Shown piece after piece: positions 1 to 64,000 of a stretch of DNA of 64,000 nt. This stretch comes from Naumannella cuiyingiana (GTDB lineage: Bacteria > Actinomycetota > Actinomycetes > Propionibacteriales > Propionibacteriaceae). The position numbers were made by a program, and so were the translations under genes. Within the stretch, counting starts at the first letter, position 1. Each line of letters begins with the position of its first letter. The stretch spans positions 2,480,001 to 2,544,000 of the forward strand of contig NZ_JACBZS010000001.1 in the NCBI RefSeq assembly GCF_013408305.1, read 5' to 3'. The notes under the pieces are model-generated. The model saw only the letters and a list, made by a program, of their open reading frames with translations, searched no databases and had not been told where the DNA came from.

Positions 1-806
1 AGCAGCGTGACCTGGTCGAATCCGGTGAGCAGGCCGATCCGGTCGCCCAACCACGGCAGGTGCTCGCCGAGGAAGCCGCGGATCGGTGCGACCCCGGCCG
101 CGCGTGCCGCGGCGTACCCGCCCTTCGGCACGGTGATGCCGAGCTGCCAGTCCTCGACCCCGCCGAGCAGGCCCACATAGGCACGCTTGCCGAAGTACAG
201 ATCGACATCGGCCTCCGGCGGGTCGTCGGGACGCCGCGGCAGCCGGAACCACAACAGGTCCGTGCTCGCGCCGAGCTCGGTCACCGGCAGCCCGGACAGC
301 GTTCGCAGTTTCGAGAACCGGCCATCGGCGCCGATCACCAGCCGGGCGCGCAACTCCCGGGGCTGCCCCTTCTCCCGCCAGCGCACCCCGCGTACCGTCT
401 CGTCCTCGTCGATGATCAACTCCCGCACCCGGGCGCCGGTGATCAACTCGAAGCCGGGCAGGCTCGCGGCCTCGCCCGCCAGGAAGTCGAGGAACCGCAC
501 CTGCGGCATCAACGCGACGTAGGGAAAGGGGGAGTCCAGGGACCCGTAGTCGGTGGTGATCACCGTGCCGGCCGGCGTGTGCATCCGGAACCGTTCGGCC
601 CGGAAGTGCGGCAGCGCGAGCAGCCGGTCCGCGAGCCCGAGCCGGCCCATCAGCTCCAGCGTCCACGGGTGCAGGGAATCGCCCCGGAAGTCGCGATCGA
701 AATCGCCGTGACCCTCCAGCAGGGTGACCCGCAGCCCCGCCCGCGCGAGCAGGTACGCCGCCAACATGCCGCCCGGACCGCCGCCGACGATCACCGCATC
801 GATCAT
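1..806 (-). CDS. FAD-dependent monooxygenase, C-terminus cut by window edge
   Basis: The gene reads leftward from an ATG at 806 and is still open at base 1, so about 268 N-terminal residues are visible. The start gives a Rossmann FAD-binding motif, VIVGGGPGG at residues 6-14, followed by an acidic residue ending the second strand (LLEGH). RGDSLHPWTLE near residue 42 and VIGADGRFSKLR near 165 are typical of group A flavoprotein hydroxylases (PHBH/UbiH fold). The GD motif that closes the FAD site would lie beyond the edge. It sits 18 bp after the MOSC gene on the same strand, so both are probably co-transcribed. The substrate cannot be told; polyketide, phenol and ubiquinone-like hydroxylases all share these motifs. 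Confidence 0.85.
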   Translation of the reverse strand, partial: MIDAVIVGGGPGGMLAAYLLARAGLRVTLLEGHGDFDRDFRGDSLHPWTLELMGRLGLADRLLALPHFRAERFRMHTPAGTVITTDYGSLDSPFPYVALMPQVRFLDFLAGEAASLPGFELITGARVRELIIDEDETVRGVRWREKGQPRELRARLVIGADGRFSKLRTLSGLPVTELGASTDLLWFRLPRRPDDPPEADVDLYFGKRAYVGLLGGVEDWQLGITVPKGGYAAARAAGVAPIRGFLGEHLPWLGDRIGLLTGFDQVTL

Positions 807-824
807 GTCAGGAGTCGATCATGA

Positions 825-1478
825 TCATGGCCGGTACGCCGCGACGCGCGCCCGCAGCTCGTCGGAAAGATCGTCGCCGGCCGCCGCGACCTCGCGCAGC
901 AGTGGCCGGTCGGTGGTCATCGCCCGGAAGGCCGTGGCGATGGTGACGCCGTGGGCGGGCCGGTGGCACACCGTGATCGGGTCGCCGGCGCCGACGCTGC
1001 CGGGCGTGACGACCGCGAAATAGCTGCCCGGAGGGGCGTCGGCGGTGAAGGTCTTCAGCCAGCCCGGCTCGCCCATGAAGCCCCGGAAGGTCGCGCAGGG
1101 GATGCGCGGCACGGTGACCCGCAGCTCCAGCTCCCCGCCGACCCGCCAGATCTCACCGAGCACCGCGGCGTTCACGTCGATCTCGCGCGTGGTCAGATTC
1201 TCCCCGAACGAGCCGTTGGGCAGGTCGCGGCCGAGCCGGTCGGCCCAGTTGTCGAGGTCCTCCCGCGCGTAGGCATACACCGCCTGATCATCGCCGCCGT
1301 GATGGGCGCGGTCCCCGATGTGATCACCGACCAGGCCCGAGCCGAGCCCCCCGCGCCTCGGTCCGGGCGCCCGCACCTCGACCCGGTCCGCGGCCGGCCG
1401 CTTGCCGATGCCCGTCGTGTCCGACCGCTGGTACGGATTCGGCTCGGGCCGGCCGATGTTGACGGTGAGGATCTGCAC
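825..1478 (-). CDS. MOSC domain-containing protein
   Basis: A 217-residue protein of the MOSC superfamily, whose members carry sulfur or bind molybdenum cofactor (YiiM group). Visible features are NGSFGENLTT near the middle and RIPCATF, which holds the conserved cysteine. The GTG at 1478 (MQILTVNIGRPEPNPY) was chosen because YiiM-like proteins begin with a short beta strand of this kind; a longer reading frame to 1571 adds only Arg-rich residues and would overlap the upstream gene. It lies 20 bp downstream of the secreted hydrolase and 18 bp upstream of the FAD monooxygenase, suggesting one transcript. Its substrate is unknown. Confidence 0.85.
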   Translation of the reverse strand: MQILTVNIGRPEPNPYQRSDTTGIGKRPAADRVEVRAPGPRRGGLGSGLVGDHIGDRAHHGGDDQAVYAYAREDLDNWADRLGRDLPNGSFGENLTTREIDVNAAVLGEIWRVGGELELRVTVPRIPCATFRGFMGEPGWLKTFTADAPPGSYFAVVTPGSVGAGDPITVCHRPAHGVTIATAFRAMTTDRPLLREVAAAGDDLSDELRARVAAYRP

Positions 1479-1498
1479 CCGGCGATTCAACCACGCGG

Positions 1499-3142
1499 TC
1501 AGCGGCAGGTCAGGCCGCCGCCGGGGACGCGATCGCGGACCAGGTAGTCGACGACGGCGGCGTTCACGCACTCGTTGCGCCCGTAGGCGGTGTGGCCGGT
1601 GCCGTCCAGGGTGATCAAGGTGGCGCCGGGCTGTGCACCGGCGTACCCCTCCGACCAGGCGTACGGCGTCGCGGGATCGCCGGTCACGCCGACCACCAGG
1701 AAATCCGGCACCTCCGGATGGAACTGGCTGACCGGGATCCCGGCCTGCACGGGCCAGGTCGGACAGGTCACGCTGGGCCCGAAGTACTTGCCGAAGGTCG
1801 GCGCCTGCTTCGCCGCCTCCTCATAGTCCGCGCGGGCCTGATCCACGCCGGCATCGGAGGCATCGACGCAGTTGATCGCGTAGAAGGCGTTCTGGGAGGG
1901 CGCGTAGGCGCCGTTGGGCCCGCGGCCGTTGTAGGAATCCGCCGCGGCGAGCAGCGCTCGGCCGTCGCCGCCGCGCGCGCCGGCGATCGCCAGGGCGAGC
2001 TGCGGCCAGCCGCGGGCGTCCTGGTAGAGCGAGGCGAGGATGCCGGTGGTGGCGAGCGACTGGGTCAGTCGGCGGTCGCCGACCGCGATCGGGCGGGCGT
2101 CGAGCCGGTCCAGCAGGTCGGTGACGGCACCGAGCACCTCCTCGCGGCTCTCCCCGAGCCCGCAGTCGCCCCGGCCTGCGCACCAGTCGGCGAACGCGCC
2201 GATCGAGGCGTCGAATCCCTGCACCTGGGTGGCCCCGCCGCCGATGCCGCGCTGGCCGGTGTCATCGGCCTGGAGCGGCGCGACCGAGTCGAGCACCAGC
2301 CGGCCGACCTTGTCGGCGAACAGCTCGACATAGGCCTGCCCGATGATCGTGCCGTAGGAGTAGCCGAGGTAGTTCAGCTTCTCGTCGCCGACCAGCTCGC
2401 GCAGCAGGTCGAGGTCCTTGGCGGTGTCGGCGGTGGTGACGGCCTCCAGCAGCGGGCCGCTGTTGCGTGCGCACGCCTTGCCGAAGCCGCGCCAGGCCTG
2501 CACCAGCTCATCGAACTCCGCGGGACTGTCGGGGGAGGAGTCCACCTCGTGCAGCTCGTCGAGCTCGGCCGCGCTCGCACAACGCACGGGCGTCGAGCCT
2601 CCCGTCCCGCGCGGATCCCAGCCGACGATGTCGTAGCGTTCGAGCCCCGTCGCGCGGAACCACTCGACCAGTCGCGTCCCGGACTCGCCCGGCCCGCCGG
2701 GGTTGATGAACAGCGTGCCCAGCTTCGGTGTCCGGGTCGCGGGCCGCTGCCGCAGCGCCAGCGTGATCGCCTCGGCATCCGGCACGTCCCAGTCCAGGGG
2801 CGCGGTCACCTCGGCGCACCGGAACTGCCCGCAGGCGCGCCAGTCGATCCGTTGCGACCGGTACGCCGCGAAGTCGGCCAGCGGCTTGCGGAATCCGGGC
2901 GGACGAACATCAGGCAGCGGATCGTGCCCGCGATCGGGGGAACGCTCCAGCGCGGTCGGGCCCGGCGCGGGCGGTGCCGGTACGCCCGGATCGGCGTCCG
3001 GCTGCTGCGGCACGGCGGGCGGTGCGAACGCGCCACGCAGCGCCAGCGGCAGGCTCGCCGCGGTGACCACGCCGGCCCCGCCGATCATGATCATCGCGAC
3101 CGCGAGACAGGCGGCCAGCGCTGCCTTGGGAACTGGGCGCAC
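1499..3142 (-). CDS. Secreted alpha/beta hydrolase, TAP/SlpD-like
   Basis: A 547-residue exported hydrolase related to the tripeptidyl aminopeptidase family of Streptomyces and Mycobacterium. Residues 1-30 form a signal peptide with a hydrophobic core and an Ala-rich cleavage region, followed by a Pro-rich linker to about residue 75. The oxyanion segment NPGGPGESG (148-156), the nucleophile elbow GYSYG with Ser262, and a C-terminal TAP-like region with VVGVTGDPATPY and GTGHTAYG (acid and histidine) complete the triad. Several Cys residues suggest extracellular disulfides. The GTG start at 3142 places the signal peptide at the N-terminus. The peptide substrate is inferred from the family only. 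Confidence 0.88.
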   Translation of the reverse strand: MRPVPKAALAACLAVAMIMIGGAGVVTAASLPLALRGAFAPPAVPQQPDADPGVPAPPAPGPTALERSPDRGHDPLPDVRPPGFRKPLADFAAYRSQRIDWRACGQFRCAEVTAPLDWDVPDAEAITLALRQRPATRTPKLGTLFINPGGPGESGTRLVEWFRATGLERYDIVGWDPRGTGGSTPVRCASAAELDELHEVDSSPDSPAEFDELVQAWRGFGKACARNSGPLLEAVTTADTAKDLDLLRELVGDEKLNYLGYSYGTIIGQAYVELFADKVGRLVLDSVAPLQADDTGQRGIGGGATQVQGFDASIGAFADWCAGRGDCGLGESREEVLGAVTDLLDRLDARPIAVGDRRLTQSLATTGILASLYQDARGWPQLALAIAGARGGDGRALLAAADSYNGRGPNGAYAPSQNAFYAINCVDASDAGVDQARADYEEAAKQAPTFGKYFGPSVTCPTWPVQAGIPVSQFHPEVPDFLVVGVTGDPATPYAWSEGYAGAQPGATLITLDGTGHTAYGRNECVNAAVVDYLVRDRVPGGGLTCR

Positions 3143-3177
3143 GCCGACATGCTAGCCCCGGGCGGTGCGCAGCCGGG

Positions 3178-3396
3178 GTCTCGGCGGGCTCGACCCGCCT
3201 ATGTCTCGGCGGGCTCGACCGGCGTATGCGCATCCTCGTGCCGAAAGTGACCACTGGTCGGGGTTTGGGCGGGCTCGGGGGTGAAGTAGCGGCCAGAACT
3301 CGGGCGAGTGGTCGGTTTGGGCGAGCGGCGACGTCTCGACGGGCTCGACCGGCGCATGTCTCGGCAGGCTGATCGGCGAGGTCTCGACCGGGCTGG
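3178..3396. repeat. Clustered copies of a 25-bp GTCTCGRCGGGCTCGACC-type repeat
   Basis: The 254-bp gap between the secreted hydrolase and the VOC gene is filled by repeats. Two adjacent 25-bp units (3178-3202 and 3203-3227) begin GTCTCGGCGGGCTCGACC and differ at few positions. A third (3333-3357) has GTCTCGACGGGCTCGACC, and two degenerate units follow (3358-3380, 3381-3396), the last ending at the VOC stop codon. Between them a second motif, GGTCGGNTTTGGGCG, occurs twice. Repeats of this type are common in intergenic DNA of related actinobacteria as far as I know; their function is not established. Confidence 0.7.
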
Positions 3397-3789
3397 TCAG
3401 GACTCCTGCGCGGGCGGGCACAGGCAGAACGGGTGCCCGTCGGGGTCGAGCATCACCCGGTACGCCTCACCGCCGGGCTGCTCCGCCGCGACGCTCGCGC
3501 CGAGCCCGGTGGCCCGCTCGGTCGCGGCCGCGACATCGTCGACCCGGAAGTCCAGGTGGAACTGCTGCGGGTGCTCCTGGCCCGGCCAGGCCGGAGCCGC
3601 GTACGACTCGACGCCCTGGAAGTTCAGCGTGTAGGGGCCGACGCTCGCCTGGGCGTACCCGTATTCGGGGTATTCCCCGCTCACCTCGCCGCCGGCCAGG
3701 TCGGCATAGAAGCGGGCGAGTCGGGAGGAGTCGGAGCAGTCGATGGTGAAGGCGATCAGGTCGGCGGATGCGCCGGATTCGGTGTTCAT
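3397..3789 (-). CDS. VOC family (glyoxalase-like) protein
   Basis: A 130-residue protein with the two beta-alpha-beta-beta-beta modules of the vicinal oxygen chelate fold: LIAFTIDCSDSSRLARFYADLAGGEV at the start, HLDFRVDDVAAATERATGLGA in the second half and MLDPDGHPFCLCP at the end. This matches the Glyoxalase_6 type of small actinobacterial VOC proteins, which often lack a proven enzyme activity. It is divergent from the AraC-family gene, with start codons 27 bp apart, so the two may share a control region. Substrate unknown; bleomycin-resistance-like or lyase roles are both possible. Confidence 0.85.
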   Translation of the reverse strand: MNTESGASADLIAFTIDCSDSSRLARFYADLAGGEVSGEYPEYGYAQASVGPYTLNFQGVESYAAPAWPGQEHPQQFHLDFRVDDVAAATERATGLGASVAAEQPGGEAYRVMLDPDGHPFCLCPPAQES

Positions 3790-3816
3790 GTCCGACAGGC
3801 TGCCTAGAGTTCACCC

Positions 3817-4692
3817 ATGGGGTCTTGGACGGACACGACACGCCCCGAACTTCCCGCGGGTGCCCGGCCGCTGTGGCGGGCCGTGATCCGGCCCGAGCGG
3901 CTGGACCGGACGATCGTGCGCGAGGTGTTGCCGGGCGCCGGACCGCTCGCCGGTTGGGTCGAGCAGGTCTGGTCGCTCGCCTGGTCCCAGCCGGTGCCCG
4001 CCTCGCTGTCCGCGCTGATCTCGCACCCGACGATCCACCTGACCGTCGAGGCCGGGCCGCCCAGCGAGCGTCGGCACGGCCATGCGCTGCCCGCGGAACT
4101 GCTGCACGGGGTGGTGCTGGAGCGGTTCGGCCTGGACCTGCCGGCCTTCGGCTGGGTGGTCGGGCTGCACCTGGTGCCCGGCGCGATCATGGACCTGACC
4201 GGCGTCCCGGCCTACCGCTGGACCGGCCGCGTCGTCCCCTGGGCCGCGGCGTGGCCGGGCTGGGATCTGACGCCGGTCTGGGACGCGGAGGGTCCAGCGG
4301 CGCGGGCGCAGGCCCTGCGCGCGGTGGCGGAGACCATGATCGGGGACCGGGTGCCCAGCCCCGATGGGCGCCGGGCCCGCACGGTCGAACGGCTCGCCCG
4401 CGATGACCGCGGCATCCGCACCGTCGAGGAGCTGGCCGCTCGGGTTGCCCTGTCGGTACGGGCGCTGCAACGCCTGTGTCGTGATCATCTCGGCGTCACG
4501 CCGCGTTGGCTGCTGCGCCGCGCCCGGGTGCTCGATGCCCACGAGCTGCTGTCCACGACCGAGCTGGAGATCGCCGAGATCGCCCACCGGTTGGGCTGGT
4601 ACGACCAGGCGCACCTCACCCGCGACTACACCAAGATCACCGGCGTCCCACCCGCCGCGCAGCGCCGCATTCTGGAAACCGACCGCAGTTGA
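3817..4692 (+). CDS. AraC family transcriptional regulator
   Basis: A 291-residue regulator. The N-terminal half resembles the beta-barrel sensor found in DUF6597-type AraC proteins (VEQVWSLAW, HLTVE, VVGLHLVPGA). The C-terminal 90 residues are a double HTH of the AraC/XylS type: TVEELAARVALSVRALQRLCRDHLG for the first helix pair and EIAEIAHRLGWYDQAHLTRDYTKITGVPP for the second. It is followed 21 bp later by the cysteine hydrolase gene on the same strand and is divergent from the VOC gene, so either may be its target. Effector unknown. Confidence 0.88.
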   Translation: MGSWTDTTRPELPAGARPLWRAVIRPERLDRTIVREVLPGAGPLAGWVEQVWSLAWSQPVPASLSALISHPTIHLTVEAGPPSERRHGHALPAELLHGVVLERFGLDLPAFGWVVGLHLVPGAIMDLTGVPAYRWTGRVVPWAAAWPGWDLTPVWDAEGPAARAQALRAVAETMIGDRVPSPDGRRARTVERLARDDRGIRTVEELAARVALSVRALQRLCRDHLGVTPRWLLRRARVLDAHELLSTTELEIAEIAHRLGWYDQAHLTRDYTKITGVPPAAQRRILETDRS

Positions 4693-4713
4693 ACCACCGA
4701 CCAGGAGATGATC

Positions 4714-5277
4714 ATGACCAGTCTGACCGGCCGCCCCAACACGGCCCTGCTGGTGATCGACATGCAGAACGGCGTGGTTGACGGCGCCCATCAGCGTGCC
4801 GGGGTGATCGACAACATCGCCGCGCTCGTCGATCGGGCCCGCGCGGCCGAGGTGCCGGTGGTGTGGGTACGCCACAGCGACGAGGAGATGACGCAGGGCA
4901 GCCCGGAGTGGCAGATCGTCGACGAGTTGACGCCGGCCGATGGCGAGCCGCTGGTCGGCAAGACCTACGGCGACTCGTTCGAACAGACCGACCTGGAGGA
5001 CGTGCTGGCCGAGCGAGGTGTCGGGCGGGTCGTGGTGACCGGCGCGCAGACCGACATGTGCATCCGGTCGACGCTGCACGGCGCGCTGGTCCGCGGCTAC
5101 GACGCGCTGCTCGTGGGCGACGCGCACACCACTGAGGACCTCCGCCCCTACGGCGTACCGATCGGCCCGGCCGACGCGATCGCCTACACCAACGCCTACT
5201 GGGACGAGTCGGCGGCCAAGGACCGGCGCGGCGGCACCGTCAGCACCGCCGAGGTGGACTTCGCGGCGAAGGGCTGA
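4714..5277 (+). CDS. Isochorismatase-family cysteine hydrolase
   Basis: A 187-residue enzyme of the isochorismatase/nicotinamidase superfamily. The catalytic triad is visible: Asp in LLVIDMQNG, Lys in VGKTYGDSF and Cys in GAQTDMCIRST, with the cis-peptide region before the Cys. Two in-frame ATGs follow the site AGGAG (4703-4707); the second, at 4714, leaves normal spacing and is preferred over the one at 4708. It is probably co-transcribed with the AraC gene. The stop lies 3 bp from the stop of the convergent FAD monooxygenase. Substrates in this family include nicotinamide, isochorismate, ureidoacrylate and N-carbamoyl compounds; the sequence alone does not decide. Confidence 0.85.
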   Translation: MTSLTGRPNTALLVIDMQNGVVDGAHQRAGVIDNIAALVDRARAAEVPVVWVRHSDEEMTQGSPEWQIVDELTPADGEPLVGKTYGDSFEQTDLEDVLAERGVGRVVVTGAQTDMCIRSTLHGALVRGYDALLVGDAHTTEDLRPYGVPIGPADAIAYTNAYWDESAAKDRRGGTVSTAEVDFAAKG

Positions 5278-5280
5278 GCG

Positions 5281-6489
5281 TCACCACCAGGTGCCGCCGC
5301 CCGCATCGTCGGGCTCGTCGGCGCTCGCGTCGAAGCCGTGGATCCAAGCCAGGTGGCGATCGAAGGCGCCCGCTTGCGCCAGGCGCGCGTTTCGCCGGTC
5401 GGCGCGCGGGCCGGGCGGCAGGTGCAGCACGTCGGCGGCGGTGATCGAGGCGTACTGAACCTTGCGGGTACGCCCGCGCCGCAAACGCTCGTAGGCCGCG
5501 CGGGCGTGATCGAGATCGGTATGGGCGCCGAGTTGGTCGGCCAGCACGATGGCGTCCTCGATGGACTGGTTCGCGCCCTGACCGTGGTGCGGCACGAGCG
5601 CGTGGGCCGCGTCGCCGAGCAGGGTGATCCGGCCCCGGCTCCAGCGCGACAGCGGCGGCCGGTGGTAGAGCGCCCAGCGCTCGGTGACGCCGACGGCGCC
5701 GATCAGCTGCCGCACCGCCGGATGCCAGTCGGCGAAGTCCGCGAGATGTGACCCGTCGTCGATCCCGGCGACCCACGTCTCGTGCGGCCAGGGGATGCCT
5801 TCGCGGCGTACCAACAAGAAGTTGTGCGCTCCGCCGCCGATCGGGTAGTGCAGCAGGTGCCCGCCGGCGCCCATCCAGAACTGGATCGCGCCCGGGTCCG
5901 GCAGTTGCGACAACAGCTCGGGGCCGACGATCCCGCGGGTGCCGGTGCAACCAGAGAAGAGCGTGTCGTCGTAGCCGAGCAGTAGCCGGCGCACGGTCGA
6001 CCGCGCGCCGTCGGCGCCGATCACCAGGTCGGCGTTCGCCGTCGAACCGTCGGCGAACTCGAGCACCGCCTCCGTCGAGGTCTCCCGGATTCCGGTCAGG
6101 CGACGACCGAGATGGAGCCCGTCGGTGCCGAACGCGCCGGACAGGGCGGCCTGCAGGTCGGCGCGGTGAATGCCCACGTACGGCGCGCCGAACCGGCGGC
6201 GGTAGTCCGCCCGGTCGCCGAGGCGGGCGATCACCCGGCCGTCGAGCCCGTCGCGGAAGATCAGCGTCTCGACCTCGGCCCAGCTCCGGGCAAGTTGATC
6301 ACCCAGCTCGAGACGGCCCTCGTAGAAGCGGGTCGCATTCGCCGACAGCGCCACCGCCGCCCCGATCTCGCGCAGTTGGGTCGTCTGTTCGTGGATGGTC
6401 ACGTCGAACCCGCGCCGCCGCAGGTCGATTCCGAGGGTCAGGCCGCCGATGCCGGCACCGATGATCGCGATCTGGGGACTGCGGGTCAT
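5281..6489 (-). CDS. FAD-dependent aromatic hydroxylase (salicylate hydroxylase-like)
   Basis: A 402-residue class A flavoprotein monooxygenase. The N-terminal dinucleotide motif is IGAGIGGLTLGIDLRRRG; VIGADGARSTVRRLL is the DG motif and LLGDAAHALVPHHGQGANQSIEDA is the GD motif that binds the FAD ribityl chain. This pattern and length fit salicylate 1-hydroxylase and 3-hydroxybenzoate 6-hydroxylase relatives. An AAGGAG site precedes the ATG at 6489. The gene is divergent from the PucR-type regulator, and two 17-bp direct repeats lie just upstream of it. In a window rich in aromatic catabolism an aromatic acid substrate is plausible, but this is inference. Confidence 0.85.
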   Translation of the reverse strand: MTRSPQIAIIGAGIGGLTLGIDLRRRGFDVTIHEQTTQLREIGAAVALSANATRFYEGRLELGDQLARSWAEVETLIFRDGLDGRVIARLGDRADYRRRFGAPYVGIHRADLQAALSGAFGTDGLHLGRRLTGIRETSTEAVLEFADGSTANADLVIGADGARSTVRRLLLGYDDTLFSGCTGTRGIVGPELLSQLPDPGAIQFWMGAGGHLLHYPIGGGAHNFLLVRREGIPWPHETWVAGIDDGSHLADFADWHPAVRQLIGAVGVTERWALYHRPPLSRWSRGRITLLGDAAHALVPHHGQGANQSIEDAIVLADQLGAHTDLDHARAAYERLRRGRTRKVQYASITAADVLHLPPGPRADRRNARLAQAGAFDRHLAWIHGFDASADEPDDAGGGTWW

Positions 6490-6510
6490 GCTGCGGACTC
6501 CTTCGTCCTC

Positions 6511-6544
6511 GTTTGCGGGTGTACGCGGTTTGCGGGTGTACGCC
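6511..6544. repeat. Tandem 17-bp direct repeat in divergent promoter region
   Basis: Two adjacent 17-bp units, GTTTGCGGGTGTACGCG (6511-6527) and GTTTGCGGGTGTACGCC (6528-6544), differ only at the last base. They lie 22-55 bp upstream of the FAD monooxygenase start and about 110 bp upstream of the PucR-type gene, in the 164-bp region between these divergent genes. The position suits an operator for the neighbouring regulator; this is inference. Confidence 0.6.
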
Positions 6545-6653
6545 GACGCTAGGGCGGCGCGACGGGCATCGCTTCGGCCTCGTGTGGGAACCTTGAGGCC
6601 GCCAGTTCCGACACTGTGTCGGAGTGATCGGGCGGACGGTTGGAGGGGCCACG

Positions 6654-7826
6654 GTGGCCGAGGTGGGCGCGAGCCTGGACGATCTGCTGCAGGATCTGTC
6701 CGAGGAGGTGGGGCGCCGGCTGGTGCTGCTGGACGACGACCTGTGCGTGGTGGGCTACTCCATCCACGAGTCCGACGAGGACCGCGAACGGCTCGGCCAG
6801 GTGCTCGCGCACAGCGACTCGTGGGCCAGGCCGTCGGTGGCGGCCGGCGGGTGGCGCGTCCGCAACATTCCCCAGCTCGGCCGGGTGCTGTTCGCGCCGG
6901 TCGATGATCAACAACGACGGGTCGGCCATCTGATCACCGTCCTTCGGCCGGCCGAGTCCCCGGAGGGCGCCGACCTGGCGCCGCTGCTCGCGGGGGCGGC
7001 GCGGCTGGGCCCGCCGCTCGGTCTGCGGGCATTGCGCGGCGACGAGCGGCGCGGGGCGGCAGCGCGGTTGCTCGATGAGCTGTTCGCGGCGGATGAGGGG
7101 CGGCGGTCCGGGGCGGCCGCCGCGCTGATCGACCAGGGGCTGCTCGGTGGATCCGGACACTATTGCGCGGTCGCGCTCGGTGCGCCGCCCGGAGGTGAGG
7201 GGGCCGGGACACGGACGACCCTGGCGGTGCGGCTGACCGTGGACTTCGTCGCGCGCACCTCGACCGCGTCGGTGGCCGGTGGCGTGCTCGGGGACGGTGT
7301 CGGGGTGCTGGTCTTTCCTCGGCCGGTCGTCGCCGAGCGCTTGGGCCGGATCCTCGGCAGGCCCGAGCTTGCCGGCGTCCGCGCCGGGATCGGCCCGGTG
7401 GTCGGCACGTTGGGGGAGGTGCCGCGATCGTTCGCCCGGGCCCGGGCCGCCTGGCGTGCGGCGTACCTCGCTGCCGACCGGCATCCGGTGGTGCTGAACT
7501 GGGTCGACGCCGGGCTGGACGGCGTGCTGGCGATGCTGCCGCTCGAGGACATCGGCGCCGATGATCTTGGACCGCCGATCCGACGGCTGCTGGCCGAGCC
7601 GCGGTCGGCCGCCATGATCGAGACGCTGGAGGCCTATCTCGCCGCGGGCGGGGATGCGCGCGCGACCGCGCGAGTGCTGTGCATCCATCGGTCGACGCTG
7701 TACTACCGGTTGGGCCGGATCCGCACCGTCGTGGGAGTGGAGCTGTCCGACGGTGGCGTACGCGGCGAGCTGCAGGGGGGTCTACGACTGGCCCGGCTCG
7801 CCGGGCTGATCGGTGGCGCGCGCTGA
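6654..7826 (+). CDS. PucR/CdaR-type transcriptional regulator
   Basis: A protein of about 390 residues. The N-terminal region (SLDDLLQDLSEEVGRRLVLLDDDLCVVGYS) looks like a small-molecule sensor, the middle resembles the GGDEF-like domain of PucR proteins, and the C-terminal 60 residues carry the PucR-type HTH: YLAAGGDARATARVLCIHRSTLYYRLGRI. GTG at 6654 was chosen because GGAGG (6642-6646) precedes it at good spacing; a GTG at 6624 would add ten residues. Such proteins control purine, amino-acid or sugar-acid use. It lies between the FAD monooxygenase (divergent) and a cysteine hydrolase (downstream), which are its likely targets. Confidence 0.8.
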   Translation: MAEVGASLDDLLQDLSEEVGRRLVLLDDDLCVVGYSIHESDEDRERLGQVLAHSDSWARPSVAAGGWRVRNIPQLGRVLFAPVDDQQRRVGHLITVLRPAESPEGADLAPLLAGAARLGPPLGLRALRGDERRGAAARLLDELFAADEGRRSGAAAALIDQGLLGGSGHYCAVALGAPPGGEGAGTRTTLAVRLTVDFVARTSTASVAGGVLGDGVGVLVFPRPVVAERLGRILGRPELAGVRAGIGPVVGTLGEVPRSFARARAAWRAAYLAADRHPVVLNWVDAGLDGVLAMLPLEDIGADDLGPPIRRLLAEPRSAAMIETLEAYLAAGGDARATARVLCIHRSTLYYRLGRIRTVVGVELSDGGVRGELQGGLRLARLAGLIGGAR

Positions 7827-7911
7827 TCGCGTCATCGGTGGCGGGAATCCTGCGCATCCTGTCCCGAACGGTGGTGGCGCACTCACCAGGGGCACCGCTT
7901 CGATATTGATC

Positions 7912-8508
7912 ATGAAGCGGGCACTTGTCGTGATCGATGTCCAGGAGTCCTTCCGTCAGTTGCCGCGGTGGCGCGCGGTGTCCACGGCGGACATCGTCGA
8001 GCGGACGGTTCGGCTGGTGGAGGCGCGCCGGGCGCAGGGCGATCTGGTCGTCTGGGTGCTGCACGCCGAGCCGGGCAGCGGCACGCCGTTCGATCCGCCG
8101 TCGGGCCATGTCCGGCTGATCGAGCCGCTGACGCCGCTGCCCGGCGAGCCGGTGATCACCAAGACCTCGCGGAATGCCTTCACCACGACCAATCTGCAGC
8201 AGATCCTGACCCAGCACGGCGTGGGTACGCTGATGATCAGCGGCATCCAGACCGAGCAGTGCTGCGAGACGACCGCGCGGCTGGCGGCCGACCTCGGCTA
8301 TGACGTCGAGTTCGTCACCGAGGCCACCGCCACCTTCCCGATCCCGCACCGCGATCGTGGGCCGGCCGCGACCGACGCCGACTGGGACGCGATCCTTGCC
8401 GATCCGCGCACGCTCGGCACCGATGCCGTGATCGAGCGGACCGAGTACGCCCTCGCGGGCCGGTTCGCGCGGATCGTGTCGCTGGACGAGCTGACCGCCA
8501 CCGGCTGA
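7912..8508 (+). CDS. Isochorismatase-family cysteine hydrolase
   Basis: A 198-residue member of the same superfamily as the hydrolase at 4.7 kb, but clearly diverged from it. Catalytic residues are Asp in LVVIDVQESF, Lys in VITKTSRNAF and Cys in SGIQTEQCCETTARLA, followed by FVTEATATFPI. ATG at 7912 begins the first beta strand; no good ribosome binding site is visible and the upstream 85 bp hold nothing else I recognise. A longer frame from 7813 is unlikely because its extra residues are not family-like. Substrate unknown. Confidence 0.83.
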   Translation: MKRALVVIDVQESFRQLPRWRAVSTADIVERTVRLVEARRAQGDLVVWVLHAEPGSGTPFDPPSGHVRLIEPLTPLPGEPVITKTSRNAFTTTNLQQILTQHGVGTLMISGIQTEQCCETTARLAADLGYDVEFVTEATATFPIPHRDRGPAATDADWDAILADPRTLGTDAVIERTEYALAGRFARIVSLDELTATG

Positions 8509-8594
8509 CGGGCGGCGGGTGCTCGCGGCGATCGGCGGCCCATGTTGACGTGATCAAGATTGACGGGCCGGGCGAACAGTCGCACGCTGCGATC

Positions 8595-9746
8595 ATGATC
8601 AGCTCAACAGCACCCGAGCCCATCGTGACCCCGCCCGGCCTCGCCGGCGTGGTCGTCGCGGACACCGCGATCGGCGATGTCCGCGGTGAGGAGGGGTTCT
8701 TCCACTACCGGCAGTACGACGCGACCGAGCTCGCCCGCGAGCACACCTTCGAAGACGTCTGGCATCTTGTCCTGCGCGGTGCGCTGCCCGCGGCCGAGCA
8801 GCGGGAGAGCTGGCGGCGCGAGGTCGCGGAATCGCTGCAGGTCCCGGCCGAGCTCGCCGAACGACTGGTCACGGTGATGGGCGCGAGCGCGAGCGACGAT
8901 CCGCTGCTCACCCTGCGTACCGCGCTGTCGGCGTACGGGGCGTTGACCGCGGATCGACCGCTGTGGGACAGCGACGAGCAGACCAAGCAGGTACGCGCGG
9001 TGCGGTCCGCCGCGGTCGTGCCGTGGTTGGTGACCGCCGCCCACAGCCTGGCGGGCGGGCGCGAACCGCGCGCTCCGCGGCCGGAGCTCGGCTACGTCGG
9101 CAGCTATCTGGCGATGCTCACCGGTCGCGAACCGAGCGCGCGTGAGGTCGAGGCACTGAGCCGCTATCTGGTGCTGACCATCGACCACGGCTTCAACAAC
9201 TCGACCTTCACCGCCCGCACGGTCGCCTCCACCGGGACCGACCTGACCTCGTGCCTGGTCGCCGGTGTCGGCGCGCTGGCCGGGCCGCTGCACGGCGGCG
9301 CGCCGAGCCGGGCGCTGGACGCGCTCGACGAGATCGCCTTGGCCGACCGCGCCGAGGCCTGGGCACGCGGCCAGCTCGCCGAGGGGCACCGGGTGATGGG
9401 ATTCGGGCACGCCGTCTATCGGAGGTTGGATCCGCGCTCGGAGCTGCTGAAGGAGACCGCGATCGGGCTCGGCGGACCGACGGCGGAGCTCGCCGTCGCG
9501 GCGGAGGCCGAGGTGATCAAGGTGCTGGACGAGGCCAAGCCCGGCCGCCCGCTGCGCGCCAACGTCGAGTACTACGCCGGCGTCGTCATGGAGGCGTGCG
9601 GGGTGCCGCGCGAGATGTTCACGCCGACCTTCGCCTGCAGCCGGGTTGTCGGCTGGACCGCGCACGTGCTGGAGCAGAGCCGCGACCGCAAGATCATCCG
9701 GCCGAGTTCGCGCTATGTCGGGCCGCCGGTCCCGGTCTCCGGCTGA
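8595..9746 (+). CDS. Citrate synthase family protein
   Basis: A 383-residue citrate/2-methylcitrate synthase homologue. Family motifs: DHGFNNSTF (His198), GPLHGGAPS (His233) and GFGHAVYRRLDPRS (His272). The third catalytic residue, an Asp within NVDFYSG in Escherichia coli GltA, aligns here with Glu325 in NVEYYAGVV, a conservative change that may mark a subfamily. The ATG at 8595 was preferred to an upstream one at 8550 because the family-like sequence starts after it. The 3' end overlaps by 34 bp the end of a second, HTH-fused citrate synthase gene on the other strand. It could act in the citrate or methylcitrate cycle or as partner of that paralogue. Confidence 0.85.
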   Translation: MISSTAPEPIVTPPGLAGVVVADTAIGDVRGEEGFFHYRQYDATELAREHTFEDVWHLVLRGALPAAEQRESWRREVAESLQVPAELAERLVTVMGASASDDPLLTLRTALSAYGALTADRPLWDSDEQTKQVRAVRSAAVVPWLVTAAHSLAGGREPRAPRPELGYVGSYLAMLTGREPSAREVEALSRYLVLTIDHGFNNSTFTARTVASTGTDLTSCLVAGVGALAGPLHGGAPSRALDALDEIALADRAEAWARGQLAEGHRVMGFGHAVYRRLDPRSELLKETAIGLGGPTAELAVAAEAEVIKVLDEAKPGRPLRANVEYYAGVVMEACGVPREMFTPTFACSRVVGWTAHVLEQSRDRKIIRPSSRYVGPPVPVSG

Positions 9747-11011
9747 CCGGTGTAGGTGGCGCGCGGGCGGAAGCGCAACGGCTTGCCCTGCTCCTCGATG
9801 CCGTGCGCGACGAAGCCGGCCAGGCGGGCGAGGGTGAAGATCACCGAGCCGGCGTCGCGGGGCAGGCCGGCGCCGATGCTGAGCGCGGCGAGCCCGAGGT
9901 CGACGTTCGGCGCGATCCGGTGCCGGCGGGCGACGCGCGCGGCGAGCTGGTCCACCGCGGCGACGACGTCTGGGGCGAAGCGGTCGACCGCGGCGAGAAG
10001 GACCTCGAGCCGCGGGTCGGGCCCGGTGTAGACGGTGTGTCCGAAGCCCGCCGGGACGGTGTCGACGTCGACCGGGTCGAGCAGCTCGCGGCTGAGCAGG
10101 TCGTACGCCGGCGCGGACGCGGCGCCGTGCCGATGCCCGGCCATCGCCGAGGCGCCGGTGAGCATGATCAGATAGGGGTCCGCGCCGGTGCTCGCCGCCG
10201 CGCGGGCGGCGAGCGTCGAGGTTGCCAGCTCATGATCGGCGAGTACGCCGAGCGCGATGTCGACCGCCCGTAACTGCGCCGGGGTCGGCGGGCGAGCGAC
10301 GAGACCGGCCCACGTGCCCGCCGCCACCGCGCCGGGCGGGATGGGTTCGGCCAGGGTCGGGTCGGCCAGGGTCGGTTCAGTGAGGGTCGGGTCGGTGGGG
10401 GTCGGTTCGGCCAAGGTCGGGTCGACGGGGGTCGGTTCGACCAGGATCGGGTCGCCTTGCCCCTCGCCGACCGCGCGCCCGGTGGTGCCGCGCAGGGTCG
10501 CGATCGCGGTGGCGATCGCCCGGCGCCCGGCCTGCCGGAAGTGCTCGGCGCTCAGGTCGTCGCGCTCGGGATCGGTGGCCGCGGCGTACAGGATGCCGAG
10601 ACGAATGCGATCGCAGCGCGAGTAGCCGGCCACGGCGTCGACCGGGGCGCCGGGGCAGGCCGGCCAGGGCACCCTCGGCGCAGGCTCGTCCCAGATCAGT
10701 TCGGCGACGCGCTCGAACGTCCCGCGTTCGGCGAGCTCGCCGGCGTCGCGGCCGCGGAACAACAGGCGGCCACCGGGATCGAGGCTGGTGACGGCGGTAT
10801 CGACGGTCACCTCGAAGACCCCGCGCCGTGGCCGATGACGGCGCTCAGTCAGCCGGCTCACCTCGTCTCGGCGGAACCGCGATCCGTCCTGGCGCGAGCG
10901 TCCGTCCTCGACCCGATGCAGCAGGCCCCGGCTGACGTAGGCGTAGACCGTTGACACCCGCACGCCGAGCAGATCGGCCGCCTGCTGCGTGCTGATCAAC
11001 TCGTCGCTCAC
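9713..11011 (-). CDS. Citrate synthase fused to N-terminal HTH domain
   Basis: A 432-residue protein. Residues 5-55 are an excisionase/MerR-like HTH (ISTQQAADLLGVRVSTVYAYVSRGLLHRV), and residues from about 65 onward a citrate synthase core. Catalytic positions are GHRHGAAS, AGFGHTVYTGPDPR and PNVDLGLAAL, so both His and the Asp are present. Residues 187-226 are an eight-unit pentapeptide repeat inserted in the large domain. GTG at 11011 was chosen because it starts directly before the HTH; a longer frame to 11155 adds Arg/Gly-rich residues. HTH-citrate synthase proteins are known from actinobacterial genomes, but I know of no assigned role: enzyme, metabolite-sensing regulator or both. Confidence 0.82.
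   Translation of the reverse strand: MSDELISTQQAADLLGVRVSTVYAYVSRGLLHRVEDGRSRQDGSRFRRDEVSRLTERRHRPRRGVFEVTVDTAVTSLDPGGRLLFRGRDAGELAERGTFERVAELIWDEPAPRVPWPACPGAPVDAVAGYSRCDRIRLGILYAAATDPERDDLSAEHFRQAGRRAIATAIATLRGTTGRAVGEGQGDPILVEPTPVDPTLAEPTPTDPTLTEPTLADPTLAEPIPPGAVAAGTWAGLVARPPTPAQLRAVDIALGVLADHELATSTLAARAAASTGADPYLIMLTGASAMAGHRHGAASAPAYDLLSRELLDPVDVDTVPAGFGHTVYTGPDPRLEVLLAAVDRFAPDVVAAVDQLAARVARRHRIAPNVDLGLAALSIGAGLPRDAGSVIFTLARLAGFVAHGIEEQGKPLRFRPRATYTGQPETGTGGPT
10334..10453 (-). repeat. 15-bp minisatellite encoding (E/D)P(T/I)xx pentapeptides
   Basis: Eight consecutive 15-bp units inside the HTH-citrate synthase gene encode DPILV, EPTPV, DPTLA, EPTPT, DPTLT, EPTLA, DPTLA and EPIPP. Acidic residues alternate between Asp and Glu, so the higher-order unit is about 30 bp. 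The unit length is a multiple of three, so copy-number change would keep the reading frame. It probably forms an exposed Pro-rich loop. Confidence 0.85.
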
Positions 11012-11135
11012 GCGGTCAACGTAGTGAAGCGCTCCGCGCCGGCCAACGTCGCACCCTGCGCTCCGGCCCCGGCCGCCGCCGGTGAGCGCCCGCCGGCACG
11101 CGTCAGTGCCCCTGCCTCCGCCCGGTGCCGAGGGT

Positions 11136-11211
11136 CGGATCCTCGCCGGGCTCACGGATCCTCGCCGGGCTCACGGACCTCACCGGGCTCACGGACCTCA
11201 CCGGGGGCTCA
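11136..11211. repeat. Four tandem copies of an 18-20-bp repeat
   Basis: Units at 11136-11154, 11155-11173, 11174-11191 and 11192-11211 each begin CGGA and end GGGCTCA. The last unit contains the stop codon of the HNH protein gene. They occupy part of the 197-bp gap between the HTH-citrate synthase start and that stop. No hairpin or coding role is apparent. Confidence 0.75.
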
Positions 11212-12606
11212 GGGGTCGTCGTCGGGCGGGCCGGGCCCTCCGGCCGCCTTCCCGGAGCCGGCGCGTCGGTGGAGGAGCCTCGGGTGCCGAAGTGGGCGGC
11301 GGGCGGCATCGACCCGGCTGGGCGGCAGCACCTCGGGCAGGCCGTCGGCGGCGATGCGTACCTCCCACTGGCTGCCGGCTGCGGCGCCGGGCCGGGGCTC
11401 GATCAGCCCGTGGTGGTGCCGACACAGGAGCACCAGGTTGGTCAGCCTGGTGGCCCCGCCGGCCTGCCACGGGATGATGTGGTGGGCCTCGCAGCGCTCC
11501 GGTGGGCGATCGCAGCCGGGCAGCACGCAGCCTCGGTCGCGGACGGTGAGGGTGGCGCGGATGGGCGCGGTGACGAGGCGGTGTTCGCGACCGACGTCGA
11601 GGGGCTGCCCGGCCCCGCCGAGCACCACCGGCAGCAGCCCGGCATCGCAGGCCAGCCGGCGCATCGAGGCAAGCGAGACTCGGGCGCCCGTGCGCAGCGA
11701 CTCGCCGCTCGCGCGTCCCGGCGCCGAACCGGCGAGCGCGCGAAGCTGTTCGTGCCCGATGGTGACGACGATCCGCGGGCGCTCGCCGCCGTGCGTCGGC
11801 GCGGTCCGGCACGCCTGGGCGTGGCTGATCAGCTCGACCAGGCCGTCCGCGCGGCGTTGCTCGGGCGAGCTGAGCTCGGCCTCGCTCGGATCGCGGCCGG
11901 CAACGGAGCGGTCGCGGGTGGCGTGGGCATCGATGACGGCGACGAATGCCTCACCGTCGAGCTGGGGCAGTCGACCGCGGAAGCTGATGGTGCCGTGCCC
12001 GTCGGCCGTGAAGGTGAGCGACCGAGCCTGATGGGCGCGCCGCTCGGCGCGCTCCAGCGCCACGCGATCGTGCTCATCGGCGATCTCGGGGGCGATGATC
12101 TCGACGAGGTGGTTGCCGAGGCGGCGCAACATGGCGGGATCGAAATGCTGCGCCGTCGCGTGGTCGATCATGGTCGCCTCGCCGGCGGCGAGCTCACCGG
12201 CGGACAGGTCGCCCGGCAGGCGATCGAGCGCATCGACGATCGCGCCGGCCTGATCGGTGCTGATCCCGGCGCGCGCGTGCGCGTCGGCGACGGCGCCGAA
12301 TCGGCCGAGCCGGTGCGCGTCCTTGATCAACGCCGCGGCGCGGCCCGGGGTGACTCGCCCGGTCTGGGCCAGCCAGGTCCGGGTCGAGGACCCCTGCGCG
12401 GTCATCGCATCGTCGGCATCGTCGACCGCGCGGATGCCGGCCGCGATGATCGCATCCATCCGGTCACGCAATCGGAGCCAGCTCGCCAACTCGGCCAACC
12501 GCGCACGCGGATCGGGCGCAGCGGTCAGGGTGCCCTCGCGCACGCCGCGCAGCGCGGCGTCGATCAGCCGCTGCGCCTGGCCGGCAGTTCCCCCGAACTC
12601 CTCCAT
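11209..12606 (-). CDS. HNH endonuclease, DUF222 / 13E12 repeat family
   Basis: A protein of about 465 residues. The N-terminal 300 residues are the alpha-helical DUF222 region (MDAIIAAGIRAVDDADD, TPGRAAALIKDAHRLGRF, RDRSVAGRDPSEAELSSPEQRRADGLVEL). An HNH nuclease motif follows: CVLPGCDRPPERCEAHHI, then WQAGGATRLTNLVLLCRHHH, with the two Cys and the His residues expected for metal binding. The C-terminus is Arg/Pro-rich. ATG at 12606 is preferred; GTG at 12636 is an alternative. This family is multicopy in mycobacteria and other actinobacteria and behaves like a mobile or recombining repeat gene; its biological role is unsettled. Confidence 0.88.
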   Translation of the reverse strand: MEEFGGTAGQAQRLIDAALRGVREGTLTAAPDPRARLAELASWLRLRDRMDAIIAAGIRAVDDADDAMTAQGSSTRTWLAQTGRVTPGRAAALIKDAHRLGRFGAVADAHARAGISTDQAGAIVDALDRLPGDLSAGELAAGEATMIDHATAQHFDPAMLRRLGNHLVEIIAPEIADEHDRVALERAERRAHQARSLTFTADGHGTISFRGRLPQLDGEAFVAVIDAHATRDRSVAGRDPSEAELSSPEQRRADGLVELISHAQACRTAPTHGGERPRIVVTIGHEQLRALAGSAPGRASGESLRTGARVSLASMRRLACDAGLLPVVLGGAGQPLDVGREHRLVTAPIRATLTVRDRGCVLPGCDRPPERCEAHHIIPWQAGGATRLTNLVLLCRHHHGLIEPRPGAAAGSQWEVRIAADGLPEVLPPSRVDAARRPLRHPRLLHRRAGSGKAAGGPGPPDDDP

Positions 12607-12666
12607 ACCCGAGAGCGTAGGGTCGCCCACTGACACAGACGGCGCCCCGAGCTCGTCGGGACTGCC

Positions 12667-12706
12667 TTTTCCACAAGCGATCCCGAATACATGCGTCTGT
12701 GGAAAA
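12667..12706. other. Inverted pair of DnaA-box-like 9-mers
   Basis: TTTTCCACA at 12667-12675 and its exact reverse complement at 12698-12706 face each other across 22 bp in the 114-bp gap between the HNH gene and tag. TTTTCCACA fits the relaxed DnaA consensus TTWTNCACA. A TTGTCCACA, the form usual in actinobacterial origins, occurs at 13355-13363 inside the start of the CAP gene. The inverted pair could equally be a weak hairpin. Confidence 0.35.
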
Positions 12707-12720
12707 GAGATTGGGCCAGG

Positions 12721-13305
12721 TCAGGACCACACCCCGGAGCTGCCGCGCCGGTGACTGGTCACCAGGTGGGTGTCGACGATCCCCACGGCCTCCATCAGGG
12801 CGAACATCGTCGTCGGACCGACGAACCGGAACCCCTTCTTGCGCAGAGCCTTCGCCAAGGCCACCGACTCCGGGGAGCTGCTCGGCACTTCGTCTGCGGT
12901 CCGCGGCTCCGGCGTACGCTCCGGCCGGAATCCCCAGACGAAGTCGGCGAGCCCGCCCTCGGCTCGCAGCTCCAGCGTCGCCCGGGCGTTGCCGATCGTC
13001 GCGTCGATCTTGGCGCGGTTGCGGATGATCCCCGCGTCGGCGAGCAACCGCTCGCGATCGGCGTCGCCATAGCGAGCCACCAGCTCCGGGTCGAAGTGAT
13101 CGAATGCCTCGCGGAAGTTGTCGCGCTTGCGCAGGATCGTCGCCCAGGACAGGCCCGACTGGAACGCCTCGAGGCTGAGCCGCTCGAACAGCCCGCGCTC
13201 ATCGCGTACCGGCATGCCCCACTCGGTGTCGTAGTAGGTGCGCAGCAGCGGATCCGCATCCGCCCACACCGGACGCTGCAGCCCGTCGTCACTGGTGACA
13301 GTCAT
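12721..13305 (-). CDS. tag: DNA-3-methyladenine glycosylase I
   Basis: A 194-residue protein that aligns along its full length with Tag, the base-excision enzyme that removes 3-methyladenine. Shared segments include DPLLRTYYDTEWGMPV, LSLEAFQSGLSWATILRKR (with Glu46 at the place of catalytic Glu38 of E. coli), AGIIRNRAKIDATIGNA, FVWGFRP and LRKKGFRFVGPTTM. Three of the four zinc ligands of the E. coli enzyme appear replaced: Cys4 by Pro12, His17 by Tyr25 and Cys179 by Ser184; only His180 (His175) remains. The zinc-free form may be a real variant. The ATG at 13305 is divergent from the CAP gene, 25 bp away. Confidence 0.9.
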   Translation of the reverse strand: MTVTSDDGLQRPVWADADPLLRTYYDTEWGMPVRDERGLFERLSLEAFQSGLSWATILRKRDNFREAFDHFDPELVARYGDADRERLLADAGIIRNRAKIDATIGNARATLELRAEGGLADFVWGFRPERTPEPRTADEVPSSSPESVALAKALRKKGFRFVGPTTMFALMEAVGIVDTHLVTSHRRGSSGVWS

Positions 13306-13330
13306 GGCACGACGCTATAGCGTTCCGGGC

Positions 13331-13831
13331 ATGACAAGATCACGAAAGACAGGGTTGTCCACAGCGATCGTGTCAGCGGTGCTGGGGGCTACAGCGCTGA
13401 TCGCATCCGTCTCGACCGCGCCGAGTGCCCATGCGGGCGCGACGGCCATGAACACCGAGGAACGCGAGGTGCTTCGCCTCGTCAACGTCGAACGGGCCAA
13501 GGTCGGCTGCCCGGCCGTCCGCGAGCACACGACGCTGGCCACCGTGGCCCGCGCCCACAGCGTCGACATGGCGCGCTATGACTACTTCAGCCACACCGGC
13601 CGGGACGGGCGCAGCCCGTTCGACCGGATGCGGGATGCCGGCTACACCGGCAGCGTGATGGCCGAGAACATCGCGGCCGGTCAGCAGACCCCGGCCGCGG
13701 TGATGAAGTCGTGGATGAACAGTTCCGGCCACCGGGCCAACATCCTGAACTGCCGTTACCGCGATCTGGGGGTCGGCGTCGCTCGCGGCGGGAGCTACGG
13801 GATCTACTGGACGCAGAACTTCGGCGGCTGA
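13331..13831 (+). CDS. Secreted CAP domain (SCP/PR-1-like) protein
   Basis: A 166-residue exported protein. Residues 1-35 are a signal peptide (basic start, hydrophobic stretch, ending APSAHA). The rest is a single CAP domain with ARAHSVDMARYDYFSHTGRDG, AENIAAGQQTPAAVMKSWMNS and GHRANILNCRYRDLGVGV, the conserved signature of bacterial SCP/YkwD-type proteins. Two cysteines (GCPAV and NCRY) could form a disulfide. The ATG at 13331 was chosen because the signal peptide starts there. The molecular role of bacterial CAP proteins is largely unknown. A strong hairpin follows the stop codon. Confidence 0.9.
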   Translation: MTRSRKTGLSTAIVSAVLGATALIASVSTAPSAHAGATAMNTEEREVLRLVNVERAKVGCPAVREHTTLATVARAHSVDMARYDYFSHTGRDGRSPFDRMRDAGYTGSVMAENIAAGQQTPAAVMKSWMNSSGHRANILNCRYRDLGVGVARGGSYGIYWTQNFGG

Positions 13832-13837
13832 GACGGG

Positions 13838-13873
13838 CCGCCCCGCGCACCTCGACCTAGGTACGCGGGGCGG
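13838..13873. terminator. Bidirectional hairpin terminator between CAP gene and lat
   Basis: Perfect 10-bp arms CCGCCCCGCG (13838-13847) and CGCGGGGCGG (13864-13873) enclose a further 4-bp stem (ACCT/AGGT) after one mismatch, with a six-base loop. It lies 6 bp after the CAP stop codon and 21 bp after the stop of the convergent lat gene, so it can serve both. There is no clear U-tract, as is usual in high-GC actinobacteria. Confidence 0.75.
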
Positions 13874-13894
13874 GTGCCGCTTCTGGCGTCGGGC

Positions 13895-15220
13895 TCAGGA
13901 CAGCGCGGTCAGCACGCGGTCCAGCGCCTGGACGGCGCGGGTGATGTCCTCGGCGCTGACGGTCAGCGCGGGACGGAACCGGATCGACGACGCGCCGCAG
14001 CCGAGCATGAAGATCTTCTCGTCGGTCCGCAGCTTGTCGATCACGCGGTCGCGCAGCTCGCCATCGGGCAGCGTGATCGCGCACATCAGGCCCGCGCCGC
14101 GCGGATCGCTGACGACACCCTCGTGCTTGGCCGCCAGCTCGCGCAACTGCGCCAGCAGCTCCTCCCCGCGCTCCTCGGCGTTGTTGATCAACTTGTCGGC
14201 CTCGATCACCTCGAGGATCCGGCGCGAGCGGACCATGTCGGTCAGATTGCCGCCCCAGGTCGAGTTGATCCGCGACGGCACCTCGAAGACGTTGTCCTCG
14301 ACCTCGTCCACGCGGCCGCCGGCCATGATCCCGCAGACCTGCAGCTTCTTGCCGAAGGAGACCACGTCGGGCTGCACGCCGAGCTTCTGGTACGCCCAGG
14401 CGGCGCCGGTCAGGCCGCATCCGGTCTGCACCTCGTCGAAGATCAACAACGCGTCGAACTCGACACACAGCTCCTTCATCGCGGCCAGGAACTCCGGGCG
14501 CAGGTGGCGATCGCCGCCCTCGCCCTGGATCGGCTCGCAGATGAACGCGGCGATGTCGTCGCCGTCGGCCTCGAATGCCGCGCGGGCCTGCGCGAGTGCC
14601 GTGCGCTCGGCCTCGGCAACATCGTGGGCCTCGGAGACATAGGGCGCGTCGATCCGCGGCCAGTCGAACTTCGGGAACCGGGCGACCTTGTTCGGGTCGG
14701 TATTGGTCAGGCTCATCGTGTAGCCGGTACGCCCGTGGAACGCACCCGTCAGGTGCATGATCTTGGTGCCCAGCTCGGGGCTCTTGCCCTTGGCCTCGTT
14801 GCGGCGGCTCTTCCAGTCGAAGGCGACCTTGAGCGCGTTCTCGACGGCCAGGCCGCCACCCTCGACGAAGAACAGGTGCGGTAGCTGCGGATCGCCGAGC
14901 ACCCGGGCGAAGGTCTCGACGAACTCGGCCATCGGCACCGAGTAGATGTCGGAGTTCGACGGCTTGTTGATCGCGGCCTCGGTCAGCTCGGCGCGGAACG
15001 CGTCGTCCTTCGCGAGCGCCGGGTGGTTCATCCCGAGCGCGGAGGAGGCGAAGAAGGTGAACATGTCCAGGTAGCGCGTGCCGTCGCGCTGGTCGACCAG
15101 CTCCGAACCCGCGGAGTTCTCCAGGTCCAGGACGAAGTCGAACCCGTCGGTCAGCATGTTGCGGCCGAGCACCTCGCGCACGGCCTCGGGGGCAAGGTGT
15201 TGAGAGGTCGTCACAGTCAT
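13895..15220 (-). CDS. lat: L-lysine 6-aminotransferase
   Basis: A 441-residue class III PLP aminotransferase. It matches lysine epsilon-aminotransferase from start to end: MLTDGFDFVLDLENSAGSELVD, FTFFASSALGMNHPAL, FVEGGGLAVENALK, FHGRTGYTMSLTN, FICEPIQGEGGDRHLRPEF, FDEVQTGCGLTG (Asp262 holds the pyridine nitrogen), FGKKLQVCGIMAG (PLP lysine at 291 or 292) and RINSTWGGN. It would convert lysine and 2-oxoglutarate to 2-aminoadipate semialdehyde and glutamate. ATG at 15220 is used; a GGAGG lies only 2 bp upstream, and ATG at 15232 is an alternative. The divergent permease and FAD oxidoreductase may take part in the same catabolic route. Confidence 0.9.
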   Translation of the reverse strand: MTVTTSQHLAPEAVREVLGRNMLTDGFDFVLDLENSAGSELVDQRDGTRYLDMFTFFASSALGMNHPALAKDDAFRAELTEAAINKPSNSDIYSVPMAEFVETFARVLGDPQLPHLFFVEGGGLAVENALKVAFDWKSRRNEAKGKSPELGTKIMHLTGAFHGRTGYTMSLTNTDPNKVARFPKFDWPRIDAPYVSEAHDVAEAERTALAQARAAFEADGDDIAAFICEPIQGEGGDRHLRPEFLAAMKELCVEFDALLIFDEVQTGCGLTGAAWAYQKLGVQPDVVSFGKKLQVCGIMAGGRVDEVEDNVFEVPSRINSTWGGNLTDMVRSRRILEVIEADKLINNAEERGEELLAQLRELAAKHEGVVSDPRGAGLMCAITLPDGELRDRVIDKLRTDEKIFMLGCGASSIRFRPALTVSAEDITRAVQALDRVLTALS

Positions 15221-15235
15221 GTCCTCCAGCATACG

Positions 15236-15264
15236 AATATTGCGGTGATCTGGCGAGCTGTCGA
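15236..15264 (-). promoter_or_regulatory. Probable lat promoter
   Basis: Read on the minus strand, TCGACA (15264-15259), a 17-bp spacer and AATATT (15241-15236) form a sigma-70-like -35 and -10 pair. A transcript would start near 15229, giving a leader of about nine bases before the ATG at 15220. Confidence 0.4.
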
Positions 15265-15411
15265 GACAATCTCGCGTTACGACCGTGTTACGCCGCCATA
15301 GTTGGCGCAGAAGGTCGAGATTCTGGCGTGGTTTCGAGTGTACGCCGGGGCCCGGCTCGGGCGGCGGCCGCGGGCCGGCGTCCGGCGCCGACGCTCGCGC
15401 GGAAGAATCGC

Positions 15412-16650
15412 CGCGTGCACGAACTCGCGCGACGGATCGGCCTGCCCGGTGCCGTCTGGATCGGCCTCGGCTCGATGATCGGCGCCGGGATCTTCGCCGC
15501 GCCCGCACCGGCGACCGCAGCCGCCGGGTCGGCGGTCCTGGTGGCCCTGGCGCTGGCGGCGGTGGTCGCCTGCTGCAATGCGACCTCCTCGGCGCAACTG
15601 GCGGCGGCGTACCCACGCTCCGGCGGCAGCTATCTCTACGGCCGCGAGCTGTTGGGGCCCTGGCCCGGGTTCCTGGCCGGGTGGTGCTTCGTGATCGGCA
15701 AGACCGGCAGCACCATTGCGATGGCGCTGATCTTCGCCGCGTACCTCGTGCCGCAGGGCTGGCAACGCCCGGCCGCCTGCGCGGCAATCCTGGTGCTCGG
15801 CGGCATCAACTGCGCCGGCATCACCCGAACCCTGCGGGCCACCATGATCATCGTCTCCGCGGTCCTGGTGGTGCTGGTCACGGCGATCGTCGTCGGCCTG
15901 CGCGCGCCGGTCGCCGCGGGTGGCTGGTTCGGCGTACCGCCGGCGGAACCGAGCGCGCTCGGGATCCTGCAGGGTGCGGGGTTGCTCTTCTTCGCCTTCG
16001 CGGGGTACGCCCGGATCGCCACGCTCGGTGAGGAGGTACGCGACCCCCGTCGGGTAATCGGACGCGCCGTGGTGATCACCCTGGGCGTCGTGCTCACGCT
16101 CTATCTGGTGGTGCTGCTGGTACTGCTGCGCGGCCTCGGCGTGCCCGCCCTGGCGGCCAGCACCGCGCCCCTGGCCGATCTGGTTGCCGCGGCGGGGGCG
16201 AGCTGGTTGGTGCCGGCGATCGGGATCGGTGCGGCGCTGGCCAGCCTCGGCGCGCTGCTCGCCCTGCAGGCCGGCATCGGGCGTACCGCCCTGGCAATGG
16301 CGCGCAATGATGATCTTCCCCGATGGTTGGCGGCGATCGGCGCGCGCGGCGTACCGACCCGGGCGATCGCCGTCCCGACCGTGATCGCCGCCGGGCTCGT
16401 CTGGTTCGTGCCGCTCGGCGCGGTGATCGGCTTCTCCAGCTTCGGCGTGCTGTTGTACTACCTGGTCGCGAACCTGGCGGCGCTGCGTCAGGCCGGCGAC
16501 GACCGGCGCTTTCCACGGGTCCTGCAGGTGACCGGCGCGGCGCTGTGTGTGCTGCTGGTGGCGACGGTCGGGCCCGCGAGCCTGATCGTCGGCGCGGCGA
16601 TGGTCTGCGCGGGGATCGGTTGGCGGGTGGTCGCTAGGGTGTCCCGGTGA
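15412..16650 (+). CDS. APC family amino acid permease
   Basis: A 412-residue membrane protein with about twelve hydrophobic segments. The first, GLPGAVWIGLGSMIGAGIF, holds the GSMIGAGIF signature of the amino acid-polyamine-organocation superfamily; segment 6 contains GAGLLFFAFAGYARIATLGEEVRDPRR, also typical. GTG at 15412 has GGAAGA at suitable spacing; the longer frame from 15328 would add an Arg-rich, unlikely N-terminus. Its stop overlaps the start of the FAD oxidoreductase by 4 bp, so the two are translationally coupled. Substrate likely an amino acid; with lat divergent, lysine or a related compound is a reasonable guess. Confidence 0.87.
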   Translation, partial: RVHELARRIGLPGAVWIGLGSMIGAGIFAAPAPATAAAGSAVLVALALAAVVACCNATSSAQLAAAYPRSGGSYLYGRELLGPWPGFLAGWCFVIGKTGSTIAMALIFAAYLVPQGWQRPAACAAILVLGGINCAGITRTLRATMIIVSAVLVVLVTAIVVGLRAPVAAGGWFGVPPAEPSALGILQGAGLLFFAFAGYARIATLGEEVRDPRRVIGRAVVITLGVVLTLYLVVLLVLLRGLGVPALAASTAPLADLVAAAGASWLVPAIGIGAALASLGALLALQAGIGRTALAMARNDDLPRWLAAIGARGVPTRAIAVPTVIAAGLVWFVPLGAVIGFSSFGVLLYYLVANLAALRQAGDDRRFPRVLQVTGAALCVLLVATVGPASLIVGAAMVCAGIGWRVVARVSR

Positions 16651-17858
16651 AACGCAGTTCCGGGATCGCGTTGCGGCCCCCGTGGGGTCGGCCCGTCGCG
16701 GAGGGTGGCGTACCTGTCGATGCGACCGCCGATCTGGTGGTCGTCGGCGCCGGTGCCGCGGGACTGACCACCGCCCTGGCGGCGGCCGAGGGCGGCGCGG
16801 ACGTGATCGTGATCGAAGCGGGCCGGATCGGCGCCGACGCCTCGGGAGCGCTGCCGGGCTGGTTGACGCCGCTGCAGGGGGAGACGCCGCACGACATCCG
16901 GCTGCTGCACGGTGATGACGCGGTGCGCGCGTGGGCGGCCCAGACCGGTCGGGCGCTCGAGTACGTGCGGCGGCGGGGGGCCGAGTTCGGCGTACCCGTG
17001 GCCGACCGGACGTTCGGCGCAACGACCACGCAGGGCCATTGGGCGTTCCAGCTCCGGTTCGTGGCGCGGGCGCTGCGGGTCGGCGGCTACCGGTGCGAGT
17101 TTGCCGATGTCAGTGGGCTGCCGTTCGAGGTGCGACCCGAGCTGGTGGTCGGCGGGGGCGCCGTCGTGGACCCCGCGGAGTGGCTGGGCGCGCTGGCGGC
17201 GCGGGCGGTCGATGCCGGGGTGCGCATTTTCGGCGGCGCGGCGATGGCCGGTCTCCGGGTCGATCGGACCGGCGCGCGAGTGATTGCCGGCAGCGCCGAA
17301 CTGCGCGCGAGACGCGTGGTGCTGGCCAGCTCGGCACCGCTGGCGGACCGGGCCGCGCTGCGGGCGCGGGTGCGGGCCGAGACGTGGCATCTGCTCGCCC
17401 TGCGGACCGATGTGTTCCCGCTCCGCGAGGTCCAGTTGGTGGATCGGCCCGGCATGCTCGTCTCGCGGTACCGAGACCTGTTGATCATCGGGCAGAACGG
17501 GGGATCGGTGGCCGAATTGATCGACCGGGTCTCCCGGAGCTGGCCCGACGCGCAGGTGGTCAACGGCTGGTCGACGACGACCCATCGCAGCGTCGACGGG
17601 TTGCCGCTGGTGGGTTCGGCGAGCTTGAGCGGGGACACCGTGCTGACCGCGGCCGGCCTCGGCGCGTTCGAGCTGGTCAACGGCACCGCCGCCGGGTTGC
17701 AGCTTGCCGATGTCGCGCTCGGGCGCAGTGCCGCCGCGGAATTGCCGTGGCGACCGGCGCGGGTGCCGCTGGCGCGCGGGCTGTCCAAGCGTGGGCGGTC
17801 GGCCCTGATCGGACCCATCCCGTGGATCACCCGGCTGAACGAGCCCGGTAGCCGCTGA
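16647..17858 (+). CDS. FAD-dependent amine/amino acid oxidoreductase (DAO family)
   Basis: A 403-residue protein with an FAD Rossmann motif set back by about 30 residues: LVVVGAGAAGLTTALAAAEGGADVIVIEAG. The C-terminal HRSVDGLPLVGSASLSGDTVLTAAGLGAFELVNGTAAG is typical of DAO-family enzymes such as glycine/sarcosine oxidase, where it closes the flavin site. The GTG start at 16647 overlaps the permease stop (GTGA). Family members oxidise D-amino acids, N-methylated amino acids or glycine betaine derivatives. The operon suggests it works on the transported compound; the exact substrate is unknown. Confidence 0.83.
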   Translation: MKRSSGIALRPPWGRPVAEGGVPVDATADLVVVGAGAAGLTTALAAAEGGADVIVIEAGRIGADASGALPGWLTPLQGETPHDIRLLHGDDAVRAWAAQTGRALEYVRRRGAEFGVPVADRTFGATTTQGHWAFQLRFVARALRVGGYRCEFADVSGLPFEVRPELVVGGGAVVDPAEWLGALAARAVDAGVRIFGGAAMAGLRVDRTGARVIAGSAELRARRVVLASSAPLADRAALRARVRAETWHLLALRTDVFPLREVQLVDRPGMLVSRYRDLLIIGQNGGSVAELIDRVSRSWPDAQVVNGWSTTTHRSVDGLPLVGSASLSGDTVLTAAGLGAFELVNGTAAGLQLADVALGRSAAAELPWRPARVPLARGLSKRGRSALIGPIPWITRLNEPGSR

Positions 17859-17963
17859 CCGGTTTTCCACAGCTTCCCGGGCGGGCTGTCGACATCGTGC
17901 GGGTTCGTCGGAATACTGCCCGGGAAAGCGCTGCAGGGCGCAGACCCGGGAGGAGCCCCCCAG

Positions 17964-18530
17964 ATGTTTCCTCGTCTGCCTGCGGTCGTCGGGGTGTTGG
18001 CTGTGATCGTCCTGGCGGCATGTACCGGTCCGGCCGAGTCCGGCCCGGGCCCGAGTGGTGCCCCCACTTCAGTGGGTACGCCCTCGCCGTCCCCCAGCCG
18101 CGGCGCCAAGCAGGCCCAGGAGGCCATCGAGGCCTATCGGGCGTACGAGCAGATGCTCGGTGACACGGCGCGAGCAGGCGGATACGACCCCGCCGCCGGC
18201 GACCCGATTCCTGAATCTGTCGTGGCAACGACGGCTGGGCAGGAGCGCGATTACGTCAACGGCAGCAATCAACAACTGAATCGCGAGGGTGAGCGACTGG
18301 CAGTCGGCGGATCCAAGATCGTTCGAGTCGTCGTTGCCTCTGCGAGCGCGCAGCGCGTTGATCTTTACACCTGCGTGGATCGATCCAGCGTTCGCTACCG
18401 GGGTAAGGACGGGGAACGACCGGCACCGGAAGCGTATTTGGAGAAGTGGCCGACGCTGACTCTCGACCGCGAAGAACCCGCCGGTTGGAAGGTGTTCACG
18501 ATGAGATCGCGGGGAGCCAAGTCGTGTTGA
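17964..18530 (+). CDS. Putative lipoprotein of unknown function
   Basis: A 188-residue protein with a lipoprotein signal: hydrophobic residues 6-17 and lipobox LAAC (Cys20). A short Ser/Pro/Gly-rich linker (to about 45) leads to a domain containing AIEAYRAYEQMLGDTARAGGYDPAAGDPI, then RVVVASASAQRVDLYTCVDRSS. The layout, a helix followed by mixed beta strands ending in a conserved WKV, resembles small NTF2-like lipoproteins of actinobacteria, but I do not recognise the family. The stop overlaps the start of the next secreted protein, so they form a pair. Confidence 0.75.
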   Translation: MFPRLPAVVGVLAVIVLAACTGPAESGPGPSGAPTSVGTPSPSPSRGAKQAQEAIEAYRAYEQMLGDTARAGGYDPAAGDPIPESVVATTAGQERDYVNGSNQQLNREGERLAVGGSKIVRVVVASASAQRVDLYTCVDRSSVRYRGKDGERPAPEAYLEKWPTLTLDREEPAGWKVFTMRSRGAKSC

Positions 18531-19390
18531 TCCGGCATCTTGTGAGCATGCTGGTCGGGGCGTCGATGCTGGTCGTTTCATCGGGGCTGCTCGCCAGCGC
18601 GAACCCGCCCGTTCCGCCGCCCCCACCGGCACCTGAGGAGCGCTCCGACGACAACAATGGGACAACTTACGGGCTCGAGGACTCGACGACTGGGGAGCCG
18701 CCATCTCAACGAGACTCCCAGCGCCGACCCTCACAAGGATCAGGGTCGGGCAACAGCGGTTCGGGTGGGCGTGCGTATCCGTCGATCCCGTTGGACGAGC
18801 TGCACATCAACTCGGGTGGCCGCTGCAATCCGTCGGATCGCCTGTGTTCCATCCCGACGGGCGGCGGCGGTGGTGGCGGCAACGCGGCGCCGCCGGCTCC
18901 GACGATCGATCCGGGAGTCGCCGCCCGCCGGGCGGTTGCCCGGATCACGCTGAAGGCGTCGTCGGCCGAGCTCACGCCCGACTGGAACAAGAATCGCTTC
19001 AAGATGCTTGCCGTCGGCTTCCCGGTGTGGGTGAGCGTGGACGACGACTCCCTGGTCGCGCCGGCCGACTCGATGACCGTCGAGGGCCTGTCGGTCTCGT
19101 TGCGGGCGAACAAGCCGCGGGTCGCGGTGGACATGGGCGACGGGACCACCCTGCGGTGCGCGCTGAAGGGCCGCAAGTTCAACTACCGCGACATTCCCGG
19201 CAGCGACGGCCCGTGCTCGCACCGCTACCAGAAGATGTCGCCGAAGGACGGCTACCAGGTCACCACGACCTACACCTGGGACATCGACTGGTCGGCCGGT
19301 GGCCAGTCCGGAACGATCACCACGAGCGATTCCGAGACCGTCCGCATCCCGATCGGAGAGCTGCAGGCGCTGATCACCGCCCCGCGCTGA
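18524..19390 (+). CDS. Secreted protein with PKD-like beta domain
   Basis: A 288-residue exported protein of unknown function. Residues 1-30 are a signal peptide ending in LLASA; residues 30-125 are Pro, Ser and Gly rich (PPVPPPPPAPEE, GSGSGNSGSGG, GGGGGGG) and probably unstructured. From about 135 a beta-rich domain carries VAVDMGDGTTLRC, a Cys about 20 residues later in CSHRYQ and TTYTWDIDW; the GDG turn and HRY strand resemble PKD-type domains. GTG at 18524 has GGGGAG at 7 bp and overlaps the lipoprotein stop by 7 bp, implying translational coupling. The pair probably acts at the cell surface. Confidence 0.72.
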   Translation: MLIRHLVSMLVGASMLVVSSGLLASANPPVPPPPPAPEERSDDNNGTTYGLEDSTTGEPPSQRDSQRRPSQGSGSGNSGSGGRAYPSIPLDELHINSGGRCNPSDRLCSIPTGGGGGGGNAAPPAPTIDPGVAARRAVARITLKASSAELTPDWNKNRFKMLAVGFPVWVSVDDDSLVAPADSMTVEGLSVSLRANKPRVAVDMGDGTTLRCALKGRKFNYRDIPGSDGPCSHRYQKMSPKDGYQVTTTYTWDIDWSAGGQSGTITTSDSETVRIPIGELQALITAPR

Positions 19391-19487
19391 TCGACGTTTT
19401 CAACATCATCTTTTGAAGATATTGATCAATTTCATCTCGAAGAGGCGAAGGTCGCCCGCATGCAGGACGGGGTCCCGATAGCACGCG

Positions 19488-21146
19488 TCAGCCCGCGATC
19501 AGGCCCACCGCGGTCCAGTCGACGCTCGCCTGCCCGGGCGCCCCGTAATTGGCGACGAGATCGCGAGCGCCGACGAGCTGCGGCAACTGATAGAGCGGCA
19601 TGCTCGGGGCCTGCTCCCACAGCACCGCCTCCAGTTGCCGCGACAGCTCGACCCGCTGCGCCGGATCGCTCGCCGCCGACAGCTCGCCGATCAGCCGGTC
19701 GGCCTCCGGCATCGCGAGCTGGGAGAAGTTCTGTTCGCCGCCGCTGCCGAACCGCGCATCCAGCCCGTCCAGCGGGAACGGCGAGGTGTCCGCGGTGATC
19801 CCGACGACGCCGAAGTTCCCCCCGGACAGCAGCGAACCGTCGGCGAGCTCCTCGATGCTGGCCTCCTCGATCTGCACCGAGATGCCTACGCCCGACAGTT
19901 CGCGCTGCAGTTCGACGGCCTCGACCTCCGAGGTGATCAACCCCGCGATCCGGGTCGCCCGGATCACCAGCGGTTGCCCGTCCTTGACCCGCACGCCGTC
20001 GGGCCCCGGACGCCAGCCCGCGCGATCGAGCACCCGCTGCGCCTCCTCGCGATCCAGGCGGACCCCGGCCTGCGCGGCGGTGTCGACCCACTGGCCCTGG
20101 TGTCGCCCGTAGAACTGCGAGTCCATCGGCAACGGCTGATAACCCGTATCCGGGAACGCCGCGCGGCCGACGGCCACCGGGTCGATGCTCAGCATGATCG
20201 CGCGCCGCACCGCCGGGTCCGACAGCGGCCCGGCCGTGGTGTTGAAGATCAATCTGCGGTACGCCCCCGACAGCGCCATCCGGATCGTCCCCCCGGGCTG
20301 CTCGCGGACATCGGCCTGGGTGTCGGGATCCTCGGCCGGCAACACGTCGAGCAGATGATCACCGAATCCCTTCGCGCCGCCGGCCGCATCGACCGTGCTC
20401 AGGCTGATCCGGCTGAGCCGCGGCGGCGTACCCCACCACTTCTCCGAGCGGTCCAGGAACAGCGCCGCCGGCTCCTGCCCACTCGGGGTGAACGGCCCGG
20501 CCGTCCACTCCGGCCGCATGCTCGCCCAGCCGTCGTTGAACGTCTGCGGATCCTTGACGCTCGCCGCGCGCAGCAGCCCGTGCGACCAGGGCCGTTGCCA
20601 GTCCGCGGTCGACCCGGCGTAGGTCACCTTCACCTGTTTCGGCGACGAACCCTGCGAGACGTCGGTGATCTGGTCGAAACCAAGATCGCTCGCGCACCGA
20701 AACTCGGGGCGCTCGCCGTTGCACGCCCGCCAGGTCGCGATCGCGTCCTCGGCCACGATCGGCGCCCCGTCGGCCCAGACGGCATCCTCGTTGAGCTGCC
20801 AGGTGACCTGCCCCGGCGGGCCCGGCGCCACATCGACCGAGGCCAGGAAGTCGGGGTCGGGCGAGAGCACCCCTGCGGTGTCCACATCGAACAAGGTCGG
20901 CAAGAACGCGCGCCGGAGTTGATCACGCTCGCGCGACGGACGTTCGGCGTGCAACGGATTCCAGGTGCCGCCGAGATTGGTCACCGCGATCCGCAGCTCG
21001 CCGCCGTCGGACAGCCGCTGTGCCGCAACCGGATTGATGTCGCTCGCGGGCGCCGGCTCGGGTTCGGGGGCCGGCGGGCTGCCGCAGGAGGCGAGCAGGA
21101 CGACCATCGCCACGGCCACCGCGCAGCCGGTCAGGGATCGGGTCAC
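19488..21146 (-). CDS. ABC transporter substrate-binding lipoprotein, family 5
   Basis: A 552-residue lipoprotein (lipobox LASC, Cys21) with the SBP_bac_5 fold used for peptides and nickel: GELRIAVTNLGGTWNPLH, a repeated lobe with PDFLASVDVAPG and VTWQLNEDAVWADGAPIVAEDAIATW, RLIFNTTAGPLSDPAVRRAIMLSID, and the C-terminal LEAVLWEQAPSMPLYQLP. An AAGGA precedes the GTG start. It is 16 bp downstream of the protein mannosyltransferase gene and has no permease or ATPase genes nearby, so it is an orphan binding protein. It may serve a distant transporter or be a target of the mannosyltransferase; both are inference. Confidence 0.85.
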   Translation of the reverse strand: MTRSLTGCAVAVAMVVLLASCGSPPAPEPEPAPASDINPVAAQRLSDGGELRIAVTNLGGTWNPLHAERPSRERDQLRRAFLPTLFDVDTAGVLSPDPDFLASVDVAPGPPGQVTWQLNEDAVWADGAPIVAEDAIATWRACNGERPEFRCASDLGFDQITDVSQGSSPKQVKVTYAGSTADWQRPWSHGLLRAASVKDPQTFNDGWASMRPEWTAGPFTPSGQEPAALFLDRSEKWWGTPPRLSRISLSTVDAAGGAKGFGDHLLDVLPAEDPDTQADVREQPGGTIRMALSGAYRRLIFNTTAGPLSDPAVRRAIMLSIDPVAVGRAAFPDTGYQPLPMDSQFYGRHQGQWVDTAAQAGVRLDREEAQRVLDRAGWRPGPDGVRVKDGQPLVIRATRIAGLITSEVEAVELQRELSGVGISVQIEEASIEELADGSLLSGGNFGVVGITADTSPFPLDGLDARFGSGGEQNFSQLAMPEADRLIGELSAASDPAQRVELSRQLEAVLWEQAPSMPLYQLPQLVGARDLVANYGAPGQASVDWTAVGLIAG

Positions 21147-21162
21147 GACATTCCTTCGATGA

Positions 21163-22770
21163 TCAGATCCAGCTCTCGAACCACATCCGTGCCTGCCAGG
21201 CCGAGCGCGGTATCACCTCGTCGGTGAGGATCGGATAGAACCAGGCGAAATTCAGGATCACCAGCGCCACGAACACCGTGCAGCCGGTCGCGGCGAGCGC
21301 CCGGCGCCGCTCGGCCACCCGATCGCCCGGCGGCGCCGGTGGCCCGATCGCCAGCCCCATCACCAACGCGACCGCGATCACCGTGAACGGAATGATCATG
21401 ATCGCGTAGAAGAAGAACACCGGCCGGTCCGAGTTCGGGAACCACGGCAGCCAGGTGGTGATCAAACCGACGACCGGTACGCCGAAGCGCCAGTCCCGCG
21501 CCAGCACCCACAACAACACCGCCGCTGCGAGGCAGAACACGCCCGCCCACCACAGCAGCGGCGTACCGATCCCGGAGACCACGGCGATGCACTTCTCGCC
21601 GACGGCGGTACAGCCCTGCGTACCCGGCTCGATGTCGTTCACCGCGTCGATCCCGATCGGCCGGCCGACGACCAGCCAGGTCAGCGGATCGGCGTCATAG
21701 GTGTGGGTCTGCGACTTGATGTAGTCGCCGGTGTGGAAGGCCCAGATCTCCTTGTGGTAGGCCAACAGCGCCAGCAGGCGGTTCGGATCCTTGTCCTGGC
21801 CCCAACCGCCGTCATTGGTCAGCCAGCCCCACCAGCTCAACAGATAGACCCCGGCCGCCAGCACGACCTGGTACACGAAGGCCGGGATGCCGTCCCACAA
21901 CACCGCGAGCCAGGCCCGATTCCCGGCGCCGGCGAGCCGGCGGGCCGACACGTCCCAGTACAGCGAGAGCAGCGCGAAGGCCGCCAGCACGACCAGCGAG
22001 TTCCATTTCGTCGCGATGGCCAGACCCCAGAACAATCCGGCCGCCAGTCGCCACGGTCGCCACCACAGCCGCGGGCCGAACGCGCCGCCGAGATCGGCCA
22101 GCCCCCGCGCGTCCAACCAGTCGGCGAGGCGGCTGCGGAACCAGAAGCGATCGGCAACCACGCAGGCGATCGCGGTCATCGTGAAGAACGCCTGGAAGAT
22201 GTCCAACAGACCGATCCGCGACATCACGAAGGCCAGCCCGTCGAAGGTCAACAACAAGCCGGCGACCGCGCCGATCATGGTCGAGCTCGCCAGCCGGCGG
22301 GTGATCCGGATCACCACCGCGACCAGCAACGCCCCACAGACGCAGGCCATGAACCGCCAGCCGAAGCTGTTCATCCCGAAGATCGCCTCGCCGAGCGCGA
22401 TCATCCACTTGCCCATCGGCGGATGCACCACGAAGGAGGGGTCGGCAGTGGCGATCAGGTCCACATTGCCGGCGGTGATCTTGTCGTTGGCGTCCTTCGG
22501 CCAGGCCCGCTCGTAGCCGTAGAGCAGGAGCGACCACGCGTCCTTGGGGTAATACGTCTCGTCGAACATCAACTTGTTCGGATGCCCGAGGCCGACCACC
22601 CGCAGCACGAACGCCAGCGCCGTGATCCCGATCGTGATCGCCCAGGACGCCAGGCCATCCGTCGGCCGCCAGCCGCGCAACCGGTCGATCGTGGACGGCG
22701 GCAGCCCGGCGGTCAGCTCGGGCGAGGCCGTCGGCCGGTCGTCGCGGGTGGCGGTGGCGGTCACGCGCAC
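21163..22770 (-). CDS. pmt: Polyprenol-phosphate-mannose protein mannosyltransferase
   Basis: A 535-residue integral membrane glycosyltransferase of the GT39 (PMT) family. The first loop has the catalytic acidic pair in [16 protein letters not shown] (Asp70, Glu71), followed by [16 protein letters not shown]. About ten further hydrophobic segments follow, with the conserved C-terminal four-helix region ([25 protein letters not shown]). It would transfer mannose from polyprenyl-phosphate-mannose to Ser/Thr of proteins during Sec export, as Rv1002c does in Mycobacterium. The divergent arrangement with rsmI is the same as in mycobacteria. The start is a GTG at 22770; GTG at 22764 is possible. 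Confidence 0.9.
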
Positions 22771-22794
22771 ATCCTAGGTGTGCGCCCGAACTCC

Positions 22795-22845
22795 GGTTGC
22801 GATGCAATGCTGGTTGCGATGCAATGCCGGTTGCGATGCAATGCT
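22795..22845. repeat. Three tandem 17-bp repeats, each with a TTGC-N3-GCAA dyad
   Basis: Three head-to-tail units of GGTTGCGATGCAATGC plus T or C (22795-22811, 22812-22828, 22829-22845) fill most of the 81 bp between the divergent starts of pmt and rsmI. Each unit contains the palindrome TTGC-GAT-GCAA. The array ends 6 bp before the rsmI GTG. It looks like a cluster of protein-binding sites. Confidence 0.8.
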
Positions 22846-22851
22846 GGTGCG

Positions 22852-23673
22852 GTGCTGATCCTCGCCGCCACCCCGATCGGAGACGCCGACGACGCCTCGC
22901 CGCGGCTGCGCCGCGAGCTGGCCGAGGCCGATGTCATCGCCGCCGAGGACACCCGCCGGCTGCGTACCCTCCTGCAGCGGCTCGGCATCGAGACCGACGC
23001 CCGGGTGGTCTCGCACTACGACGCCAACGAGGCCGCCCGCGCGCCGGAGCTGCTGGCCGAGCTGGTGGCCGGCGCGCGGGTCGTCGTGGTCAGCGATGCC
23101 GGGATGCCGACGGTCTCCGACCCCGGTTATCGGCTGGTCCGCGCGGCCATCGACGCCGGCATCGAGGTCAGCGCGGTGCCCGGGCCTTCGGCGGTGCTGA
23201 CCGCCCTGGCCGTGTCGGGCCTCGCGGTCGACCGATTCTGCTTCGAGGGATTCGTGTCCCGGCGGGCGGGGGAGCGGCGGCGCCGGCTCGCCGCTCTGGC
23301 CGACGAACCCCGGACGATGGTCTTCTTCGAGTCCCCGCACCGGATCGCGGAGATGCTCGCCGACGCGGCGCGGGCGTTCGGCGCCGAGCGGCCGGCCGCG
23401 GTCTGCCGGGAGTTGACCAAGACCTATGAGGAGGTACGCCGCGGCGGGCTCGCCGAGCTGGCCGACTGGGCCGCCGACGGGGTACGCGGCGAGATCACCG
23501 TGGTGATCGCCGGCGCCGAGCCCGCCGAGGCCGATCTGCCCGGCGCCGTCGCCGCCGTCCAGGCTCGGGTCGCCGCCGGCGCGCGGACCAAGCAGGCCGT
23601 CGCCGAGGTGGCGGCCGCGAGCGGGCTGGCGAAGAACGCCCTCTATGCCGCCGTGCTCGAGGCCCGCGCCTGA
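22852..23673 (+). CDS. rsmI: 16S rRNA (cytidine-1402-2'-O)-methyltransferase
   Basis: A 273-residue SAM-dependent methyltransferase of the tetrapyrrole methylase fold that modifies C1402 in the decoding centre of 16S rRNA. It shows [18 protein letters not shown] at the start, [56 protein letters not shown] and [17 protein letters not shown] at 22852 begins directly before the first strand; ATGs within the upstream 17-bp repeats are in frame but would add repeat-encoded residues. Next to pmt and close to tatD as in other Actinomycetota. Confidence 0.92.
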
Positions 23674-23729
23674 CCCGGCGTACCCCGTATGCGGATCGAG
23701 GCCGGCGCGGGCTGAATAGGGTGGCGGGC

Positions 23730-24593
23730 ATGGCCGCCCGTTCCACCGCCCGAGCCGACCGGTACACGCTCGCGGACGCGCCCGAGCCGCTGCCGGCCCC
23801 GGTCGCCGACTCCCACACCCACCTCGACGCCGTCCGCGAGATGACCGGCCTCGAGCCCGCCGACGCGATCGCGCGCGCGGTGGGCGTCGAGGTCACCAGG
23901 CTGGTCCAGGTGGGCACCGACCTGGCCAGCTCGCGCTGGGCGCTGGAGCTCGCCGCGGCCCACCCGGAGGTCGTCGCGGCGGTGGCGATCCATCCCAACG
24001 ATGCCGCCCGGCTCGACGACGCGCTGCCCGATGCGCTGGACGATCTCGCGACGCTGGTCGCCGCCGGCGGCACCCGGCTCCGCGCGATCGGGGAGACCGG
24101 CCTCGACCACTACCGCACCCGCGAGCCCGAGGGTCAGCGGCTGCAGCGGCACAGCTTCGCCCGCCACATCGCCCTCGCCCGCGAACACGACCTCACCCTG
24201 GTCATCCACGACCGCGATGCGCACGCCGGCATCCTCGACCTGCTGGACGCCGAGGGCGTACCCGATCGCGTTGTCATGCACTGCTTCTCCGGCGACGCGG
24301 CCTTCGCGCGGCAGTGTCTCGACCGCGGCGCTTACCTGTCCTTCCCCGGGCCGGTCACCTACAAGCCCAATGACGCATTGCGCGAGGCGGCCGCGATCAC
24401 GCCGGCCGATCGTCTCCTGGTCGAGACCGACGCGCCCTATCTCACCCCGGTGCCGCTGCGCGGGCGGCCGAATGCGTCCTATCTGATGCCGTGGACCGTC
24501 CGCTACCTGGCCGAGCTGCGCGGCGTGGATCTGGCCGAGCTGTGCGCATCGCTGCTGGACAACACCTTCGCCGCCTTCGGCGGCCGCTGGTGA
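23730..24593 (+). CDS. tatD: TatD family metal-dependent DNase
   Basis: A 287-residue TIM-barrel hydrolase. Metal ligands are HTHLD near residue 30, Glu in AIGETGLDHY, His in LVIHDRDAH, His in VMHCFSG and Asp in LLVETDAPYLTP. TatD proteins have 3'-5' exonuclease activity on damaged DNA. ATG at 23730 is used; GTG at 23721 is three codons earlier. The gene follows rsmI by 56 bp. In mycobacteria tatD is followed by rpfB and rsmA; here a nitroreductase-like gene takes that place. Confidence 0.9.
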   Translation: MAARSTARADRYTLADAPEPLPAPVADSHTHLDAVREMTGLEPADAIARAVGVEVTRLVQVGTDLASSRWALELAAAHPEVVAAVAIHPNDAARLDDALPDALDDLATLVAAGGTRLRAIGETGLDHYRTREPEGQRLQRHSFARHIALAREHDLTLVIHDRDAHAGILDLLDAEGVPDRVVMHCFSGDAAFARQCLDRGAYLSFPGPVTYKPNDALREAAAITPADRLLVETDAPYLTPVPLRGRPNASYLMPWTVRYLAELRGVDLAELCASLLDNTFAAFGGRW

Positions 24594-24598
24594 TCACG

Positions 24599-25180
24599 AT
24601 GGAGCTGATCGACGTCCTGCGCCGCCGCCGGATGGTGCGCGACTTCGCCGAGCTTCCCCTCGGCGATGATCAACTGGCGGCGCTCGCCGATGCCGGTGTG
24701 CGCGCCCCGTCGGCGGGGTACGCCCAGGGCGTCTCCCTGCTCACCCTGACCGGCGGCCGCGTGTCGAGGTTCTGGGCCGCCACCGCGGGTGATCACGCCT
24801 CCGTCTGGCTCACCGGGATGCGCCGCGCGCCGGCGCTGATCATGGTCTGGACCTCCGAGGACAGCTATCGCCGCCGGTACGCCGAGCCGGACAAGGGCCG
24901 AGACCCCGGCGCCGACTGGCCGGTTCCCTGGTGGTGGGTCGACGCTGGCGCGGTGATCGAGAACATCTTGCTGCGCGCCGTCGATCTCGGCCTCGGCGCG
25001 GGCCTGTTCGGCCTCCCGGCCGGTGCCGAGCAGGCGGTGCGCGCCGAGTTCGGCGTACCCGCCGACCAGCAGGCCGTGGCCGCGATCGCGATCGGTCACC
25101 GCGCGGCCGGCGAGCGCCCTCGCGGTTCGGCGACCCGGCGCGATCGGCGACCGGACGCCGTTCACGTCGACCGCTGGTGA
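24599..25180 (+). CDS. Nitroreductase family protein
   Basis: A 193-residue flavoprotein of the nitroreductase/BluB superfamily. It begins MELIDVLRRRRMVRDFAELPLGDDQLAALADAGVRAPSAG, the standard FMN-phosphate binding start with Arg and Ser, and ends with GLGAGLFGLPAGAEQAVRAEFGVPADQQAVAAIAIGH, typical of the FMN-binding C-terminal part. A WWWVDAGAVIENILL segment corresponds to the dimer helix. ATG at 24599 is used; GTG at 24590 overlaps the tatD stop (GTGA) and is an alternative. Substrate unknown. Confidence 0.83.
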   Translation: MELIDVLRRRRMVRDFAELPLGDDQLAALADAGVRAPSAGYAQGVSLLTLTGGRVSRFWAATAGDHASVWLTGMRRAPALIMVWTSEDSYRRRYAEPDKGRDPGADWPVPWWWVDAGAVIENILLRAVDLGLGAGLFGLPAGAEQAVRAEFGVPADQQAVAAIAIGHRAAGERPRGSATRRDRRPDAVHVDRW

Positions 25181-25194
25181 ACTAGGGTCCGACC

Positions 25195-26040
25195 ATGCGG
25201 CCCGCCCTACTCGATCCCCGGACGATCCGGGAGCTCGCGGCTCGGCTCGACCTGCGGCCGACGAAGCAGCGCGGCCAGAACTTCGTACACGACGCGAACA
25301 CCGTCCGGCGCATCGTCGCCCAGGCCGAGCTGCCGCCCGGAGAGGCCGTGCTCGAGGTCGGGCCCGGGCTCGGCTCGCTCACCCTCGGGCTGCTCGAGGC
25401 CGGCCACCCGGTGACCGCGATCGAGATCGACGACCGGCTCGCCGCGCTGCTGCCCGGCACCGTCGCGGACCGGCTGCCCGATCGCGCGGGCGAGCTCGCG
25501 GTGATCACCGGCGACGCGCTGCGGGTCGACGAGCTCCCCGGGCCGGCCCCCGGCGCGATCGTCGCCAATCTGCCCTACAACGTGTCGGTGCCCGTGTTGT
25601 TGCACCTGCTGGCGCGCTTCGATTCGCTGCGCCGGGGCCTGGTGATGGTGCAGGCGGAGGTCGCCGATCGGCTCACCGCGCCACCCGGGTCGCGCACCTA
25701 CGGCGTGCCGTCGGCAAAGATCGCCTGGTACGCCGATGCCGCGCGCGTCGGCAGCGTACCGGCCAATGTCTTCTGGCCCGTGCCGAATGTGGAGTCCGGT
25801 CTGGTACGCCTCACCCGCCGGGAACCGCCGCCCACCACCGCGAGCCGCGAGCAGGTCTTCGCGGTGATCGACGCGGCCTTCGGCCAGCGGCGCAAGATGC
25901 TGCGCTCGGCGCTGGCCGGGTTGTTCGGATCCTCGGCCCAGGCGTCGGCCGCGCTGGTCGAGGCCGGCGTGGATCCGCAGGCGCGCGGCGAGGTGCTGGA
26001 CGTGGCGGCGTACGCCCGGATCGCCGAGCGGCTAGGTTGA
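25195..26040 (+). CDS. rsmA: 16S rRNA (adenine-1518/1519-N6)-dimethyltransferase
   Basis: A 281-residue KsgA enzyme that dimethylates two adjacent adenines in helix 45 of 16S rRNA. Motifs: [20 protein letters not shown]-binding [28 protein letters not shown] and catalytic [15 protein letters not shown]. The C-terminal helical domain contains [18 protein letters not shown]. It lies 14 bp after the nitroreductase gene and 4 bp before ispE, forming the rsmA-ispE pair usual in Actinomycetota. Confidence 0.94.
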
Positions 26041-26044
26041 TCAC

Positions 26045-26965
26045 GTGGTCTCCGAGGTCGTTGTGAACCGGGTCGTGGTGCGCGTACCCGCCAAGATCAA
26101 CTTGTCGCTCGCGGTCGGCGCGCGGGCGGCCGACGGCTACCACCCGCTGGCCACCGTCTTCGAGGCGGTGTCGCTGTTCGACGAGGTGCACGCCGAGGAG
26201 TTCGACGGCGACGGGATCGACGTGCTGGTTGCCGGGGCCGGGGCAGAATCCGTGCCGACCGGCGAGGACAATCTGGCGGTCCGGGCCGCCCGGCTGCTCG
26301 CCGAGCGCTACGACATCGAGCTGGCCGGGCTGGCGCTGACGCTGCGCAAGGCCATTCCGACGGCCGGCGGGATGGCGGGCGGGTCGGCCGACGCCGCCGG
26401 CACGCTGCTCGCCTGTTCGGTGCTGTGGGACATCGACATCGACGCCGATGAGATGCGGGACCTGGCGGCCGAGCTCGGCAGCGATGTGCCGTTCGCCCTG
26501 CTCGGCGGGACCGCCATCGGCACCGGCCGGGGCACCGAACTCGTCCCCGTGCTGAGCCGGGGGCGGCGGCACTGGGTGCTGGTGTTCGACAACGACGGCC
26601 TGTCGACGGCGGACGTCTATCGGCGCTACGACGAGCTGCGGCCGAAGGGTTCCGAGCTCGCCGTGCCCGACGAGCTGATGAACGCGCTCACCGCCGGCTC
26701 CGTCGTGGACCTCGCTCCCGCCCTGCGCAACGACCTGGCCGAGGCGGCCATCGACCTGCGGCCCGATCTCGAAGACCTCCTCGCCCGCGGCGTCGAGGCC
26801 GGCGCCCTGGCCGGGATGATCAGCGGCTCCGGGCCGACCTGCGCCTTCTTGTGCCGCGACGAGTCCACCGCGATCGATGTCTCCGGCCGGCTCGCCCGCG
26901 ACGGCGCCGGTGATCGGGTACGCCGGGTCGTCGGCCCCGCCCACGGCGCCCGCCTGCTCGGCTGA
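26045..26965 (+). CDS. ispE: 4-diphosphocytidyl-2-C-methyl-D-erythritol kinase
   Basis: A 306-residue GHMP kinase of the non-mevalonate isoprenoid pathway. It has RVPAKINLSLAVGARAADGYHPLATVF at the start, the ATP-binding loop IPTAGGMAGGSADAAGTLLA, LGSDVPFALLGGTAIGTGRG and the C-terminal MISGSGPTCAFL. The start is a GTG 4 bp after the rsmA stop. The enzyme phosphorylates the 2-hydroxyl of CDP-methylerythritol. A perfect long palindrome lies 110 bp downstream and may end the operon. Confidence 0.94.
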   Translation: MVSEVVVNRVVVRVPAKINLSLAVGARAADGYHPLATVFEAVSLFDEVHAEEFDGDGIDVLVAGAGAESVPTGEDNLAVRAARLLAERYDIELAGLALTLRKAIPTAGGMAGGSADAAGTLLACSVLWDIDIDADEMRDLAAELGSDVPFALLGGTAIGTGRGTELVPVLSRGRRHWVLVFDNDGLSTADVYRRYDELRPKGSELAVPDELMNALTAGSVVDLAPALRNDLAEAAIDLRPDLEDLLARGVEAGALAGMISGSGPTCAFLCRDESTAIDVSGRLARDGAGDRVRRVVGPAHGARLLG

Positions 26966-27006
26966 GCCGCGCCCGTCTCCTCGGTCTCCCGCGCTCGCCG
27001 CCCCCG

Positions 27007-27066
27007 CCTCGACCCGCCCGTCTCGGCGCCTCGACCCGCCTCCCGCGCAGACCGCTTCGACCCGCC
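27007..27066. repeat. Three copies of a CCTCGACCCGCC-type motif
   Basis: CCTCGACCCGCC occurs at 27007-27018 and 27029-27040, and CTTCGACCCGCC at 27055-27066, between ispE and the long palindrome. The reverse complement is close to the end of the 25-bp repeats at 3.2 kb. No function is apparent. Confidence 0.5.
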
Positions 27067-27075
27067 TCCCGCCCA

Positions 27076-27142
27076 GAATTGTTTCCGTAGTTATGCCCGC
27101 CAACCGGGACGGTTGGCGGGCATAACTACGGAAACAATTCGG
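27076..27142. repeat. Perfect palindrome (30-bp arms, 5-bp loop) made of an interspersed repeat
   Basis: Arm one (27076-27105) and arm two (27111-27140) are perfect reverse complements around the loop GGGAC. Each arm contains the core that begins GCGGGCATAACT and ends CGGAAACAAT; arm two with two flanking G makes the core 27116-27142. The same core recurs singly at 28202-28228 and 55511-55537. As RNA it could form a very stable hairpin and terminate ispE transcription, though there is no U-tract. It lies 118 bp before the nuclease-like gene. Confidence 0.9.
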
Positions 27143-27260
27143 ATGAGCGCGGATGAGCGGCGGATGAGCGCGGGGGGACACCTTCGCCTCGAGGAGATTC
27201 CCCTGTGGACAACCCGTCTCCGGGGCCCTCGGCGGCGGCGCGATGTTCGAGGATTCGATC

Positions 27261-28199
27261 ATGCGCCCGCCACAACCGCTCCCGGACGACCTCGCCGGGC
27301 ACCCCTTCACCGTTCGTGCGGCCGAGGCCGCCGGCATCAGCCGCAAGCGCCTGCAGGCCTCCGACCTCGTCGCGCCGAGCCGGGGCCTGCGCGTACCCGC
27401 GAACCGCGAGATCGACCTCGCCGAGTACGCGGCGGCCGTCCTGGCCACCACCCCGGACGGCTGGATCTCCCATGTCAGCGCCGCCCAGTTGTACGGGCTC
27501 TGGCTGCCCGCCCGGCTGGTCACCCCGGGCCGGCTGGATGTCTGTCGCGACACCCGGCGCTGGGAGCCGCGGCGCCGGGGCGTGCGCGGTCACACCGCGC
27601 GGATCACCGGCGCGGAGATCGGCGAGCTCGACGGGGTCCGGATCGTCACCCGGCCGCGATGCTGGTTCGACCTGCTGCCGATGCTGCGCCGCGAGGAGGC
27701 GGTGATCATCGGTGACCAGCTCGTCCGGATGCCCCGGCCCCGCATCGAGGACCGGGCGCACCCGTGGGCGGAGTCCGCTGATCTTGAGCAGATCCTGGCG
27801 CTCAACGAGTGGCGTCCCGGGGTCGTGCTCGGCCGCGAGGCGCTCGGGCTGATCCGCCGCGGATCCGATTCGCCGATGGAGACCCGGCTCCGGCTGGCGA
27901 TCATCGGCGCGGGGCTGGCAGAACCCGAGCTCCAGCTCCGGCTGGATCCGGACGACCCCTACTCTCCCGAGGCCGATCTCGGCTATCGCGCGTACCGCAT
28001 CGCGCTGGACTACGAGGGATCGCACCACCTGAGCCGCGAGCAGCAAAGCCGCGACATCGCGCGTGACGAGACCTGGACACGCGCCAGGTGGCGGCACCTG
28101 CGCTGTGACGTCGCGGACGCCCGGACTGGCTTCCGCAGGGTCATCGAGACCCTGCGCGGCCTGATCCCTCCCGTAGCTGATGCCGCTGTGGGAGCGTGA
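27261..28199 (+). CDS. AbiEi-like HTH plus Vsr-like (DUF559) nuclease-fold protein
   Basis: A 312-residue protein. The N-terminus (LAGHPFTVRAAEAAGISRKRLQASDLVAPSRGLRVPA) resembles the winged-helix part of AbiEi-type antitoxin proteins. The last 100 residues resemble the Vsr/DUF559 PD-(D/E)XK fold: SPMETRLRLAIIGAGLAEPE, Asp in SPEADLGYRAYRIALDYEGSHHLSREQQ... (segment 247-275) with the acidic pair DYE. GAGGA (27250-27254) supports ATG 27261 over ATG 27243. Such proteins are common orphan genes in Actinomycetota; nuclease activity is not shown. The gene is bracketed by copies of an interspersed repeat, at 27116 and 28202, in the same orientation. Confidence 0.72.
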   Translation: MRPPQPLPDDLAGHPFTVRAAEAAGISRKRLQASDLVAPSRGLRVPANREIDLAEYAAAVLATTPDGWISHVSAAQLYGLWLPARLVTPGRLDVCRDTRRWEPRRRGVRGHTARITGAEIGELDGVRIVTRPRCWFDLLPMLRREEAVIIGDQLVRMPRPRIEDRAHPWAESADLEQILALNEWRPGVVLGREALGLIRRGSDSPMETRLRLAIIGAGLAEPELQLRLDPDDPYSPEADLGYRAYRIALDYEGSHHLSREQQSRDIARDETWTRARWRHLRCDVADARTGFRRVIETLRGLIPPVADAAVGA

Positions 28200-28201
28200 C
28201 A

Positions 28202-28228
28202 GCGGGCATAACTGCGGAAACAATCCGG
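28202..28228 (+). repeat. Single copy of the GCGGGCATAACT interspersed repeat
   Basis: Begins 3 bp after the nuclease-like stop codon, in the same orientation as the right arm at 27116. It differs from that arm at two positions (R position G for A, and C for T in AATCCGG). It stands 8 bp before the stop codon of the convergent tam gene. Confidence 0.85.
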
Positions 28229-28236
28229 GTGGGGGG

Positions 28237-29007
28237 TCAGCGACGAGCCCCCGCGCGGGCGACGACGAAGGTCCGCGGGAACGGCAGCCAGGTGCCCTGC
28301 GGGCCCGGAGGGTACGCCTCTCGCAGCGCGGCCCGGTAGCGGGCGACGAACCGCTCGCGCGGCTGCCCGGTGAGCGCCTGCAGCGCCGGGCGGGCGCCGG
28401 TCCCGGCGATCCAGTCGAAGACCGGGTCCTCGCCGGGCAACAGGTGCAGGTAGGTGGTCTGCCAGGCATCGACCGAGCAGCCGGCGGCCAGCAGGATGTC
28501 GGCAGTCTCGCGGGCGTCGAGCACCCGGGTCCGCTCGATGCCTGACACCAGCGGGGCGAACTCCGGGTCGGCCAGCAGCTCGCGCAGCAACCGGTGCAGC
28601 GGCTCGTCGTGATTGGCCGGCACCTGGATCGCGAGCCAACCGTCGTCGGCGAGCAGGTCGACCAGCCGGGGAAGTTGATCTTCGTAGCGCGGAATCCACT
28701 GCAGCGTCGCGTTGGAGACCAGGACGTCGACCGGCCCGGGCGGGGTCCACTCGCGCAGGTCGGCCCGCTCCCACTCGAGCCCGTCGCCTGCCGGCGCCTG
28801 CGCCAGCATCTCGGCGCTGGAGTCCACCCCGATCACCCGCGCGCCGGGCCAGCGCTCGGTGAGGGTCCGGGTCAGGTTGCCGGGACCGCACCCGAGATCG
28901 ACGACCAGACCCGGCTGCCGCGCGCCGATGCGCGCGGTCAGGTCGAAGAACGGCCGGCCGCGCTCGTCTGCATAGCGCAGGTACTGCTCCGCATTCCACA
29001 CCGCCAT
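28237..29007 (-). CDS. tam: Trans-aconitate 2-methyltransferase
   Basis: A 256-residue SAM-dependent methyltransferase matching Tam: VWNAEQYLRYADERGRPFFDL, SAM motif VVDLGCGPGNLTRTLTERWPGARVIGVDSSAEML, VLVSNATLQWIPRYEDQLPRLVDLLADDGWLAIQVPANHDEPLH, VDAWQTTYLHLLPGEDPVFDWIAGTGARP. Tam methylates trans-aconitate, a spontaneous isomer that inhibits aconitase, and so protects the citrate cycle. GGAGG lies 8 bp upstream of the ATG at 29007. The gene is divergent from a MarR-family gene, as tam and tamR are in Streptomyces coelicolor. Confidence 0.9.
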   Translation of the reverse strand: MAVWNAEQYLRYADERGRPFFDLTARIGARQPGLVVDLGCGPGNLTRTLTERWPGARVIGVDSSAEMLAQAPAGDGLEWERADLREWTPPGPVDVLVSNATLQWIPRYEDQLPRLVDLLADDGWLAIQVPANHDEPLHRLLRELLADPEFAPLVSGIERTRVLDARETADILLAAGCSVDAWQTTYLHLLPGEDPVFDWIAGTGARPALQALTGQPRERFVARYRAALREAYPPGPQGTWLPFPRTFVVARAGARR

Positions 29008-29050
29008 CACGCCACCTCCGGATCATCGCCGACCCCGGCCGACAAACTAT

Positions 29051-29095
29051 CTTGACATCAAGACATCTTTCTCCCAAAACTCTCTCGATGTCAAG
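29051..29095. promoter_or_regulatory. Two MarR-type operator dyads between tam and tamR
   Basis: CTTGA-CA-TCAAG (29051-29062) is a perfect dyad; CTCGA-TG-TCAAG (29084-29095) has one mismatch. Their centres are 33 bp apart, about three helical turns. They occupy the 107-bp divergent region, the natural place for TamR autoregulation and control of tam. The surrounding 60 bp are AT-rich compared with the rest of the window. Confidence 0.75.
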
Positions 29096-29114
29096 AACCT
29101 CTACGCTGTCGCGC

Positions 29115-29612
29115 ATGGAGGCAGACGAGGTCGACGGCGTCGTCGCGGCATGGGCCCGCGAACGGTCGGATCTGGACCTGACGCCGATGCAGGTGATGAG
29201 CCGGGTCGCCCGCCTGGGACAGCGGCTCGACCGCGCGCGGTCCGACGCCTTCGCCGCGCACGAGCTGGCCGGCTGGGAGTTCGATGTCCTGGCCGCGCTG
29301 CGCCGCTCCGGCGAGCCCTACCGGCTGTCCCCGGGGCGGCTGCTCGCCGAGACCCACGTCACCTCCGGCACGATGACCAATCGCGTCGACCGCCTCGCCG
29401 CCCGCGGCCTGGTCGAGCGCGAGCCCGATCCGAACGATCGCCGCGGCGTGCTGGTGGCGCTCACGCCGCGTGGCCGCCAGGCCGTCGACGGCGCGCTGAC
29501 CGACCTGTTGGAGCGCGAGCGCGGCCTGCTCGACGGATTGTCGGCCGCGGACCAGCGCACGGTGGCCCGCCTGCTCGGCGCCCTGCTGCGCCGCTTCGAG
29601 GCGGGCCCCTGA
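29115..29612 (+). CDS. tamR: MarR family regulator, TamR-like
   Basis: A 165-residue winged-helix regulator. The N-terminal helix (VDGVVAAWARERSDLDLTPMQVMSRVARLGQRLDRA) is typical of the subgroup with an extra helix, which includes urate- and citrate-responsive regulators. The recognition region is LSPGRLLAETHVTSGTMTNRVDRLAARGLVERE, with the wing DPNDRRGVLVALTPRGR. Divergence from tam and the two dyads identify it as the probable TamR, known in Streptomyces to respond to citrate and trans-aconitate. ATG 29115 follows the second operator by 20 bp, so repressor binding could block both genes. Confidence 0.85.
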   Translation: MEADEVDGVVAAWARERSDLDLTPMQVMSRVARLGQRLDRARSDAFAAHELAGWEFDVLAALRRSGEPYRLSPGRLLAETHVTSGTMTNRVDRLAARGLVEREPDPNDRRGVLVALTPRGRQAVDGALTDLLERERGLLDGLSAADQRTVARLLGALLRRFEAGP

Positions 29613-29635
29613 TCGGGCGTACCGGCAGTCGTTGA

Positions 29636-30706
29636 TCAGATCCGGCAGGTCTTGGCCTTGCGGCACCCCGGCGCGGGCGCCGGCAGCTTCATACCGTTGT
29701 CCGCCATCACCTCGCGCAACACGTCGGGCCGGTCGGTGATGATCCCGTCGGCGCCGATGTCGATCAGGTACTGCATGGTGGCCGGGTCGTTCACCGTCCA
29801 CGGAATCACCTTCAGCCCGCGCGCGTGGGCGTTGTCGATCATGGCGGCGTCGGGGAACGGCACGAATCCCGGATCGCCGATCGCCCCGTCCTGGGGGAAT
29901 CCCTGCACCGGGGAGACGGCGACCACCCCGTCGATGCTGGCCGCGGCGGCGATCCAGTCACCGCCGAAGTCGTCGACGTCGATGCCGCCGAGCCAGGGCG
30001 AGAGCCCGGGCTGCCCGGTCTGCAGGAAGTCGCGGTTGGTCAGCGCGACCAGCGGGAGCCGCTCGTCCAGCCGGTGCATCGCCATCAGCGAACCCCAGTC
30101 GAAGCTCTGGATCGTCACCTGCCGGCGCAGCCCCGACTTCTCGATCTCCTCGTACACCCGGCGGACGAACTGTTCCCGCGGCGCCGTCTCGTGCGGCGCC
30201 CCGGCCTCGACCTTGGTCTCGATGTTCATCATCACCCGGCGCGCCCGGGCCTGCTTCACCAGATCGAACAGCTCCCGCAGCTCGATGATCTTCGCGCCGT
30301 CGATCTGCTCCTGCTCCGGGCGGCCCGGCAGCTGCTGGTAGCCGCAGTTCATCGTCCGGATCTGCGCCAGCGTCAGGTCCTTGATGAACTTCCCGACATA
30401 GGGGTACGCCGGATCGCCCGGCCGCACCGGCCCGGTGTCCTGGCATTTCTGCGCGCTCACCTGGCGATCATGGGTGACCACCACCTTGTCATCGGCGGTG
30501 ATCTGGGTGTCCAGCTCCAGGGTCGTCACGCCCAGGCGCAGCGCCTTGGCAAAGCCCGCCAGCGTGCTCTCGGTGGTCAGCCCGAGCCCGCCGCGGTGGG
30601 CCTGCAGGTCGAGGCTGCCGCGCGGCGCGGCCGAGGCCGGCGACGCGAGTCCGGCGGCCACCATCACGACGGCGGCAAACAGGGAGAACCAGAGTCTGGG
30701 ACGCAT
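29636..30706 (-). CDS. Secreted glycerophosphodiester phosphodiesterase
   Basis: A 356-residue exported GDPD. Residues 1-26 are a signal peptide (ASPASAAP at the end). The TIM-barrel signature is LQAHRGGLGLTTESTLAGFAKALRLGVTTLELDTQITADDKVVVTHD, which supplies the two catalytic His and the metal-binding Glu and Asp. IETKVEAG and GLKVIPWTVNDPATMQYLIDIGADGIITDRPDVL close the barrel. It would release glycerol phosphate and an alcohol from phosphodiesters outside the cell. Two Cys near the C-terminus may be linked. The stop is 23 bp from that of tamR. Confidence 0.9.
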   Translation of the reverse strand: MRPRLWFSLFAAVVMVAAGLASPASAAPRGSLDLQAHRGGLGLTTESTLAGFAKALRLGVTTLELDTQITADDKVVVTHDRQVSAQKCQDTGPVRPGDPAYPYVGKFIKDLTLAQIRTMNCGYQQLPGRPEQEQIDGAKIIELRELFDLVKQARARRVMMNIETKVEAGAPHETAPREQFVRRVYEEIEKSGLRRQVTIQSFDWGSLMAMHRLDERLPLVALTNRDFLQTGQPGLSPWLGGIDVDDFGGDWIAAAASIDGVVAVSPVQGFPQDGAIGDPGFVPFPDAAMIDNAHARGLKVIPWTVNDPATMQYLIDIGADGIITDRPDVLREVMADNGMKLPAPAPGCRKAKTCRI

Positions 30707-30795
30707 GGCGTCACTGTCCCGCGTGGCGGGCCCGGCCGCCAGAGCCGGCCGGGTGAAGCCTGCGTGATCATCGGGCGACGCCGAGGTGTCACGGG

Positions 30796-31440
30796 TCAGC
30801 GACCCAGCCTGGGCCGCGCCTCCATGCCGCTCAGCCCGTGCCAGGCGAGGTTCACCAGGTGCGCGGCGACCTCCTGCTTGCGGGGGCGTCGCTCATCCAG
30901 CCACCACTGGCCGGTCATCGCCACCATCCCGACCAGCATCTGCGCATACAGCGGCGCGGTCCGGGCATCGAGTCCGCGCCGGGTGAACTCGGCGGCGAGC
31001 AGGCCGGTCACCTGGTTCGCGACATCGGACAGGATGGTCGCGAACGAGCCCGACGCGTCCTGCCCGACACCCGACCCGCGGGACAGGATCCGGAAGCCGT
31101 CCGGGCGCTGCTCGATGTAGTCCAGCAGGGCCAGGGTCGCCCGCTCCAGCAGTTCGCGCGAGCGGGCGCCCGGATCGTCCAGCGCGGCCCGGATCCCGTC
31201 CAGCAGGACCTGCACCTCGCCATCCACCACCGCGCCGTAGAGGCCGTCCTTGCCGCCGAAGTGCTCATAGACCACGGGTTTGGAGACATCGGCGCGGGCG
31301 GCGATCTCCTCGACCGAGGCGGCGTCGCGGCCGTGCTCGGCGAACACCGGCCGCGCGACCTCGATCAGTTGCGCCCGCCGCTGGGCCCCGGTCATCCGCA
31401 CCCGGCGCGCGGGACGGGTCCGATGGTTGCTGGCTGGCAC
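30796..31440 (-). CDS. TetR family transcriptional regulator
   Basis: A 214-residue regulator. After a basic N-terminus (NHRTRPARRVRMTGAQRRAQL) comes the TetR HTH: VFAEHGRDAASVEEIAARADVSKPVVYEHFGGKDGLYGAVV. The C-terminal ligand-binding half is helical. GTG 31440 is used because the basic stretch RVRMTGxQRR is common in this subgroup; ATG 31395 is an alternative. It lies 89 bp upstream of the GDPD gene on the same strand and divergent from the tRNA gene. In this subgroup lipid metabolism genes are common targets, but none is indicated here. Confidence 0.87.
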   Translation of the reverse strand: MPASNHRTRPARRVRMTGAQRRAQLIEVARPVFAEHGRDAASVEEIAARADVSKPVVYEHFGGKDGLYGAVVDGEVQVLLDGIRAALDDPGARSRELLERATLALLDYIEQRPDGFRILSRGSGVGQDASGSFATILSDVANQVTGLLAAEFTRRGLDARTAPLYAQMLVGMVAMTGQWWLDERRPRKQEVAAHLVNLAWHGLSGMEARPRLGR

Positions 31441-31497
31441 GCGGCAAGTCTGCCGGATCCCGTAGTCTGTCCCGCAGACCCGCGCCGCGCGGGTCGT

Positions 31498-31576
31498 TCC
31501 CCGGTTGGTCTGCCGGCAGGGCCCGCCTGACTTTGAATCAGGACAAGCGACGTAGGTTCGACTCCTACCCGGGGAG
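31498..31576 (+). tRNA. tRNA-Gln (anticodon TTG)
   Basis: A cloverleaf can be drawn. Acceptor TCCCCGG (31498-31504) pairs with CCGGGGA (31569-31575). The anticodon stem is CCTGA/TCAGG (31526-31530, 31538-31542) with loop CTTTGAA, giving anticodon TTG. The T arm is GTAGG-TTCGACT-CCTAC (31552-31568). The D arm (GGTC, 31507-31510) is less regular, and the variable region (31543-31551) has nine bases, longer than usual for class I. The discriminator is G and no CCA is encoded. It lies upstream of glmU; a tRNA-Gln near glmU also fits the mycobacterial arrangement as I recall it. Confidence 0.9.
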
Positions 31577-31675
31577 CAATTCCACCCGGCCTGCCGTGGC
31601 CCGGCGGTCGCCGCCCCGCGGGCACGGTCGGACACGTTACGATCGCCCGGATTGCATCCTCGGCAAGGAGCGTGT

Positions 31676-33166
31676 GTGAGCGATTCGGTCCAGACCCAGT
31701 CCGTCGCGGCGGTGATCATCCTGGCCGCCGGAGGCGGGACCCGGATGAAGTCCAACCGCTCGAAGCTGCTGCACGAGGTCGGCGGCCGATCGATGCTGGA
31801 CTGGGCGGTCCGCGCCGCGGAGGGGGTACGCCCGGAGCGGCTGATGGTCGTCGTCGGCCACCTCGCCGACCAGGTGACGCCCCACCTGCAGGAGATAGCG
31901 CCGGAGGCCGCCACCGCGACCCAGGCAGAACAGCGCGGCACCGGTCACGCAGTCGAGTGCGGGCTGGCGGCTCTCGGCGAGATCACCGGTGAGGTGGTCG
32001 TCACCTACGGCGACGTGCCGCTGCTGGCCGCCGACACATTGCTCGCGATGGTGGGCGAGCATCGCGCCGCCGGCAACGCGATCACCGTGCTCACCGCCCG
32101 CGTGCCCGACCCGACGGGCTACGGTCGGATCCTGCGCGATGCCGACGACACGGTCGCGGGCATCGTCGAGCACAAGGATGCCGACGAGACCCAGCGCGGC
32201 ATCGACGAGATCAACTCCGGCATCTATGTCTTCGATGCGGCGGTGCTGCGCGCCGGTCTGGCCAGGCTGGAGGGCGACAATGCCCAGGGCGAGCTCTATC
32301 TGACCGATGTGCTCGGCATCGCCCGCGGCGACGGGGACCGGGTCGGGGCGTACCGCACCGACGACCTGTGGCAGACCGAGGGCGTCAACGACCGGGTCCA
32401 GCTCGCCCGGATGAATGCCGAGCTGAACCGTCGCATCCTCGAAGGGCACATGCGGGCCGGCGTCACCGTGCTCGACCCGGCCACCACCTGGGTCAGCGAC
32501 GACGTCTCGCTGGGTACCGATGTCACCCTGCATCCGGGCACCACGCTGGCCGGCGCCACCACCGTCGGCGACGGCGCGGAGATCGGCCCCGACACCCGGC
32601 TGCGCGACACCGCGGTCGGGGCGGGCGCGACCGTGCTGCGCACCGAGGCCAACCTGGCGACCATCGGCCCGCGCGCGGTGGTCGGCCCGTTCTCCTACCT
32701 GCGCCCCGGCGCCGAGCTGGGCGAGGGCGCCAAGGTCGGCGCGTTCGTCGAGGTGAAGGCGTCCACCCTCGGCCCCGGCGCGAAGGCCCCGCACCTGTCC
32801 TATCTCGGCGACGCCACGATCGGCGCCGGCGCCAACATCGGTGCCGGCACCATCGTGGCCAACTACGACGGCGTCGCGAAGTACCCGACCGTGGTCGGCG
32901 AAGCGAGCTTCGTCGGCAGCGGCTCGGTGCTGGTGGCGCCGGTCGACATCGCCGACGGCAGCTACATCGCCGCTGGCTCGACCGTCACCGACGGCGTCGA
33001 GCCGGGCCAGCTCGCCGTCGCCCGCGGCCGCCAGCGCAATGTCGACGGCTGGGTCGCCAGGCGCCGCGCGGGCACGCGTACCGAGGCCGCCGCCGACCGT
33101 GCCCGGGCGGCCGGTACGCCGCACCCCGGCGTCGAGCGTGACACGGATGGACGCGATGAGTCGTGA
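31676..33166 (+). CDS. glmU: Bifunctional UDP-N-acetylglucosamine pyrophosphorylase / glucosamine-1-phosphate N-acetyltransferase
   Basis: A 496-residue enzyme that makes UDP-GlcNAc for peptidoglycan and other envelope polymers. The N-terminal uridyltransferase half shows VIILAAGGGTRMKSNRSKLL, EQRGTGHAVE and VVTYGDVPLLAADTL. From about residue 250 the left-handed beta-helix has hexapeptide repeats, including VVGPFSYLRPGAELGEGAKVGAFVEVK, APHLSYLGDATIGAGANIGAGTIVANYDGVAKYPT and FVGSGSVLVAPVDI. AAGGAG (31665-31670) supports GTG 31676. The Arg/Glu-rich C-terminal tail is typical of actinobacterial GlmU. Confidence 0.95.
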   Translation: MSDSVQTQSVAAVIILAAGGGTRMKSNRSKLLHEVGGRSMLDWAVRAAEGVRPERLMVVVGHLADQVTPHLQEIAPEAATATQAEQRGTGHAVECGLAALGEITGEVVVTYGDVPLLAADTLLAMVGEHRAAGNAITVLTARVPDPTGYGRILRDADDTVAGIVEHKDADETQRGIDEINSGIYVFDAAVLRAGLARLEGDNAQGELYLTDVLGIARGDGDRVGAYRTDDLWQTEGVNDRVQLARMNAELNRRILEGHMRAGVTVLDPATTWVSDDVSLGTDVTLHPGTTLAGATTVGDGAEIGPDTRLRDTAVGAGATVLRTEANLATIGPRAVVGPFSYLRPGAELGEGAKVGAFVEVKASTLGPGAKAPHLSYLGDATIGAGANIGAGTIVANYDGVAKYPTVVGEASFVGSGSVLVAPVDIADGSYIAAGSTVTDGVEPGQLAVARGRQRNVDGWVARRRAGTRTEAAADRARAAGTPHPGVERDTDGRDES

Positions 33167-33221
33167 TCGACTAACGTCCCGGCTCGCAGGCGGGGATACC
33201 GACGACGAACCCGGAGGACAC

Positions 33222-34199
33222 GTGAGCGGGCTCAAGAAGACCAGCGAGAAGCACCTGATGCTGTTCTCCGGCCGGGCCTATCCCGAGCTCGCCGACGAGG
33301 TCGCCGAACTGGTCGGCTGCGAGCTCACCCCGACGCGCGCCCTGGCCTACGCCAACTCCGAGATCTACGTCCGCTTCGAGGAGTCGGTACGCGGCTCCGA
33401 CGCCTTCGTGATCCAGAGCCACCCGGCCCCGGTGAACGAATGGATCATGGAGCAGTTGATCATGATCGACGCGCTGAAGCGGGCCTCGGCCGACCGGATC
33501 ACCGTGGTCGCCCCGTTCTATCCCTATGCCCGCCAGGACAAGAAGCATGCCGGCCGCGAGCCGATCTCGGCGCGGCTGATCGCCGACCTGTTCAAGGCCG
33601 CCGGTGCGGACCGGATCATGTCGGTCGACCTGCACGCCGCGCAGATCCAGGGCTTCTTCGACGGCCCGGTCGACCACCTGTGGGCGCTGCCGGTGCTGGC
33701 CGACTATGTGGCGGAGTCCTACGACACCGACGAGTTGGTCGTGGTCTCGCCCGATGCCGGTCGCGTCCGGCTGGCCGACCTGTGGACCGACCGGCTGGGC
33801 TGCCCGCTGGCGATCATCCACAAGCGTCGCGACCCCAATGTGGCCAACCAGGTCGCCGTGCACGAGGTGGTCGGCGATGTCGAGGGCAAGGTCTGCCTGC
33901 TGGTCGACGACATGATCGACACCGCCGGCACGATCACCCAGGCCGCCGACGCGCTGCTCGCCCGCGGCGCCAAGAAGGTGATCGCCGCCGCGACCCACCC
34001 GGTGCTCTCCGGGCCGGCGGCGCAGCGGCTGAACGAGTCGAACTTCGAGGAGGTGATCGTCACCAACACGCTGCCGATCACCACCGACGAGCCGATCGAC
34101 AAGCTGACCGTGCTGTCCATCGCACCGCTGATCGCCAAGGCGATCCACGAGGTGTTCGAGGACGGCTCGGTGACCAAGCTGTTCGACGGCCAGGCCTGA
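33222..34199 (+). CDS. prs: Ribose-phosphate pyrophosphokinase
   Basis: A 325-residue PRPP synthase. Motifs: LMLFSGRAYPELADEVAELVG, ALAYANSEIYVRFEESVRG, PFYPYARQDKKHAGREPISARLIADL, the signature DLHAAQIQGFFDGPVDHL, and the PRPP loop VCLLVDDMIDTAGTITQAA. It makes 5-phosphoribosyl 1-diphosphate for nucleotides, His, Trp and cofactors. GTG 33222 follows GGAGGA. It lies 55 bp after glmU, the glmU-prs order conserved in Actinomycetota. Confidence 0.95.
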   Translation: MSGLKKTSEKHLMLFSGRAYPELADEVAELVGCELTPTRALAYANSEIYVRFEESVRGSDAFVIQSHPAPVNEWIMEQLIMIDALKRASADRITVVAPFYPYARQDKKHAGREPISARLIADLFKAAGADRIMSVDLHAAQIQGFFDGPVDHLWALPVLADYVAESYDTDELVVVSPDAGRVRLADLWTDRLGCPLAIIHKRRDPNVANQVAVHEVVGDVEGKVCLLVDDMIDTAGTITQAADALLARGAKKVIAAATHPVLSGPAAQRLNESNFEEVIVTNTLPITTDEPIDKLTVLSIAPLIAKAIHEVFEDGSVTKLFDGQA

Positions 34200-34220
34200 G
34201 CGGCCGCGCCGGCGACCGGA

Positions 34221-35105
34221 TCAGCCGCGCAGCTCGGCGGCGATCCGCTCCGCGCCGGTGCCCAGCGCGATCGTGTAGTGGTTCACGTCGGGCACCTCGG
34301 CGACCGTGACGTGCGGCAGCGTGCTCGCCCAGGTGTCCAGATAGCCCTGCGGATACAGCGGCGCGGCGTCCAACAGGCCGCGTGGCGCCCGCAGCGCCAC
34401 CGCCGGCCGGTCGAGCCGGTCGATGATCGATTCGGCCGCGCCACCGACGAAGAGCTCGGCGAAGTCGGCGAGCATCGCCTCGGCGGAGGTACGCGAGGCG
34501 AGTTCCGGCTCGGTGCCCGCCAGGTCGTAGCCGGCATAGGCCTCGATGTCGGCATCCCAGGCGTCGCGCAGTGCCGGGTGCTCGCGAAACATCGCCAGGT
34601 AGGCGTCCCGGGTGGGGAAGGTCGCCGACAGCCGCTCGGCGGCCGGGCCGAGCGCGGCCCGGGCGGCCTCCGACAGCTCGGCGCGCTCCATGCCCGGCGG
34701 TTTCGGCAGGGGAGCGCCGCCGTCGACGAGCACCAGCCGTTCGACGAGCTGCGGATGGCGTACCGCGAGCGCGGCCGCGACGAACGCGCCCATCGAATGC
34801 CCGACCACGACGACCGGCCGGTGCGCGCCGGCCTCGGCCAGCACGGCGGCCGCGTCGTCGGCGTGCCGCGCGATGCCGAACGGGCCGGGGAGCTCGCTGC
34901 TCAGCCCGCGCCCGCGCAGGTCCGGCGCGAGGATGGTGTGCCCGGGCACCCGCCGGTGCAGCGGCGCCCAGGCGAGGTGATTGCCCGTGATGCCGTGCAA
35001 GGCCAGCACCAGCGGCGCGTCGGGCTCGGCGCCGTCGTAGGAGAAGGCGTGCAGCGTGCCGCCGTCCACCGCGATCTCGAGCTCGCGGGGCTCGCGCGCG
35101 GTCAT
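34221..35105 (-). CDS. Alpha/beta hydrolase
   Basis: A 294-residue hydrolase with LVLALHGITGNHLAWAPL (oxyanion region), DLRGRGLSSELPGPFGI, the nucleophile elbow VVVGHSMGAFVAAAL and a C-terminal His in PDVNHYTIALG. The acid residue is probably in the region after VALRAPRGLLD. The ATG at 35105 overlaps the stop codon of the upstream 3-hydroxybutyrate dehydrogenase gene (ATGA), so both are translated together; a start at 35117 would add four residues. The substrate is unknown; the pairing suggests an ester linked to 3-hydroxyacid metabolism. Confidence 0.82.
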   Translation of the reverse strand: MTAREPRELEIAVDGGTLHAFSYDGAEPDAPLVLALHGITGNHLAWAPLHRRVPGHTILAPDLRGRGLSSELPGPFGIARHADDAAAVLAEAGAHRPVVVVGHSMGAFVAAALAVRHPQLVERLVLVDGGAPLPKPPGMERAELSEAARAALGPAAERLSATFPTRDAYLAMFREHPALRDAWDADIEAYAGYDLAGTEPELASRTSAEAMLADFAELFVGGAAESIIDRLDRPAVALRAPRGLLDAAPLYPQGYLDTWASTLPHVTVAEVPDVNHYTIALGTGAERIAAELRG

Positions 35106-35863
35106 CGGGCCGTCCATCCGCCGTCGAGCACCCAGCTCGCTCCGGTCGCCATGCCCGACATCGGGCCGGCGAGCCAGCAGATCAGGTCGGCGACCTCGTC
35201 GGGCTCGACGAGGCGTTTCACGGCGGAACTGGCAAGCATGATCGTCTCCAACACCTCGGACTCGCTGATCTTGTTGGTACGCGCCTGGTCGGCGATCTGG
35301 GACTCGACCAGCGGGGTACGCACATAGCCGGGATTCACGCAGTTGCAGGTGACCCCGCGCTCGCCGGCCTCCAGAGCGAGCGTCTTGGTCAGCCCCTGCA
35401 GCCCGTGCTTGGCCGCGACATAGGCGGACTTGTAGGGGGAGGCGACCAGGCCGTGGATGGACGACACGTTGATCACCCGGCCCCAGCCGGCCGCATACAT
35501 TCCGGGCAGCGCGGCCCGGGTGAGCAGGAACGGCGCGGTCAACATGATGTCCAGCATGCGCCGCCAGGTGGCGGGATCGAACTCCTCGACCGGGTCGATG
35601 TGCTGGATGCCGGCGTTGTTGATCAAGATGTCGGTGGACAGGGCCAGGCCCTCCAGGGCCGCGGTGTCGGACAGGTCGACCTGCCAGGCCTCGCCGCCGA
35701 TCTCCGTCGCGACCCGTTGGGCCCCGTCGGCGTCCCGATCGGCGACCGTGACCACGGCGCCGAGCCTGCTCAACCGTCGGGCGCAGGCCGCGCCGATCCC
35801 GCCCGCGCCGCCGGTGATCAGCGCCCGCTTGCCGGCCAGCTCACCGGCAGCTTCGTTCTCCAT
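35102..35863 (-). CDS. 3-hydroxybutyrate dehydrogenase (SDR family)
   Basis: A 253-residue short-chain dehydrogenase. NAD-binding ALITGGAGGIGAACARRL, structural ILINNAGIQHIDPVEEF and catalytic NVSSIHGLVASPYKSAYVAAKHG (Ser, Tyr and Lys) are all present. AGIQHxxPxEEF, SIHGLVASPxKSAY and the segment CNCVNPGYVRTPLVE are characteristic of D-3-hydroxybutyrate dehydrogenases, which interconvert 3-hydroxybutyrate and acetoacetate. The preceding 89 bp contain only a short direct repeat (CCCCATCCT twice). Confidence 0.87.
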   Translation of the reverse strand: MENEAAGELAGKRALITGGAGGIGAACARRLSRLGAVVTVADRDADGAQRVATEIGGEAWQVDLSDTAALEGLALSTDILINNAGIQHIDPVEEFDPATWRRMLDIMLTAPFLLTRAALPGMYAAGWGRVINVSSIHGLVASPYKSAYVAAKHGLQGLTKTLALEAGERGVTCNCVNPGYVRTPLVESQIADQARTNKISESEVLETIMLASSAVKRLVEPDEVADLICWLAGPMSGMATGASWVLDGGWTAR

Positions 35864-35952
35864 GGCCTCGCCCTCCCCATCCTCGCCTCCCCATCCTGGC
35901 GCAGGACCTGCGGGGCAGCGTAGCCAACGTCGCCGCCCGCGGGGGCGGGCGG

Positions 35953-37113
35953 TCAGCGCACCAGCTCGCCGCTACGGGCGATCCGGGCCAGCCAGTCCAG
36001 GCTCGGTTTGGGCAGGCGGTCGAAGGTCTTCGGGTCGATGCCGACCAGCCCGAAGGTCGGCCGGTAGGTGCCCCACTCGTAGTTGTCCAGCAGCGACCAG
36101 TGCAGGTAACCGCGGACGTCGATGCCGTCGGCCATCGCGTTCGCGAGACCCGCCAGCGCGTCGAAGGTGTAGTCCTTGCGGCGCTCGTCGTCGGCGGTGG
36201 CGATCCCGTTCTCGGTGACGAACAGCGGGGTGTGCCCGCTCAGCTCCCAGGCGTGCCGGATGCAGATCTCCAGGGCCTGCGGGAAGTACTCCCAACCCAT
36301 CAGCGTGGTCTCCGCGCCCGCGGGCACCGGCAACGGTCCGTCGGCGCCGATGAAGGTGCGCAGGTACGCCTGGACGCCGAGGAAGTCGTCGCCCCGGGAG
36401 GCCTCGAGGAACAGATCCTCGCGGGGGTAGCGGTAGGCCGCCATCTCCTCCGCACAGCCGTCGGCCGCGTGGAACGCCTGGCCGGCGACCGACCAGCCGA
36501 CCGCCGCCGGCAGCGTCGACAGCGCGTCCTTGGCCCGGTGATGGGCGTCGATCAGGTGCTCGGTGACCAGCGGCGACGGCGCCGGCAGGCTGGCGGCCGT
36601 CATCTCGTTGCCCTCCTCGCCGCGGGTCATCGACAACATGTTGACCTCGTTGATGTCGCAGATCCACGACACGCCGTCCAGGATCGGCGTCACGGCCTCC
36701 ACGTAGCGGGCGAACCGCTCCGCGGCCCGCGGCGAGCTCCAGCCGCCGCGCCGGGCGAACCAGCGCGGGTTGGTGAAGTGGTGCAATGTGACCATCGGGG
36801 CCAGGCCGGAGTCGAGGCAGGCGTCGACGATCCGCCGGTAGTGCTGCAGCATCGCGCGGGAGAACTGCCCCTCCTCGGGCTCGATCCGCGCCCACTCCAG
36901 GCTGAACCGGTAGGCCCCGAAGCCGCGGTCGGCCAGCAGCGCGACGTCCTCGGGCCAGCGATGCAGGCTGTCCGCGGCGTCCCCGCTCGGCTCGGCGAGC
37001 TCGGTGTCGGCCGCGTGCTCGCGGGCCCACCAGTCGGCATTGGTGTTGTTTCCCTCGATCTGGTGCGCGGCGGTCGCCGCGCCCCACAGGAAGCTCTCGG
37101 GGAACGTGATCAC
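35953..37113 (-). CDS. Glycoside hydrolase family 1 beta-glucosidase-like
   Basis: A 386-residue GH1 protein: FPESFLWGAATAAHQIEGN at the start, YRFSLEWARIEPEEG, LHHFTNPRWFA, the acid/base Glu156 in ICDINEVNM and the nucleophile Glu301 in FVTENGIAT, and HWSLLDNYEWGTYRPTFGLVGID near the end. The usual NEP around the acid/base is NEV here, and the length is below the common 440-480. GTG 37113 starts at the family N-terminus (VITFPESFLWG). It is the last gene of the ABC importer operon, so the imported sugar is probably a beta-glucoside that this enzyme cleaves in the cytoplasm. Confidence 0.87.
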   Translation of the reverse strand: MITFPESFLWGAATAAHQIEGNNTNADWWAREHAADTELAEPSGDAADSLHRWPEDVALLADRGFGAYRFSLEWARIEPEEGQFSRAMLQHYRRIVDACLDSGLAPMVTLHHFTNPRWFARRGGWSSPRAAERFARYVEAVTPILDGVSWICDINEVNMLSMTRGEEGNEMTAASLPAPSPLVTEHLIDAHHRAKDALSTLPAAVGWSVAGQAFHAADGCAEEMAAYRYPREDLFLEASRGDDFLGVQAYLRTFIGADGPLPVPAGAETTLMGWEYFPQALEICIRHAWELSGHTPLFVTENGIATADDERRKDYTFDALAGLANAMADGIDVRGYLHWSLLDNYEWGTYRPTFGLVGIDPKTFDRLPKPSLDWLARIARSGELVR

Positions 37114-37145
37114 TGGCGGTTGCTCCGTTCGGTTCGGGGGTTCGG

Positions 37146-38021
37146 TCACTTCAGGCCGGTCGTCGCGACGCCGCGGATGAAGTAGCGCTGCAGCAGCAGG
37201 AAAAGGATCAGCACGGGCGCGATCACCAGCACCGAGCCGGCGAGCAGCAGTCCGTAGTTGGTCGCGTTCTGCCCGGTCGAGTACAGCGACAGGGCGACCG
37301 GCAGGGTGTAGTAGGACTCCGACTGTGCCGCGACCAGCGGCCACAGGAAGTTGTTCCACGAGAACAGGAAGGTGATGATCGCCAGCGTCGCCAGGGCGGG
37401 GCCACACAGGGGCAGCACGATCCGGGCGAAGATCCGCAACTCACCAGCGCCGTCGATCCGGGCCGCCTCGATCAGCGTGTCCGGGATGGCCTGCATGAAC
37501 TGGCGCATCAGGAAGACGCCGAGCGGTGCGGTGACGAAGGGCAGCACCAGCCCGAGATAGCTGTTCAGCAGACCGAGGCGGGCCACGACGACGAACAGCG
37601 GAACGAAGGTGACGACGGCGGGCACCATCATGGTGATCATCACGATCGTGAACAGCGCCCGCTTGCCGGCGAAGTCGAGCTTGGCCAGGGCGTACCCCAC
37701 CATCGAGCAGAAGATCAGGTTGCCGACGACCGTGAGCGCCGCGACGATGACGCTGTTGGCGAAGAAGCCGCCGAAGTTCAGCTCGGTCAGCCAGGTGGCG
37801 AAGTTGGCCAAGGTGGGTTCGCGCGGGAACAGCGTCGGCGGCCGACGCAGGATCTCGCCCTGGCCCTTGAGGCTGCCGAGCGCCGTCCAGACGAAGGGCA
37901 GGACCCACACCACGAGCCCGACGGACAACACGATGATCATCCCGATCCCGAGCCGGCGGCGGGAATCGGAGTTCGTGCCGGGCAGGTCTTCCGTGCCGGG
38001 TACGCCGGATTGCTGGGCCAT
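37146..38021 (-). CDS. Sugar ABC transporter permease, MalG type
   Basis: A 291-residue inner membrane protein with six hydrophobic segments. The cytoplasmic EAA loop, EAARIDGAGELRIFARIVLPLCGPALA, contacts the ATPase. FLFSWNNFLWPLV and the C-terminal QRYFIRGVATTGLK are typical of carbohydrate permeases of the CUT1 group. The ATG at 38021 overlaps the stop of the preceding permease by one base. No ATPase gene is in the cluster, so a shared MsiK-like ATPase is likely, as in Streptomyces. Confidence 0.9.
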   Translation of the reverse strand: MAQQSGVPGTEDLPGTNSDSRRRLGIGMIIVLSVGLVVWVLPFVWTALGSLKGQGEILRRPPTLFPREPTLANFATWLTELNFGGFFANSVIVAALTVVGNLIFCSMVGYALAKLDFAGKRALFTIVMITMMVPAVVTFVPLFVVVARLGLLNSYLGLVLPFVTAPLGVFLMRQFMQAIPDTLIEAARIDGAGELRIFARIVLPLCGPALATLAIITFLFSWNNFLWPLVAAQSESYYTLPVALSLYSTGQNATNYGLLLAGSVLVIAPVLILFLLLQRYFIRGVATTGLK

Positions 38022-38998
38022 CAGTCCTCCCTCGTGCCGAGCAGCTTGAACTGCAGCAGGCTCAACAAGGCGATGGCGAGGAACAGCACGTAGCTCGCGG
38101 CTGATGCCTGGGCGTACTTGCCGAATCCGAACTGCTCGAAGCTGTAGTACGCCACCGAGAAGGTCGCGCCCAGCGGGCCGCCCTGGGTCATCACGTAGGC
38201 CTCCTCGAAGAACTGCAGGAAACCGACGGAGATCATCACCGCGCCCAGCAGCATCGCCGGTCGTAGCAGCGGCATGGTGATCATGGACAGCCGCGCCCAC
38301 GGTCCGGCGCCGTCGACGAGCGCGGCCTCGGTGACCTCCTCGGGGATGGACTGCAGGCCGGCGAGGAAGATCACCATCAGGGTGCCGACATTGCGCCAGA
38401 CCGCCAACGCGATCAGCGACGGGAGCGCCCAGGTGGTGTCGTTGAGCCAGTTCGGGCCCTGGATGCCGACGAGAGCCAGTGCGCTGTTCAGCAGACCGTC
38501 GGGCTGCAGGATGTAGCGCCAGGCGACGGCGACCGCGACGATGCTGGTCACGACGGGGGCGTAGAAGCCGACCCGGAAGAACGCCACCACCCTGCCGCCG
38601 CCGCTGTTCAGGGCCAGCGCCAGGGTCAGCGCGATCGCCATGGTCACCGGGATGCCGACCAGCACGAAGGTGCCGGTGACGAACATCGAGCGTAGGAACC
38701 GCTCGTCCGTGAACAAGATCGCGTACTGCTCGATCCCGACGAAGTTCACCGCGAACGGGGAGCGGGCGTCGCGGGCGGTGAAGTCGGTGAACGACATCGC
38801 GAACGAGCCGATGATCGGCACCAGCATGAAGAAGGCGAAGATCACCGCGAACGGAAGACAGAATGCCCAGGCGACGAGCGTGCGCCGACGGCGCCCCCCG
38901 ATCCGGGCCGGGGGCCGGCCCCGGCCGGACGGGCCCGGCCGCGGCTGGGCCCGTCCGGTGTCCGGGGCGGTGAGCGCCCCGGTGGCCTGGATTCCCAT
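38021..38998 (-). CDS. Sugar ABC transporter permease, MalF/UgpA type
   Basis: A 325-residue permease. A Pro/Arg-rich cytoplasmic N-terminus of about 40 residues precedes six membrane segments. The EAA-type loop is TEAALVDGAGPWARLSMITMPLLRP; AWRYILQPDGLLNSALALVG and the FFEEAYVMTQGGPLGATFSVAYYSFEQFGFGKYAQASAASYVLF stretch (given here only as a landmark, residues 257-300) fit CUT1 permeases. It starts 5 bp after the binding-protein stop and forms the membrane channel with the MalG-type partner. Confidence 0.9.
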   Translation of the reverse strand: MGIQATGALTAPDTGRAQPRPGPSGRGRPPARIGGRRRRTLVAWAFCLPFAVIFAFFMLVPIIGSFAMSFTDFTARDARSPFAVNFVGIEQYAILFTDERFLRSMFVTGTFVLVGIPVTMAIALTLALALNSGGGRVVAFFRVGFYAPVVTSIVAVAVAWRYILQPDGLLNSALALVGIQGPNWLNDTTWALPSLIALAVWRNVGTLMVIFLAGLQSIPEEVTEAALVDGAGPWARLSMITMPLLRPAMLLGAVMISVGFLQFFEEAYVMTQGGPLGATFSVAYYSFEQFGFGKYAQASAASYVLFLAIALLSLLQFKLLGTRED

Positions 38999-39003
38999 CA
39001 GGG

Positions 39004-40263
39004 TCAGCCCATGCCGATCGAGTCGGCCTGCGCCTGGAGCTCCTTCAGCGCCGTGGCGGCATCCTGCTCGCCGCGGGCCATCTTCTCCAGCGCGGCATCG
39101 CCGGCGGCAGCCACCTGTACCCAGGTCGCCGTTGCCGGCGGCACCTTGGCGCTCTGCAACTGGTCACCGAAGGCCGTCAACTTGTCGTTGCCGCTGAGCT
39201 CCGGCAGCTCCCAGGCGGCCTGCGCCGCGGGCAGGTCGCCGGTCAGTTGGTACCACTTCGCCTGGACCTCGGGCTGGCTGAGGTAGGAGATCAACCGCCA
39301 CGAGGCATCGGGGTTCTCGGCATCGGCGAACACCGACAGGTTGGACCCGCCCGCGAACGAGGTCGACGACTTCCCGGTCGGCACCACCGCGGTGGCGTAC
39401 TTCGACGTGAAGTCGGCGCCGCCGATCTCCGCGAGCTGGCCGGCCAGCGCCGGTCCCTCGACCAGCATCGGGGTGCGACCGTCCACGAAGGCGGCCTCGC
39501 GGGCGCCGGTGGCCGGATCGACGTTGGGGTCGGAGATCTTCTCGGTGAAGAACTCCTGCTGGTAGCCGAAGGCCTCCACCATCTCGGGAGTGTCCAGGGT
39601 CCACTTGTCGCCCGCGGTCAGCTCGGCACCGTTGGACCACGGGATCCAGAGCGAGGCCTGGTAGGAGTCGAAGCTGCCCGCCGGCATCGCGAAGCCCCAG
39701 TCGGCGCCTGCCTTGGTCTGCAGATCCTTGGCCATCGTCTTCAGTTCCGCCCAGTTCTTGGGCGGGCTGGTCCAGCCTGCCTTCTCGGCCAGGTCGGTGC
39801 GGTAGTAGAGCACCCGGGTGTCGGCGTACCACGGCACGCCCACGACGCGGTCGCCGATCTTGTTGCTGGCGACCGAGCTTGGGAAGAAGCCGCTGCTGTC
39901 GATATCGGCCGGCACGGTGGCCAGCGCGTCGGCGAAGTCCGGCATCCAGGTGGTGCCGATCATGGCCATGTCGGGCGTCGTCCCGGCCGCGATCGCGGTC
40001 TGGAACTTGTTGTGGGCGGCGTCCCACGGGACGGCGGTGATCTCGACCTTGACCCCGGGGTTCTGCGCCTCGAAATCCTTGACGAGCTCGGGGAGGGCCT
40101 CGCCCTCGGCGCCCATGGCCCACATGGTCACGGTGCCCTGGACGGGGCCGCTGCCGACGGTCGTCTCCGACTCGGGCTGGTTGGTGGTGTCGGCCCTGCC
40201 ACATCCGGCGGCGACGAGAGCCACGGTGGCAAGTACCACCGCGATGGCACGCGCGTTCTGCAT
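39004..40263 (-). CDS. Sugar-binding lipoprotein of ABC transporter (family 1)
   Basis: A 419-residue extracellular solute-binding protein. Hydrophobic residues 5-18 and lipobox VAAGC (Cys21) mark it as a lipoprotein. The core has VTMWAMGAEGEALPELVKDFEAQNPGVKVEI and ATTPDMAMIGTTWMPDFA-like segments, YYRTDLAEKAGWTSPPKNWAELKTMA and GGSNLSVFADAENPDASWRLISYLSQPE, as in SBP_bac_1 proteins. GAGGAGGA precedes the ATG at 40263. A LacI-type operator lies 22 bp upstream, so it is the first gene of the controlled unit. Confidence 0.9.
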   Translation of the reverse strand: MQNARAIAVVLATVALVAAGCGRADTTNQPESETTVGSGPVQGTVTMWAMGAEGEALPELVKDFEAQNPGVKVEITAVPWDAAHNKFQTAIAAGTTPDMAMIGTTWMPDFADALATVPADIDSSGFFPSSVASNKIGDRVVGVPWYADTRVLYYRTDLAEKAGWTSPPKNWAELKTMAKDLQTKAGADWGFAMPAGSFDSYQASLWIPWSNGAELTAGDKWTLDTPEMVEAFGYQQEFFTEKISDPNVDPATGAREAAFVDGRTPMLVEGPALAGQLAEIGGADFTSKYATAVVPTGKSSTSFAGGSNLSVFADAENPDASWRLISYLSQPEVQAKWYQLTGDLPAAQAAWELPELSGNDKLTAFGDQLQSAKVPPATATWVQVAAAGDAALEKMARGEQDAATALKELQAQADSIGMG

Positions 40264-40284
40264 CTGTTCCTCCTCGAACGACAG

Positions 40285-40304
40285 AAATCAAAGCGCTTAG
40301 ATTT
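40285..40304. promoter_or_regulatory. LacI-family operator upstream of the sugar transporter
   Basis: A 20-bp near-perfect palindrome around the centre AAGCGCTT; the left half AAATCAAAGC and the right half GCTTAGATTT match at nine of ten positions. A central CG flanked by such half sites is the LacI/GalR hallmark. It lies 22-41 bp before the binding-protein start codon, where it would block transcription. Confidence 0.85.
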
Positions 40305-40353
40305 CGCCACAATAGGGCTCACGCCCGCTTCGTGCAAGGTCGTCGGCAGGTGG

Positions 40354-41529
40354 TCAGGCGCAGCCGCAACTGGCCCGGATCTCCAGCCGGGTGCCGAGCC
40401 GATAGCGGCGCGGCCCCTTCGAGGGCGCCGCGTACTCATCAGCCAGGATCCGCGCCGCGATCCGGCCCATCGACTCCATCGGCTGACGCACGGTGGTCAG
40501 CGTCGGCGTGCTCAGCCGCCCGGCCAGCACGCCGTCGAAGCCGGTCACCGCGACGTCGGTGGGGACATCCAGGCCGGCACCGCGCAACACCTCCATGGTC
40601 ACCAGGGCGAGCTGATCATTGGTGCAGACCAGGGCGCGCGGCAGCCGGCGTTGTGCCGCCAGCTCGGCCACCCGGGCGAGCGAATCGCGCTCGGCGAGGG
40701 TGGAGGAATCGATTGGCGCCTCCGGCGGGGTGAGCCCCCGCTCGGCCATCGCCAGCCCCATCCCGCGGAACCGTTCGGCGGCATCGCTCGGCTCGATCGA
40801 GCCGACGAAACCAAGATCACGAATGCCATGATCATCGATCAGGTGGGCGATCAACGTCTGCATCCCGCCCATGTTGTCGACCAGCACCCGGTGATGATCA
40901 TCTTCGGATGGTGCGGCGCTGAGCAGCACCACCGGCATGGTGCGCGAGATCGTTCGCAGCGTCTCCGGCGCGTCCCGGGTCGGGAAGACCGCGAGCCCGT
41001 CGACGCGGCCGGCGGTGTCGGCGACGGCGGTCGCCGAGCTCGACCCGCGCGACAACAACACCTCGCGGCCGAGCCGGCGACTCTCCAGCTCGAACCCGCG
41101 CTGCACTTCGTCGACGTAGAGCGGGTACGCCCGCGGGTCCGGCCACGCGGCCTCGCCCAGGGCATCGAAGGAGATGGGCCCGTCGGCGGCGAGCGCGTCG
41201 AGGTCGAGCTCGGGTACCGGATCGTCGAACTCGCCGGCGAGCGCCTGGGCGTGATCGAGGATCAGGTCGAAGGAGTGCAACCCGAACACCCCGGTCCGCC
41301 CGGCGGCCAGCCCGCGGGCTGCGCCGCTCGGGGCGTACCCCAGGGCGCGGGCCGCCGCGAGCACCCGCTCGCGGGTGCTCGGCTTGACCGAGTCGGGCCG
41401 GCGGAAGGCGAACGACACGGTCGCGATCGAGACCTCGGCCGCGCGCGCCACGTCGTAGACGGTCGCGCGCCGCACGGCACCGGGCTCGCCCGACCCCTCT
41501 CGCGGCCGCTCGGTCGTCTCGCCTGCCAT
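40354..41529 (-). CDS. LacI family transcriptional regulator
   Basis: A 391-residue regulator. The HTH is TVYDVARAAEVSIATVSFAFRRPDSVKPSTRERVLAAARALGYAPSGAARGL, at residues 23-75, with the hinge helix at its end. The sugar-binding part has SRTMPVVLLSA, DNMGGMQTLIAHLIDDHGIRDLGFVGS, CTNDQLALVTMEVLRGAGLDVPTDVAVTGFDGV and STPTLTTVRQPMESMGRIAARIL. An insertion rich in Asp (about residues 98-130, GEFDDPVPELDLDALAADG) is not usual in the family. GGAGGA precedes the ATG at 41529. It sits upstream of the transporter operon on the same strand and should bind the operator at 40285. Confidence 0.9.
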   Translation of the reverse strand: MAGETTERPREGSGEPGAVRRATVYDVARAAEVSIATVSFAFRRPDSVKPSTRERVLAAARALGYAPSGAARGLAAGRTGVFGLHSFDLILDHAQALAGEFDDPVPELDLDALAADGPISFDALGEAAWPDPRAYPLYVDEVQRGFELESRRLGREVLLSRGSSSATAVADTAGRVDGLAVFPTRDAPETLRTISRTMPVVLLSAAPSEDDHHRVLVDNMGGMQTLIAHLIDDHGIRDLGFVGSIEPSDAAERFRGMGLAMAERGLTPPEAPIDSSTLAERDSLARVAELAAQRRLPRALVCTNDQLALVTMEVLRGAGLDVPTDVAVTGFDGVLAGRLSTPTLTTVRQPMESMGRIAARILADEYAAPSKGPRRYRLGTRLEIRASCGCA

Positions 41530-41613
41530 CGCCGTCCTCCTGCCCCGCGTTCCCGGCGCCTCGCGCGAGCCGCGCGCGAGCCTGCTGCACGCTAACCCAT
41601 CCGGGCGCCCGGC

Positions 41614-42243
41614 TCAGCCCGCCGCGGTGAGCCGGGCGATCGCCTGCCGGCGATCGGCCACGCCGAGCTTGGCGAAGATCGCGTTGACGTGGGACTTCAC
41701 CGTGGAGACGCCCAGCACGAGCTCGGCGGCGATCTCGGGATTGGTCCGACCGCGGCCCATCAACTCCGCGACCTCGGCCTCCCGTGCGGTCAGGGCGGGG
41801 AAGCGGTCCCGGACCGACCGCGGCTGCGCATCGGGCAGCCCGGCCACCACCCGTCCGGCGATCCGGGCGTCCAGCGGCGTCCCTCCGGCGACGGCCGCTC
41901 GTGCCGAGGCCACCACCTCCGCGCCCGAGGCGTCCTTGGTCAGGTAGCCGCTCGCGCCGGCCTCGAGCGCGTGCTTGATCGACGCGTCGTCGCCGAAGGT
42001 GGTGAGCACGAGCACCCGGGTCCCGGGCAGTTCCGCCACCACCTGCCGGGTCGCCGCGACGCCGTCGCAGACCGGCATCCGCAGGTCCATCAGGATCAGG
42101 TCGGGCTCGGTCTCGTGCGCCACGCGTACCGCCTCGGCGCCGTCGGCGGCCTGCCCGACCACCTCGATGCCCTCGGCCAGCGACAGCACCGTCACGATGC
42201 CCTCGCGGACCAGGGCCTGATCATCGGCCACCACGACGCGCAT
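41614..42243 (-). CDS. NarL/FixJ-type response regulator
   Basis: A 209-residue response regulator. The receiver domain has the acidic pair DD (7-8), phospho-acceptor Asp53 in LMDLRMPVCDG, Thr in LVLTTFGDD and Lys in GYLTKDASG. The C-terminal LuxR-type HTH is LTAREAEVAELMGRGRTNPEIAAELVLGVSTVKSHVNAIFAKLG. The ATG at 42243 overlaps the stop codon of the histidine kinase gene by one base, so both come from one transcript. Confidence 0.93.
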   Translation of the reverse strand: MRVVVADDQALVREGIVTVLSLAEGIEVVGQAADGAEAVRVAHETEPDLILMDLRMPVCDGVAATRQVVAELPGTRVLVLTTFGDDASIKHALEAGASGYLTKDASGAEVVASARAAVAGGTPLDARIAGRVVAGLPDAQPRSVRDRFPALTAREAEVAELMGRGRTNPEIAAELVLGVSTVKSHVNAIFAKLGVADRRQAIARLTAAG

Positions 42244-43403
42244 CACGCCTCCGCCGGTAGGAAACACGTCACGCTGAACTCGTCGTCGGGGGTACGCCCG
42301 GCGCGCACCTCGCCGCCGAGCCCGCGGCAGCGCTCGCGCATCGCCGCCAGGCCGTGCCCGAGCCCGCCGGCATAGGCCGAGCCGGTCGCGAGCGGGTTGG
42401 TCGCCGAGACGGTCAGCCCGGCCGGGGTCCACGAGACCTCGAGGTCGACCGGCCGGCCGGGCGCGTGCTTGCGGGCGTTGGTCAACAGCTCCTGGACGAT
42501 GCGGCGAGCGGCGAGCTCGCGCGCCGGGTCGAGCCGGTGCGGCGTACCGGTCCGTTCCAGCTCGACCGCCGCGCCCGATTCCCGGTGCACCCGGACCAGC
42601 TCGGCCAGCGAGGCGTCGAAGCCCGCCGGCTCGCGCAGGGCGGCGACCGCGCGCCGGGACTCGGCCAGCCCCTCGGCGGCGAGCTGCCGCGCGCTCGCGA
42701 CCGCCTCCTTGGCCCGGTGAGGGTGGCCGGCGCCGAGCAGCGCCTCCGCGCCGTTCAACTGGGCCGTCAGCGCGCCCAGGGTGTGGGCGAGCACGTCGTG
42801 CAGGTCGCCGGCCAGCCGGGCGCGCTCGGCGAGCGCGGCGTTCTCGGCGCGTTCCCGCTCGGTCTCGAGCTGCTGCACCAGGAGCACCCGCTCGCGCTCG
42901 GCGCTGTGCCGGGCGTTGCGACGCAGCAACGCGAGCGACAGCGTCACGGTGCAGGCGAGGATGCCGACCGGCACCAGCCCCGGCTGGCCGCCGAGCAGCG
43001 CGCCCGCACTCAGGCCGCCCGTTCCCGCCACCGCCACAAACGCCACCTCGGGCCAGCCGCGGTCGGAGCGGACGCCGCGCACGATCGCCGCGATGATCGG
43101 GGCCCAGCCGAGCCCCTGGGTGGACATCGTGGACAGGCCCGCCAACGCGGCTCCGGCCACCAGCGCGGCGGTGCCGGCGCGGCGGGTCCCCGGTGTGTCG
43201 GGCGCCAGCGCGAGCAGCGACTCGCCGATCAGGCAGGCCACGCCGGCCCAGAGCAGCCACAGCCCGACCGACGAGACGTCGACGACGGCGAGCCCGGTCA
43301 GCGCGATCGCGGCGCCGGCCACGAGCGCGATGCCCACCCGCGCGAGACCGGGCCGCAGGCCCGGCGCGGCGTCGCCGGGCGCTGGCGGGTGCGGACTGGT
43401 CAC
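42243..43403 (-). CDS. Sensor histidine kinase (HisKA_3 type)
   Basis: A kinase of about 386 residues. The N-terminal half contains four to six hydrophobic segments without a large outside domain, suggesting it senses the membrane or works with a partner. The phospho-acceptor His lies in ERARLAGDLHDVLAHTLGALTAQL and the ATPase part shows RRIVQELLTNARKHA (N box), SATNPLATGSAYAGGLGHGLAAMRERCRGLGGEV (G box region). GTG 43403 is used; ATG 43448 is possible. The preceding gene encodes a small membrane protein that may be part of the sensing unit. Confidence 0.85.
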   Translation of the reverse strand: MTSPHPPAPGDAAPGLRPGLARVGIALVAGAAIALTGLAVVDVSSVGLWLLWAGVACLIGESLLALAPDTPGTRRAGTAALVAGAALAGLSTMSTQGLGWAPIIAAIVRGVRSDRGWPEVAFVAVAGTGGLSAGALLGGQPGLVPVGILACTVTLSLALLRRNARHSAERERVLLVQQLETERERAENAALAERARLAGDLHDVLAHTLGALTAQLNGAEALLGAGHPHRAKEAVASARQLAAEGLAESRRAVAALREPAGFDASLAELVRVHRESGAAVELERTGTPHRLDPARELAARRIVQELLTNARKHAPGRPVDLEVSWTPAGLTVSATNPLATGSAYAGGLGHGLAAMRERCRGLGGEVRAGRTPDDEFSVTCFLPAEA

Positions 43404-43468
43404 GGGGCCATCATCGCGCCGACCGGCGGTGAGCGGGTCGCCGGACATTCCTCGGGCGTGGACACTCC

Positions 43469-43963
43469 TCAGGCGTACTGGGGCGTGAGCGACATCGCGT
43501 TGGCGCGCCGGCTGACCACCGCGGCGGCGGTGAGCCGATTCAGGCCGACCATCAGCAGGATCAGGCCGGTGAGCTGGCCCAGCGCGGGGCCGCCGAAGTG
43601 CTGGCCGATCACTGCCTCGCCGATCCGCGCGGCGATCAGCGCCACCCACAGCGCCACGCCGAGCGCACCGCCGCGGTACTCGATGCCCGCCGGGCCGCGG
43701 CGCAGTTGGGTCAGGTAGCCCATCGCCACACCGATCCCCAGGCCGGTGAGCAACTCGAGGCAGACCACGATCCAGCCCTGCGCCGACAGGCCCGCCAGCG
43801 ACGCGATGTCCTGGCTGGACAGCGCACCGCCGATCACCAGCAGGATCAGCGGCAACCGGAACGCCCGCCCGCCGGTCGACTGCCAGGTCAGTTGCCGCAG
43901 GACGACGCGACCGATCACCAGGACCAGGATCGCGATGTTGATCAGCGGGAGGACGTACTCCAT
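43469..43963 (-). CDS. Small integral membrane protein of unknown function
   Basis: A 164-residue protein with about five hydrophobic segments (INIAILVLVIGRVVL, LPLILLVIGGAL, GWIVVCLELLTGLGIGVAMGYL, GVALWVALIAARIGEAVIG, LGQLTGLILLMVGLNRLTAAA). The short basic loop QLRRGPAGIEYRGG lies between segments 3 and 4. The pattern resembles CcdC/DUF1453-like membrane proteins, but I cannot assign it firmly. GAGGAG supports ATG 43963. It is 65 bp upstream of the histidine kinase on the same strand, so it may sense or be controlled by that system. Confidence 0.78.
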   Translation of the reverse strand: MEYVLPLINIAILVLVIGRVVLRQLTWQSTGGRAFRLPLILLVIGGALSSQDIASLAGLSAQGWIVVCLELLTGLGIGVAMGYLTQLRRGPAGIEYRGGALGVALWVALIAARIGEAVIGQHFGGPALGQLTGLILLMVGLNRLTAAAVVSRRANAMSLTPQYA

Positions 43964-44054
43964 CAGATGCTCCTCGGTTCTTGGGGGTGTGCGTCCAGCC
44001 TGCGGCCGGAGGGCCGCGCGCTGAACCGCCCGCGGGTGGAGGTTCGGGTGGAGA

Positions 44055-44127
44055 TCGCCCGTGCTCGATTCGCCCGCGCTCGATTCGCCCGTGCTTGATT
44101 CGCCCCTGCTCGATTCGCCCGCGCTCG
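44055..44127. repeat. 15-bp minisatellite upstream of rplY
   Basis: Nearly five tandem units of TCGCCCGYGCTCGAT occupy 44055-44069, 44070-44084, 44085-44099, 44100-44114 and a partial 44115-44127. They lie in the 281-bp region between the divergent small membrane protein and rplY starts. Apart from this array and a GC-rich stretch that probably holds the rplY promoter, I see no gene there. Confidence 0.85.
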
Positions 44128-44244
44128 CCCGGCCGGGTATCATCGCGCCGTTGCCATGGCGAGGGAGCAGCGCTCCGTGATCGACAGGGCCCCCGGCCGA
44201 CCGGCCGGACGCTCCTCGCCGCACGTCGAAGCCGAGGAGTACAG

Positions 44245-44931
44245 ATGTCCGAGATCGTCCTGAAGGCCACCCGCCGCGAGGAGTTCGGCAAGGGGGCCGC
44301 CCGCCGGATCCGCCGCGCCGACCTGGTGCCCGCCGTCGTCTACGGCCACGGCATGGACCCGCTGCACATCACCCTGCCGGGCCACGAGACCCTGCTGGCG
44401 TTGCGCAATTCCAATGCCCTGATGAGCATCGACCTGGCCGGTGAGAAGTCCCAGCTCGTGCTGCCGAAGCAGGTCCAGCGCGACCCGATCAAGGGCACCA
44501 TCGAGCATGTCGACCTGATCGTGGTACGCCGCGGCGAGAAGGTCACCGTCGAGGTCTCGGTCACCCTGACCGGTGAGGCCGCCCCGGACACGCTGGTCGT
44601 GCTGGACAACCAGACCCTGACGCTGGAGGCCGAGGCCACCAACATCCCCGAGCACGTCGAGGTCTCCGTCGAGGGGCTCGAGGCCGGGACGCAGGTCACC
44701 GCGGCCGACCTGGTGCTGCCGGAGGGCTCGACCTATGTCGGCGGCGAGCCCGACACCTTGATCGTCAACATCACCAACGCCCCGACCCAGGAGCAGCTCG
44801 ACGCCGAGCTGGCCGAGGCCGAGGCGGAGGCCGGCATCGAGCCGACCGTCGACGAGGATGCCGAGGGCGACGAGGCCGAGGGCGGCGAGGAGACCGAGGA
44901 CGGCGAGTCCGAGGGCGACTCGGAGGAGTGA
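44245..44931 (+). CDS. rplY: 50S ribosomal protein L25 / general stress protein Ctc
   Basis: A 228-residue Ctc-type L25 that binds 5S rRNA. The N-terminal L25 domain is LKATRREEFGKGAARRIRRADLVPAVVYGHG, with HVDLIVVRRGEKVTVEVSVTLTGEA at the junction to the second beta domain. The C-terminal 40 residues are almost all Glu, Asp, Ala and Gly, an acidic tail common in actinobacterial Ctc. GAGGAG (44234-44239) precedes the ATG. The stop overlaps the GTG of pth, so the two are coupled. Confidence 0.95.
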   Translation: MSEIVLKATRREEFGKGAARRIRRADLVPAVVYGHGMDPLHITLPGHETLLALRNSNALMSIDLAGEKSQLVLPKQVQRDPIKGTIEHVDLIVVRRGEKVTVEVSVTLTGEAAPDTLVVLDNQTLTLEAEATNIPEHVEVSVEGLEAGTQVTAADLVLPEGSTYVGGEPDTLIVNITNAPTQEQLDAELAEAEAEAGIEPTVDEDAEGDEAEGGEETEDGESEGDSEE

Positions 44932-45536
44932 GCGACTCCGCCCCGTGGCTGGTGGTCGGGCTCGGTAATCCGGGCCCGGCCTATGCCGGCCATCGGCACA
45001 ATGTCGGCTTCCTGGTGGCCGACGAGCTCGCGTCCCGCGCGGGGGTACGCTTCGGCGCCCCGCGCGGGATGCGTTCGGATGTGGCCGAGACGCGGCTCAC
45101 GGCCTCGGGCATCGGTGGCGTCGGGGCGGATGCGGCGAAGGTGATCTTGGTCAAGCCGCGCACCTTCATGAACGACTCGGGGGCGGCGGTCCGCAAGCTC
45201 GCGGCCTTCCACAAGGTGCCGCCGGATCACGTGATCGCGATCCACGACGAGCTGGACCTGGAACCGGGGCAGCTACGGCTCAAGGTCGGCGGCGGCGACA
45301 ACGGCCACAACGGGCTGCGGTCGCTGCGGTCCCATCTCGGCACCGGCGACTTCGCCCGGGTGCGGTTCGGGATCGGGCGCCCGCCCGGCCGGATGAGCGT
45401 GCACGACTGGGTGCTGTCGGACTTTCCGGTCCGGGATCGCACCGACCTCGCGCTCGAGGTCGACCGGGCCGCCGGTGCGGTCGAGATCCTGATCAACGAG
45501 GGTCTGGCGCAGGCGCAGAATCGCTACAACTCCTGA
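44928..45536 (+). CDS. pth: Peptidyl-tRNA hydrolase
   Basis: A 202-residue enzyme that frees tRNA from stalled peptidyl-tRNA. Motifs: WLVVGLGNPGPAYAGHRHNVGFLVAD with the catalytic His in HRHN, LVKPRTFMNDSGAAV, HDELDLEPGQLRLKVGGGDNGHNGLRSL, FARVRFGIGRPPGRMSVHDWVLSDF. GTG 44928 overlaps the rplY stop. In mycobacteria pth and rplY are also neighbours. The stop codon directly abuts the stop of the convergent nuclease gene. Confidence 0.95.
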   Translation: MSDSAPWLVVGLGNPGPAYAGHRHNVGFLVADELASRAGVRFGAPRGMRSDVAETRLTASGIGGVGADAAKVILVKPRTFMNDSGAAVRKLAAFHKVPPDHVIAIHDELDLEPGQLRLKVGGGDNGHNGLRSLRSHLGTGDFARVRFGIGRPPGRMSVHDWVLSDFPVRDRTDLALEVDRAAGAVEILINEGLAQAQNRYNS

Positions 45537-46325
45537 TCACCAGTCGATCTCCGCGGTGCTGGACAGCGGACGCGGCGGTTGCGGCCGCGCGGTCGGCGCC
45601 GCGCCCAGCATGTCGGGGAAGATCAACTCGGTACGCTCGGCGATCACCCCGATCTCGACCTGCCAGGCGGCGAACCCGTCCAGCTTGAGCACCGGCTCGA
45701 CCTGCTGGGCGAACAGGAAGGCGCGCGCCCGCAGCGTACCGTCGACGGCGTAGCAGATGATCTTCCAGTGCTCGACCGGCACGGCCACCCCGCGGTGCAT
45801 CGGGTCGGCGTCGGACAGCACCGGCCCGCCGAACACGGAGATCGCGAGGCGATCGACCTCGACCTGGGACAACAACGCATTCTCCAACCGCCCCCACACC
45901 CCGTCGCGGCTGGCCTGGTTGAAGTCATCCATCTGCGGGGTGATGTTGGTGAAGTAGAACGAATCCGCATTCGCCGCCCGAGCCTCCTCCGGATCGCCCC
46001 AACACAGGTCGGCCCGCCGGGCGATGTGGCCGCGGTCCAGCCGATTGTCGCGGTAGGCCTCGTCGCCGGTCTGCACCGACCGGTCCAACCGCTCGTCGTA
46101 GCGGAACCGCAGGCCCGAGCGGTCCAGCTCGCGCAGCCGCGCGCCGTCGACATTCCAGGCGACCCACCGGGCCAGCCGCCGCGAGCGGCTCTGAGCCAGC
46201 GAGAAGTGGGTGTAGTCGATCACCGGGGAGCCGTCGAGATCGACCAGGTCGCCGGCGATCCGCGGACCGGGGTCCGGAGGTGGGATTGGTGTGTCGAGGA
46301 AGCGCGGTGCATAACCGGGGGGCAC
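45537..46325 (-). CDS. DNA/RNA non-specific endonuclease (NUC1 type)
   Basis: A protein of about 262 residues with the beta-beta-alpha metal nuclease motif DRGHIARRAD, in which His is catalytic, followed by SFYFTNITPQMDDFNQ (Asn for magnesium binding) and WGRLENALLSQ. WVAWNVDG before it and ISVFGGPVL, EHWKIICYAVDG after it are typical of this family. There is no clear signal peptide, so it may act inside the cell or be exported by another route. The start is uncertain (GTG 46325 or 46343). The C-terminal 30 residues are Pro/Arg rich. Confidence 0.87.
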   Translation of the reverse strand: MPPGYAPRFLDTPIPPPDPGPRIAGDLVDLDGSPVIDYTHFSLAQSRSRRLARWVAWNVDGARLRELDRSGLRFRYDERLDRSVQTGDEAYRDNRLDRGHIARRADLCWGDPEEARAANADSFYFTNITPQMDDFNQASRDGVWGRLENALLSQVEVDRLAISVFGGPVLSDADPMHRGVAVPVEHWKIICYAVDGTLRARAFLFAQQVEPVLKLDGFAAWQVEIGVIAERTELIFPDMLGAAPTARPQPPRPLSSTAEIDW

Positions 46326-46358
46326 GAGACCAGTGTGACGCACCGCTACGGTGGATCC

Positions 46359-46850
46359 ATGAGGGCTCGTCCCATGGTGACGCTCGGCGTGATCGCGCTG
46401 CTGGCCCTGACCGGCTGTGCCGAGGTGACGAACTTCGTCACCGGGCGCCAGCCCGCGATCATCGAATTCCGGCCGGCCCGGCCCGCGCCGCCGGGGACCG
46501 CCTGCCCCGAGCAGTCGCCGGTGCCCGCCGAGCCCGGTGCCGTGGTCTGTGCCGACGGGCAGGCGTACCTGCTGGACGCGATCGCCGGCACCGGACGAGC
46601 CGAGCGCGCCGAGGCCACGCCCGGTGCGACCTGCAGCATCCGGGTCGACCTGGACGGGCCGGGCACCGAGGCGCTGCGCGAGGTGACCGGTCGGCTCGCG
46701 GGCAGCGAGCAACTGCTGGCCCTGCTGGCCGAGGGTGAGCTGCTGACGGCGGTGCGGGTCGCAGAACCGATCGGCGGCGGTGAGCTGCAGATCTCCGGCG
46801 GTCAGAGCGAGTCGGAGTGTGATCGCCTCGCCGAACGCCTGCACGGGTGA
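46359..46850 (+). CDS. Lipoprotein with SecD P1-head-like domain
   Basis: A 163-residue lipoprotein: signal residues 7-17 and lipobox LTGC (Cys20). The C-terminal half, IRVDLDGPGTEALREVTGRLAGSEQLLALLAEGELLTAVRVAEPI followed by GGGELQISGGQSESECDRLAERL, has the pattern of the SecD P1 head region (target helix, then LDGxVLSAPxVxEPIxGGxxxISGxFTxxEAxxLA). Three Cys besides Cys20 may form a disulfide. It is not SecD: membrane segments are missing. A role in folding or export of surface proteins is a guess. It is divergent from the nuclease gene. Confidence 0.7.
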   Translation: MRARPMVTLGVIALLALTGCAEVTNFVTGRQPAIIEFRPARPAPPGTACPEQSPVPAEPGAVVCADGQAYLLDAIAGTGRAERAEATPGATCSIRVDLDGPGTEALREVTGRLAGSEQLLALLAEGELLTAVRVAEPIGGGELQISGGQSESECDRLAERLHG

Positions 46851-46857
46851 CCGGGCG

Positions 46858-47238
46858 ATGATCACCGAGGCCACGGCGAAGGCGCTGAGCGAGGCGGGGC
46901 TGCTGTGGCAGCCCGCCGCCGGCGACCGGTTCGCGATCCGCTCCGCCGAGCTGACCGGCGACGTCTTCTGGATCAGCGAGCTGACCATCGAGCTGCACAG
47001 CTATCACGACCAGTCGGTGCTCGGGTTCAACGGCACGACGGAGTGGGCGCTCGACTCGATTCCCCTGGACCGTGCGGTGTGGCTGCCCCGGGAGGATCAG
47101 TTGCGTGAGTTGCTCGGTGAGCGGCTGGTCTCGCTGCGCCGGGTGGCGGGAGAGTGGGAGGTGGCGACCAGCCACGGCCGCTACCGCCACGCCGACGCCG
47201 AGGAGGCCTACGCCCGGGCGCTGCTCGCCGCGCTCTGA
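46858..47238 (+). CDS. Conserved hypothetical protein
   Basis: A 126-residue soluble protein of unknown function. It starts MITEATAKALSEAGLLWQPAAGDRFAI and continues with alternating beta strands (SELTIELHSYHDQSVLGFNGTTEWALDSI) and ends in a helix (ADAEEAYARALLAAL). Similar small proteins occur in other actinobacteria next to unrelated genes; I cannot name the family. The ATG is 7 bp after the stop of the SecD-like lipoprotein gene, so they are likely co-transcribed. The 3' end overlaps the convergent amidohydrolase gene by 31 bp. Confidence 0.72.
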   Translation: MITEATAKALSEAGLLWQPAAGDRFAIRSAELTGDVFWISELTIELHSYHDQSVLGFNGTTEWALDSIPLDRAVWLPREDQLRELLGERLVSLRRVAGEWEVATSHGRYRHADAEEAYARALLAAL

Positions 47239-48218
47239 CGATCACCGAGCCGGAGCACGCGCCGGGCATTCTCCGAGGCGATCTTGCGCAGGTCCGGTTC
47301 GTTCAGCTCCAGCGCGTCGAACCACGCCGCCGCCTCCAGCATGTCCTCGAACGGATAGTCGGCCGAGAACAGGATCCGGTCGGCCCCCATCTCCGCGATC
47401 ACGTTGAGCAGGGCCGGCGTGCGGAAGTTGCCGCTGGTGGTCACCACCACGTTGTTGCGCAGGTAGTCGCCGAAGGGGCGCTGTGCCGCAATCCCGCGCG
47501 GCGCGACCTTCAGCCGATGATCGGTACGCCAGATGTTGAACGGCAACAACTCACCCAGGTGCCCGAGGATCACCTGCAGGCCGGGATGCCGGTCGAACAG
47601 CCCGCTGCCCATCAGCCGGAGCATGTGGGTCGCGGTCTCCACCGAGAACGCCCAGGCCGAGCCGTACAGCCACGGGTGTCCGTCGTACTGCGGGCTGGTG
47701 CTCGGCAGCGGGTCGCGCGGGTGCAGGTAGACGGGGACGTCGAGCTCGGCGACGGTGGCCCAGAAGTCGGCATAGCGCGGATCGTCGAGATAGACGATGG
47801 TGTCGGCATCGCCGACCTGGGAGAAGCCGTTGACCAGCGCGCCGACCATGCCGAGCTCGGTGACGGCGCGCCGCAGCTCGGTGGTGGCCGCGTCCGGGTC
47901 CTGCAGGGCAAGGGCGGCGAAGGAGCCGAACCGGTCCGGGCGCTGGGCGACCTGCTCGGCGGCGTGGTCGTTCAGCCGGTACGCCCAGTCGGTGGCCTGT
48001 GCCGGATCATGCAGCGACTGGATTCCGGGTGAGAGCAGCGACAGCACGGCGATCTCGATCCCGGCCTCGTCCATCAGCGCGAGCCGCCGGTCCGTGATGT
48101 CCAGCAGCATGTCTCGGTGCCGGGGCCAGGCCTGCGGGGTGAAGTGCTCCTCGGACTGGGCGACGATGTTCGGCTCGGTGGCGCCGAAGTGCTCCTCGAG
48201 GGCGATTTTGTTGATCAT
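47208..48218 (-). CDS. Amidohydrolase-family decarboxylase (dihydroxybenzoate/gamma-resorcylate type)
   Basis: A 336-residue amidohydrolase 2 protein. KIALEEHF at the N-terminus gives Glu8 and His10, which bind the metal in gamma-resorcylate decarboxylase. VYLHPRDPLPSTSPQYDGHPWLYGSAWAFSVETATHMLRLMGSGLFDRHP (landmark, residues 161-210) and ILFSADYPFEDMLEAA, with the metal-site Asp, follow that family. It probably decarboxylates a hydroxybenzoate to a phenol, reversibly and without oxygen. The ATG at 48218 overlaps the stop of the MFS transporter gene (ATGA), so uptake and decarboxylation are coupled. Other members act on salicylate or 5-carboxyvanillate. Confidence 0.85.
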   Translation of the reverse strand: MINKIALEEHFGATEPNIVAQSEEHFTPQAWPRHRDMLLDITDRRLALMDEAGIEIAVLSLLSPGIQSLHDPAQATDWAYRLNDHAAEQVAQRPDRFGSFAALALQDPDAATTELRRAVTELGMVGALVNGFSQVGDADTIVYLDDPRYADFWATVAELDVPVYLHPRDPLPSTSPQYDGHPWLYGSAWAFSVETATHMLRLMGSGLFDRHPGLQVILGHLGELLPFNIWRTDHRLKVAPRGIAAQRPFGDYLRNNVVVTTSGNFRTPALLNVIAEMGADRILFSADYPFEDMLEAAAWFDALELNEPDLRKIASENARRVLRLGDRQSAASSARA

Positions 48219-49555
48219 GGGCGGGGTCCTTCCGTGGTCGCGAGTGGGGTGTCGTCGGTCGGGGTCGGCGCGGCGCGGCGCGGGCGGGTCGCGTACAGGG
48301 CGAGGGTGGCGAGCAAACCGGTCGCGGATGCCACGGCGAACAGGTAGAAGCTCCACTGCGGGCCGAGTCCGGTGTCGAGCAGCAGCCCGCCGAGGATGGG
48401 CCCGCAGATCGCACCGAGGCGCCCGATGCCCAGTGCCCAGCCCACGCCCGTCGCCCGGGCGTGCGGGGGATAGAAGCGGGTGACGTAGGGATTGATCAGG
48501 TTCTGGACGCCGATGGTGCCGAACCCGCCCAGGGCGCACAGCAGGTAGAGAATGATCATCTCGGGCCCGGCGGAGAGCGCCATGGCGGCGATGGCACCGG
48601 CGGCGAATCCGACGGCGATCACGGGGCGCGAGCCGCGGCGGTCGGCGGCAACACCGCCGAGCACCGAGCCGATGATCGATCCGAGATTGAAGGTGAGCAG
48701 CAGGCTGAGCGCCGAGCCGAGCGCGAAACCCTGCCGGCGCATGATGTCCGGCAGCCAGGTGCTGAACCCGTAGATGGTCAGCAGCGCGCAGAAGCTCATC
48801 GCCCAGAACAGCAGGGTCGGGGCCAGGTAGCCGCGGCTGAACAGGGTGCCCACGGCTCCCCGACGCTCGGCGCTCGGCGTGGGCTCGGGGACCTCCATCC
48901 CGAGCCGGGCGGCGAGCCGGGCCGCGGCTTCGCGGCGGTCGTGACTGACCAGGAAGTCCAGCGACTCAGGCAGTTTGGCCAGGGCGAGCGGGAGGAAGAT
49001 CAGGATCGGCAGGCCGCCGATCAGGTACATGGCGCGCCAGCCCAGCGTGGGAACGATTGCGATGGCGAGCCCGGCGGCCAGCATCCCGCCCACGGCGTAC
49101 CCGGACTGCATGGTCACGTAGGTGACATTGCGGTGCTGGGCCGGGGCGTACTCCGTGACGAGCGCGCTGGCGATCGGCATCACCCCGCCCAGCCCGAGAC
49201 CCGCAATGAACCGCAGCGCGCCGAAGGCCTCCGGCCCGGTCGCCAGCGCGCAGAGCGGCATGGCGACGGAGAACAGGACGACGCAGGCGATCATGGTGCG
49301 CCGGCGCCCCCACAGGTCGGTGAGCGTACCGACGGCCAGCGCGCCGATCAGCATGCCGACCAGGGAAAGACTGCCGATCAGTCCCGCGAGGCCGGCGCTG
49401 ATGCCCCATTCCTCCCGCAGGGCACCGACGGTGGTGCCGTAGACGACGAGGTCGTAGCCGTCGAAGACGATGGCGAATGCGCAGAGTGCGACCGTCAGCC
49501 AGCGCAGCGGATGGACCCGCTCGCGCGACTGATCCGTTGGTGTCGGAACCGTCAT
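48215..49555 (-). CDS. MFS transporter, aromatic acid:H+ symporter family
   Basis: A 446-residue transporter with twelve hydrophobic segments. The AAHS signature is in segment 1 and after (FAIVFDGYDLVVYGTTVGAL) with the conserved Asp-Gly-Tyr-Asp, and the loop GTLTDLWGRRRTMIA between segments 2 and 3. Such proteins carry benzoate, 4-hydroxybenzoate, protocatechuate or gentisate. GGAGG precedes ATG 49555. It is transcribed with the decarboxylase and divergent from a PadR regulator. It shares family and general sequence with the transporter at 55.7 kb but is not a recent copy. Confidence 0.9.
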   Translation of the reverse strand: MTVPTPTDQSRERVHPLRWLTVALCAFAIVFDGYDLVVYGTTVGALREEWGISAGLAGLIGSLSLVGMLIGALAVGTLTDLWGRRRTMIACVVLFSVAMPLCALATGPEAFGALRFIAGLGLGGVMPIASALVTEYAPAQHRNVTYVTMQSGYAVGGMLAAGLAIAIVPTLGWRAMYLIGGLPILIFLPLALAKLPESLDFLVSHDRREAAARLAARLGMEVPEPTPSAERRGAVGTLFSRGYLAPTLLFWAMSFCALLTIYGFSTWLPDIMRRQGFALGSALSLLLTFNLGSIIGSVLGGVAADRRGSRPVIAVGFAAGAIAAMALSAGPEMIILYLLCALGGFGTIGVQNLINPYVTRFYPPHARATGVGWALGIGRLGAICGPILGGLLLDTGLGPQWSFYLFAVASATGLLATLALYATRPRRAAPTPTDDTPLATTEGPRP

Positions 49556-49599
49556 TGGTCCCTCCTCCCGTGAGGTTGCCTTCACGGTATTTCGGCAGC

Positions 49600-49621
49600 A
49601 ACATGTATGTCCATACATGTT
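49600..49621. promoter_or_regulatory. PadR-type operator palindrome
   Basis: AACATGTATG followed by TC and the exact reverse complement CATACATGTT form a perfect 22-bp dyad in the 117-bp region between the divergent MFS and padR-like genes. ATGTAT/ATACAT half sites are characteristic of PadR repressors. It is 45 bp upstream of the MFS start and 52 bp upstream of the regulator start. Confidence 0.88.
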
Positions 49622-49672
49622 TGAGACGCATCCCGGCGGAACTGATATGCGGCTGCGGATATCCTGCGGCGC

Positions 49673-50239
49673 ATGTCCCTACCGCACGCGCTCCTCGGGG
49701 TGCTGTCGGCACGACCGATGAACGGGTACGAGCTGACCAAGTTCTTCGACGCGTCGACCGGCTATGTCTGGTCCGCGCCGCAGAGCCAGATCTATCCGAC
49801 GCTGCGCCGGATGGCGGACGACGGTTGGATCGCCGGCACCCGGCAGAGCCGGGCGACCGCGCTGCGCAGCACGGTGTACTCGATCACCGAGGCAGGACAG
49901 GCCGAGCTGCTGGAGTGGGCGGGCCACTACCACCCGCCCGGCCCGGCGCGCGACGCGTTCTTCCTGCAGGCGCTCTACCTCGACATGGTCCCGACCCGCC
50001 GGGCGCGGGAGGTGTTGCGCCGGTTCATCCAGCACCACGAGCGAGCGATTGCGGAGTGGGAATCCCAGCGCGACGCGCTGGTTGCCCGCGAGACGCCGCT
50101 GCTGGTGGAGCGGTTGAGGGCCCGGCCGCCCCGGCAGCACGCCCGGATCGCTCGGCTGAAGGCCTCCGTCTTCCAGGGGGAGATCGACCGGTCGGAGGCG
50201 CTGATCGCCTGGGCCCGCGCGCAACTCGACCTACTGTGA
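49673..50239 (+). CDS. PadR family transcriptional regulator
   Basis: A 188-residue regulator of the phenolic-acid type. The winged helix is SLPHALLGVLSARPMNGYELTKFFDASTGYVWSAPQSQIYPTLRRMADDGWI, with the wing STVYSITEAGQAELLEWAG. The C-terminal half (Vir_C type) has helices for dimerisation (RRFIQHHERAIAEWESQRDAL). It is divergent from the aromatic acid transporter and its operator lies between them. By analogy with PadR it would release DNA when its hydroxybenzoate substrate is present. Confidence 0.9.
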   Translation: MSLPHALLGVLSARPMNGYELTKFFDASTGYVWSAPQSQIYPTLRRMADDGWIAGTRQSRATALRSTVYSITEAGQAELLEWAGHYHPPGPARDAFFLQALYLDMVPTRRAREVLRRFIQHHERAIAEWESQRDALVARETPLLVERLRARPPRQHARIARLKASVFQGEIDRSEALIAWARAQLDLL

Positions 50240-50289
50240 TCGTGCCGGCCTGCTGACAACGCGTGAGCCAGGTCCTACGCTGCAGAGAT

Positions 50290-51885
50290 ATGACCTTTAT
50301 TGCGTCGAGGGCGCGCATCATGGCCGCAGGGATCACCCTCGGCCTGGCAGTGATCGGATCCCTGGCGATCGGCGGGCCCGCGCACGCCGAGGGCGGGGGC
50401 GTCACCCACCGGGTGGCCTGCGGCACCGACGCCCCGGACACGCTGGGATCGCTGGACGAGGTGAACGCGCTGCGGCTGGCGCCCGGCGACGCGGTGCTCT
50501 TCCAGCGGGGCACCACCTGCACCGGGACGCTCGCGCCCCGTGGCTCGGGCACCGCCGAGCAGCGGATCAGGATCGGCGCCTACGGCAAGGGGGCGCGGCC
50601 GGTGATCGACGGCGCCGGCGCGACCGACACGGTGCTCCTGCGCAACGTCTCCGGGTACGAACTGAGCGGCCTGGAGATCACCAACTCCGCCGATCCCGGC
50701 AGCAAGCGCCGCGGCGTGTTCGTGCTCGGCGAGGACGCCGGGGTGCTGGCCGACCTCACCATCCGCGATCTCTACGTGCACGATGTCTGGGGTGACGACA
50801 CCAAGGACACCGATGGCAGCGGCGGGATCATCGTCGCGGCGGCAGGCCGCAGCACCCCCACCAGCTTCCGCAACGTCGTGGTGGCCGACAACGTCGTCCG
50901 CGACGTCGACCGCAGCGGCATCGTGGTGGGCACATCGCTGTGGGGTGATCGACCCGAGTCCGGCAAGCCGGACGTCGTGTTGCCCTGGACGCCCAGCAGC
51001 GACGTCCTGATCAAGGGCAATGACGTCGCCAACACCGGCGGGGACGGGATCTTGATCTCCACCACCAAGCGCGGGCGGGTCGAGGACAACCGGGTCGACG
51101 GCTTCCAGGAACGCTCGGCGGGCTACAACGCGGGCATCTGGCCGTGGAACTCCGAGGACATCGTCTTCACCGGCAACGAGGCCTCCGGCGGCAGGACGAC
51201 CCGGGACGGGATGGCATTCGACATCGATCAGGGCACCAACAACGTGACCTTCGAGTACAACTACAGCCACGACAACGAGGGCGGCTTCTTCCTGCTCTGC
51301 AATGCGGCCGGCTCGATCCGCAATGCGGTGGTGCGCTACAACGTCAGCGTCAACGACTCCCATCGCGGCATCGAGACCTGCAGCGGGACGATCGACAGCG
51401 CGCAGATCTACAACAACACCATCTACATCGGCGACGGCGTCTCCCAGACCGTGATCAACGAGAACAACGCGAACACCCGCAACGTGCGCTTCGCCAACAA
51501 CCTGGTGCTCAAGGAGGGATCGGGCACCGCGAACTTCCGGCTCGCCAGTCCCGCGGGCTACCGGCTCGACCACAATCTGATCCGCAATGTCGGCAATCTG
51601 CCACCCAACCCCGGCGGCAGCACCGCCGACCCGATGCTTGTCGCGCCGGGCTCCGGCGGCTCGTCGATCGATGACCTCGACGGCTACCGGCTGCGTACCG
51701 GATCACCGGCCCACCGCGCCGGGGCCGTGCTGGACGACAACGGCGGCCGGGACTTCTTCGGTGCCCGGCTGCGCGGCGATGTACCGCCCAGCATCGGCGC
51801 CGACGACGCCGGCAACTGCACCGCGCCGAGCAGCCCGGGGCGGCCATTCCCGTGCCGGGGCACCGGCGTGGTGGGCCGCGGCTGA
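50290..51885 (+). CDS. Secreted right-handed parallel beta-helix protein
   Basis: A 531-residue exported protein. Residues 1-34 are a signal peptide (GPAHA at the end). The rest consists of repeated short strands with Asn-rich turns, as in pectate-lyase and NosD/PbH1 proteins: ISGYELSGLEITNSADPG-type, LIKGNDVANTGGDGILIS, VRYNVSVNDSHRGIETCSG, IYNNTIYIGDGVSQTVINENNANTRNVRFANNLVLK (residues 374-410 as landmark). The family includes polysaccharide lyases and epimerases; no catalytic set can be identified here. The ATG at 50290 puts the signal at the start. A polysaccharide-binding or degrading role outside the cell is likely. Confidence 0.82.
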   Translation: MTFIASRARIMAAGITLGLAVIGSLAIGGPAHAEGGGVTHRVACGTDAPDTLGSLDEVNALRLAPGDAVLFQRGTTCTGTLAPRGSGTAEQRIRIGAYGKGARPVIDGAGATDTVLLRNVSGYELSGLEITNSADPGSKRRGVFVLGEDAGVLADLTIRDLYVHDVWGDDTKDTDGSGGIIVAAAGRSTPTSFRNVVVADNVVRDVDRSGIVVGTSLWGDRPESGKPDVVLPWTPSSDVLIKGNDVANTGGDGILISTTKRGRVEDNRVDGFQERSAGYNAGIWPWNSEDIVFTGNEASGGRTTRDGMAFDIDQGTNNVTFEYNYSHDNEGGFFLLCNAAGSIRNAVVRYNVSVNDSHRGIETCSGTIDSAQIYNNTIYIGDGVSQTVINENNANTRNVRFANNLVLKEGSGTANFRLASPAGYRLDHNLIRNVGNLPPNPGGSTADPMLVAPGSGGSSIDDLDGYRLRTGSPAHRAGAVLDDNGGRDFFGARLRGDVPPSIGADDAGNCTAPSSPGRPFPCRGTGVVGRG

Positions 51886-51932
51886 GCCGCCCCGCCGGCG
51901 CGCCGCGGCGCGGCCCCGCTACGTTGTCGCGC

Positions 51933-52586
51933 GTGAGCTTCGCCGAGGCCTGCCGGGCCGGTTCCGCACGCGACTGGGACGCCGCCGTCAACCATCCGTT
52001 CGTCGACCAGTTGCTCGACGGCACCCTGCCCGATGACCGGCTGCGCCACTATCTGGTGCAGGACTACCAGTTCTGCGACGCGTTCGTGATCTTGCTCGGC
52101 GCGGCCGTCGCGACCGCGCCGGGGCTGGGGGAGCGGTTGCGGTTCGCGCGCGTCCTCGGCGCATTCGCCGCCGACGAGGACGACTACTTCACCCGCAGCT
52201 TCGACGAGCTCGGCGTACCCCCCGGCGAGCGCGCGGCACCGGAACTGGCCCGGCCGACCCGCGAGTTCGACGCACTGATGCGCGAGGCCGCCGGCTCGCG
52301 GTCCTATCCGGTGGTGTTGGCGGTGCTGCTGGTCGCCGAATGGCTCTACGGTGACTGGGCCGCGCGCGGTCGCGACCGCGATCTCGCCGCGCTCGCCCCG
52401 CGGCATCGCGACTGGATCCGGCTGCACGACAACCCCGACTACAACGCCTGGGTCGACTGGCTGCGCGCGGAGTTCGACAACGCCACGGCCGCCGCCGATG
52501 CCGAGCCCGCTGCGCAAGCCTTCGCCCGCGCAGTGCGCCTGGAACGTGCCTTCTTCGACGACGCGCTGATCGCACGAACTGCTTGA
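51933..52586 (+). CDS. TenA family protein (Cys-less type)
   Basis: A 217-residue all-helical protein: HPFVDQLLDGTLPDDRLRHYLVQDYQFCDAFVILLGAAVATAP, DEDDYFTRSFDELGV, SYPVVLAVLLVAEWLYGDWA and the C-terminal FARAVRLERAFFDDAL. It lacks the catalytic Cys of thiaminase II in the EWLYGDWA region, which marks the TenA_E branch that hydrolyses aminopyrimidine intermediates in thiamine salvage. The GTG at 51933 starts the first helix. No other thiamine genes are near, and no thiamine riboswitch was seen upstream. Confidence 0.82.
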   Translation: MSFAEACRAGSARDWDAAVNHPFVDQLLDGTLPDDRLRHYLVQDYQFCDAFVILLGAAVATAPGLGERLRFARVLGAFAADEDDYFTRSFDELGVPPGERAAPELARPTREFDALMREAAGSRSYPVVLAVLLVAEWLYGDWAARGRDRDLAALAPRHRDWIRLHDNPDYNAWVDWLRAEFDNATAAADAEPAAQAFARAVRLERAFFDDALIARTA

Positions 52587-52655
52587 CCCCGCCCGGGCGA
52601 ACCGCGAGACTCGGCCGAATCCGGTGCGGCGCGGCCCGGTGTGAAAGGTGTCATC

Positions 52656-54461
52656 GTGGACAACCTCGCCATCTTGGGCATGCTCGCCCTGGCCCCCATC
52701 CTGGTCGTCGGCGTACTGCTGGCCGGACTGCGCTGGCCGGCGAAGTACGCGATGCCGGTCGGCTTCGTCGTCACCGTGATCATCGCCGCGGCGGTGTGGC
52801 GGATGCGGCCGGTCAGCATCGCCGCCGCCGCGATCGAGGGCCTGATCACCGCCGCGACCCTGCTCTTCATCGTGTTCGGCGCGCTGTTGTTGTTGTCCAC
52901 GGTGAGTGGCTCGGGTGCGATGAACCGGATCAAGGCCGGCTTCAACGCGATCTCGCCCGATCGCCGCGTACAGGCGATCATCATCGGCTGGCTGTTCGGC
53001 TCGTTCATCGAGGGGGCGTCCGGTTTCGGGACGCCGGCCGCCGTCGTGGCGCCGCTGCTGTTGGCCCTGGGCTTCCCCGCGATGGCGGCGGTGCTGGTCG
53101 GATTGGTGATCCAGTCCACCCCGGTCAGCTTCGGCGCGGTGGGTACGCCGATCCTGGTCGGCGTCACCAACGGCCTCGGCCGCGACAGCGCCCCGATCCA
53201 GGCGCGGTTGGCCGAGCTGGGCGTGACCTATCCCGACTACGTCCGCGGGATCGGGCTCGAGGTCGCGATCATCCATGCGCTGTGCGGGCTGCTCATCCCG
53301 CTGATCCTGGTGACGATGCTGACGGGCTTCTTCGGCGAGCGGCGCAGCTTCGCCGAGGGCCTGAAGGTATGGCCGTTCGCGATCTATGCGTCGCTGGCGA
53401 TGACCGTGCCCTATGTGCTGGTGGCATGGTTGCTGGGACCGGAGTTCCCCTCGCTGCTCGGCGGGCTGATCGGGCTGGCGCTGGTGATGTTCACCTCCAG
53501 TCGCGGCTTCCTGATGCCGAAGGAGATCTTCGACTTCGGCCCGCGGGCGTCGTGGCCGGCGCGCTGGATGGGCAGCATCGATGCCGATCACCTGGACACC
53601 GAGGAGTCGCGCCCGATGCGGCTGATCACCGCCTGGTCGCCCTATCTGGTGCTGGCGGCCGTCCTGGTGCTGACCCGCGCGGTGCCGTCGGTGAAGGCCT
53701 TCTTCACCGCATCGGTGCCGCCGATGACGATCAAGGCCTCGAACATCCTCGGCACCTCGATCAGCACCACCGTGCAGCCGTTCTTCTCCCCGGGCTTCTG
53801 GCTGATCATCGCGGCGGCCGTCGCCTGGCTCACGCACCGGATGACCGGGCGGCAGATCGCGCAGGCCTGGCGGGTGTCCGGGCGCCAGCTCGCCGGCACC
53901 GCGGTCGCGCTGCTGTTCGCGGTGCCGCTGGTCCGGGTGCTGATCCAGTCCGGCGCCGCGAACAACGACTCAGGGCTGGCGAGCATGCCCGTCACCCTGG
54001 CCGAAGGTGCCGCGGCGCTGGCCGGCTCGGCCTGGCCGGTGCTCAGCCCGTGGATCGGCGCGCTCGGCGCCTTCGTGGCCGGCTCCAACACCGTGTCGAA
54101 TCTGACCTTCGCCCAGTTCCAGTGGTCGACCGGAGAGGCAATCGGCGTACCGCCGGAGCAGGTGGTCGCCACCCAGGCCGTCGGCGGGGCCGGCGGCAAT
54201 CCGGTCGCGATCCACAACATCGTCGCGGCCTCGGCGACCGTCGGCCTGCTCGGCCGCGAGGGCGACCTGATCCGCAAGACCGTGCTGGTCACCATGTACT
54301 ACTGCTTCGCCGCGGGGGCGATCGGCTTCATCGCCATCCACGGCCTCGGCCCGAATGCCGGCACCTTCGAGCTGATCGCCCTGATCATCGTGCTGGCCCT
54401 GGTCGCCTACTGGTTCGTCCGACGGGACCGCGCCCGGCGCCCGGAGGCGTCGGTATCGTGA
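52656..54461 (+). CDS. L-lactate permease (LctP family)
   Basis: A 601-residue membrane protein with at least twelve hydrophobic segments. [36 protein letters not shown] is the family signature (ASGFGTP), and [34 protein letters not shown] near the end is equally conserved. [22 protein letters not shown] is also typical. The protein imports L-lactate (or glycolate) with protons. GTG 52656 is preferred because AAAGGTG lies upstream; GTG 52641 is possible. The fgd gene begins 4 bp after the stop, so the two may form one operon. Confidence 0.9.
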
Positions 54462-54465
54462 TCGC

Positions 54466-55479
54466 ATGACGCAACCGCTGAGGCTCGGCTACAAGGCATC
54501 GGCAGAGCAGTTCGGGCCGCGCGAGCTGGTGGAGCTGGGGGTCGCCGCCGAAGCGAGCGGGATGGACTCGGCGGCGATCAGTGATCATTTCCAGCCGTGG
54601 CGCCACGAGGGCGGCCACGCCCCGTTCGCGCTGGCCTGGCTGGCGGCGGTCGGTGAGCGTACCGAACGGATCCAGCTCGGGACCTCGGTGATGACGCCGA
54701 CCTTCCGCTACAACCCGGCCGTGATCGCGCAGGCCTTCGCGACCCTCGGCATGCTGTACCCGGGGCGGATCATGCTCGGCATCGGCAGCGGTGAGGCGCT
54801 GAACGAGATCGCCACCGGCGCGGCGGCGGAGTGGCCGGACTTCAAGGAGCGGTTCGCGCGGTTGCGCGAGTCGGTACGCCTGATGCGTGAGCTGTGGCGC
54901 GGCGATCGCGTCAACTTCGACGGGGAGTTCTACCGCACGCGGGGGGCGTCGATCTATGACGTGCCCGAGGACGGCGTACCGATCTACGTGGCGGCCGGTG
55001 GGCCGATGGTGGCCCGGTACGCGGGCCGGGTCGGTGACGGTTTCATCTGCACGTCGGGCAAGGGGATGGAGCTCTACACCGAGAAGCTGTTGCCGGCGCT
55101 GGCCGAGGGTGCGGAGAAGGCCGACCGCGACGTCGAGGCGATCGACAAGATGATCGAGATCAAGATCAGCTACGACACCGATCCCGATGCGGCGCTGGAG
55201 AACTGCCGGTTCTGGGCGCCGCTGTCGCTGACTCCCGAGCAGAAGCACTCGATCGACGACCCGATCGAGATGGAGCGGGCCGCCGATGCGCTGCCGATCG
55301 AGCAGGTCGCCAAGCGCTGGATCGTGGCGTCCGATCCGGACGAGGCGGTGGCGGCGATCGAGCCGTATCGCCGGATCGGGTTCAACCACCTCGTCTTCCA
55401 TGCCCCGGGCAACGATCAGCGCCGCTTCCTGGAGCTGTTCGCCCGCGACCTGGCGCCCCGGCTGCGGGCGCTCGGCTGA
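54466..55479 (+). CDS. fgd: F420-dependent glucose-6-phosphate dehydrogenase
   Basis: A 337-residue luciferase-like TIM-barrel protein. It has the Fgd1 active-site residues at the expected places: [18 protein letters not shown] (Asp40, His41, Trp45), [13 protein letters not shown], and [10 protein letters not shown] (Glu110). The C-terminal half has [19 protein letters not shown] and [29 protein letters not shown]. It oxidises glucose 6-phosphate to the lactone while reducing coenzyme F420, so the organism must make F420. The best-known relatives are from mycobacteria and nocardioforms. Confidence 0.88.
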
Positions 55480-55510
55480 GATCGCCCCGTTCCATCTCGG
55501 CCACCCCACT

Positions 55511-55537
55511 CCGAATTGTTTCCGTAGTTATGCCCGC
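55511..55537 (-). repeat. Third copy of the GCGGGCATAACT interspersed repeat
   Basis: Read on the minus strand, the core beginning GCGGGCATAACT and ending AATTCGG is identical to the 27-bp core at 27116. It lies 32 bp after the fgd stop, in the 229-bp gap before the convergent MFS gene. A weaker related string, GGGCGATAACTGACGAC, occurs at 55668-55684 in the opposite orientation. The rest of the gap holds nothing else recognisable. Confidence 0.85.
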
Positions 55538-55708
55538 TCCGAGCCCCGGATGGCGGCATCATCTGCGGTCGAGAACGCGACGAGCGTCGCCAGCTGCGGT
55601 ACGCCGGCGCGGCCCGAGGTGCCTCCGATCTCGTCGTGAGCTTTCGCCGCCCGGAGCCGCTTCCAGGGGGCGATAACTGACGACACGACTCGGCGGGCGA
55701 GGGCCGAG

Positions 55709-57082
55709 TCAGTTGCGGTCGCCGACCAGCGGCAGGGCGGCTGCCGGCGGTGCCGCGGTCGCGGTGTGCGCGGCCCGGGTTCGGGGCACCAGCAAGGTGA
55801 CGGCGGCCCCGGCGACGGCGACGCCGGCGAAGATCCAGAAGGTCGTTGCCGAGGTCAGTCCGGCGCCGATCAGCATCCCGCCGATCACCGGCCCCAGGAT
55901 GCCGCCGAGCCGGCCGAACCCGGCACACCAGGCGACGCCGGCTGCCCGCACGTTCGTGGCGTAGTAGTTCGACACCAGGCCATAGATCAACACCTGGGTG
56001 CCGATCGTGCCGACGCCCGCGAGGGCGACCAGCAGGAACAACAGGCCCAGTGGCAGCCCCGCCGTGAGCAGCACCAGCGCCAGCGCGGCCAGCAGGAAGG
56101 TCGTCGTGACCACCCGCTTGGCACCCGTCCGATCCGCCAGCCAGGAGGCGATCAGCCCGCCGATCACGGCGCCACCGTTCAGCACCAGCAGGAACAGCAG
56201 CGAGTTCTTGGCATTGAAGCCCGCCGTCTGCATGATCTGCGGCAGCCAGGTGTTCAGGCCGTAGGTGAGTAGCAGCCCGGCGAAGCTCATCAGGCCCAAC
56301 AGCGCCGTGCCGAGCAGGTAGCGCCGGCTCAGCAGGCCGCCGAAGCCGCGCCTGTCGCCCGCCTCGGCGTCCGCGGCCGATTCGGTTGCCGTCGGCAGCG
56401 GTACGCCGGTCCGCTCCGAAACCAGGCGCGCCTCCTCGAGCCGGCCCTGGGCGGCCAGCCAGCGCGGCGACTCCGGCAGCTTGGCCAGGGCCAGCGGCAA
56501 CAGAATGATCAGCGGCAGGGCGCCGATCACCATCATCCCGCGCCAGCCGATGGCATCGCGGAGCGCGATCGCGAGCAGCGATGCGAGCACGCCGCCGGTC
56601 GGTACGCCGCTGTAGACGATCGCGTTGTAGAGGTTCTTCCGGGCGGCGGGCGCGAACTCCGCCACCACGGCGCCGACAGTGGCCACCAGCGCCCCCATCC
56701 CGACACCCGCGGCGAAGCGCAGCAGGCCGAAGGTCGTCACCGAGTCGGCGAGCGCGGTCAGCCCCATCCCGACGGAGAACCAGACGATGTTGATCACCAT
56801 CATCCGGCGCCGCCCGATCCGGTCGCCGATCGCGCCCGCCGCGAGCGCGCCGATCAGCACGCCGACGAGCGCATAGGAGCCGAGTGCGCCCGCCTGCTCC
56901 GGGCTGACCGGTCCGAGCTGGGACGGGTCGGCCATCAGGGTGGGCAGGATGGTGCCGTAGACGACGAGGTCATAGCCGTCGAAGACGATCGCCACGACAC
57001 ACAGGCTGACCACCCAGATCACCGAACGGCGATGCCGGTCGGAGGACCAGGCCTTCTCTGGCGGGAGTGTGGTTGTACTCAT
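55709..57082 (-). CDS. Benzoate-type MFS transporter, AAHS family
   Basis: A 457-residue transporter with twelve hydrophobic segments. VAIVFDGYDLVVYGTILPTL carries the AAHS signature, GAIGDRIGRRRMMVI is the loop 2-3 motif, and the central loop holds LPTATESAADAEAGDRRGFGG. Its place after the catBCA genes, with benABC nearby, makes benzoate the most likely substrate (BenK role), but sequence alone does not prove it. ATG 57082 follows GGAGCG. A strong terminator separates it from catA, so it probably has its own promoter in the 166 bp upstream. Confidence 0.88.
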   Translation of the reverse strand: MSTTTLPPEKAWSSDRHRRSVIWVVSLCVVAIVFDGYDLVVYGTILPTLMADPSQLGPVSPEQAGALGSYALVGVLIGALAAGAIGDRIGRRRMMVINIVWFSVGMGLTALADSVTTFGLLRFAAGVGMGALVATVGAVVAEFAPAARKNLYNAIVYSGVPTGGVLASLLAIALRDAIGWRGMMVIGALPLIILLPLALAKLPESPRWLAAQGRLEEARLVSERTGVPLPTATESAADAEAGDRRGFGGLLSRRYLLGTALLGLMSFAGLLLTYGLNTWLPQIMQTAGFNAKNSLLFLLVLNGGAVIGGLIASWLADRTGAKRVVTTTFLLAALALVLLTAGLPLGLLFLLVALAGVGTIGTQVLIYGLVSNYYATNVRAAGVAWCAGFGRLGGILGPVIGGMLIGAGLTSATTFWIFAGVAVAGAAVTLLVPRTRAAHTATAAPPAAALPLVGDRN

Positions 57083-57247
57083 CGGACGCTCCATTGCATC
57101 GGTGGGGCCTGCATCTGGCCGGTGTCGGTGGACCGGGTGGTCCAGCACGATCCTGTCCGAAGTTGATCACTGTTGCCCCGGGGATAACCCGAGTGCTGAC
57201 CAAGGGAACGCGGGAAAGCGTTGCACAGAAGGCATCGTGGACATGAA

Positions 57248-57281
57248 GAACCGACCGGTGATCACGGTCACCGGTCGGTTC
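57248..57281 (-). terminator. Hairpin terminator after catA
   Basis: Perfect 14-bp arms, GAACCGACCGGTGA (57248-57261) and its reverse complement (57268-57281), enclose a six-base loop. The hairpin begins 8 bp beyond the catA stop codon on the minus strand. There is no strong U-tract. It should end the LysR-catBCA transcript before the transporter gene. Confidence 0.8.
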
Positions 57282-57289
57282 TGGACGCC

Positions 57290-58159
57290 TCAGCGCACGG
57301 GATCGAGCACGAAGTCGTACTCGGTGGAGTTCTTGCCCTCGCTCTCGGCGACGTCGAGCAGCAGCTCCGGCTTCACCGCCGAGGCGATGTCGTCGTCATT
57401 GTGCGCGTCGCCGGGGAAGTAGAGCTGCGCGGTCAGCGTCTCGTGGTCCGGCGCCTCGACCTTCACGTGCAGGTGAGCGGGACGCCAGGCATGCCAGCCG
57501 GCCGCAGCGATCAGCTTGCCGCAGGCGCCGTCGGTCGGGATCTGATAGGGCGCCGGCTGCACCGTGTTGATCTCGTAGCGCCCGTCGGCGTCCGTGCGTA
57601 CCCGCACGCGCAGGTTCCACTGGTCCAGGCCCGGCGCGAACTGGGAATAGAAGCCGTTGGCATCGGCATGCCACAGATCGACCACGGCATTCGACAGCGG
57701 CGTGCCGTCGACATCGCGGACCTGGCCGGCGAAGACCAACGGCGTACCCGGCTCGTCCTCGCGCATCGGAATCGTGGCCGGGCTGTCCTGCTCGGGCGCG
57801 CCCGGCACGTAGTACGGCCCCTCGATGGTCCCCTTGGAGCCCTTCCGGTGCGACGTGTTCACCTCCTCCACGCTGTGCTCCAGCCAGACATCGAGGAAGA
57901 GCGGCCATTCGCCGTCCTCGCCGACGCTGATCAGCCACGACTTCAAGGCGTTGTACTCGTCGTAGCTGACGCCGTGTTCGCGGACCAGATCGTTCGCGGC
58001 CTTGATCAGTGAGCCGGCGAGCAGCGCCACCCGTTCGGGGTCGACCTGCGCACTGCCGGTCTTGCCGGACTGGCGGAAGTTCGCGGTCGCGCCGGCGCCG
58101 GAATCGGCGGCGCGGGCGGCGAGCTCGTCGCTCGTCTTCGGGTCGGTGGTCTGGGTCAT
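57290..58159 (-). CDS. catA: Catechol 1,2-dioxygenase
   Basis: A 289-residue intradiol dioxygenase that opens catechol to cis,cis-muconate with a non-haem ferric ion. The N-terminal helical linker domain contains LAGSLIKAANDLVREHGVSYDEYNALKSWLISVGEDGEWPLFLDVWLEHSVE (landmark, residues 46-97). Ligands are Tyr in GTIEGPYYVPGAP, Tyr in GRYEINTVQPAPYQIP and the two His in PAHLHVKVEAPDH. AAAGGGG precedes ATG 58159. It is the last gene of the cat unit; a terminator hairpin follows. Confidence 0.94.
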   Translation of the reverse strand: MTQTTDPKTSDELAARAADSGAGATANFRQSGKTGSAQVDPERVALLAGSLIKAANDLVREHGVSYDEYNALKSWLISVGEDGEWPLFLDVWLEHSVEEVNTSHRKGSKGTIEGPYYVPGAPEQDSPATIPMREDEPGTPLVFAGQVRDVDGTPLSNAVVDLWHADANGFYSQFAPGLDQWNLRVRVRTDADGRYEINTVQPAPYQIPTDGACGKLIAAAGWHAWRPAHLHVKVEAPDHETLTAQLYFPGDAHNDDDIASAVKPELLLDVAESEGKNSTEYDFVLDPVR

Positions 58160-58196
58160 CGTTGAGCCCCTTTCTGGTGGTTGGTCCTTGTTCGGG

Positions 58197-58508
58197 CTAT
58201 TTCGGGTCGGTGCCCGCCGCGTCGGCGACGGCAAGATCGGAAGGATGGGTCGCCAACGGGTCGACCTGCACCCGCATGTAGGGAAACAGCGGCAACGACC
58301 ACAAGATCTCGTGCAGCCGCTCGTTGTCTGCCACGTCGAAGATGCTGATGTTGGAGTACGCCCCGGCGACCCGCCAGATGTGTACCCACTCGCCGGCGCG
58401 CTGCAGCTCATGGCACAGCGCCTTCTCGGCACTGATCAGTTCCTGGCGGTGCCCGGGATCAAGGTCGTGGGGGATGGCGACATCCATCCGCACGGCGTAC
58501 AACATCAT
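58197..58508 (-). CDS. catC: Muconolactone delta-isomerase
   Basis: A 103-residue protein matching CatC: MMLYAVRMDVAIPHDLDPGHRQELISAEKALCHELQRAGEWVHIWRVAGAYSNISIFDVADNERLHEILWSLPLFPYM (whole N-terminal part, residues 1-78). The conserved VHIWRVxGxYxNxSIFDV and LWxLPLFPYM segments are clear. It isomerises muconolactone to 3-oxoadipate enol-lactone. The first ATG (58508) overlaps the catB stop (ATGA); a second ATG follows directly. The C-terminus ends in a non-conserved tail. Confidence 0.93.
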   Translation of the reverse strand: MMLYAVRMDVAIPHDLDPGHRQELISAEKALCHELQRAGEWVHIWRVAGAYSNISIFDVADNERLHEILWSLPLFPYMRVQVDPLATHPSDLAVADAAGTDPK

Positions 58509-59620
58509 CGATCCTGTCGGTAGTGGGTGAGCTTGTCCTCGTCGATGGCGTAGCCGATGCCGGGCGCGGTGCGCAGTTCGAGCCGGCCGTCGACGATCTT
58601 GAGCGGCTCGGTCAGCAGGTCGTCGGACAGGTCGAGGAAGTTGGACAGCTCGCCGGCGCGTCGGCTGGTCGCACCGAACGCGGCGCCGAAGGCCAGGGTG
58701 CACATGGTGCCGACCTGTCCGTCGATCTGGTTGCCCATCACCACCTCGACGCCGAGCCCGGTGCACTGGCCGAGGATTGCCGCGGACTCGGTGAAGCCGG
58801 TCCGGGCGGTCTTGATCGAGATCGCATCGGCCGCGCCGCCGAGCAGTTCCCGGGTGATCTCCCCGGGCCGGGCCGCGCTCTCGTCGGCGACGAAGGGTAC
58901 GCGGAGCTGGCGGACCAGCCAGCGACGGCCGAGCACATCGTCGGCAGGGCACAGCTCCTCCGCGAGGGTCAGCCCGAGATCGTCCATGGCTCGCATCGCC
59001 TCGGCGGCCTCGCTGGCGCTCCAGCCCCGGTTGCCGTCGACGTAGAGCTCGACCTCGTCGCCGAAGTGTTCGCGCAGCGCCCGGCAGACATCGGTGTCGA
59101 GCCGCCAGGGCCGCCGGCCGACCTTGATCTTGAACGTGGTGATGCCGTGTTCGGCACGCATCCGCTCGGCCTCGTCGACCATCGCCTGCGGGCTGTCGAA
59201 GCCGAGCATGTGGCTGACCCGCATCGATTCGCCGTGGCCGCCCAGTAGGTCGCTGACCCGCACGCCGAGCGTCGTGCCGAGGGCGTCCCAGATCGCCATG
59301 TCGAGCGCCGCCTTGGCCGCCGGATTCCCTACCGTGCGGCGGAAGTCGGCGTGCACCTGCTCGCGCGCCAGGGCGGAGCGCCCGATCACCTGCGGCCCGA
59401 GCACGTCGTCGATGATCGCGGTGATCGAGGCCTGGGTCTCGCCGTAGGTGTAGGGACGCGGTGGCGCATCGGCCACTCCGATCACCCCGTCGGACGTCCG
59501 CACCCGGACCAGCACATGATCGGCGGTGTGCGCCTCGCCGCTCGCGAACCGCAGCGGCTTGCGGTAGTCGATCCGGTACGGGATCGCCTCGACCGCGTCG
59601 ATGATCATCTGTTCGCTCAC
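58505..59620 (-). CDS. catB: Muconate cycloisomerase
   Basis: A 371-residue enolase-superfamily enzyme that turns cis,cis-muconate into muconolactone. The catalytic Lys pair is in ITTFKIKVGRRPW; metal ligands are Asp in ELYVDGNRGW, Glu in LAEELCPADD and Asp in FVADESAARPGE; a second Lys is in ISIKTARTGFTES. The N-terminal lid has IPYRIDYRKPLRFASGE. The GTG start overlaps the LysR gene stop (GTGA), which ties regulator and pathway expression together. Confidence 0.92.
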   Translation of the reverse strand: MSEQMIIDAVEAIPYRIDYRKPLRFASGEAHTADHVLVRVRTSDGVIGVADAPPRPYTYGETQASITAIIDDVLGPQVIGRSALAREQVHADFRRTVGNPAAKAALDMAIWDALGTTLGVRVSDLLGGHGESMRVSHMLGFDSPQAMVDEAERMRAEHGITTFKIKVGRRPWRLDTDVCRALREHFGDEVELYVDGNRGWSASEAAEAMRAMDDLGLTLAEELCPADDVLGRRWLVRQLRVPFVADESAARPGEITRELLGGAADAISIKTARTGFTESAAILGQCTGLGVEVVMGNQIDGQVGTMCTLAFGAAFGATSRRAGELSNFLDLSDDLLTEPLKIVDGRLELRTAPGIGYAIDEDKLTHYRQDR

Positions 59621-60576
59621 GCGATCTCCTCGGCACGCTCGGTGGTCAGGGTCGGTACGCGGGTCCGGTTCCCGCAGATGCCCTCGCGGGTCAGGGTGTC
59701 GACGAAACGCTCCAGCAGCGGATCGGTGGAATCGGCCAGCCAGGCGACCCCGATGTCGATGCGTTCGGTGTCGGGAAGCTCGTGGAACGCGACCCGGTCG
59801 AGTCGGGCGGCGCGCGCGGATGCCGGCACCAGCGCGATCCCGAGACCGGCGGCGACCAGGGCGAGCATCGTCGAGGTCTCGGTGACCTCATGGGCACAGT
59901 GCGGGCGGAAGCCGGCTCGCGCGCAGGTGCGCAGCACGGCGTCGTTGACCACCGACCGGGTCGCGGCGGCGTACATCACGAAATCGCTGCCGCGCAGATC
60001 GACCACCCGGCGGTCCGGCCGGTCGAGCGCGCTGCCCTCCTGGCAGGCCAGGACCAGCGGCTCGGCCGCCATCGGCCGGTACGCCAGACCTTCCGCGCGC
60101 ACCGGCGGGCGGAGGATGCCCGCGTCGATGCGGTGCTCGACCAGCGCCTCCTCCTGGGCCGGGGTGAGCATCTCGGTGCGGATGTCCAGGGCCACCCCGG
60201 GCATCGCGTCGCGGACCGCCCGCGCGATCCGCGGCAGGTGTCCGTAGGACGCCGAGCCGGTGAAGCCGACGCGCAGTGTGCCGGTGCGCCCCTCCGCCAG
60301 CGCCGCCACCCGGTTCACTGCCTCGTCGACGGCGTCCAGGATGCGTTGTGCGTCGGTCCGCAGCAGCTCGCCCGCGGGTGTCAGCCGGACCTGGCGCGTG
60401 GTGCGTTCGAAGAGGGGTACGCCTAGCTGCGACTCGAGTTGCCGGATCGCTTGTGACAGTGGGGGTTGCGCCATGTGCAGGCGCTCCGCGGCGCGGCCGA
60501 AGTGCCGGGTGTCGGCGACGGCCAGGAAGTAGCGCAGGAGCCGCAGCTCCACATCGCTCCCGCGTCGTGACGTCAT
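59617..60576 (-). CDS. LysR family regulator (CatR/BenM-like)
   Basis: A 319-residue regulator. The N-terminal HTH is MELRLLRYFLAVADTRHFGRAAERLHMAQPPLSQAIRQLESQLGVPLFERT-like (residues 8-60), with the QPPLSQAI core typical of CatR, CatM and BenM. The effector domain shows GTLRVGFTGSASYGHLPRIARAVRDAMP, LACQEGSALD and LVAAGLGIALVPASA. It probably senses cis,cis-muconate or benzoate. Unlike classic catR genes it is not divergent from catB; it heads the catB-catC-catA transcript and overlaps catB. It is divergent from benA. Confidence 0.88.
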   Translation of the reverse strand: MTSRRGSDVELRLLRYFLAVADTRHFGRAAERLHMAQPPLSQAIRQLESQLGVPLFERTTRQVRLTPAGELLRTDAQRILDAVDEAVNRVAALAEGRTGTLRVGFTGSASYGHLPRIARAVRDAMPGVALDIRTEMLTPAQEEALVEHRIDAGILRPPVRAEGLAYRPMAAEPLVLACQEGSALDRPDRRVVDLRGSDFVMYAAATRSVVNDAVLRTCARAGFRPHCAHEVTETSTMLALVAAGLGIALVPASARAARLDRVAFHELPDTERIDIGVAWLADSTDPLLERFVDTLTREGICGNRTRVPTLTTERAEEIA

Positions 60577-60699
60577 CGTCGCCGCCTCTTCCGTCGTGGC
60601 CCCGAGACCTGCCGCCCCGGGTGGTGTCGATCGGGGATCGTTTCTCCGGATCGCCCCGGGTCGCCCCTGTGCAGCACCCTAGGCCGGGGCATTAAGAGG

Positions 60700-60740
60700 T
60701 TCAAATATCGAATGAATGCCCAATGAGAGGCGGTGCCTCT
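60700..60740. promoter_or_regulatory. LysR-type binding dyad and small hairpin in the ben/cat control region
   Basis: The 293-bp region between the LysR gene and benA is the only AT-richer spot nearby. TTCAAATATCGAA (60700-60712) is a TTC-N7-GAA dyad and fits the LysR rule T-N11-A. AGAGGC-GGT-GCCTCT (60726-60740) is a short perfect hairpin. Further right, CTGGG and TGGGGC motifs repeat. Either dyad could let the regulator control benA and its own operon. Confidence 0.55.
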
Positions 60741-60869
60741 GAATGAACCCTGGGTCAGGCCTGGGGTCATCCCTGGGGCAAGGGGGTCCGCGCGGTGTCA
60801 CGGTTGAGGCCCGGGCGGTCGCCGACCGCTGACCGGGACCCGTGCCGACGACGCCACCCAGGAGGAGCC

Positions 60870-62288
60870 ATGCCGCATCCCATCGCGGACCTCGACATCG
60901 ATCTGTCCGATGTCGTGGTCGACGACCCGTCCACCGGGGCGTACCGGATCGACCGGCGGATCTTCACCGACGAGGAACTGTTCGAGCTGGAGATGACCTA
61001 CATCTTCGAGGGGAACTGGATCTTTCTCGCCCACGAGTCGCAGGTCCCCGAAGCCGGCGACTACTACACGACTTCGATCGGCCGGCAGCCCATCGTGATC
61101 ACCCGGTCCAAGGACGGCACGCTGAACTGTCTGATCAACGCGTGCACCCACCGCGGCGCGATGCTGTGCCGCCGCAGGACCGACAACCGGATCACCCTGA
61201 CCTGCCCCTTCCACGGCTGGACGTTCCGCAACGACGGCAAGCTGCTCAAGGTCAAGGACCCCGACGGCGCCGGCTATCCGGAGAGCTTCGACACCGACGG
61301 CTCGCACGACCTGACCAAGGTCGCGCGTTTCGAGAGCTACCGGGGGTTCCTGTTCGGCAGCCTGAACCCCGACGTGGCACCGCTCGCCGAGCACCTGGGC
61401 GATACCCGGTTGATCATCGACATGCTGGTCGACCAGTCCCCCGAGGGCCTGGAGGTGCTGCGCGGCTCCTCGACCTACACCTTTGACGGCAACTGGAAGG
61501 TGCAGGCAGAGAATGGCGCGGACGGCTACCACGTCACCGCCACCCACTGGAACTATGCGGCCACCACCAGCAGGCGCGGGACCGGTGAGTCCAAGAACGA
61601 CACCAAGGCGGTCGATGCGGGAAAGTGGGGCAAGCAGGGAGGCGGCTACTTCTCCTTCGACAACGGGCATCTGGCGCTGTGGACCTGGACGGCCAATCCG
61701 CAGGACCGGCCGCTGTGGGACCGGCGCGAGGAGCTGATCGAGCAGTTCGGCGAGGCCAAGGGCGACTTCATGGTGCGCGGTTCCCGGAACCTGTGCCTCT
61801 ACCCGAATGTCTATCTGATGGATCAGTTCTCCACCCAGATCCGTCGGTTCACCCCGATCTCGCCGGACCGGACCGAGGTGACCATCCACTGCATCGCGCC
61901 GAAGGGGGAGAGCCAGGCCGCGCGCACGGCCCGGATCCGCCAGTACGAGGACTTCTTCAACGCCAGCGGGATGGCCACCCCGGACGACCTGGAGGAGTTC
62001 CGCTCCTGTCAGAAGACCTTCCTCGCCCGCGCCGCGCGCTGGAACGACATGAGTCGCGGCGCGGTGCACTGGCACACGGGCCCCGACGAGCTGGCCACCA
62101 GTCTCGGCATGCACGACGTCTTGTCCTGCGGTGTCCGCAACGAGGACGAGGGCCTGTTCCCGATCCAGCACACCTACTGGCTGGAACAGGTACGCCGCGG
62201 CGCCGCCGCCGAGCGCGAGCGCGCCGCCACCCGGCCCGCACCCGATCGCGGGCCGGTCGAGCTGATCAGCAACGGACGGAGGGTGTGA
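60870..62288 (+). CDS. benA: Benzoate 1,2-dioxygenase, large subunit
   Basis: A 472-residue Rieske-type ring-hydroxylating oxygenase alpha subunit. The [2Fe-2S] site is CTHRGAMLC then CPFHGWTF, with Cys92, His94, Cys112 and His115. The mononuclear iron region is [18 protein letters not shown] (Asp and two His). The length and sequence [20 protein letters not shown] fit the benzoate/toluate/anthranilate group. GGAGGAG lies 4 bp before ATG 60870. With BenB and BenC it makes the benzoate cis-1,2-dihydrodiol. Anthranilate or toluate are alternative substrates. Confidence 0.93.
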
Positions 62289-62290
62289 TC

Positions 62291-62845
62291 ATGACCAGCA
62301 CGCTGACGGCGCCCGAGGAAACGGATGCCGCGCCGGAGCGCACGGTGCCGACGCGGGTGATCGACCCGCGCGAGGTGGAGCAGTTCCTCTATCGGGAGGC
62401 GCGCTATCTCGACGATCGGCTCTTCGAACAGTGGGTGGAGTGCTACGCCGAGGATGCGGAGTTCTGGATGCCGGCCTGGGCCGACGACGACGAGCTCACC
62501 ACCGATCCGGCGAACGAGCTGTCGCTGATCTACTACGCCAACCGGGCGGGCCTGGAGGATCGCGTCTTCCGGATCCGCACCGAGCGCTCCAGCGCGACCA
62601 GCCTGCCGGAGCCGCGGACCAGCCACAACATCACCAATGTGGAGATCATCGAGCAGCGTGGCCCGCTCGTGGATGTGCGGTTCAACTGGCACACCATGTA
62701 CTTCCGCTACCACACCGTCGATCCCTACTACGGCACGTCTTTCTACACGATCGACTTCTCCGGCGATGCGCCGCTGATCCGACGGAAGACCGTGGTGCTG
62801 AAGAACGACTACATCCACCACGTGGTGGACGTCTACCACATCTGA
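62291..62845 (+). CDS. benB: Benzoate 1,2-dioxygenase, small subunit
   Basis: A 184-residue beta subunit of the NTF2-like fold. It shows VEQFLYREARYLDDRLFEQWVECYAEDAEFWMPAW and ending FYTIDFSGDAPLIRRKTVVLKNDYIHHVVDVYHI, conserved in BenB and XylY. The subunit has a structural role in the hexameric oxygenase. It starts 2 bp after the benA stop with the string TGATCATG; no strong ribosome binding site is visible, so coupling to benA is likely. Confidence 0.92.
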   Translation: MTSTLTAPEETDAAPERTVPTRVIDPREVEQFLYREARYLDDRLFEQWVECYAEDAEFWMPAWADDDELTTDPANELSLIYYANRAGLEDRVFRIRTERSSATSLPEPRTSHNITNVEIIEQRGPLVDVRFNWHTMYFRYHTVDPYYGTSFYTIDFSGDAPLIRRKTVVLKNDYIHHVVDVYHI

Positions 62846-62877
62846 TCGGCAGCGATCGACGACCGGGAGGAGTGATC

Positions 62878-64000
62878 ATGAGCCATCAGGTGGTGCTCAA
62901 CTTCGAGGACGGGGTCAGTCGCGCCATCGACTGCGATCCCGACATGACCATCGCCGATGCGGCGTACCGGGCCCGGATCAACATCCCGTTCGACTGCCGC
63001 GACGGCGCCTGCGGGACCTGCAAGGCCAAATGCGATGCGGGCGAGTTCGACCCGGGATTCTTCATCGACGACGCGCTGAGCCGCGACGAGGCCGCGGCCG
63101 GGTTCTGCCTGCCGTGCCAGATGAAACCGCTGTCCGATCTGGTCCTGCAGATCTCCTCGACCTCGGAGCTGGCGAAGACGGGTACGCAGAGCTGGCGCGG
63201 CGAGGTGGCCGAGGTGATCCGCCACTCGCCGACCACGGTTGGGCTGAAGATCACCATGGCCGACCGGGAGCGGCTGACCTTCCAGCCCGGGCAGTACGTC
63301 AACATCACCGTGCCCGGCACCGACCAGGTGCGCTCCTATTCGTTCAGCAATGCCGCCGACTCCGCCGAGCTGTCCTTTCTGATCAAGATCACCCCGGGCG
63401 GGGCGATGTCGACCTGGGTCAGCGAGCGCGCGCGGCCGGGCGACCGGTTGGAGTTCAGCGGGCCCCTCGGCTCCTTCTACCTGCGGCCCGTCAAGCGGCG
63501 TGCCCTGCTGCTTGCCGGCGGCACCGGTCTGGCGCCGATCCTGGCCATGTTGCACACGCTGGCGGCCAAGCCGCCCGAACACCCCGTGCACCTGGTCTAC
63601 GGCGCCACCACCGACGACGATGTCGTCCACCTGGCCGATCTTGCCGACTTCGCCGAGCGGATCGAGAACCTGACCTTCGACTGGTGCGTCGCCGACGAGC
63701 GGACCACCGCCCCCAACCAGGGCTACGTGATGAGCCTGATCGACGCCGAGCACCTGGCCGGTGGCGATGTCGATGTCTATCTGTGCGGCCCGCCGCCGAT
63801 GGTCGAGGCCGTCCGCGGCTGGCTGGACGAGCAGGGCATCGCCCCCGCCAGCTTCCATTTCGAGAAGTTCACCGTCGGACGGGCCCACGGCGCGGCTCCG
63901 GCCGAGCCGACTCCGGCAGATCCGCCCGCGGCGGAGCCGGCCCCGCACGCGCCCGCGGCCCGCCCGCGCGTGGCCGCCCGCATCGCCACCGTTCCCGATC
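62878..64000 (+). CDS. benC: Benzoate dioxygenase electron-transfer component, open at window edge
   Basis: 374 codons are visible and the frame is open at 64000. A plant-type [2Fe-2S] domain comes first (CRDGACGTCKAKC, then FCLPC; Cys40, 45, 48 and 80). The FAD domain has FQPGQYVNITVPG and RSYSFSNA, and the NAD domain GGTGLAPILAML and YLCGPPPMV. BenC proteins normally end near ASFHFEKF (here about residue 331); this one goes on with an Ala/Pro-rich linker and then RPRVAARIATVPD, so a C-terminal extension or fusion follows. GGAGGAG supports ATG 62878. It passes electrons from NADH to BenAB. Confidence 0.92.
   Translation, partial: MSHQVVLNFEDGVSRAIDCDPDMTIADAAYRARINIPFDCRDGACGTCKAKCDAGEFDPGFFIDDALSRDEAAAGFCLPCQMKPLSDLVLQISSTSELAKTGTQSWRGEVAEVIRHSPTTVGLKITMADRERLTFQPGQYVNITVPGTDQVRSYSFSNAADSAELSFLIKITPGGAMSTWVSERARPGDRLEFSGPLGSFYLRPVKRRALLLAGGTGLAPILAMLHTLAAKPPEHPVHLVYGATTDDDVVHLADLADFAERIENLTFDWCVADERTTAPNQGYVMSLIDAEHLAGGDVDVYLCGPPPMVEAVRGWLDEQGIAPASFHFEKFTVGRAHGAAPAEPTPADPPAAEPAPHAPAARPRVAARIATVPD

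Follow-up and report, generated by a model that had tools for sequence, protein, structure and literature searches.

AbiEi-type, nuclease-like genes bracketed by palindromes of their own: a candidate chromosomal module in a large bacterial class

Introduction

Does a gene for a nuclease-like protein in Naumannella cuiyingiana form a unit with the repeats on its two sides, and if it does, what kind of unit would this be? The gene lies in a stretch of 64,000 nucleotides, here called the window (contig NZ_JACBZS010000001.1, positions 2,480,001 to 2,544,000). A preliminary description had pointed to a 27-bp repeat core on either side of the gene, and had suggested that the protein moves the repeat as RAYT enzymes move REP sequences, or that the repeats are excision ends or operators. 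Earlier work offers two points of reference. AbiEi antitoxins bind inverted repeats in their own promoter (PMC7319586), and a Vsr-like DUF559 protein of Caulobacter has been linked to DNA damage, with no mention of palindromes in that context (PMC12907096).

Gene, Neighbors and Palindromes at the Window Locus

The gene occupies 27261..28199 on the + strand and encodes 312 aa when read from the ATG at 27261; a second in-frame ATG lies at 27243. To its left is a GHMP kinase gene (26045-26965, + strand) and to its right a methyltransferase gene (28237-29010, - strand), which Pfam assigns to the general SAM-dependent type, an assignment that does not imply DNA as the substrate. The 27-bp cores lie where the preliminary description had placed them, at 27116-27142 and 28202-28228, in the same orientation and with two differences; 118 bp separate the first core from ATG 27261, and the second begins 3 bp past the stop codon (28199). 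They had been called direct copies, which holds for their orientation, but each core is a single arm of a 75-nt palindrome, so that the direct orientation means little.

These palindromes, designated type A, have a fixed geometry (arm of 22, loop of 15, arm of 22) and are assigned no strand. The upstream bracket (27071..27145) scores 89.8 bits with a covariance model and holds a 31-bp perfect inverted repeat (27076-27106/27110-27140). The downstream bracket (28157..28231) is asymmetric, its left arm having diverged, and scores 67 bits on the - strand; it overlaps the last codons of the window gene and lies 5 bp past the stop codon of the methyltransferase gene on the - strand. Two copies had been counted in the window, and both are real, but a third is present, a solitary asymmetric palindrome at 55508..55582 (60.5 bits). 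This third copy lies 28 bp downstream of a + strand ORF. Between the upstream palindrome and the gene, at 27204..27212 on the - strand, is an exact match to TTGTCCACA, which we take to be the DnaA-box consensus.

The Palindrome in Its Own Genome

At up to three mismatches, the 22-bp arm GCGGGCATAACTACGGAAACAA had four matches in the window and none in any of 100 shuffles, and a genome-wide search at the same tolerance, of the kind that the preliminary description had proposed, returned 26 matches vs. none for the reversed control pattern. The covariance model puts the number of type-A places in the genome at about 18. These are the 17 sequences from which the model was built, themselves found by pattern, plus a place at 871170 that is A-like; the count leaves out two borderline hits of the model (989062 and 1424386). 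Among the 17 aligned copies, changes on both sides of the palindrome occurred in 39 cells vs. 25.1 in shuffles (reached by 0/500), while the number of pairs affected was less striking, being reached by 27/500 shuffles. Eight of the 15 type-A loci away from the gene lie between convergent ORFs as judged with a crude ORF caller.

Suitable hairpins and many copies at gene ends fit a terminator reading, but intrinsic terminators alone were rejected as an explanation: no T-run was seen by eye after the hairpins, and gene-specific families would be left unexplained. A known RNA was also set aside, the Rfam hits within 26800-28500 all being below the gathering score. Several asymmetric type-A copies have a more stable RNA fold in one orientation because of G-U pairs, and in about 7/9 copies the RNA-favored orientation is the sense of the gene ending beside it, as if the asymmetric copies also acted as 3′ hairpins. 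The elements at C1:999006 and C1:2562983 are nearly identical, their nearest flanks included, which suggests that one was copied recently or that a longer segment was duplicated.

The Protein Family

The N-terminal region of the window protein (residues 16-138, 27306..27674 on the + strand) resembles AbiEi, matching the PADLOC model PDLC02249 at E 6.7e-11. At the N-terminus, 27/30 aligned family members are matched by PADLOC AbiEi models, PDLC02249 being the model concerned, and Pfam AbiEi_4 matches 9/30. Toward the C-terminus lies a putative PD-(D/E)XK-like nuclease core (residues 204-270, 27870..28070 on the + strand) with acids at 207, 239, and 252. E207, D/E239, and D/E252 are each conserved in 65/65 aligned members, as expected of an active PD-(D/E)XK enzyme. 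Pfam MTES_1575 and DUF559 have C-terminal matches in three of 30 members each, the best at 6.7e-06 and 5.2e-05, respectively; the window protein itself reaches E 0.23-0.24 with these families and falls short of the 0.01 cut-off. On the basis of these weak family matches together with the conserved acids, the C-terminal part is probably a PD-(D/E)XK nuclease. An AlphaFold model built from six sequences had a mean pLDDT of 38, and a profile search of the PDB gave a single match, 3hrl_A at E 0.8.

Plasmid or phage cargo was considered and rejected: among 72,556 plasmid records and 50,697 phage records, the window protein matched six and one, respectively. None of the 30 members matched PHROG, and no relative was confirmed in two pattern-based scans of viral contigs. 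The nuclease family thus looks chromosomal as far as these record searches go.

Two Surveys of Bracketing

A search with an alignment of five paralogs from the genome of origin found the family in 30/37 genomes of the order at E <= 1e-10, with up to 16 members per genome. The first survey covered 65 loci, namely the five own-genome loci and 60 newly fetched from about 150 listed matches, mostly the best-scoring ones; the 60 include one further locus of the own genome (L178) and one with 136 bp on one side (L161), which was kept. For each gene, 450 bp on the left were aligned to 450 bp on the right, and a locus was called bracketed when its score exceeded 20.4, the 99th percentile of 522 control windows of the same geometry (median 12.5). 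The median flank-to-flank score of the 65 family loci was 31.5. Fifty of the 65 family genes, from 24 genomes, were bracketed (47/60 without the five loci that gave rise to the idea) vs. 1/61 non-family genes in the same loci. A hairpin score of at least 14 within 300 bp was found for 35/65 family genes vs. 5/367 control pairs. In the 50 bracketed loci, the median distance is 121.5 bp from the end of the upstream copy to the profile start and 5 bp from the stop codon to the beginning of the downstream copy; the better alignment was direct for 26 pairs and inverted for 24, and 28 passed in both orientations.

The family was also found in 111/148 genomes and 68/82 genera of a class-wide sample (E <= 1e-15). 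From the class we drew a later set, with the cut-off fixed beforehand, in which 28 loci were read and 27 were usable, L221 being dropped as too short. Four of the 28 (L225, L235, L240, and L244) belong to a second family within the order already surveyed; the others represent other parts of the class. Here 21/27 genes were bracketed vs. 10/702 mismatched left/right pairs. The preliminary description had named unassociated repeat copies and flankless orthologs as the pattern that would speak against it, and the surveys mostly gave the opposite, with 50/65 and 21/27 bracketed, though 15/65 loci in the order set and 6/27 in the later set fall below the threshold. These counts (50/65 and 21/27 vs. 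1/61 and 10/702) refute the idea that a dispersed repeat and a single gene lie together by chance, which keeps next to no probability. At the level of sequence, the association is established in two surveys: the gene and the repeat belong together.

A scan of contigs with the window protein found five mycobacterial relatives (L074-L078). Matching repeats lie on both sides of L074 (score 28.5) and L076 (27.0), while L075, L077, and L078 are at background.

A DnaA-Box-Like Site Upstream

The box found at the window locus recurs across the family. Exact TTRTCCACA is present upstream of 32/65 family genes, downstream of 0/65, and in 0/1056 control windows; with up to one mismatch it is present upstream of 55/65 vs. 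28/1056 control windows. Regions upstream of other ORFs had the exact box in 0/173 cases and the box with up to one mismatch in 11/173. In the later set, it occurs upstream of 10/27 genes exactly and 21/27 at up to one mismatch (controls, 0/188 and 2/188, respectively). We infer that DnaA binds at the upstream box and that the site has a role in the module. An exact DnaA-box-like site also lies upstream of the mycobacterial L074, L075, and L077.

Paralogs, Specificity and Dispersal of the Brackets

The own genome carries further members of the family with repeats of other kinds. The paralog at C1:1240788-1241702 is 58% identical to the window gene and is bracketed by a palindrome, type B, whose sequence is unlike type A (at 1240651 and, weakly, at 1241719) and which occurs at seven places in the genome. 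Three further paralogs (C, D, and E) have repeats on both sides. The brackets of paralog D have a third sequence, one being a perfect palindrome and the other a 96% palindrome; three further copies lie at a distance, giving type D five places in the genome. Paralog E has two imperfect palindromes, and type E is confined to these two, with no other clear copy. Paralog C adjoins a short repeat with 41 own-genome hits at E < 0.01, its upstream flank being a weak match; paralogs C and E each had a flank alignment score of 19.5, just below the 20.4 cut-off. The idea of a lone repeat near a lone gene was dropped once the 58% paralog proved to be bracketed by a different palindrome and the surveys had given the counts above. 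The type-C repeat flanks the family gene C1:2733300-2734199 and is clustered, e.g., near C1:2923000 and 2128000. A copy of it lies within the window at 3294-3323 (90% identical, E 1.5e-4).

When 16 bracket palindromes taken from five genomes were searched together against the same five, 219 matches resulted. Each of the 150 matches listed falls in the same genome as the gene to which the bracket belongs. The search scored 40 candidates per genome, and among the matches listed the number of places per bracket ranged from about 1 to 22, the brackets themselves included; places were merged by rounding, so these copy numbers are approximate lower bounds. Brackets of L152, L176, L158, and L205 had 1-2 places each among the matches listed. 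Dispersal is therefore clear for most brackets, not all.

Similarity of brackets was nearly independent of protein identity over all pairs (rho 0.06) and followed it weakly within genomes (rho 0.23, permutation p 0.002). A smooth co-divergence of protein and bracket was rejected, since only close relatives share brackets. Eighteen non-syntenic pairs with 55-73% identity, 15 of which lie within one genome, had bracket scores close to background (11.5-20.5). Five pairs of syntenic orthologs with 58-71% identity had bracket scores of 18, 23, 40, 58, and 64.5 (synteny being judged from 3 kb on each side of the gene). Brackets of L219, L222, L227, L232, and L234 (family f23), L229 (f34), L230 (f24), and L233 (f27) share a core like GATCATGG or GTTGATCTTGG; with a core common to several genomes, one type of bracket can evidently be retained, or arise again, in different bacterial families.

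Presence, Absence and Turnover of the Unit

In one genus of the order, family members lie at a syntenic site flanked by a metallo-beta-lactamase-fold gene and a Crp-like gene (the latter named by eye). The 30 genomes examined at this site comprise 24 with the nuclease, four that are vacant, and two in which contig ends intervene. The 24 filled sites include one inverted unit, one truncated unit, and two of another subtype, and the Crp-like gene was seen in 20 of them (not in L251, L252, L254, and L256). We compared brackets in 18 of the 24, omitting L251, L253, L256, and L268 (other subtype, inversion, or truncation) and also L252 and L254, in which the Crp gene lies outside the compared stretch. 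The median similarity between upstream and downstream brackets of the same genome was 35 in the 18 loci. Orthologous upstream brackets compared with one another had a median of 9, but these were aligned in a single orientation, whereas upstream-downstream pairs were tried in both, to the advantage of the latter; the like-for-like control is the cross-genome upstream-downstream comparison, with a median of 12. The same-genome score exceeded the median ortholog score in 18/18 loci, was below 20.4 in four of them (L247, L255, L259, and L274), and was surpassed by the best single ortholog as a match to the upstream bracket in 9/18. Either the two bracket copies were homogenized over longer times, or units were repeatedly replaced.

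Of the 28 genomes that are informative, four lack the unit precisely. In these four the stop codons of the neighboring genes abut or overlap, and a tree of the neighboring gene requires four separate changes to account for them. The preliminary description had looked to empty sites retaining one copy of the repeat; the four vacant sites of this one unit keep no bracket copy, and excision that leaves one copy behind fits poorly, there being no bracket at the vacant sites. Solitary palindromes, too, may be present in one species and absent from another. Nine of them, namely those of one genome's copies whose flanks were available, were traced between two related species, with five shared, one replaced by other sequence, and three precisely absent (160 vs. 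4 bp, 147 vs. 7, and 334 vs. 16). When features of insertion sequences were checked, palindromic ends were present, and no target-site duplication was recognized by eye at four solitary sites or at the vacant sites of the unit. With no bracket copy and no target-site duplication there, loss by deletion is possible, and the presence/absence patterns do not distinguish gain from loss. Stop codons at either end of the insert in occupied L301, the counterpart of vacant L307, are arranged as mirror images (CTGACCCCC ... GGGGGGTCAG), and the palindromy may thus extend into the target.

Proposed Mechanism and Alternatives

Our reading, to which we give a probability of roughly 0.5, is that the gene and its brackets make up a module whose own palindrome is recognized by the AbiEi domain, cut by the nuclease, and copied or homogenized by repair. 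It builds on patterns visible in the sequences themselves, namely bracketing, brackets specific to the gene, precise presence or absence of the unit, and copies that match within a genome while many orthologous copies differ; dispersal in the own genome is seen for most of the palindrome families tested. From these patterns we infer binding, cutting, and mobilization by the AbiEi-nuclease protein. The N-terminal domain would most likely recognize the module's own palindrome, because AbiEi antitoxins bind inverted repeats, and the nuclease would most likely nick or cut it, possibly as a hairpin or cruciform during replication. Repair, strand transfer, or gene conversion would then carry the palindrome to new intergenic sites and also maintain the likeness between the two copies that flank the gene. 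Those flanking copies would serve as both module ends and operator, and the solitary palindromes would be its non-autonomous offspring. Since the promoter region contains a DnaA-box-like site, expression or activity of the module may be linked to replication. A wider version of this proposal, which we hold more tentatively, is that AbiEi-guided PD-(D/E)XK modules throughout the class propagate palindromes of their own as an independent counterpart of REP-RAYT, with switches of recognition after duplication, which would prevent cross-reaction among the paralogs of one genome, and a tie to replication through the DnaA box.

Other readings account for part of the data. It is possible, though in our view unlikely, that the protein is an autoregulated nuclease of defense or repair, that the AbiEi domain represses its gene, that the palindromes are operators and bidirectional terminators, and that solitary copies are sites of a similar operator or terminator kind beside other genes, spread by ordinary duplication. 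Autoregulation of AbiEi antitoxins through inverted repeats (PMC7319586) would be a precedent. The position of the upstream copy within the promoter (ending a median of 121.5 bp ahead of the profile start in 50 loci), the 8/15 type-A loci away from the gene that lie between convergent ORFs, and the better fold of several asymmetric copies in one RNA orientation all agree with such a role. What it leaves unexplained is the match between upstream and downstream copies together with their joint divergence between many species, as well as the confinement of the listed matches of 16 brackets to their own genome.

We regard as improbable a homing-like element, in which the nuclease would cut vacant sites between convergent genes, repair would copy the unit in, and the brackets would be recognition ends. 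One and the same site holding different nuclease subtypes, once reversed, and vacant in four lineages is what homing could produce, but the four vacant sites are unlike the palindrome (by eye) and solitary palindromes without the gene are common. There is a similarly small chance that a host process, such as template switching or an unlinked transposase, spreads the palindromes while the nuclease gene is tolerated among them or preys on them. Palindromes are subject to hairpin-templated editing, and the paired changes within copies are what hairpin-templated correction would give; against this, matching brackets surround the gene in 45 genomes (24 + 21), and a motif is common to the upstream regions of the family genes.

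Comparison With Known Systems

Among known systems, the module proposed here would work most like REP-RAYT (REPtron), yet it is no REPtron by the features tested. The preliminary description had drawn the RAYT comparison, and the architecture does fit as an analogy; the enzyme, AbiEi plus PD-(D/E)XK-like, is unrelated. A REPtron combines REPs with an HuH transposase and its repeats carry a GTAG tag (PMC8266576). Likenesses to that account are a chromosomal gene adjoining palindromes dispersed in its own genome (not for every bracket; type E, L158, and L205 are exceptions), enzyme-specific palindromes, intergenic copies, and the occurrence of both imperfect and perfect palindromes (PMC8266576). 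The differences begin with the enzyme, which is HuH (Y1) in REP/RAYT, whereas members of the present family match AbiEi and REase models; no match to Y1 transposase PF01797 was found in the own genome, in a search whose control was positive in 5/14 genomes. The brackets show no conserved GTAG tag in front of the palindrome, GTAG or CTAC occurring anywhere in 11/50 upstream brackets. The tnpA-REP gene is described as mostly single copy and without evidence of mobility, whereas here there are several genes per genome, up to 16, and a unit that is precisely present or absent at one site (PMC8266576). Enzyme, tag, copy number, and mobility pattern all differ from the REPtron, and the architecture is alike.

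Other systems share single parts with it. The AbiE type IV toxin-antitoxin system has the AbiEi-like N-terminal domain in common (27/30 members) and differs in that the C-terminus here is nuclease-like; at the window locus, where the neighbors are the GHMP kinase and methyltransferase genes, no DUF1814 (AbiEii) toxin gene lies beside the window gene. DUF559/Vsr-like endonucleases share the conserved PD-(D/E)XK-type acids; the methyltransferase gene beside the window gene is of the general SAM-dependent type. With IS200/IS605-type elements and MITEs the present elements share small size, ends that are palindromic, and vacant sites that are precise, features typical of MITEs, but no Y1 transposase was found in the own genome and no target-site duplication was recognized. 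In the open-access literature searched, we recognized no description of the association. The pairing of an enzyme with a repeat of its own looks like an undescribed system of one large bacterial class.

Implications

If the reading is correct, it would explain where many of the palindromes scattered through these genomes came from, and a family present in 68/82 sampled genera of the class would be given a role. Most close paralogs within a genome have unrelated palindromes, and they would thus constitute a natural set of protein/palindrome pairs for decoding DNA recognition. It would also mean that a REP-RAYT way of life has evolved on more than one occasion, each time around an unrelated enzyme.
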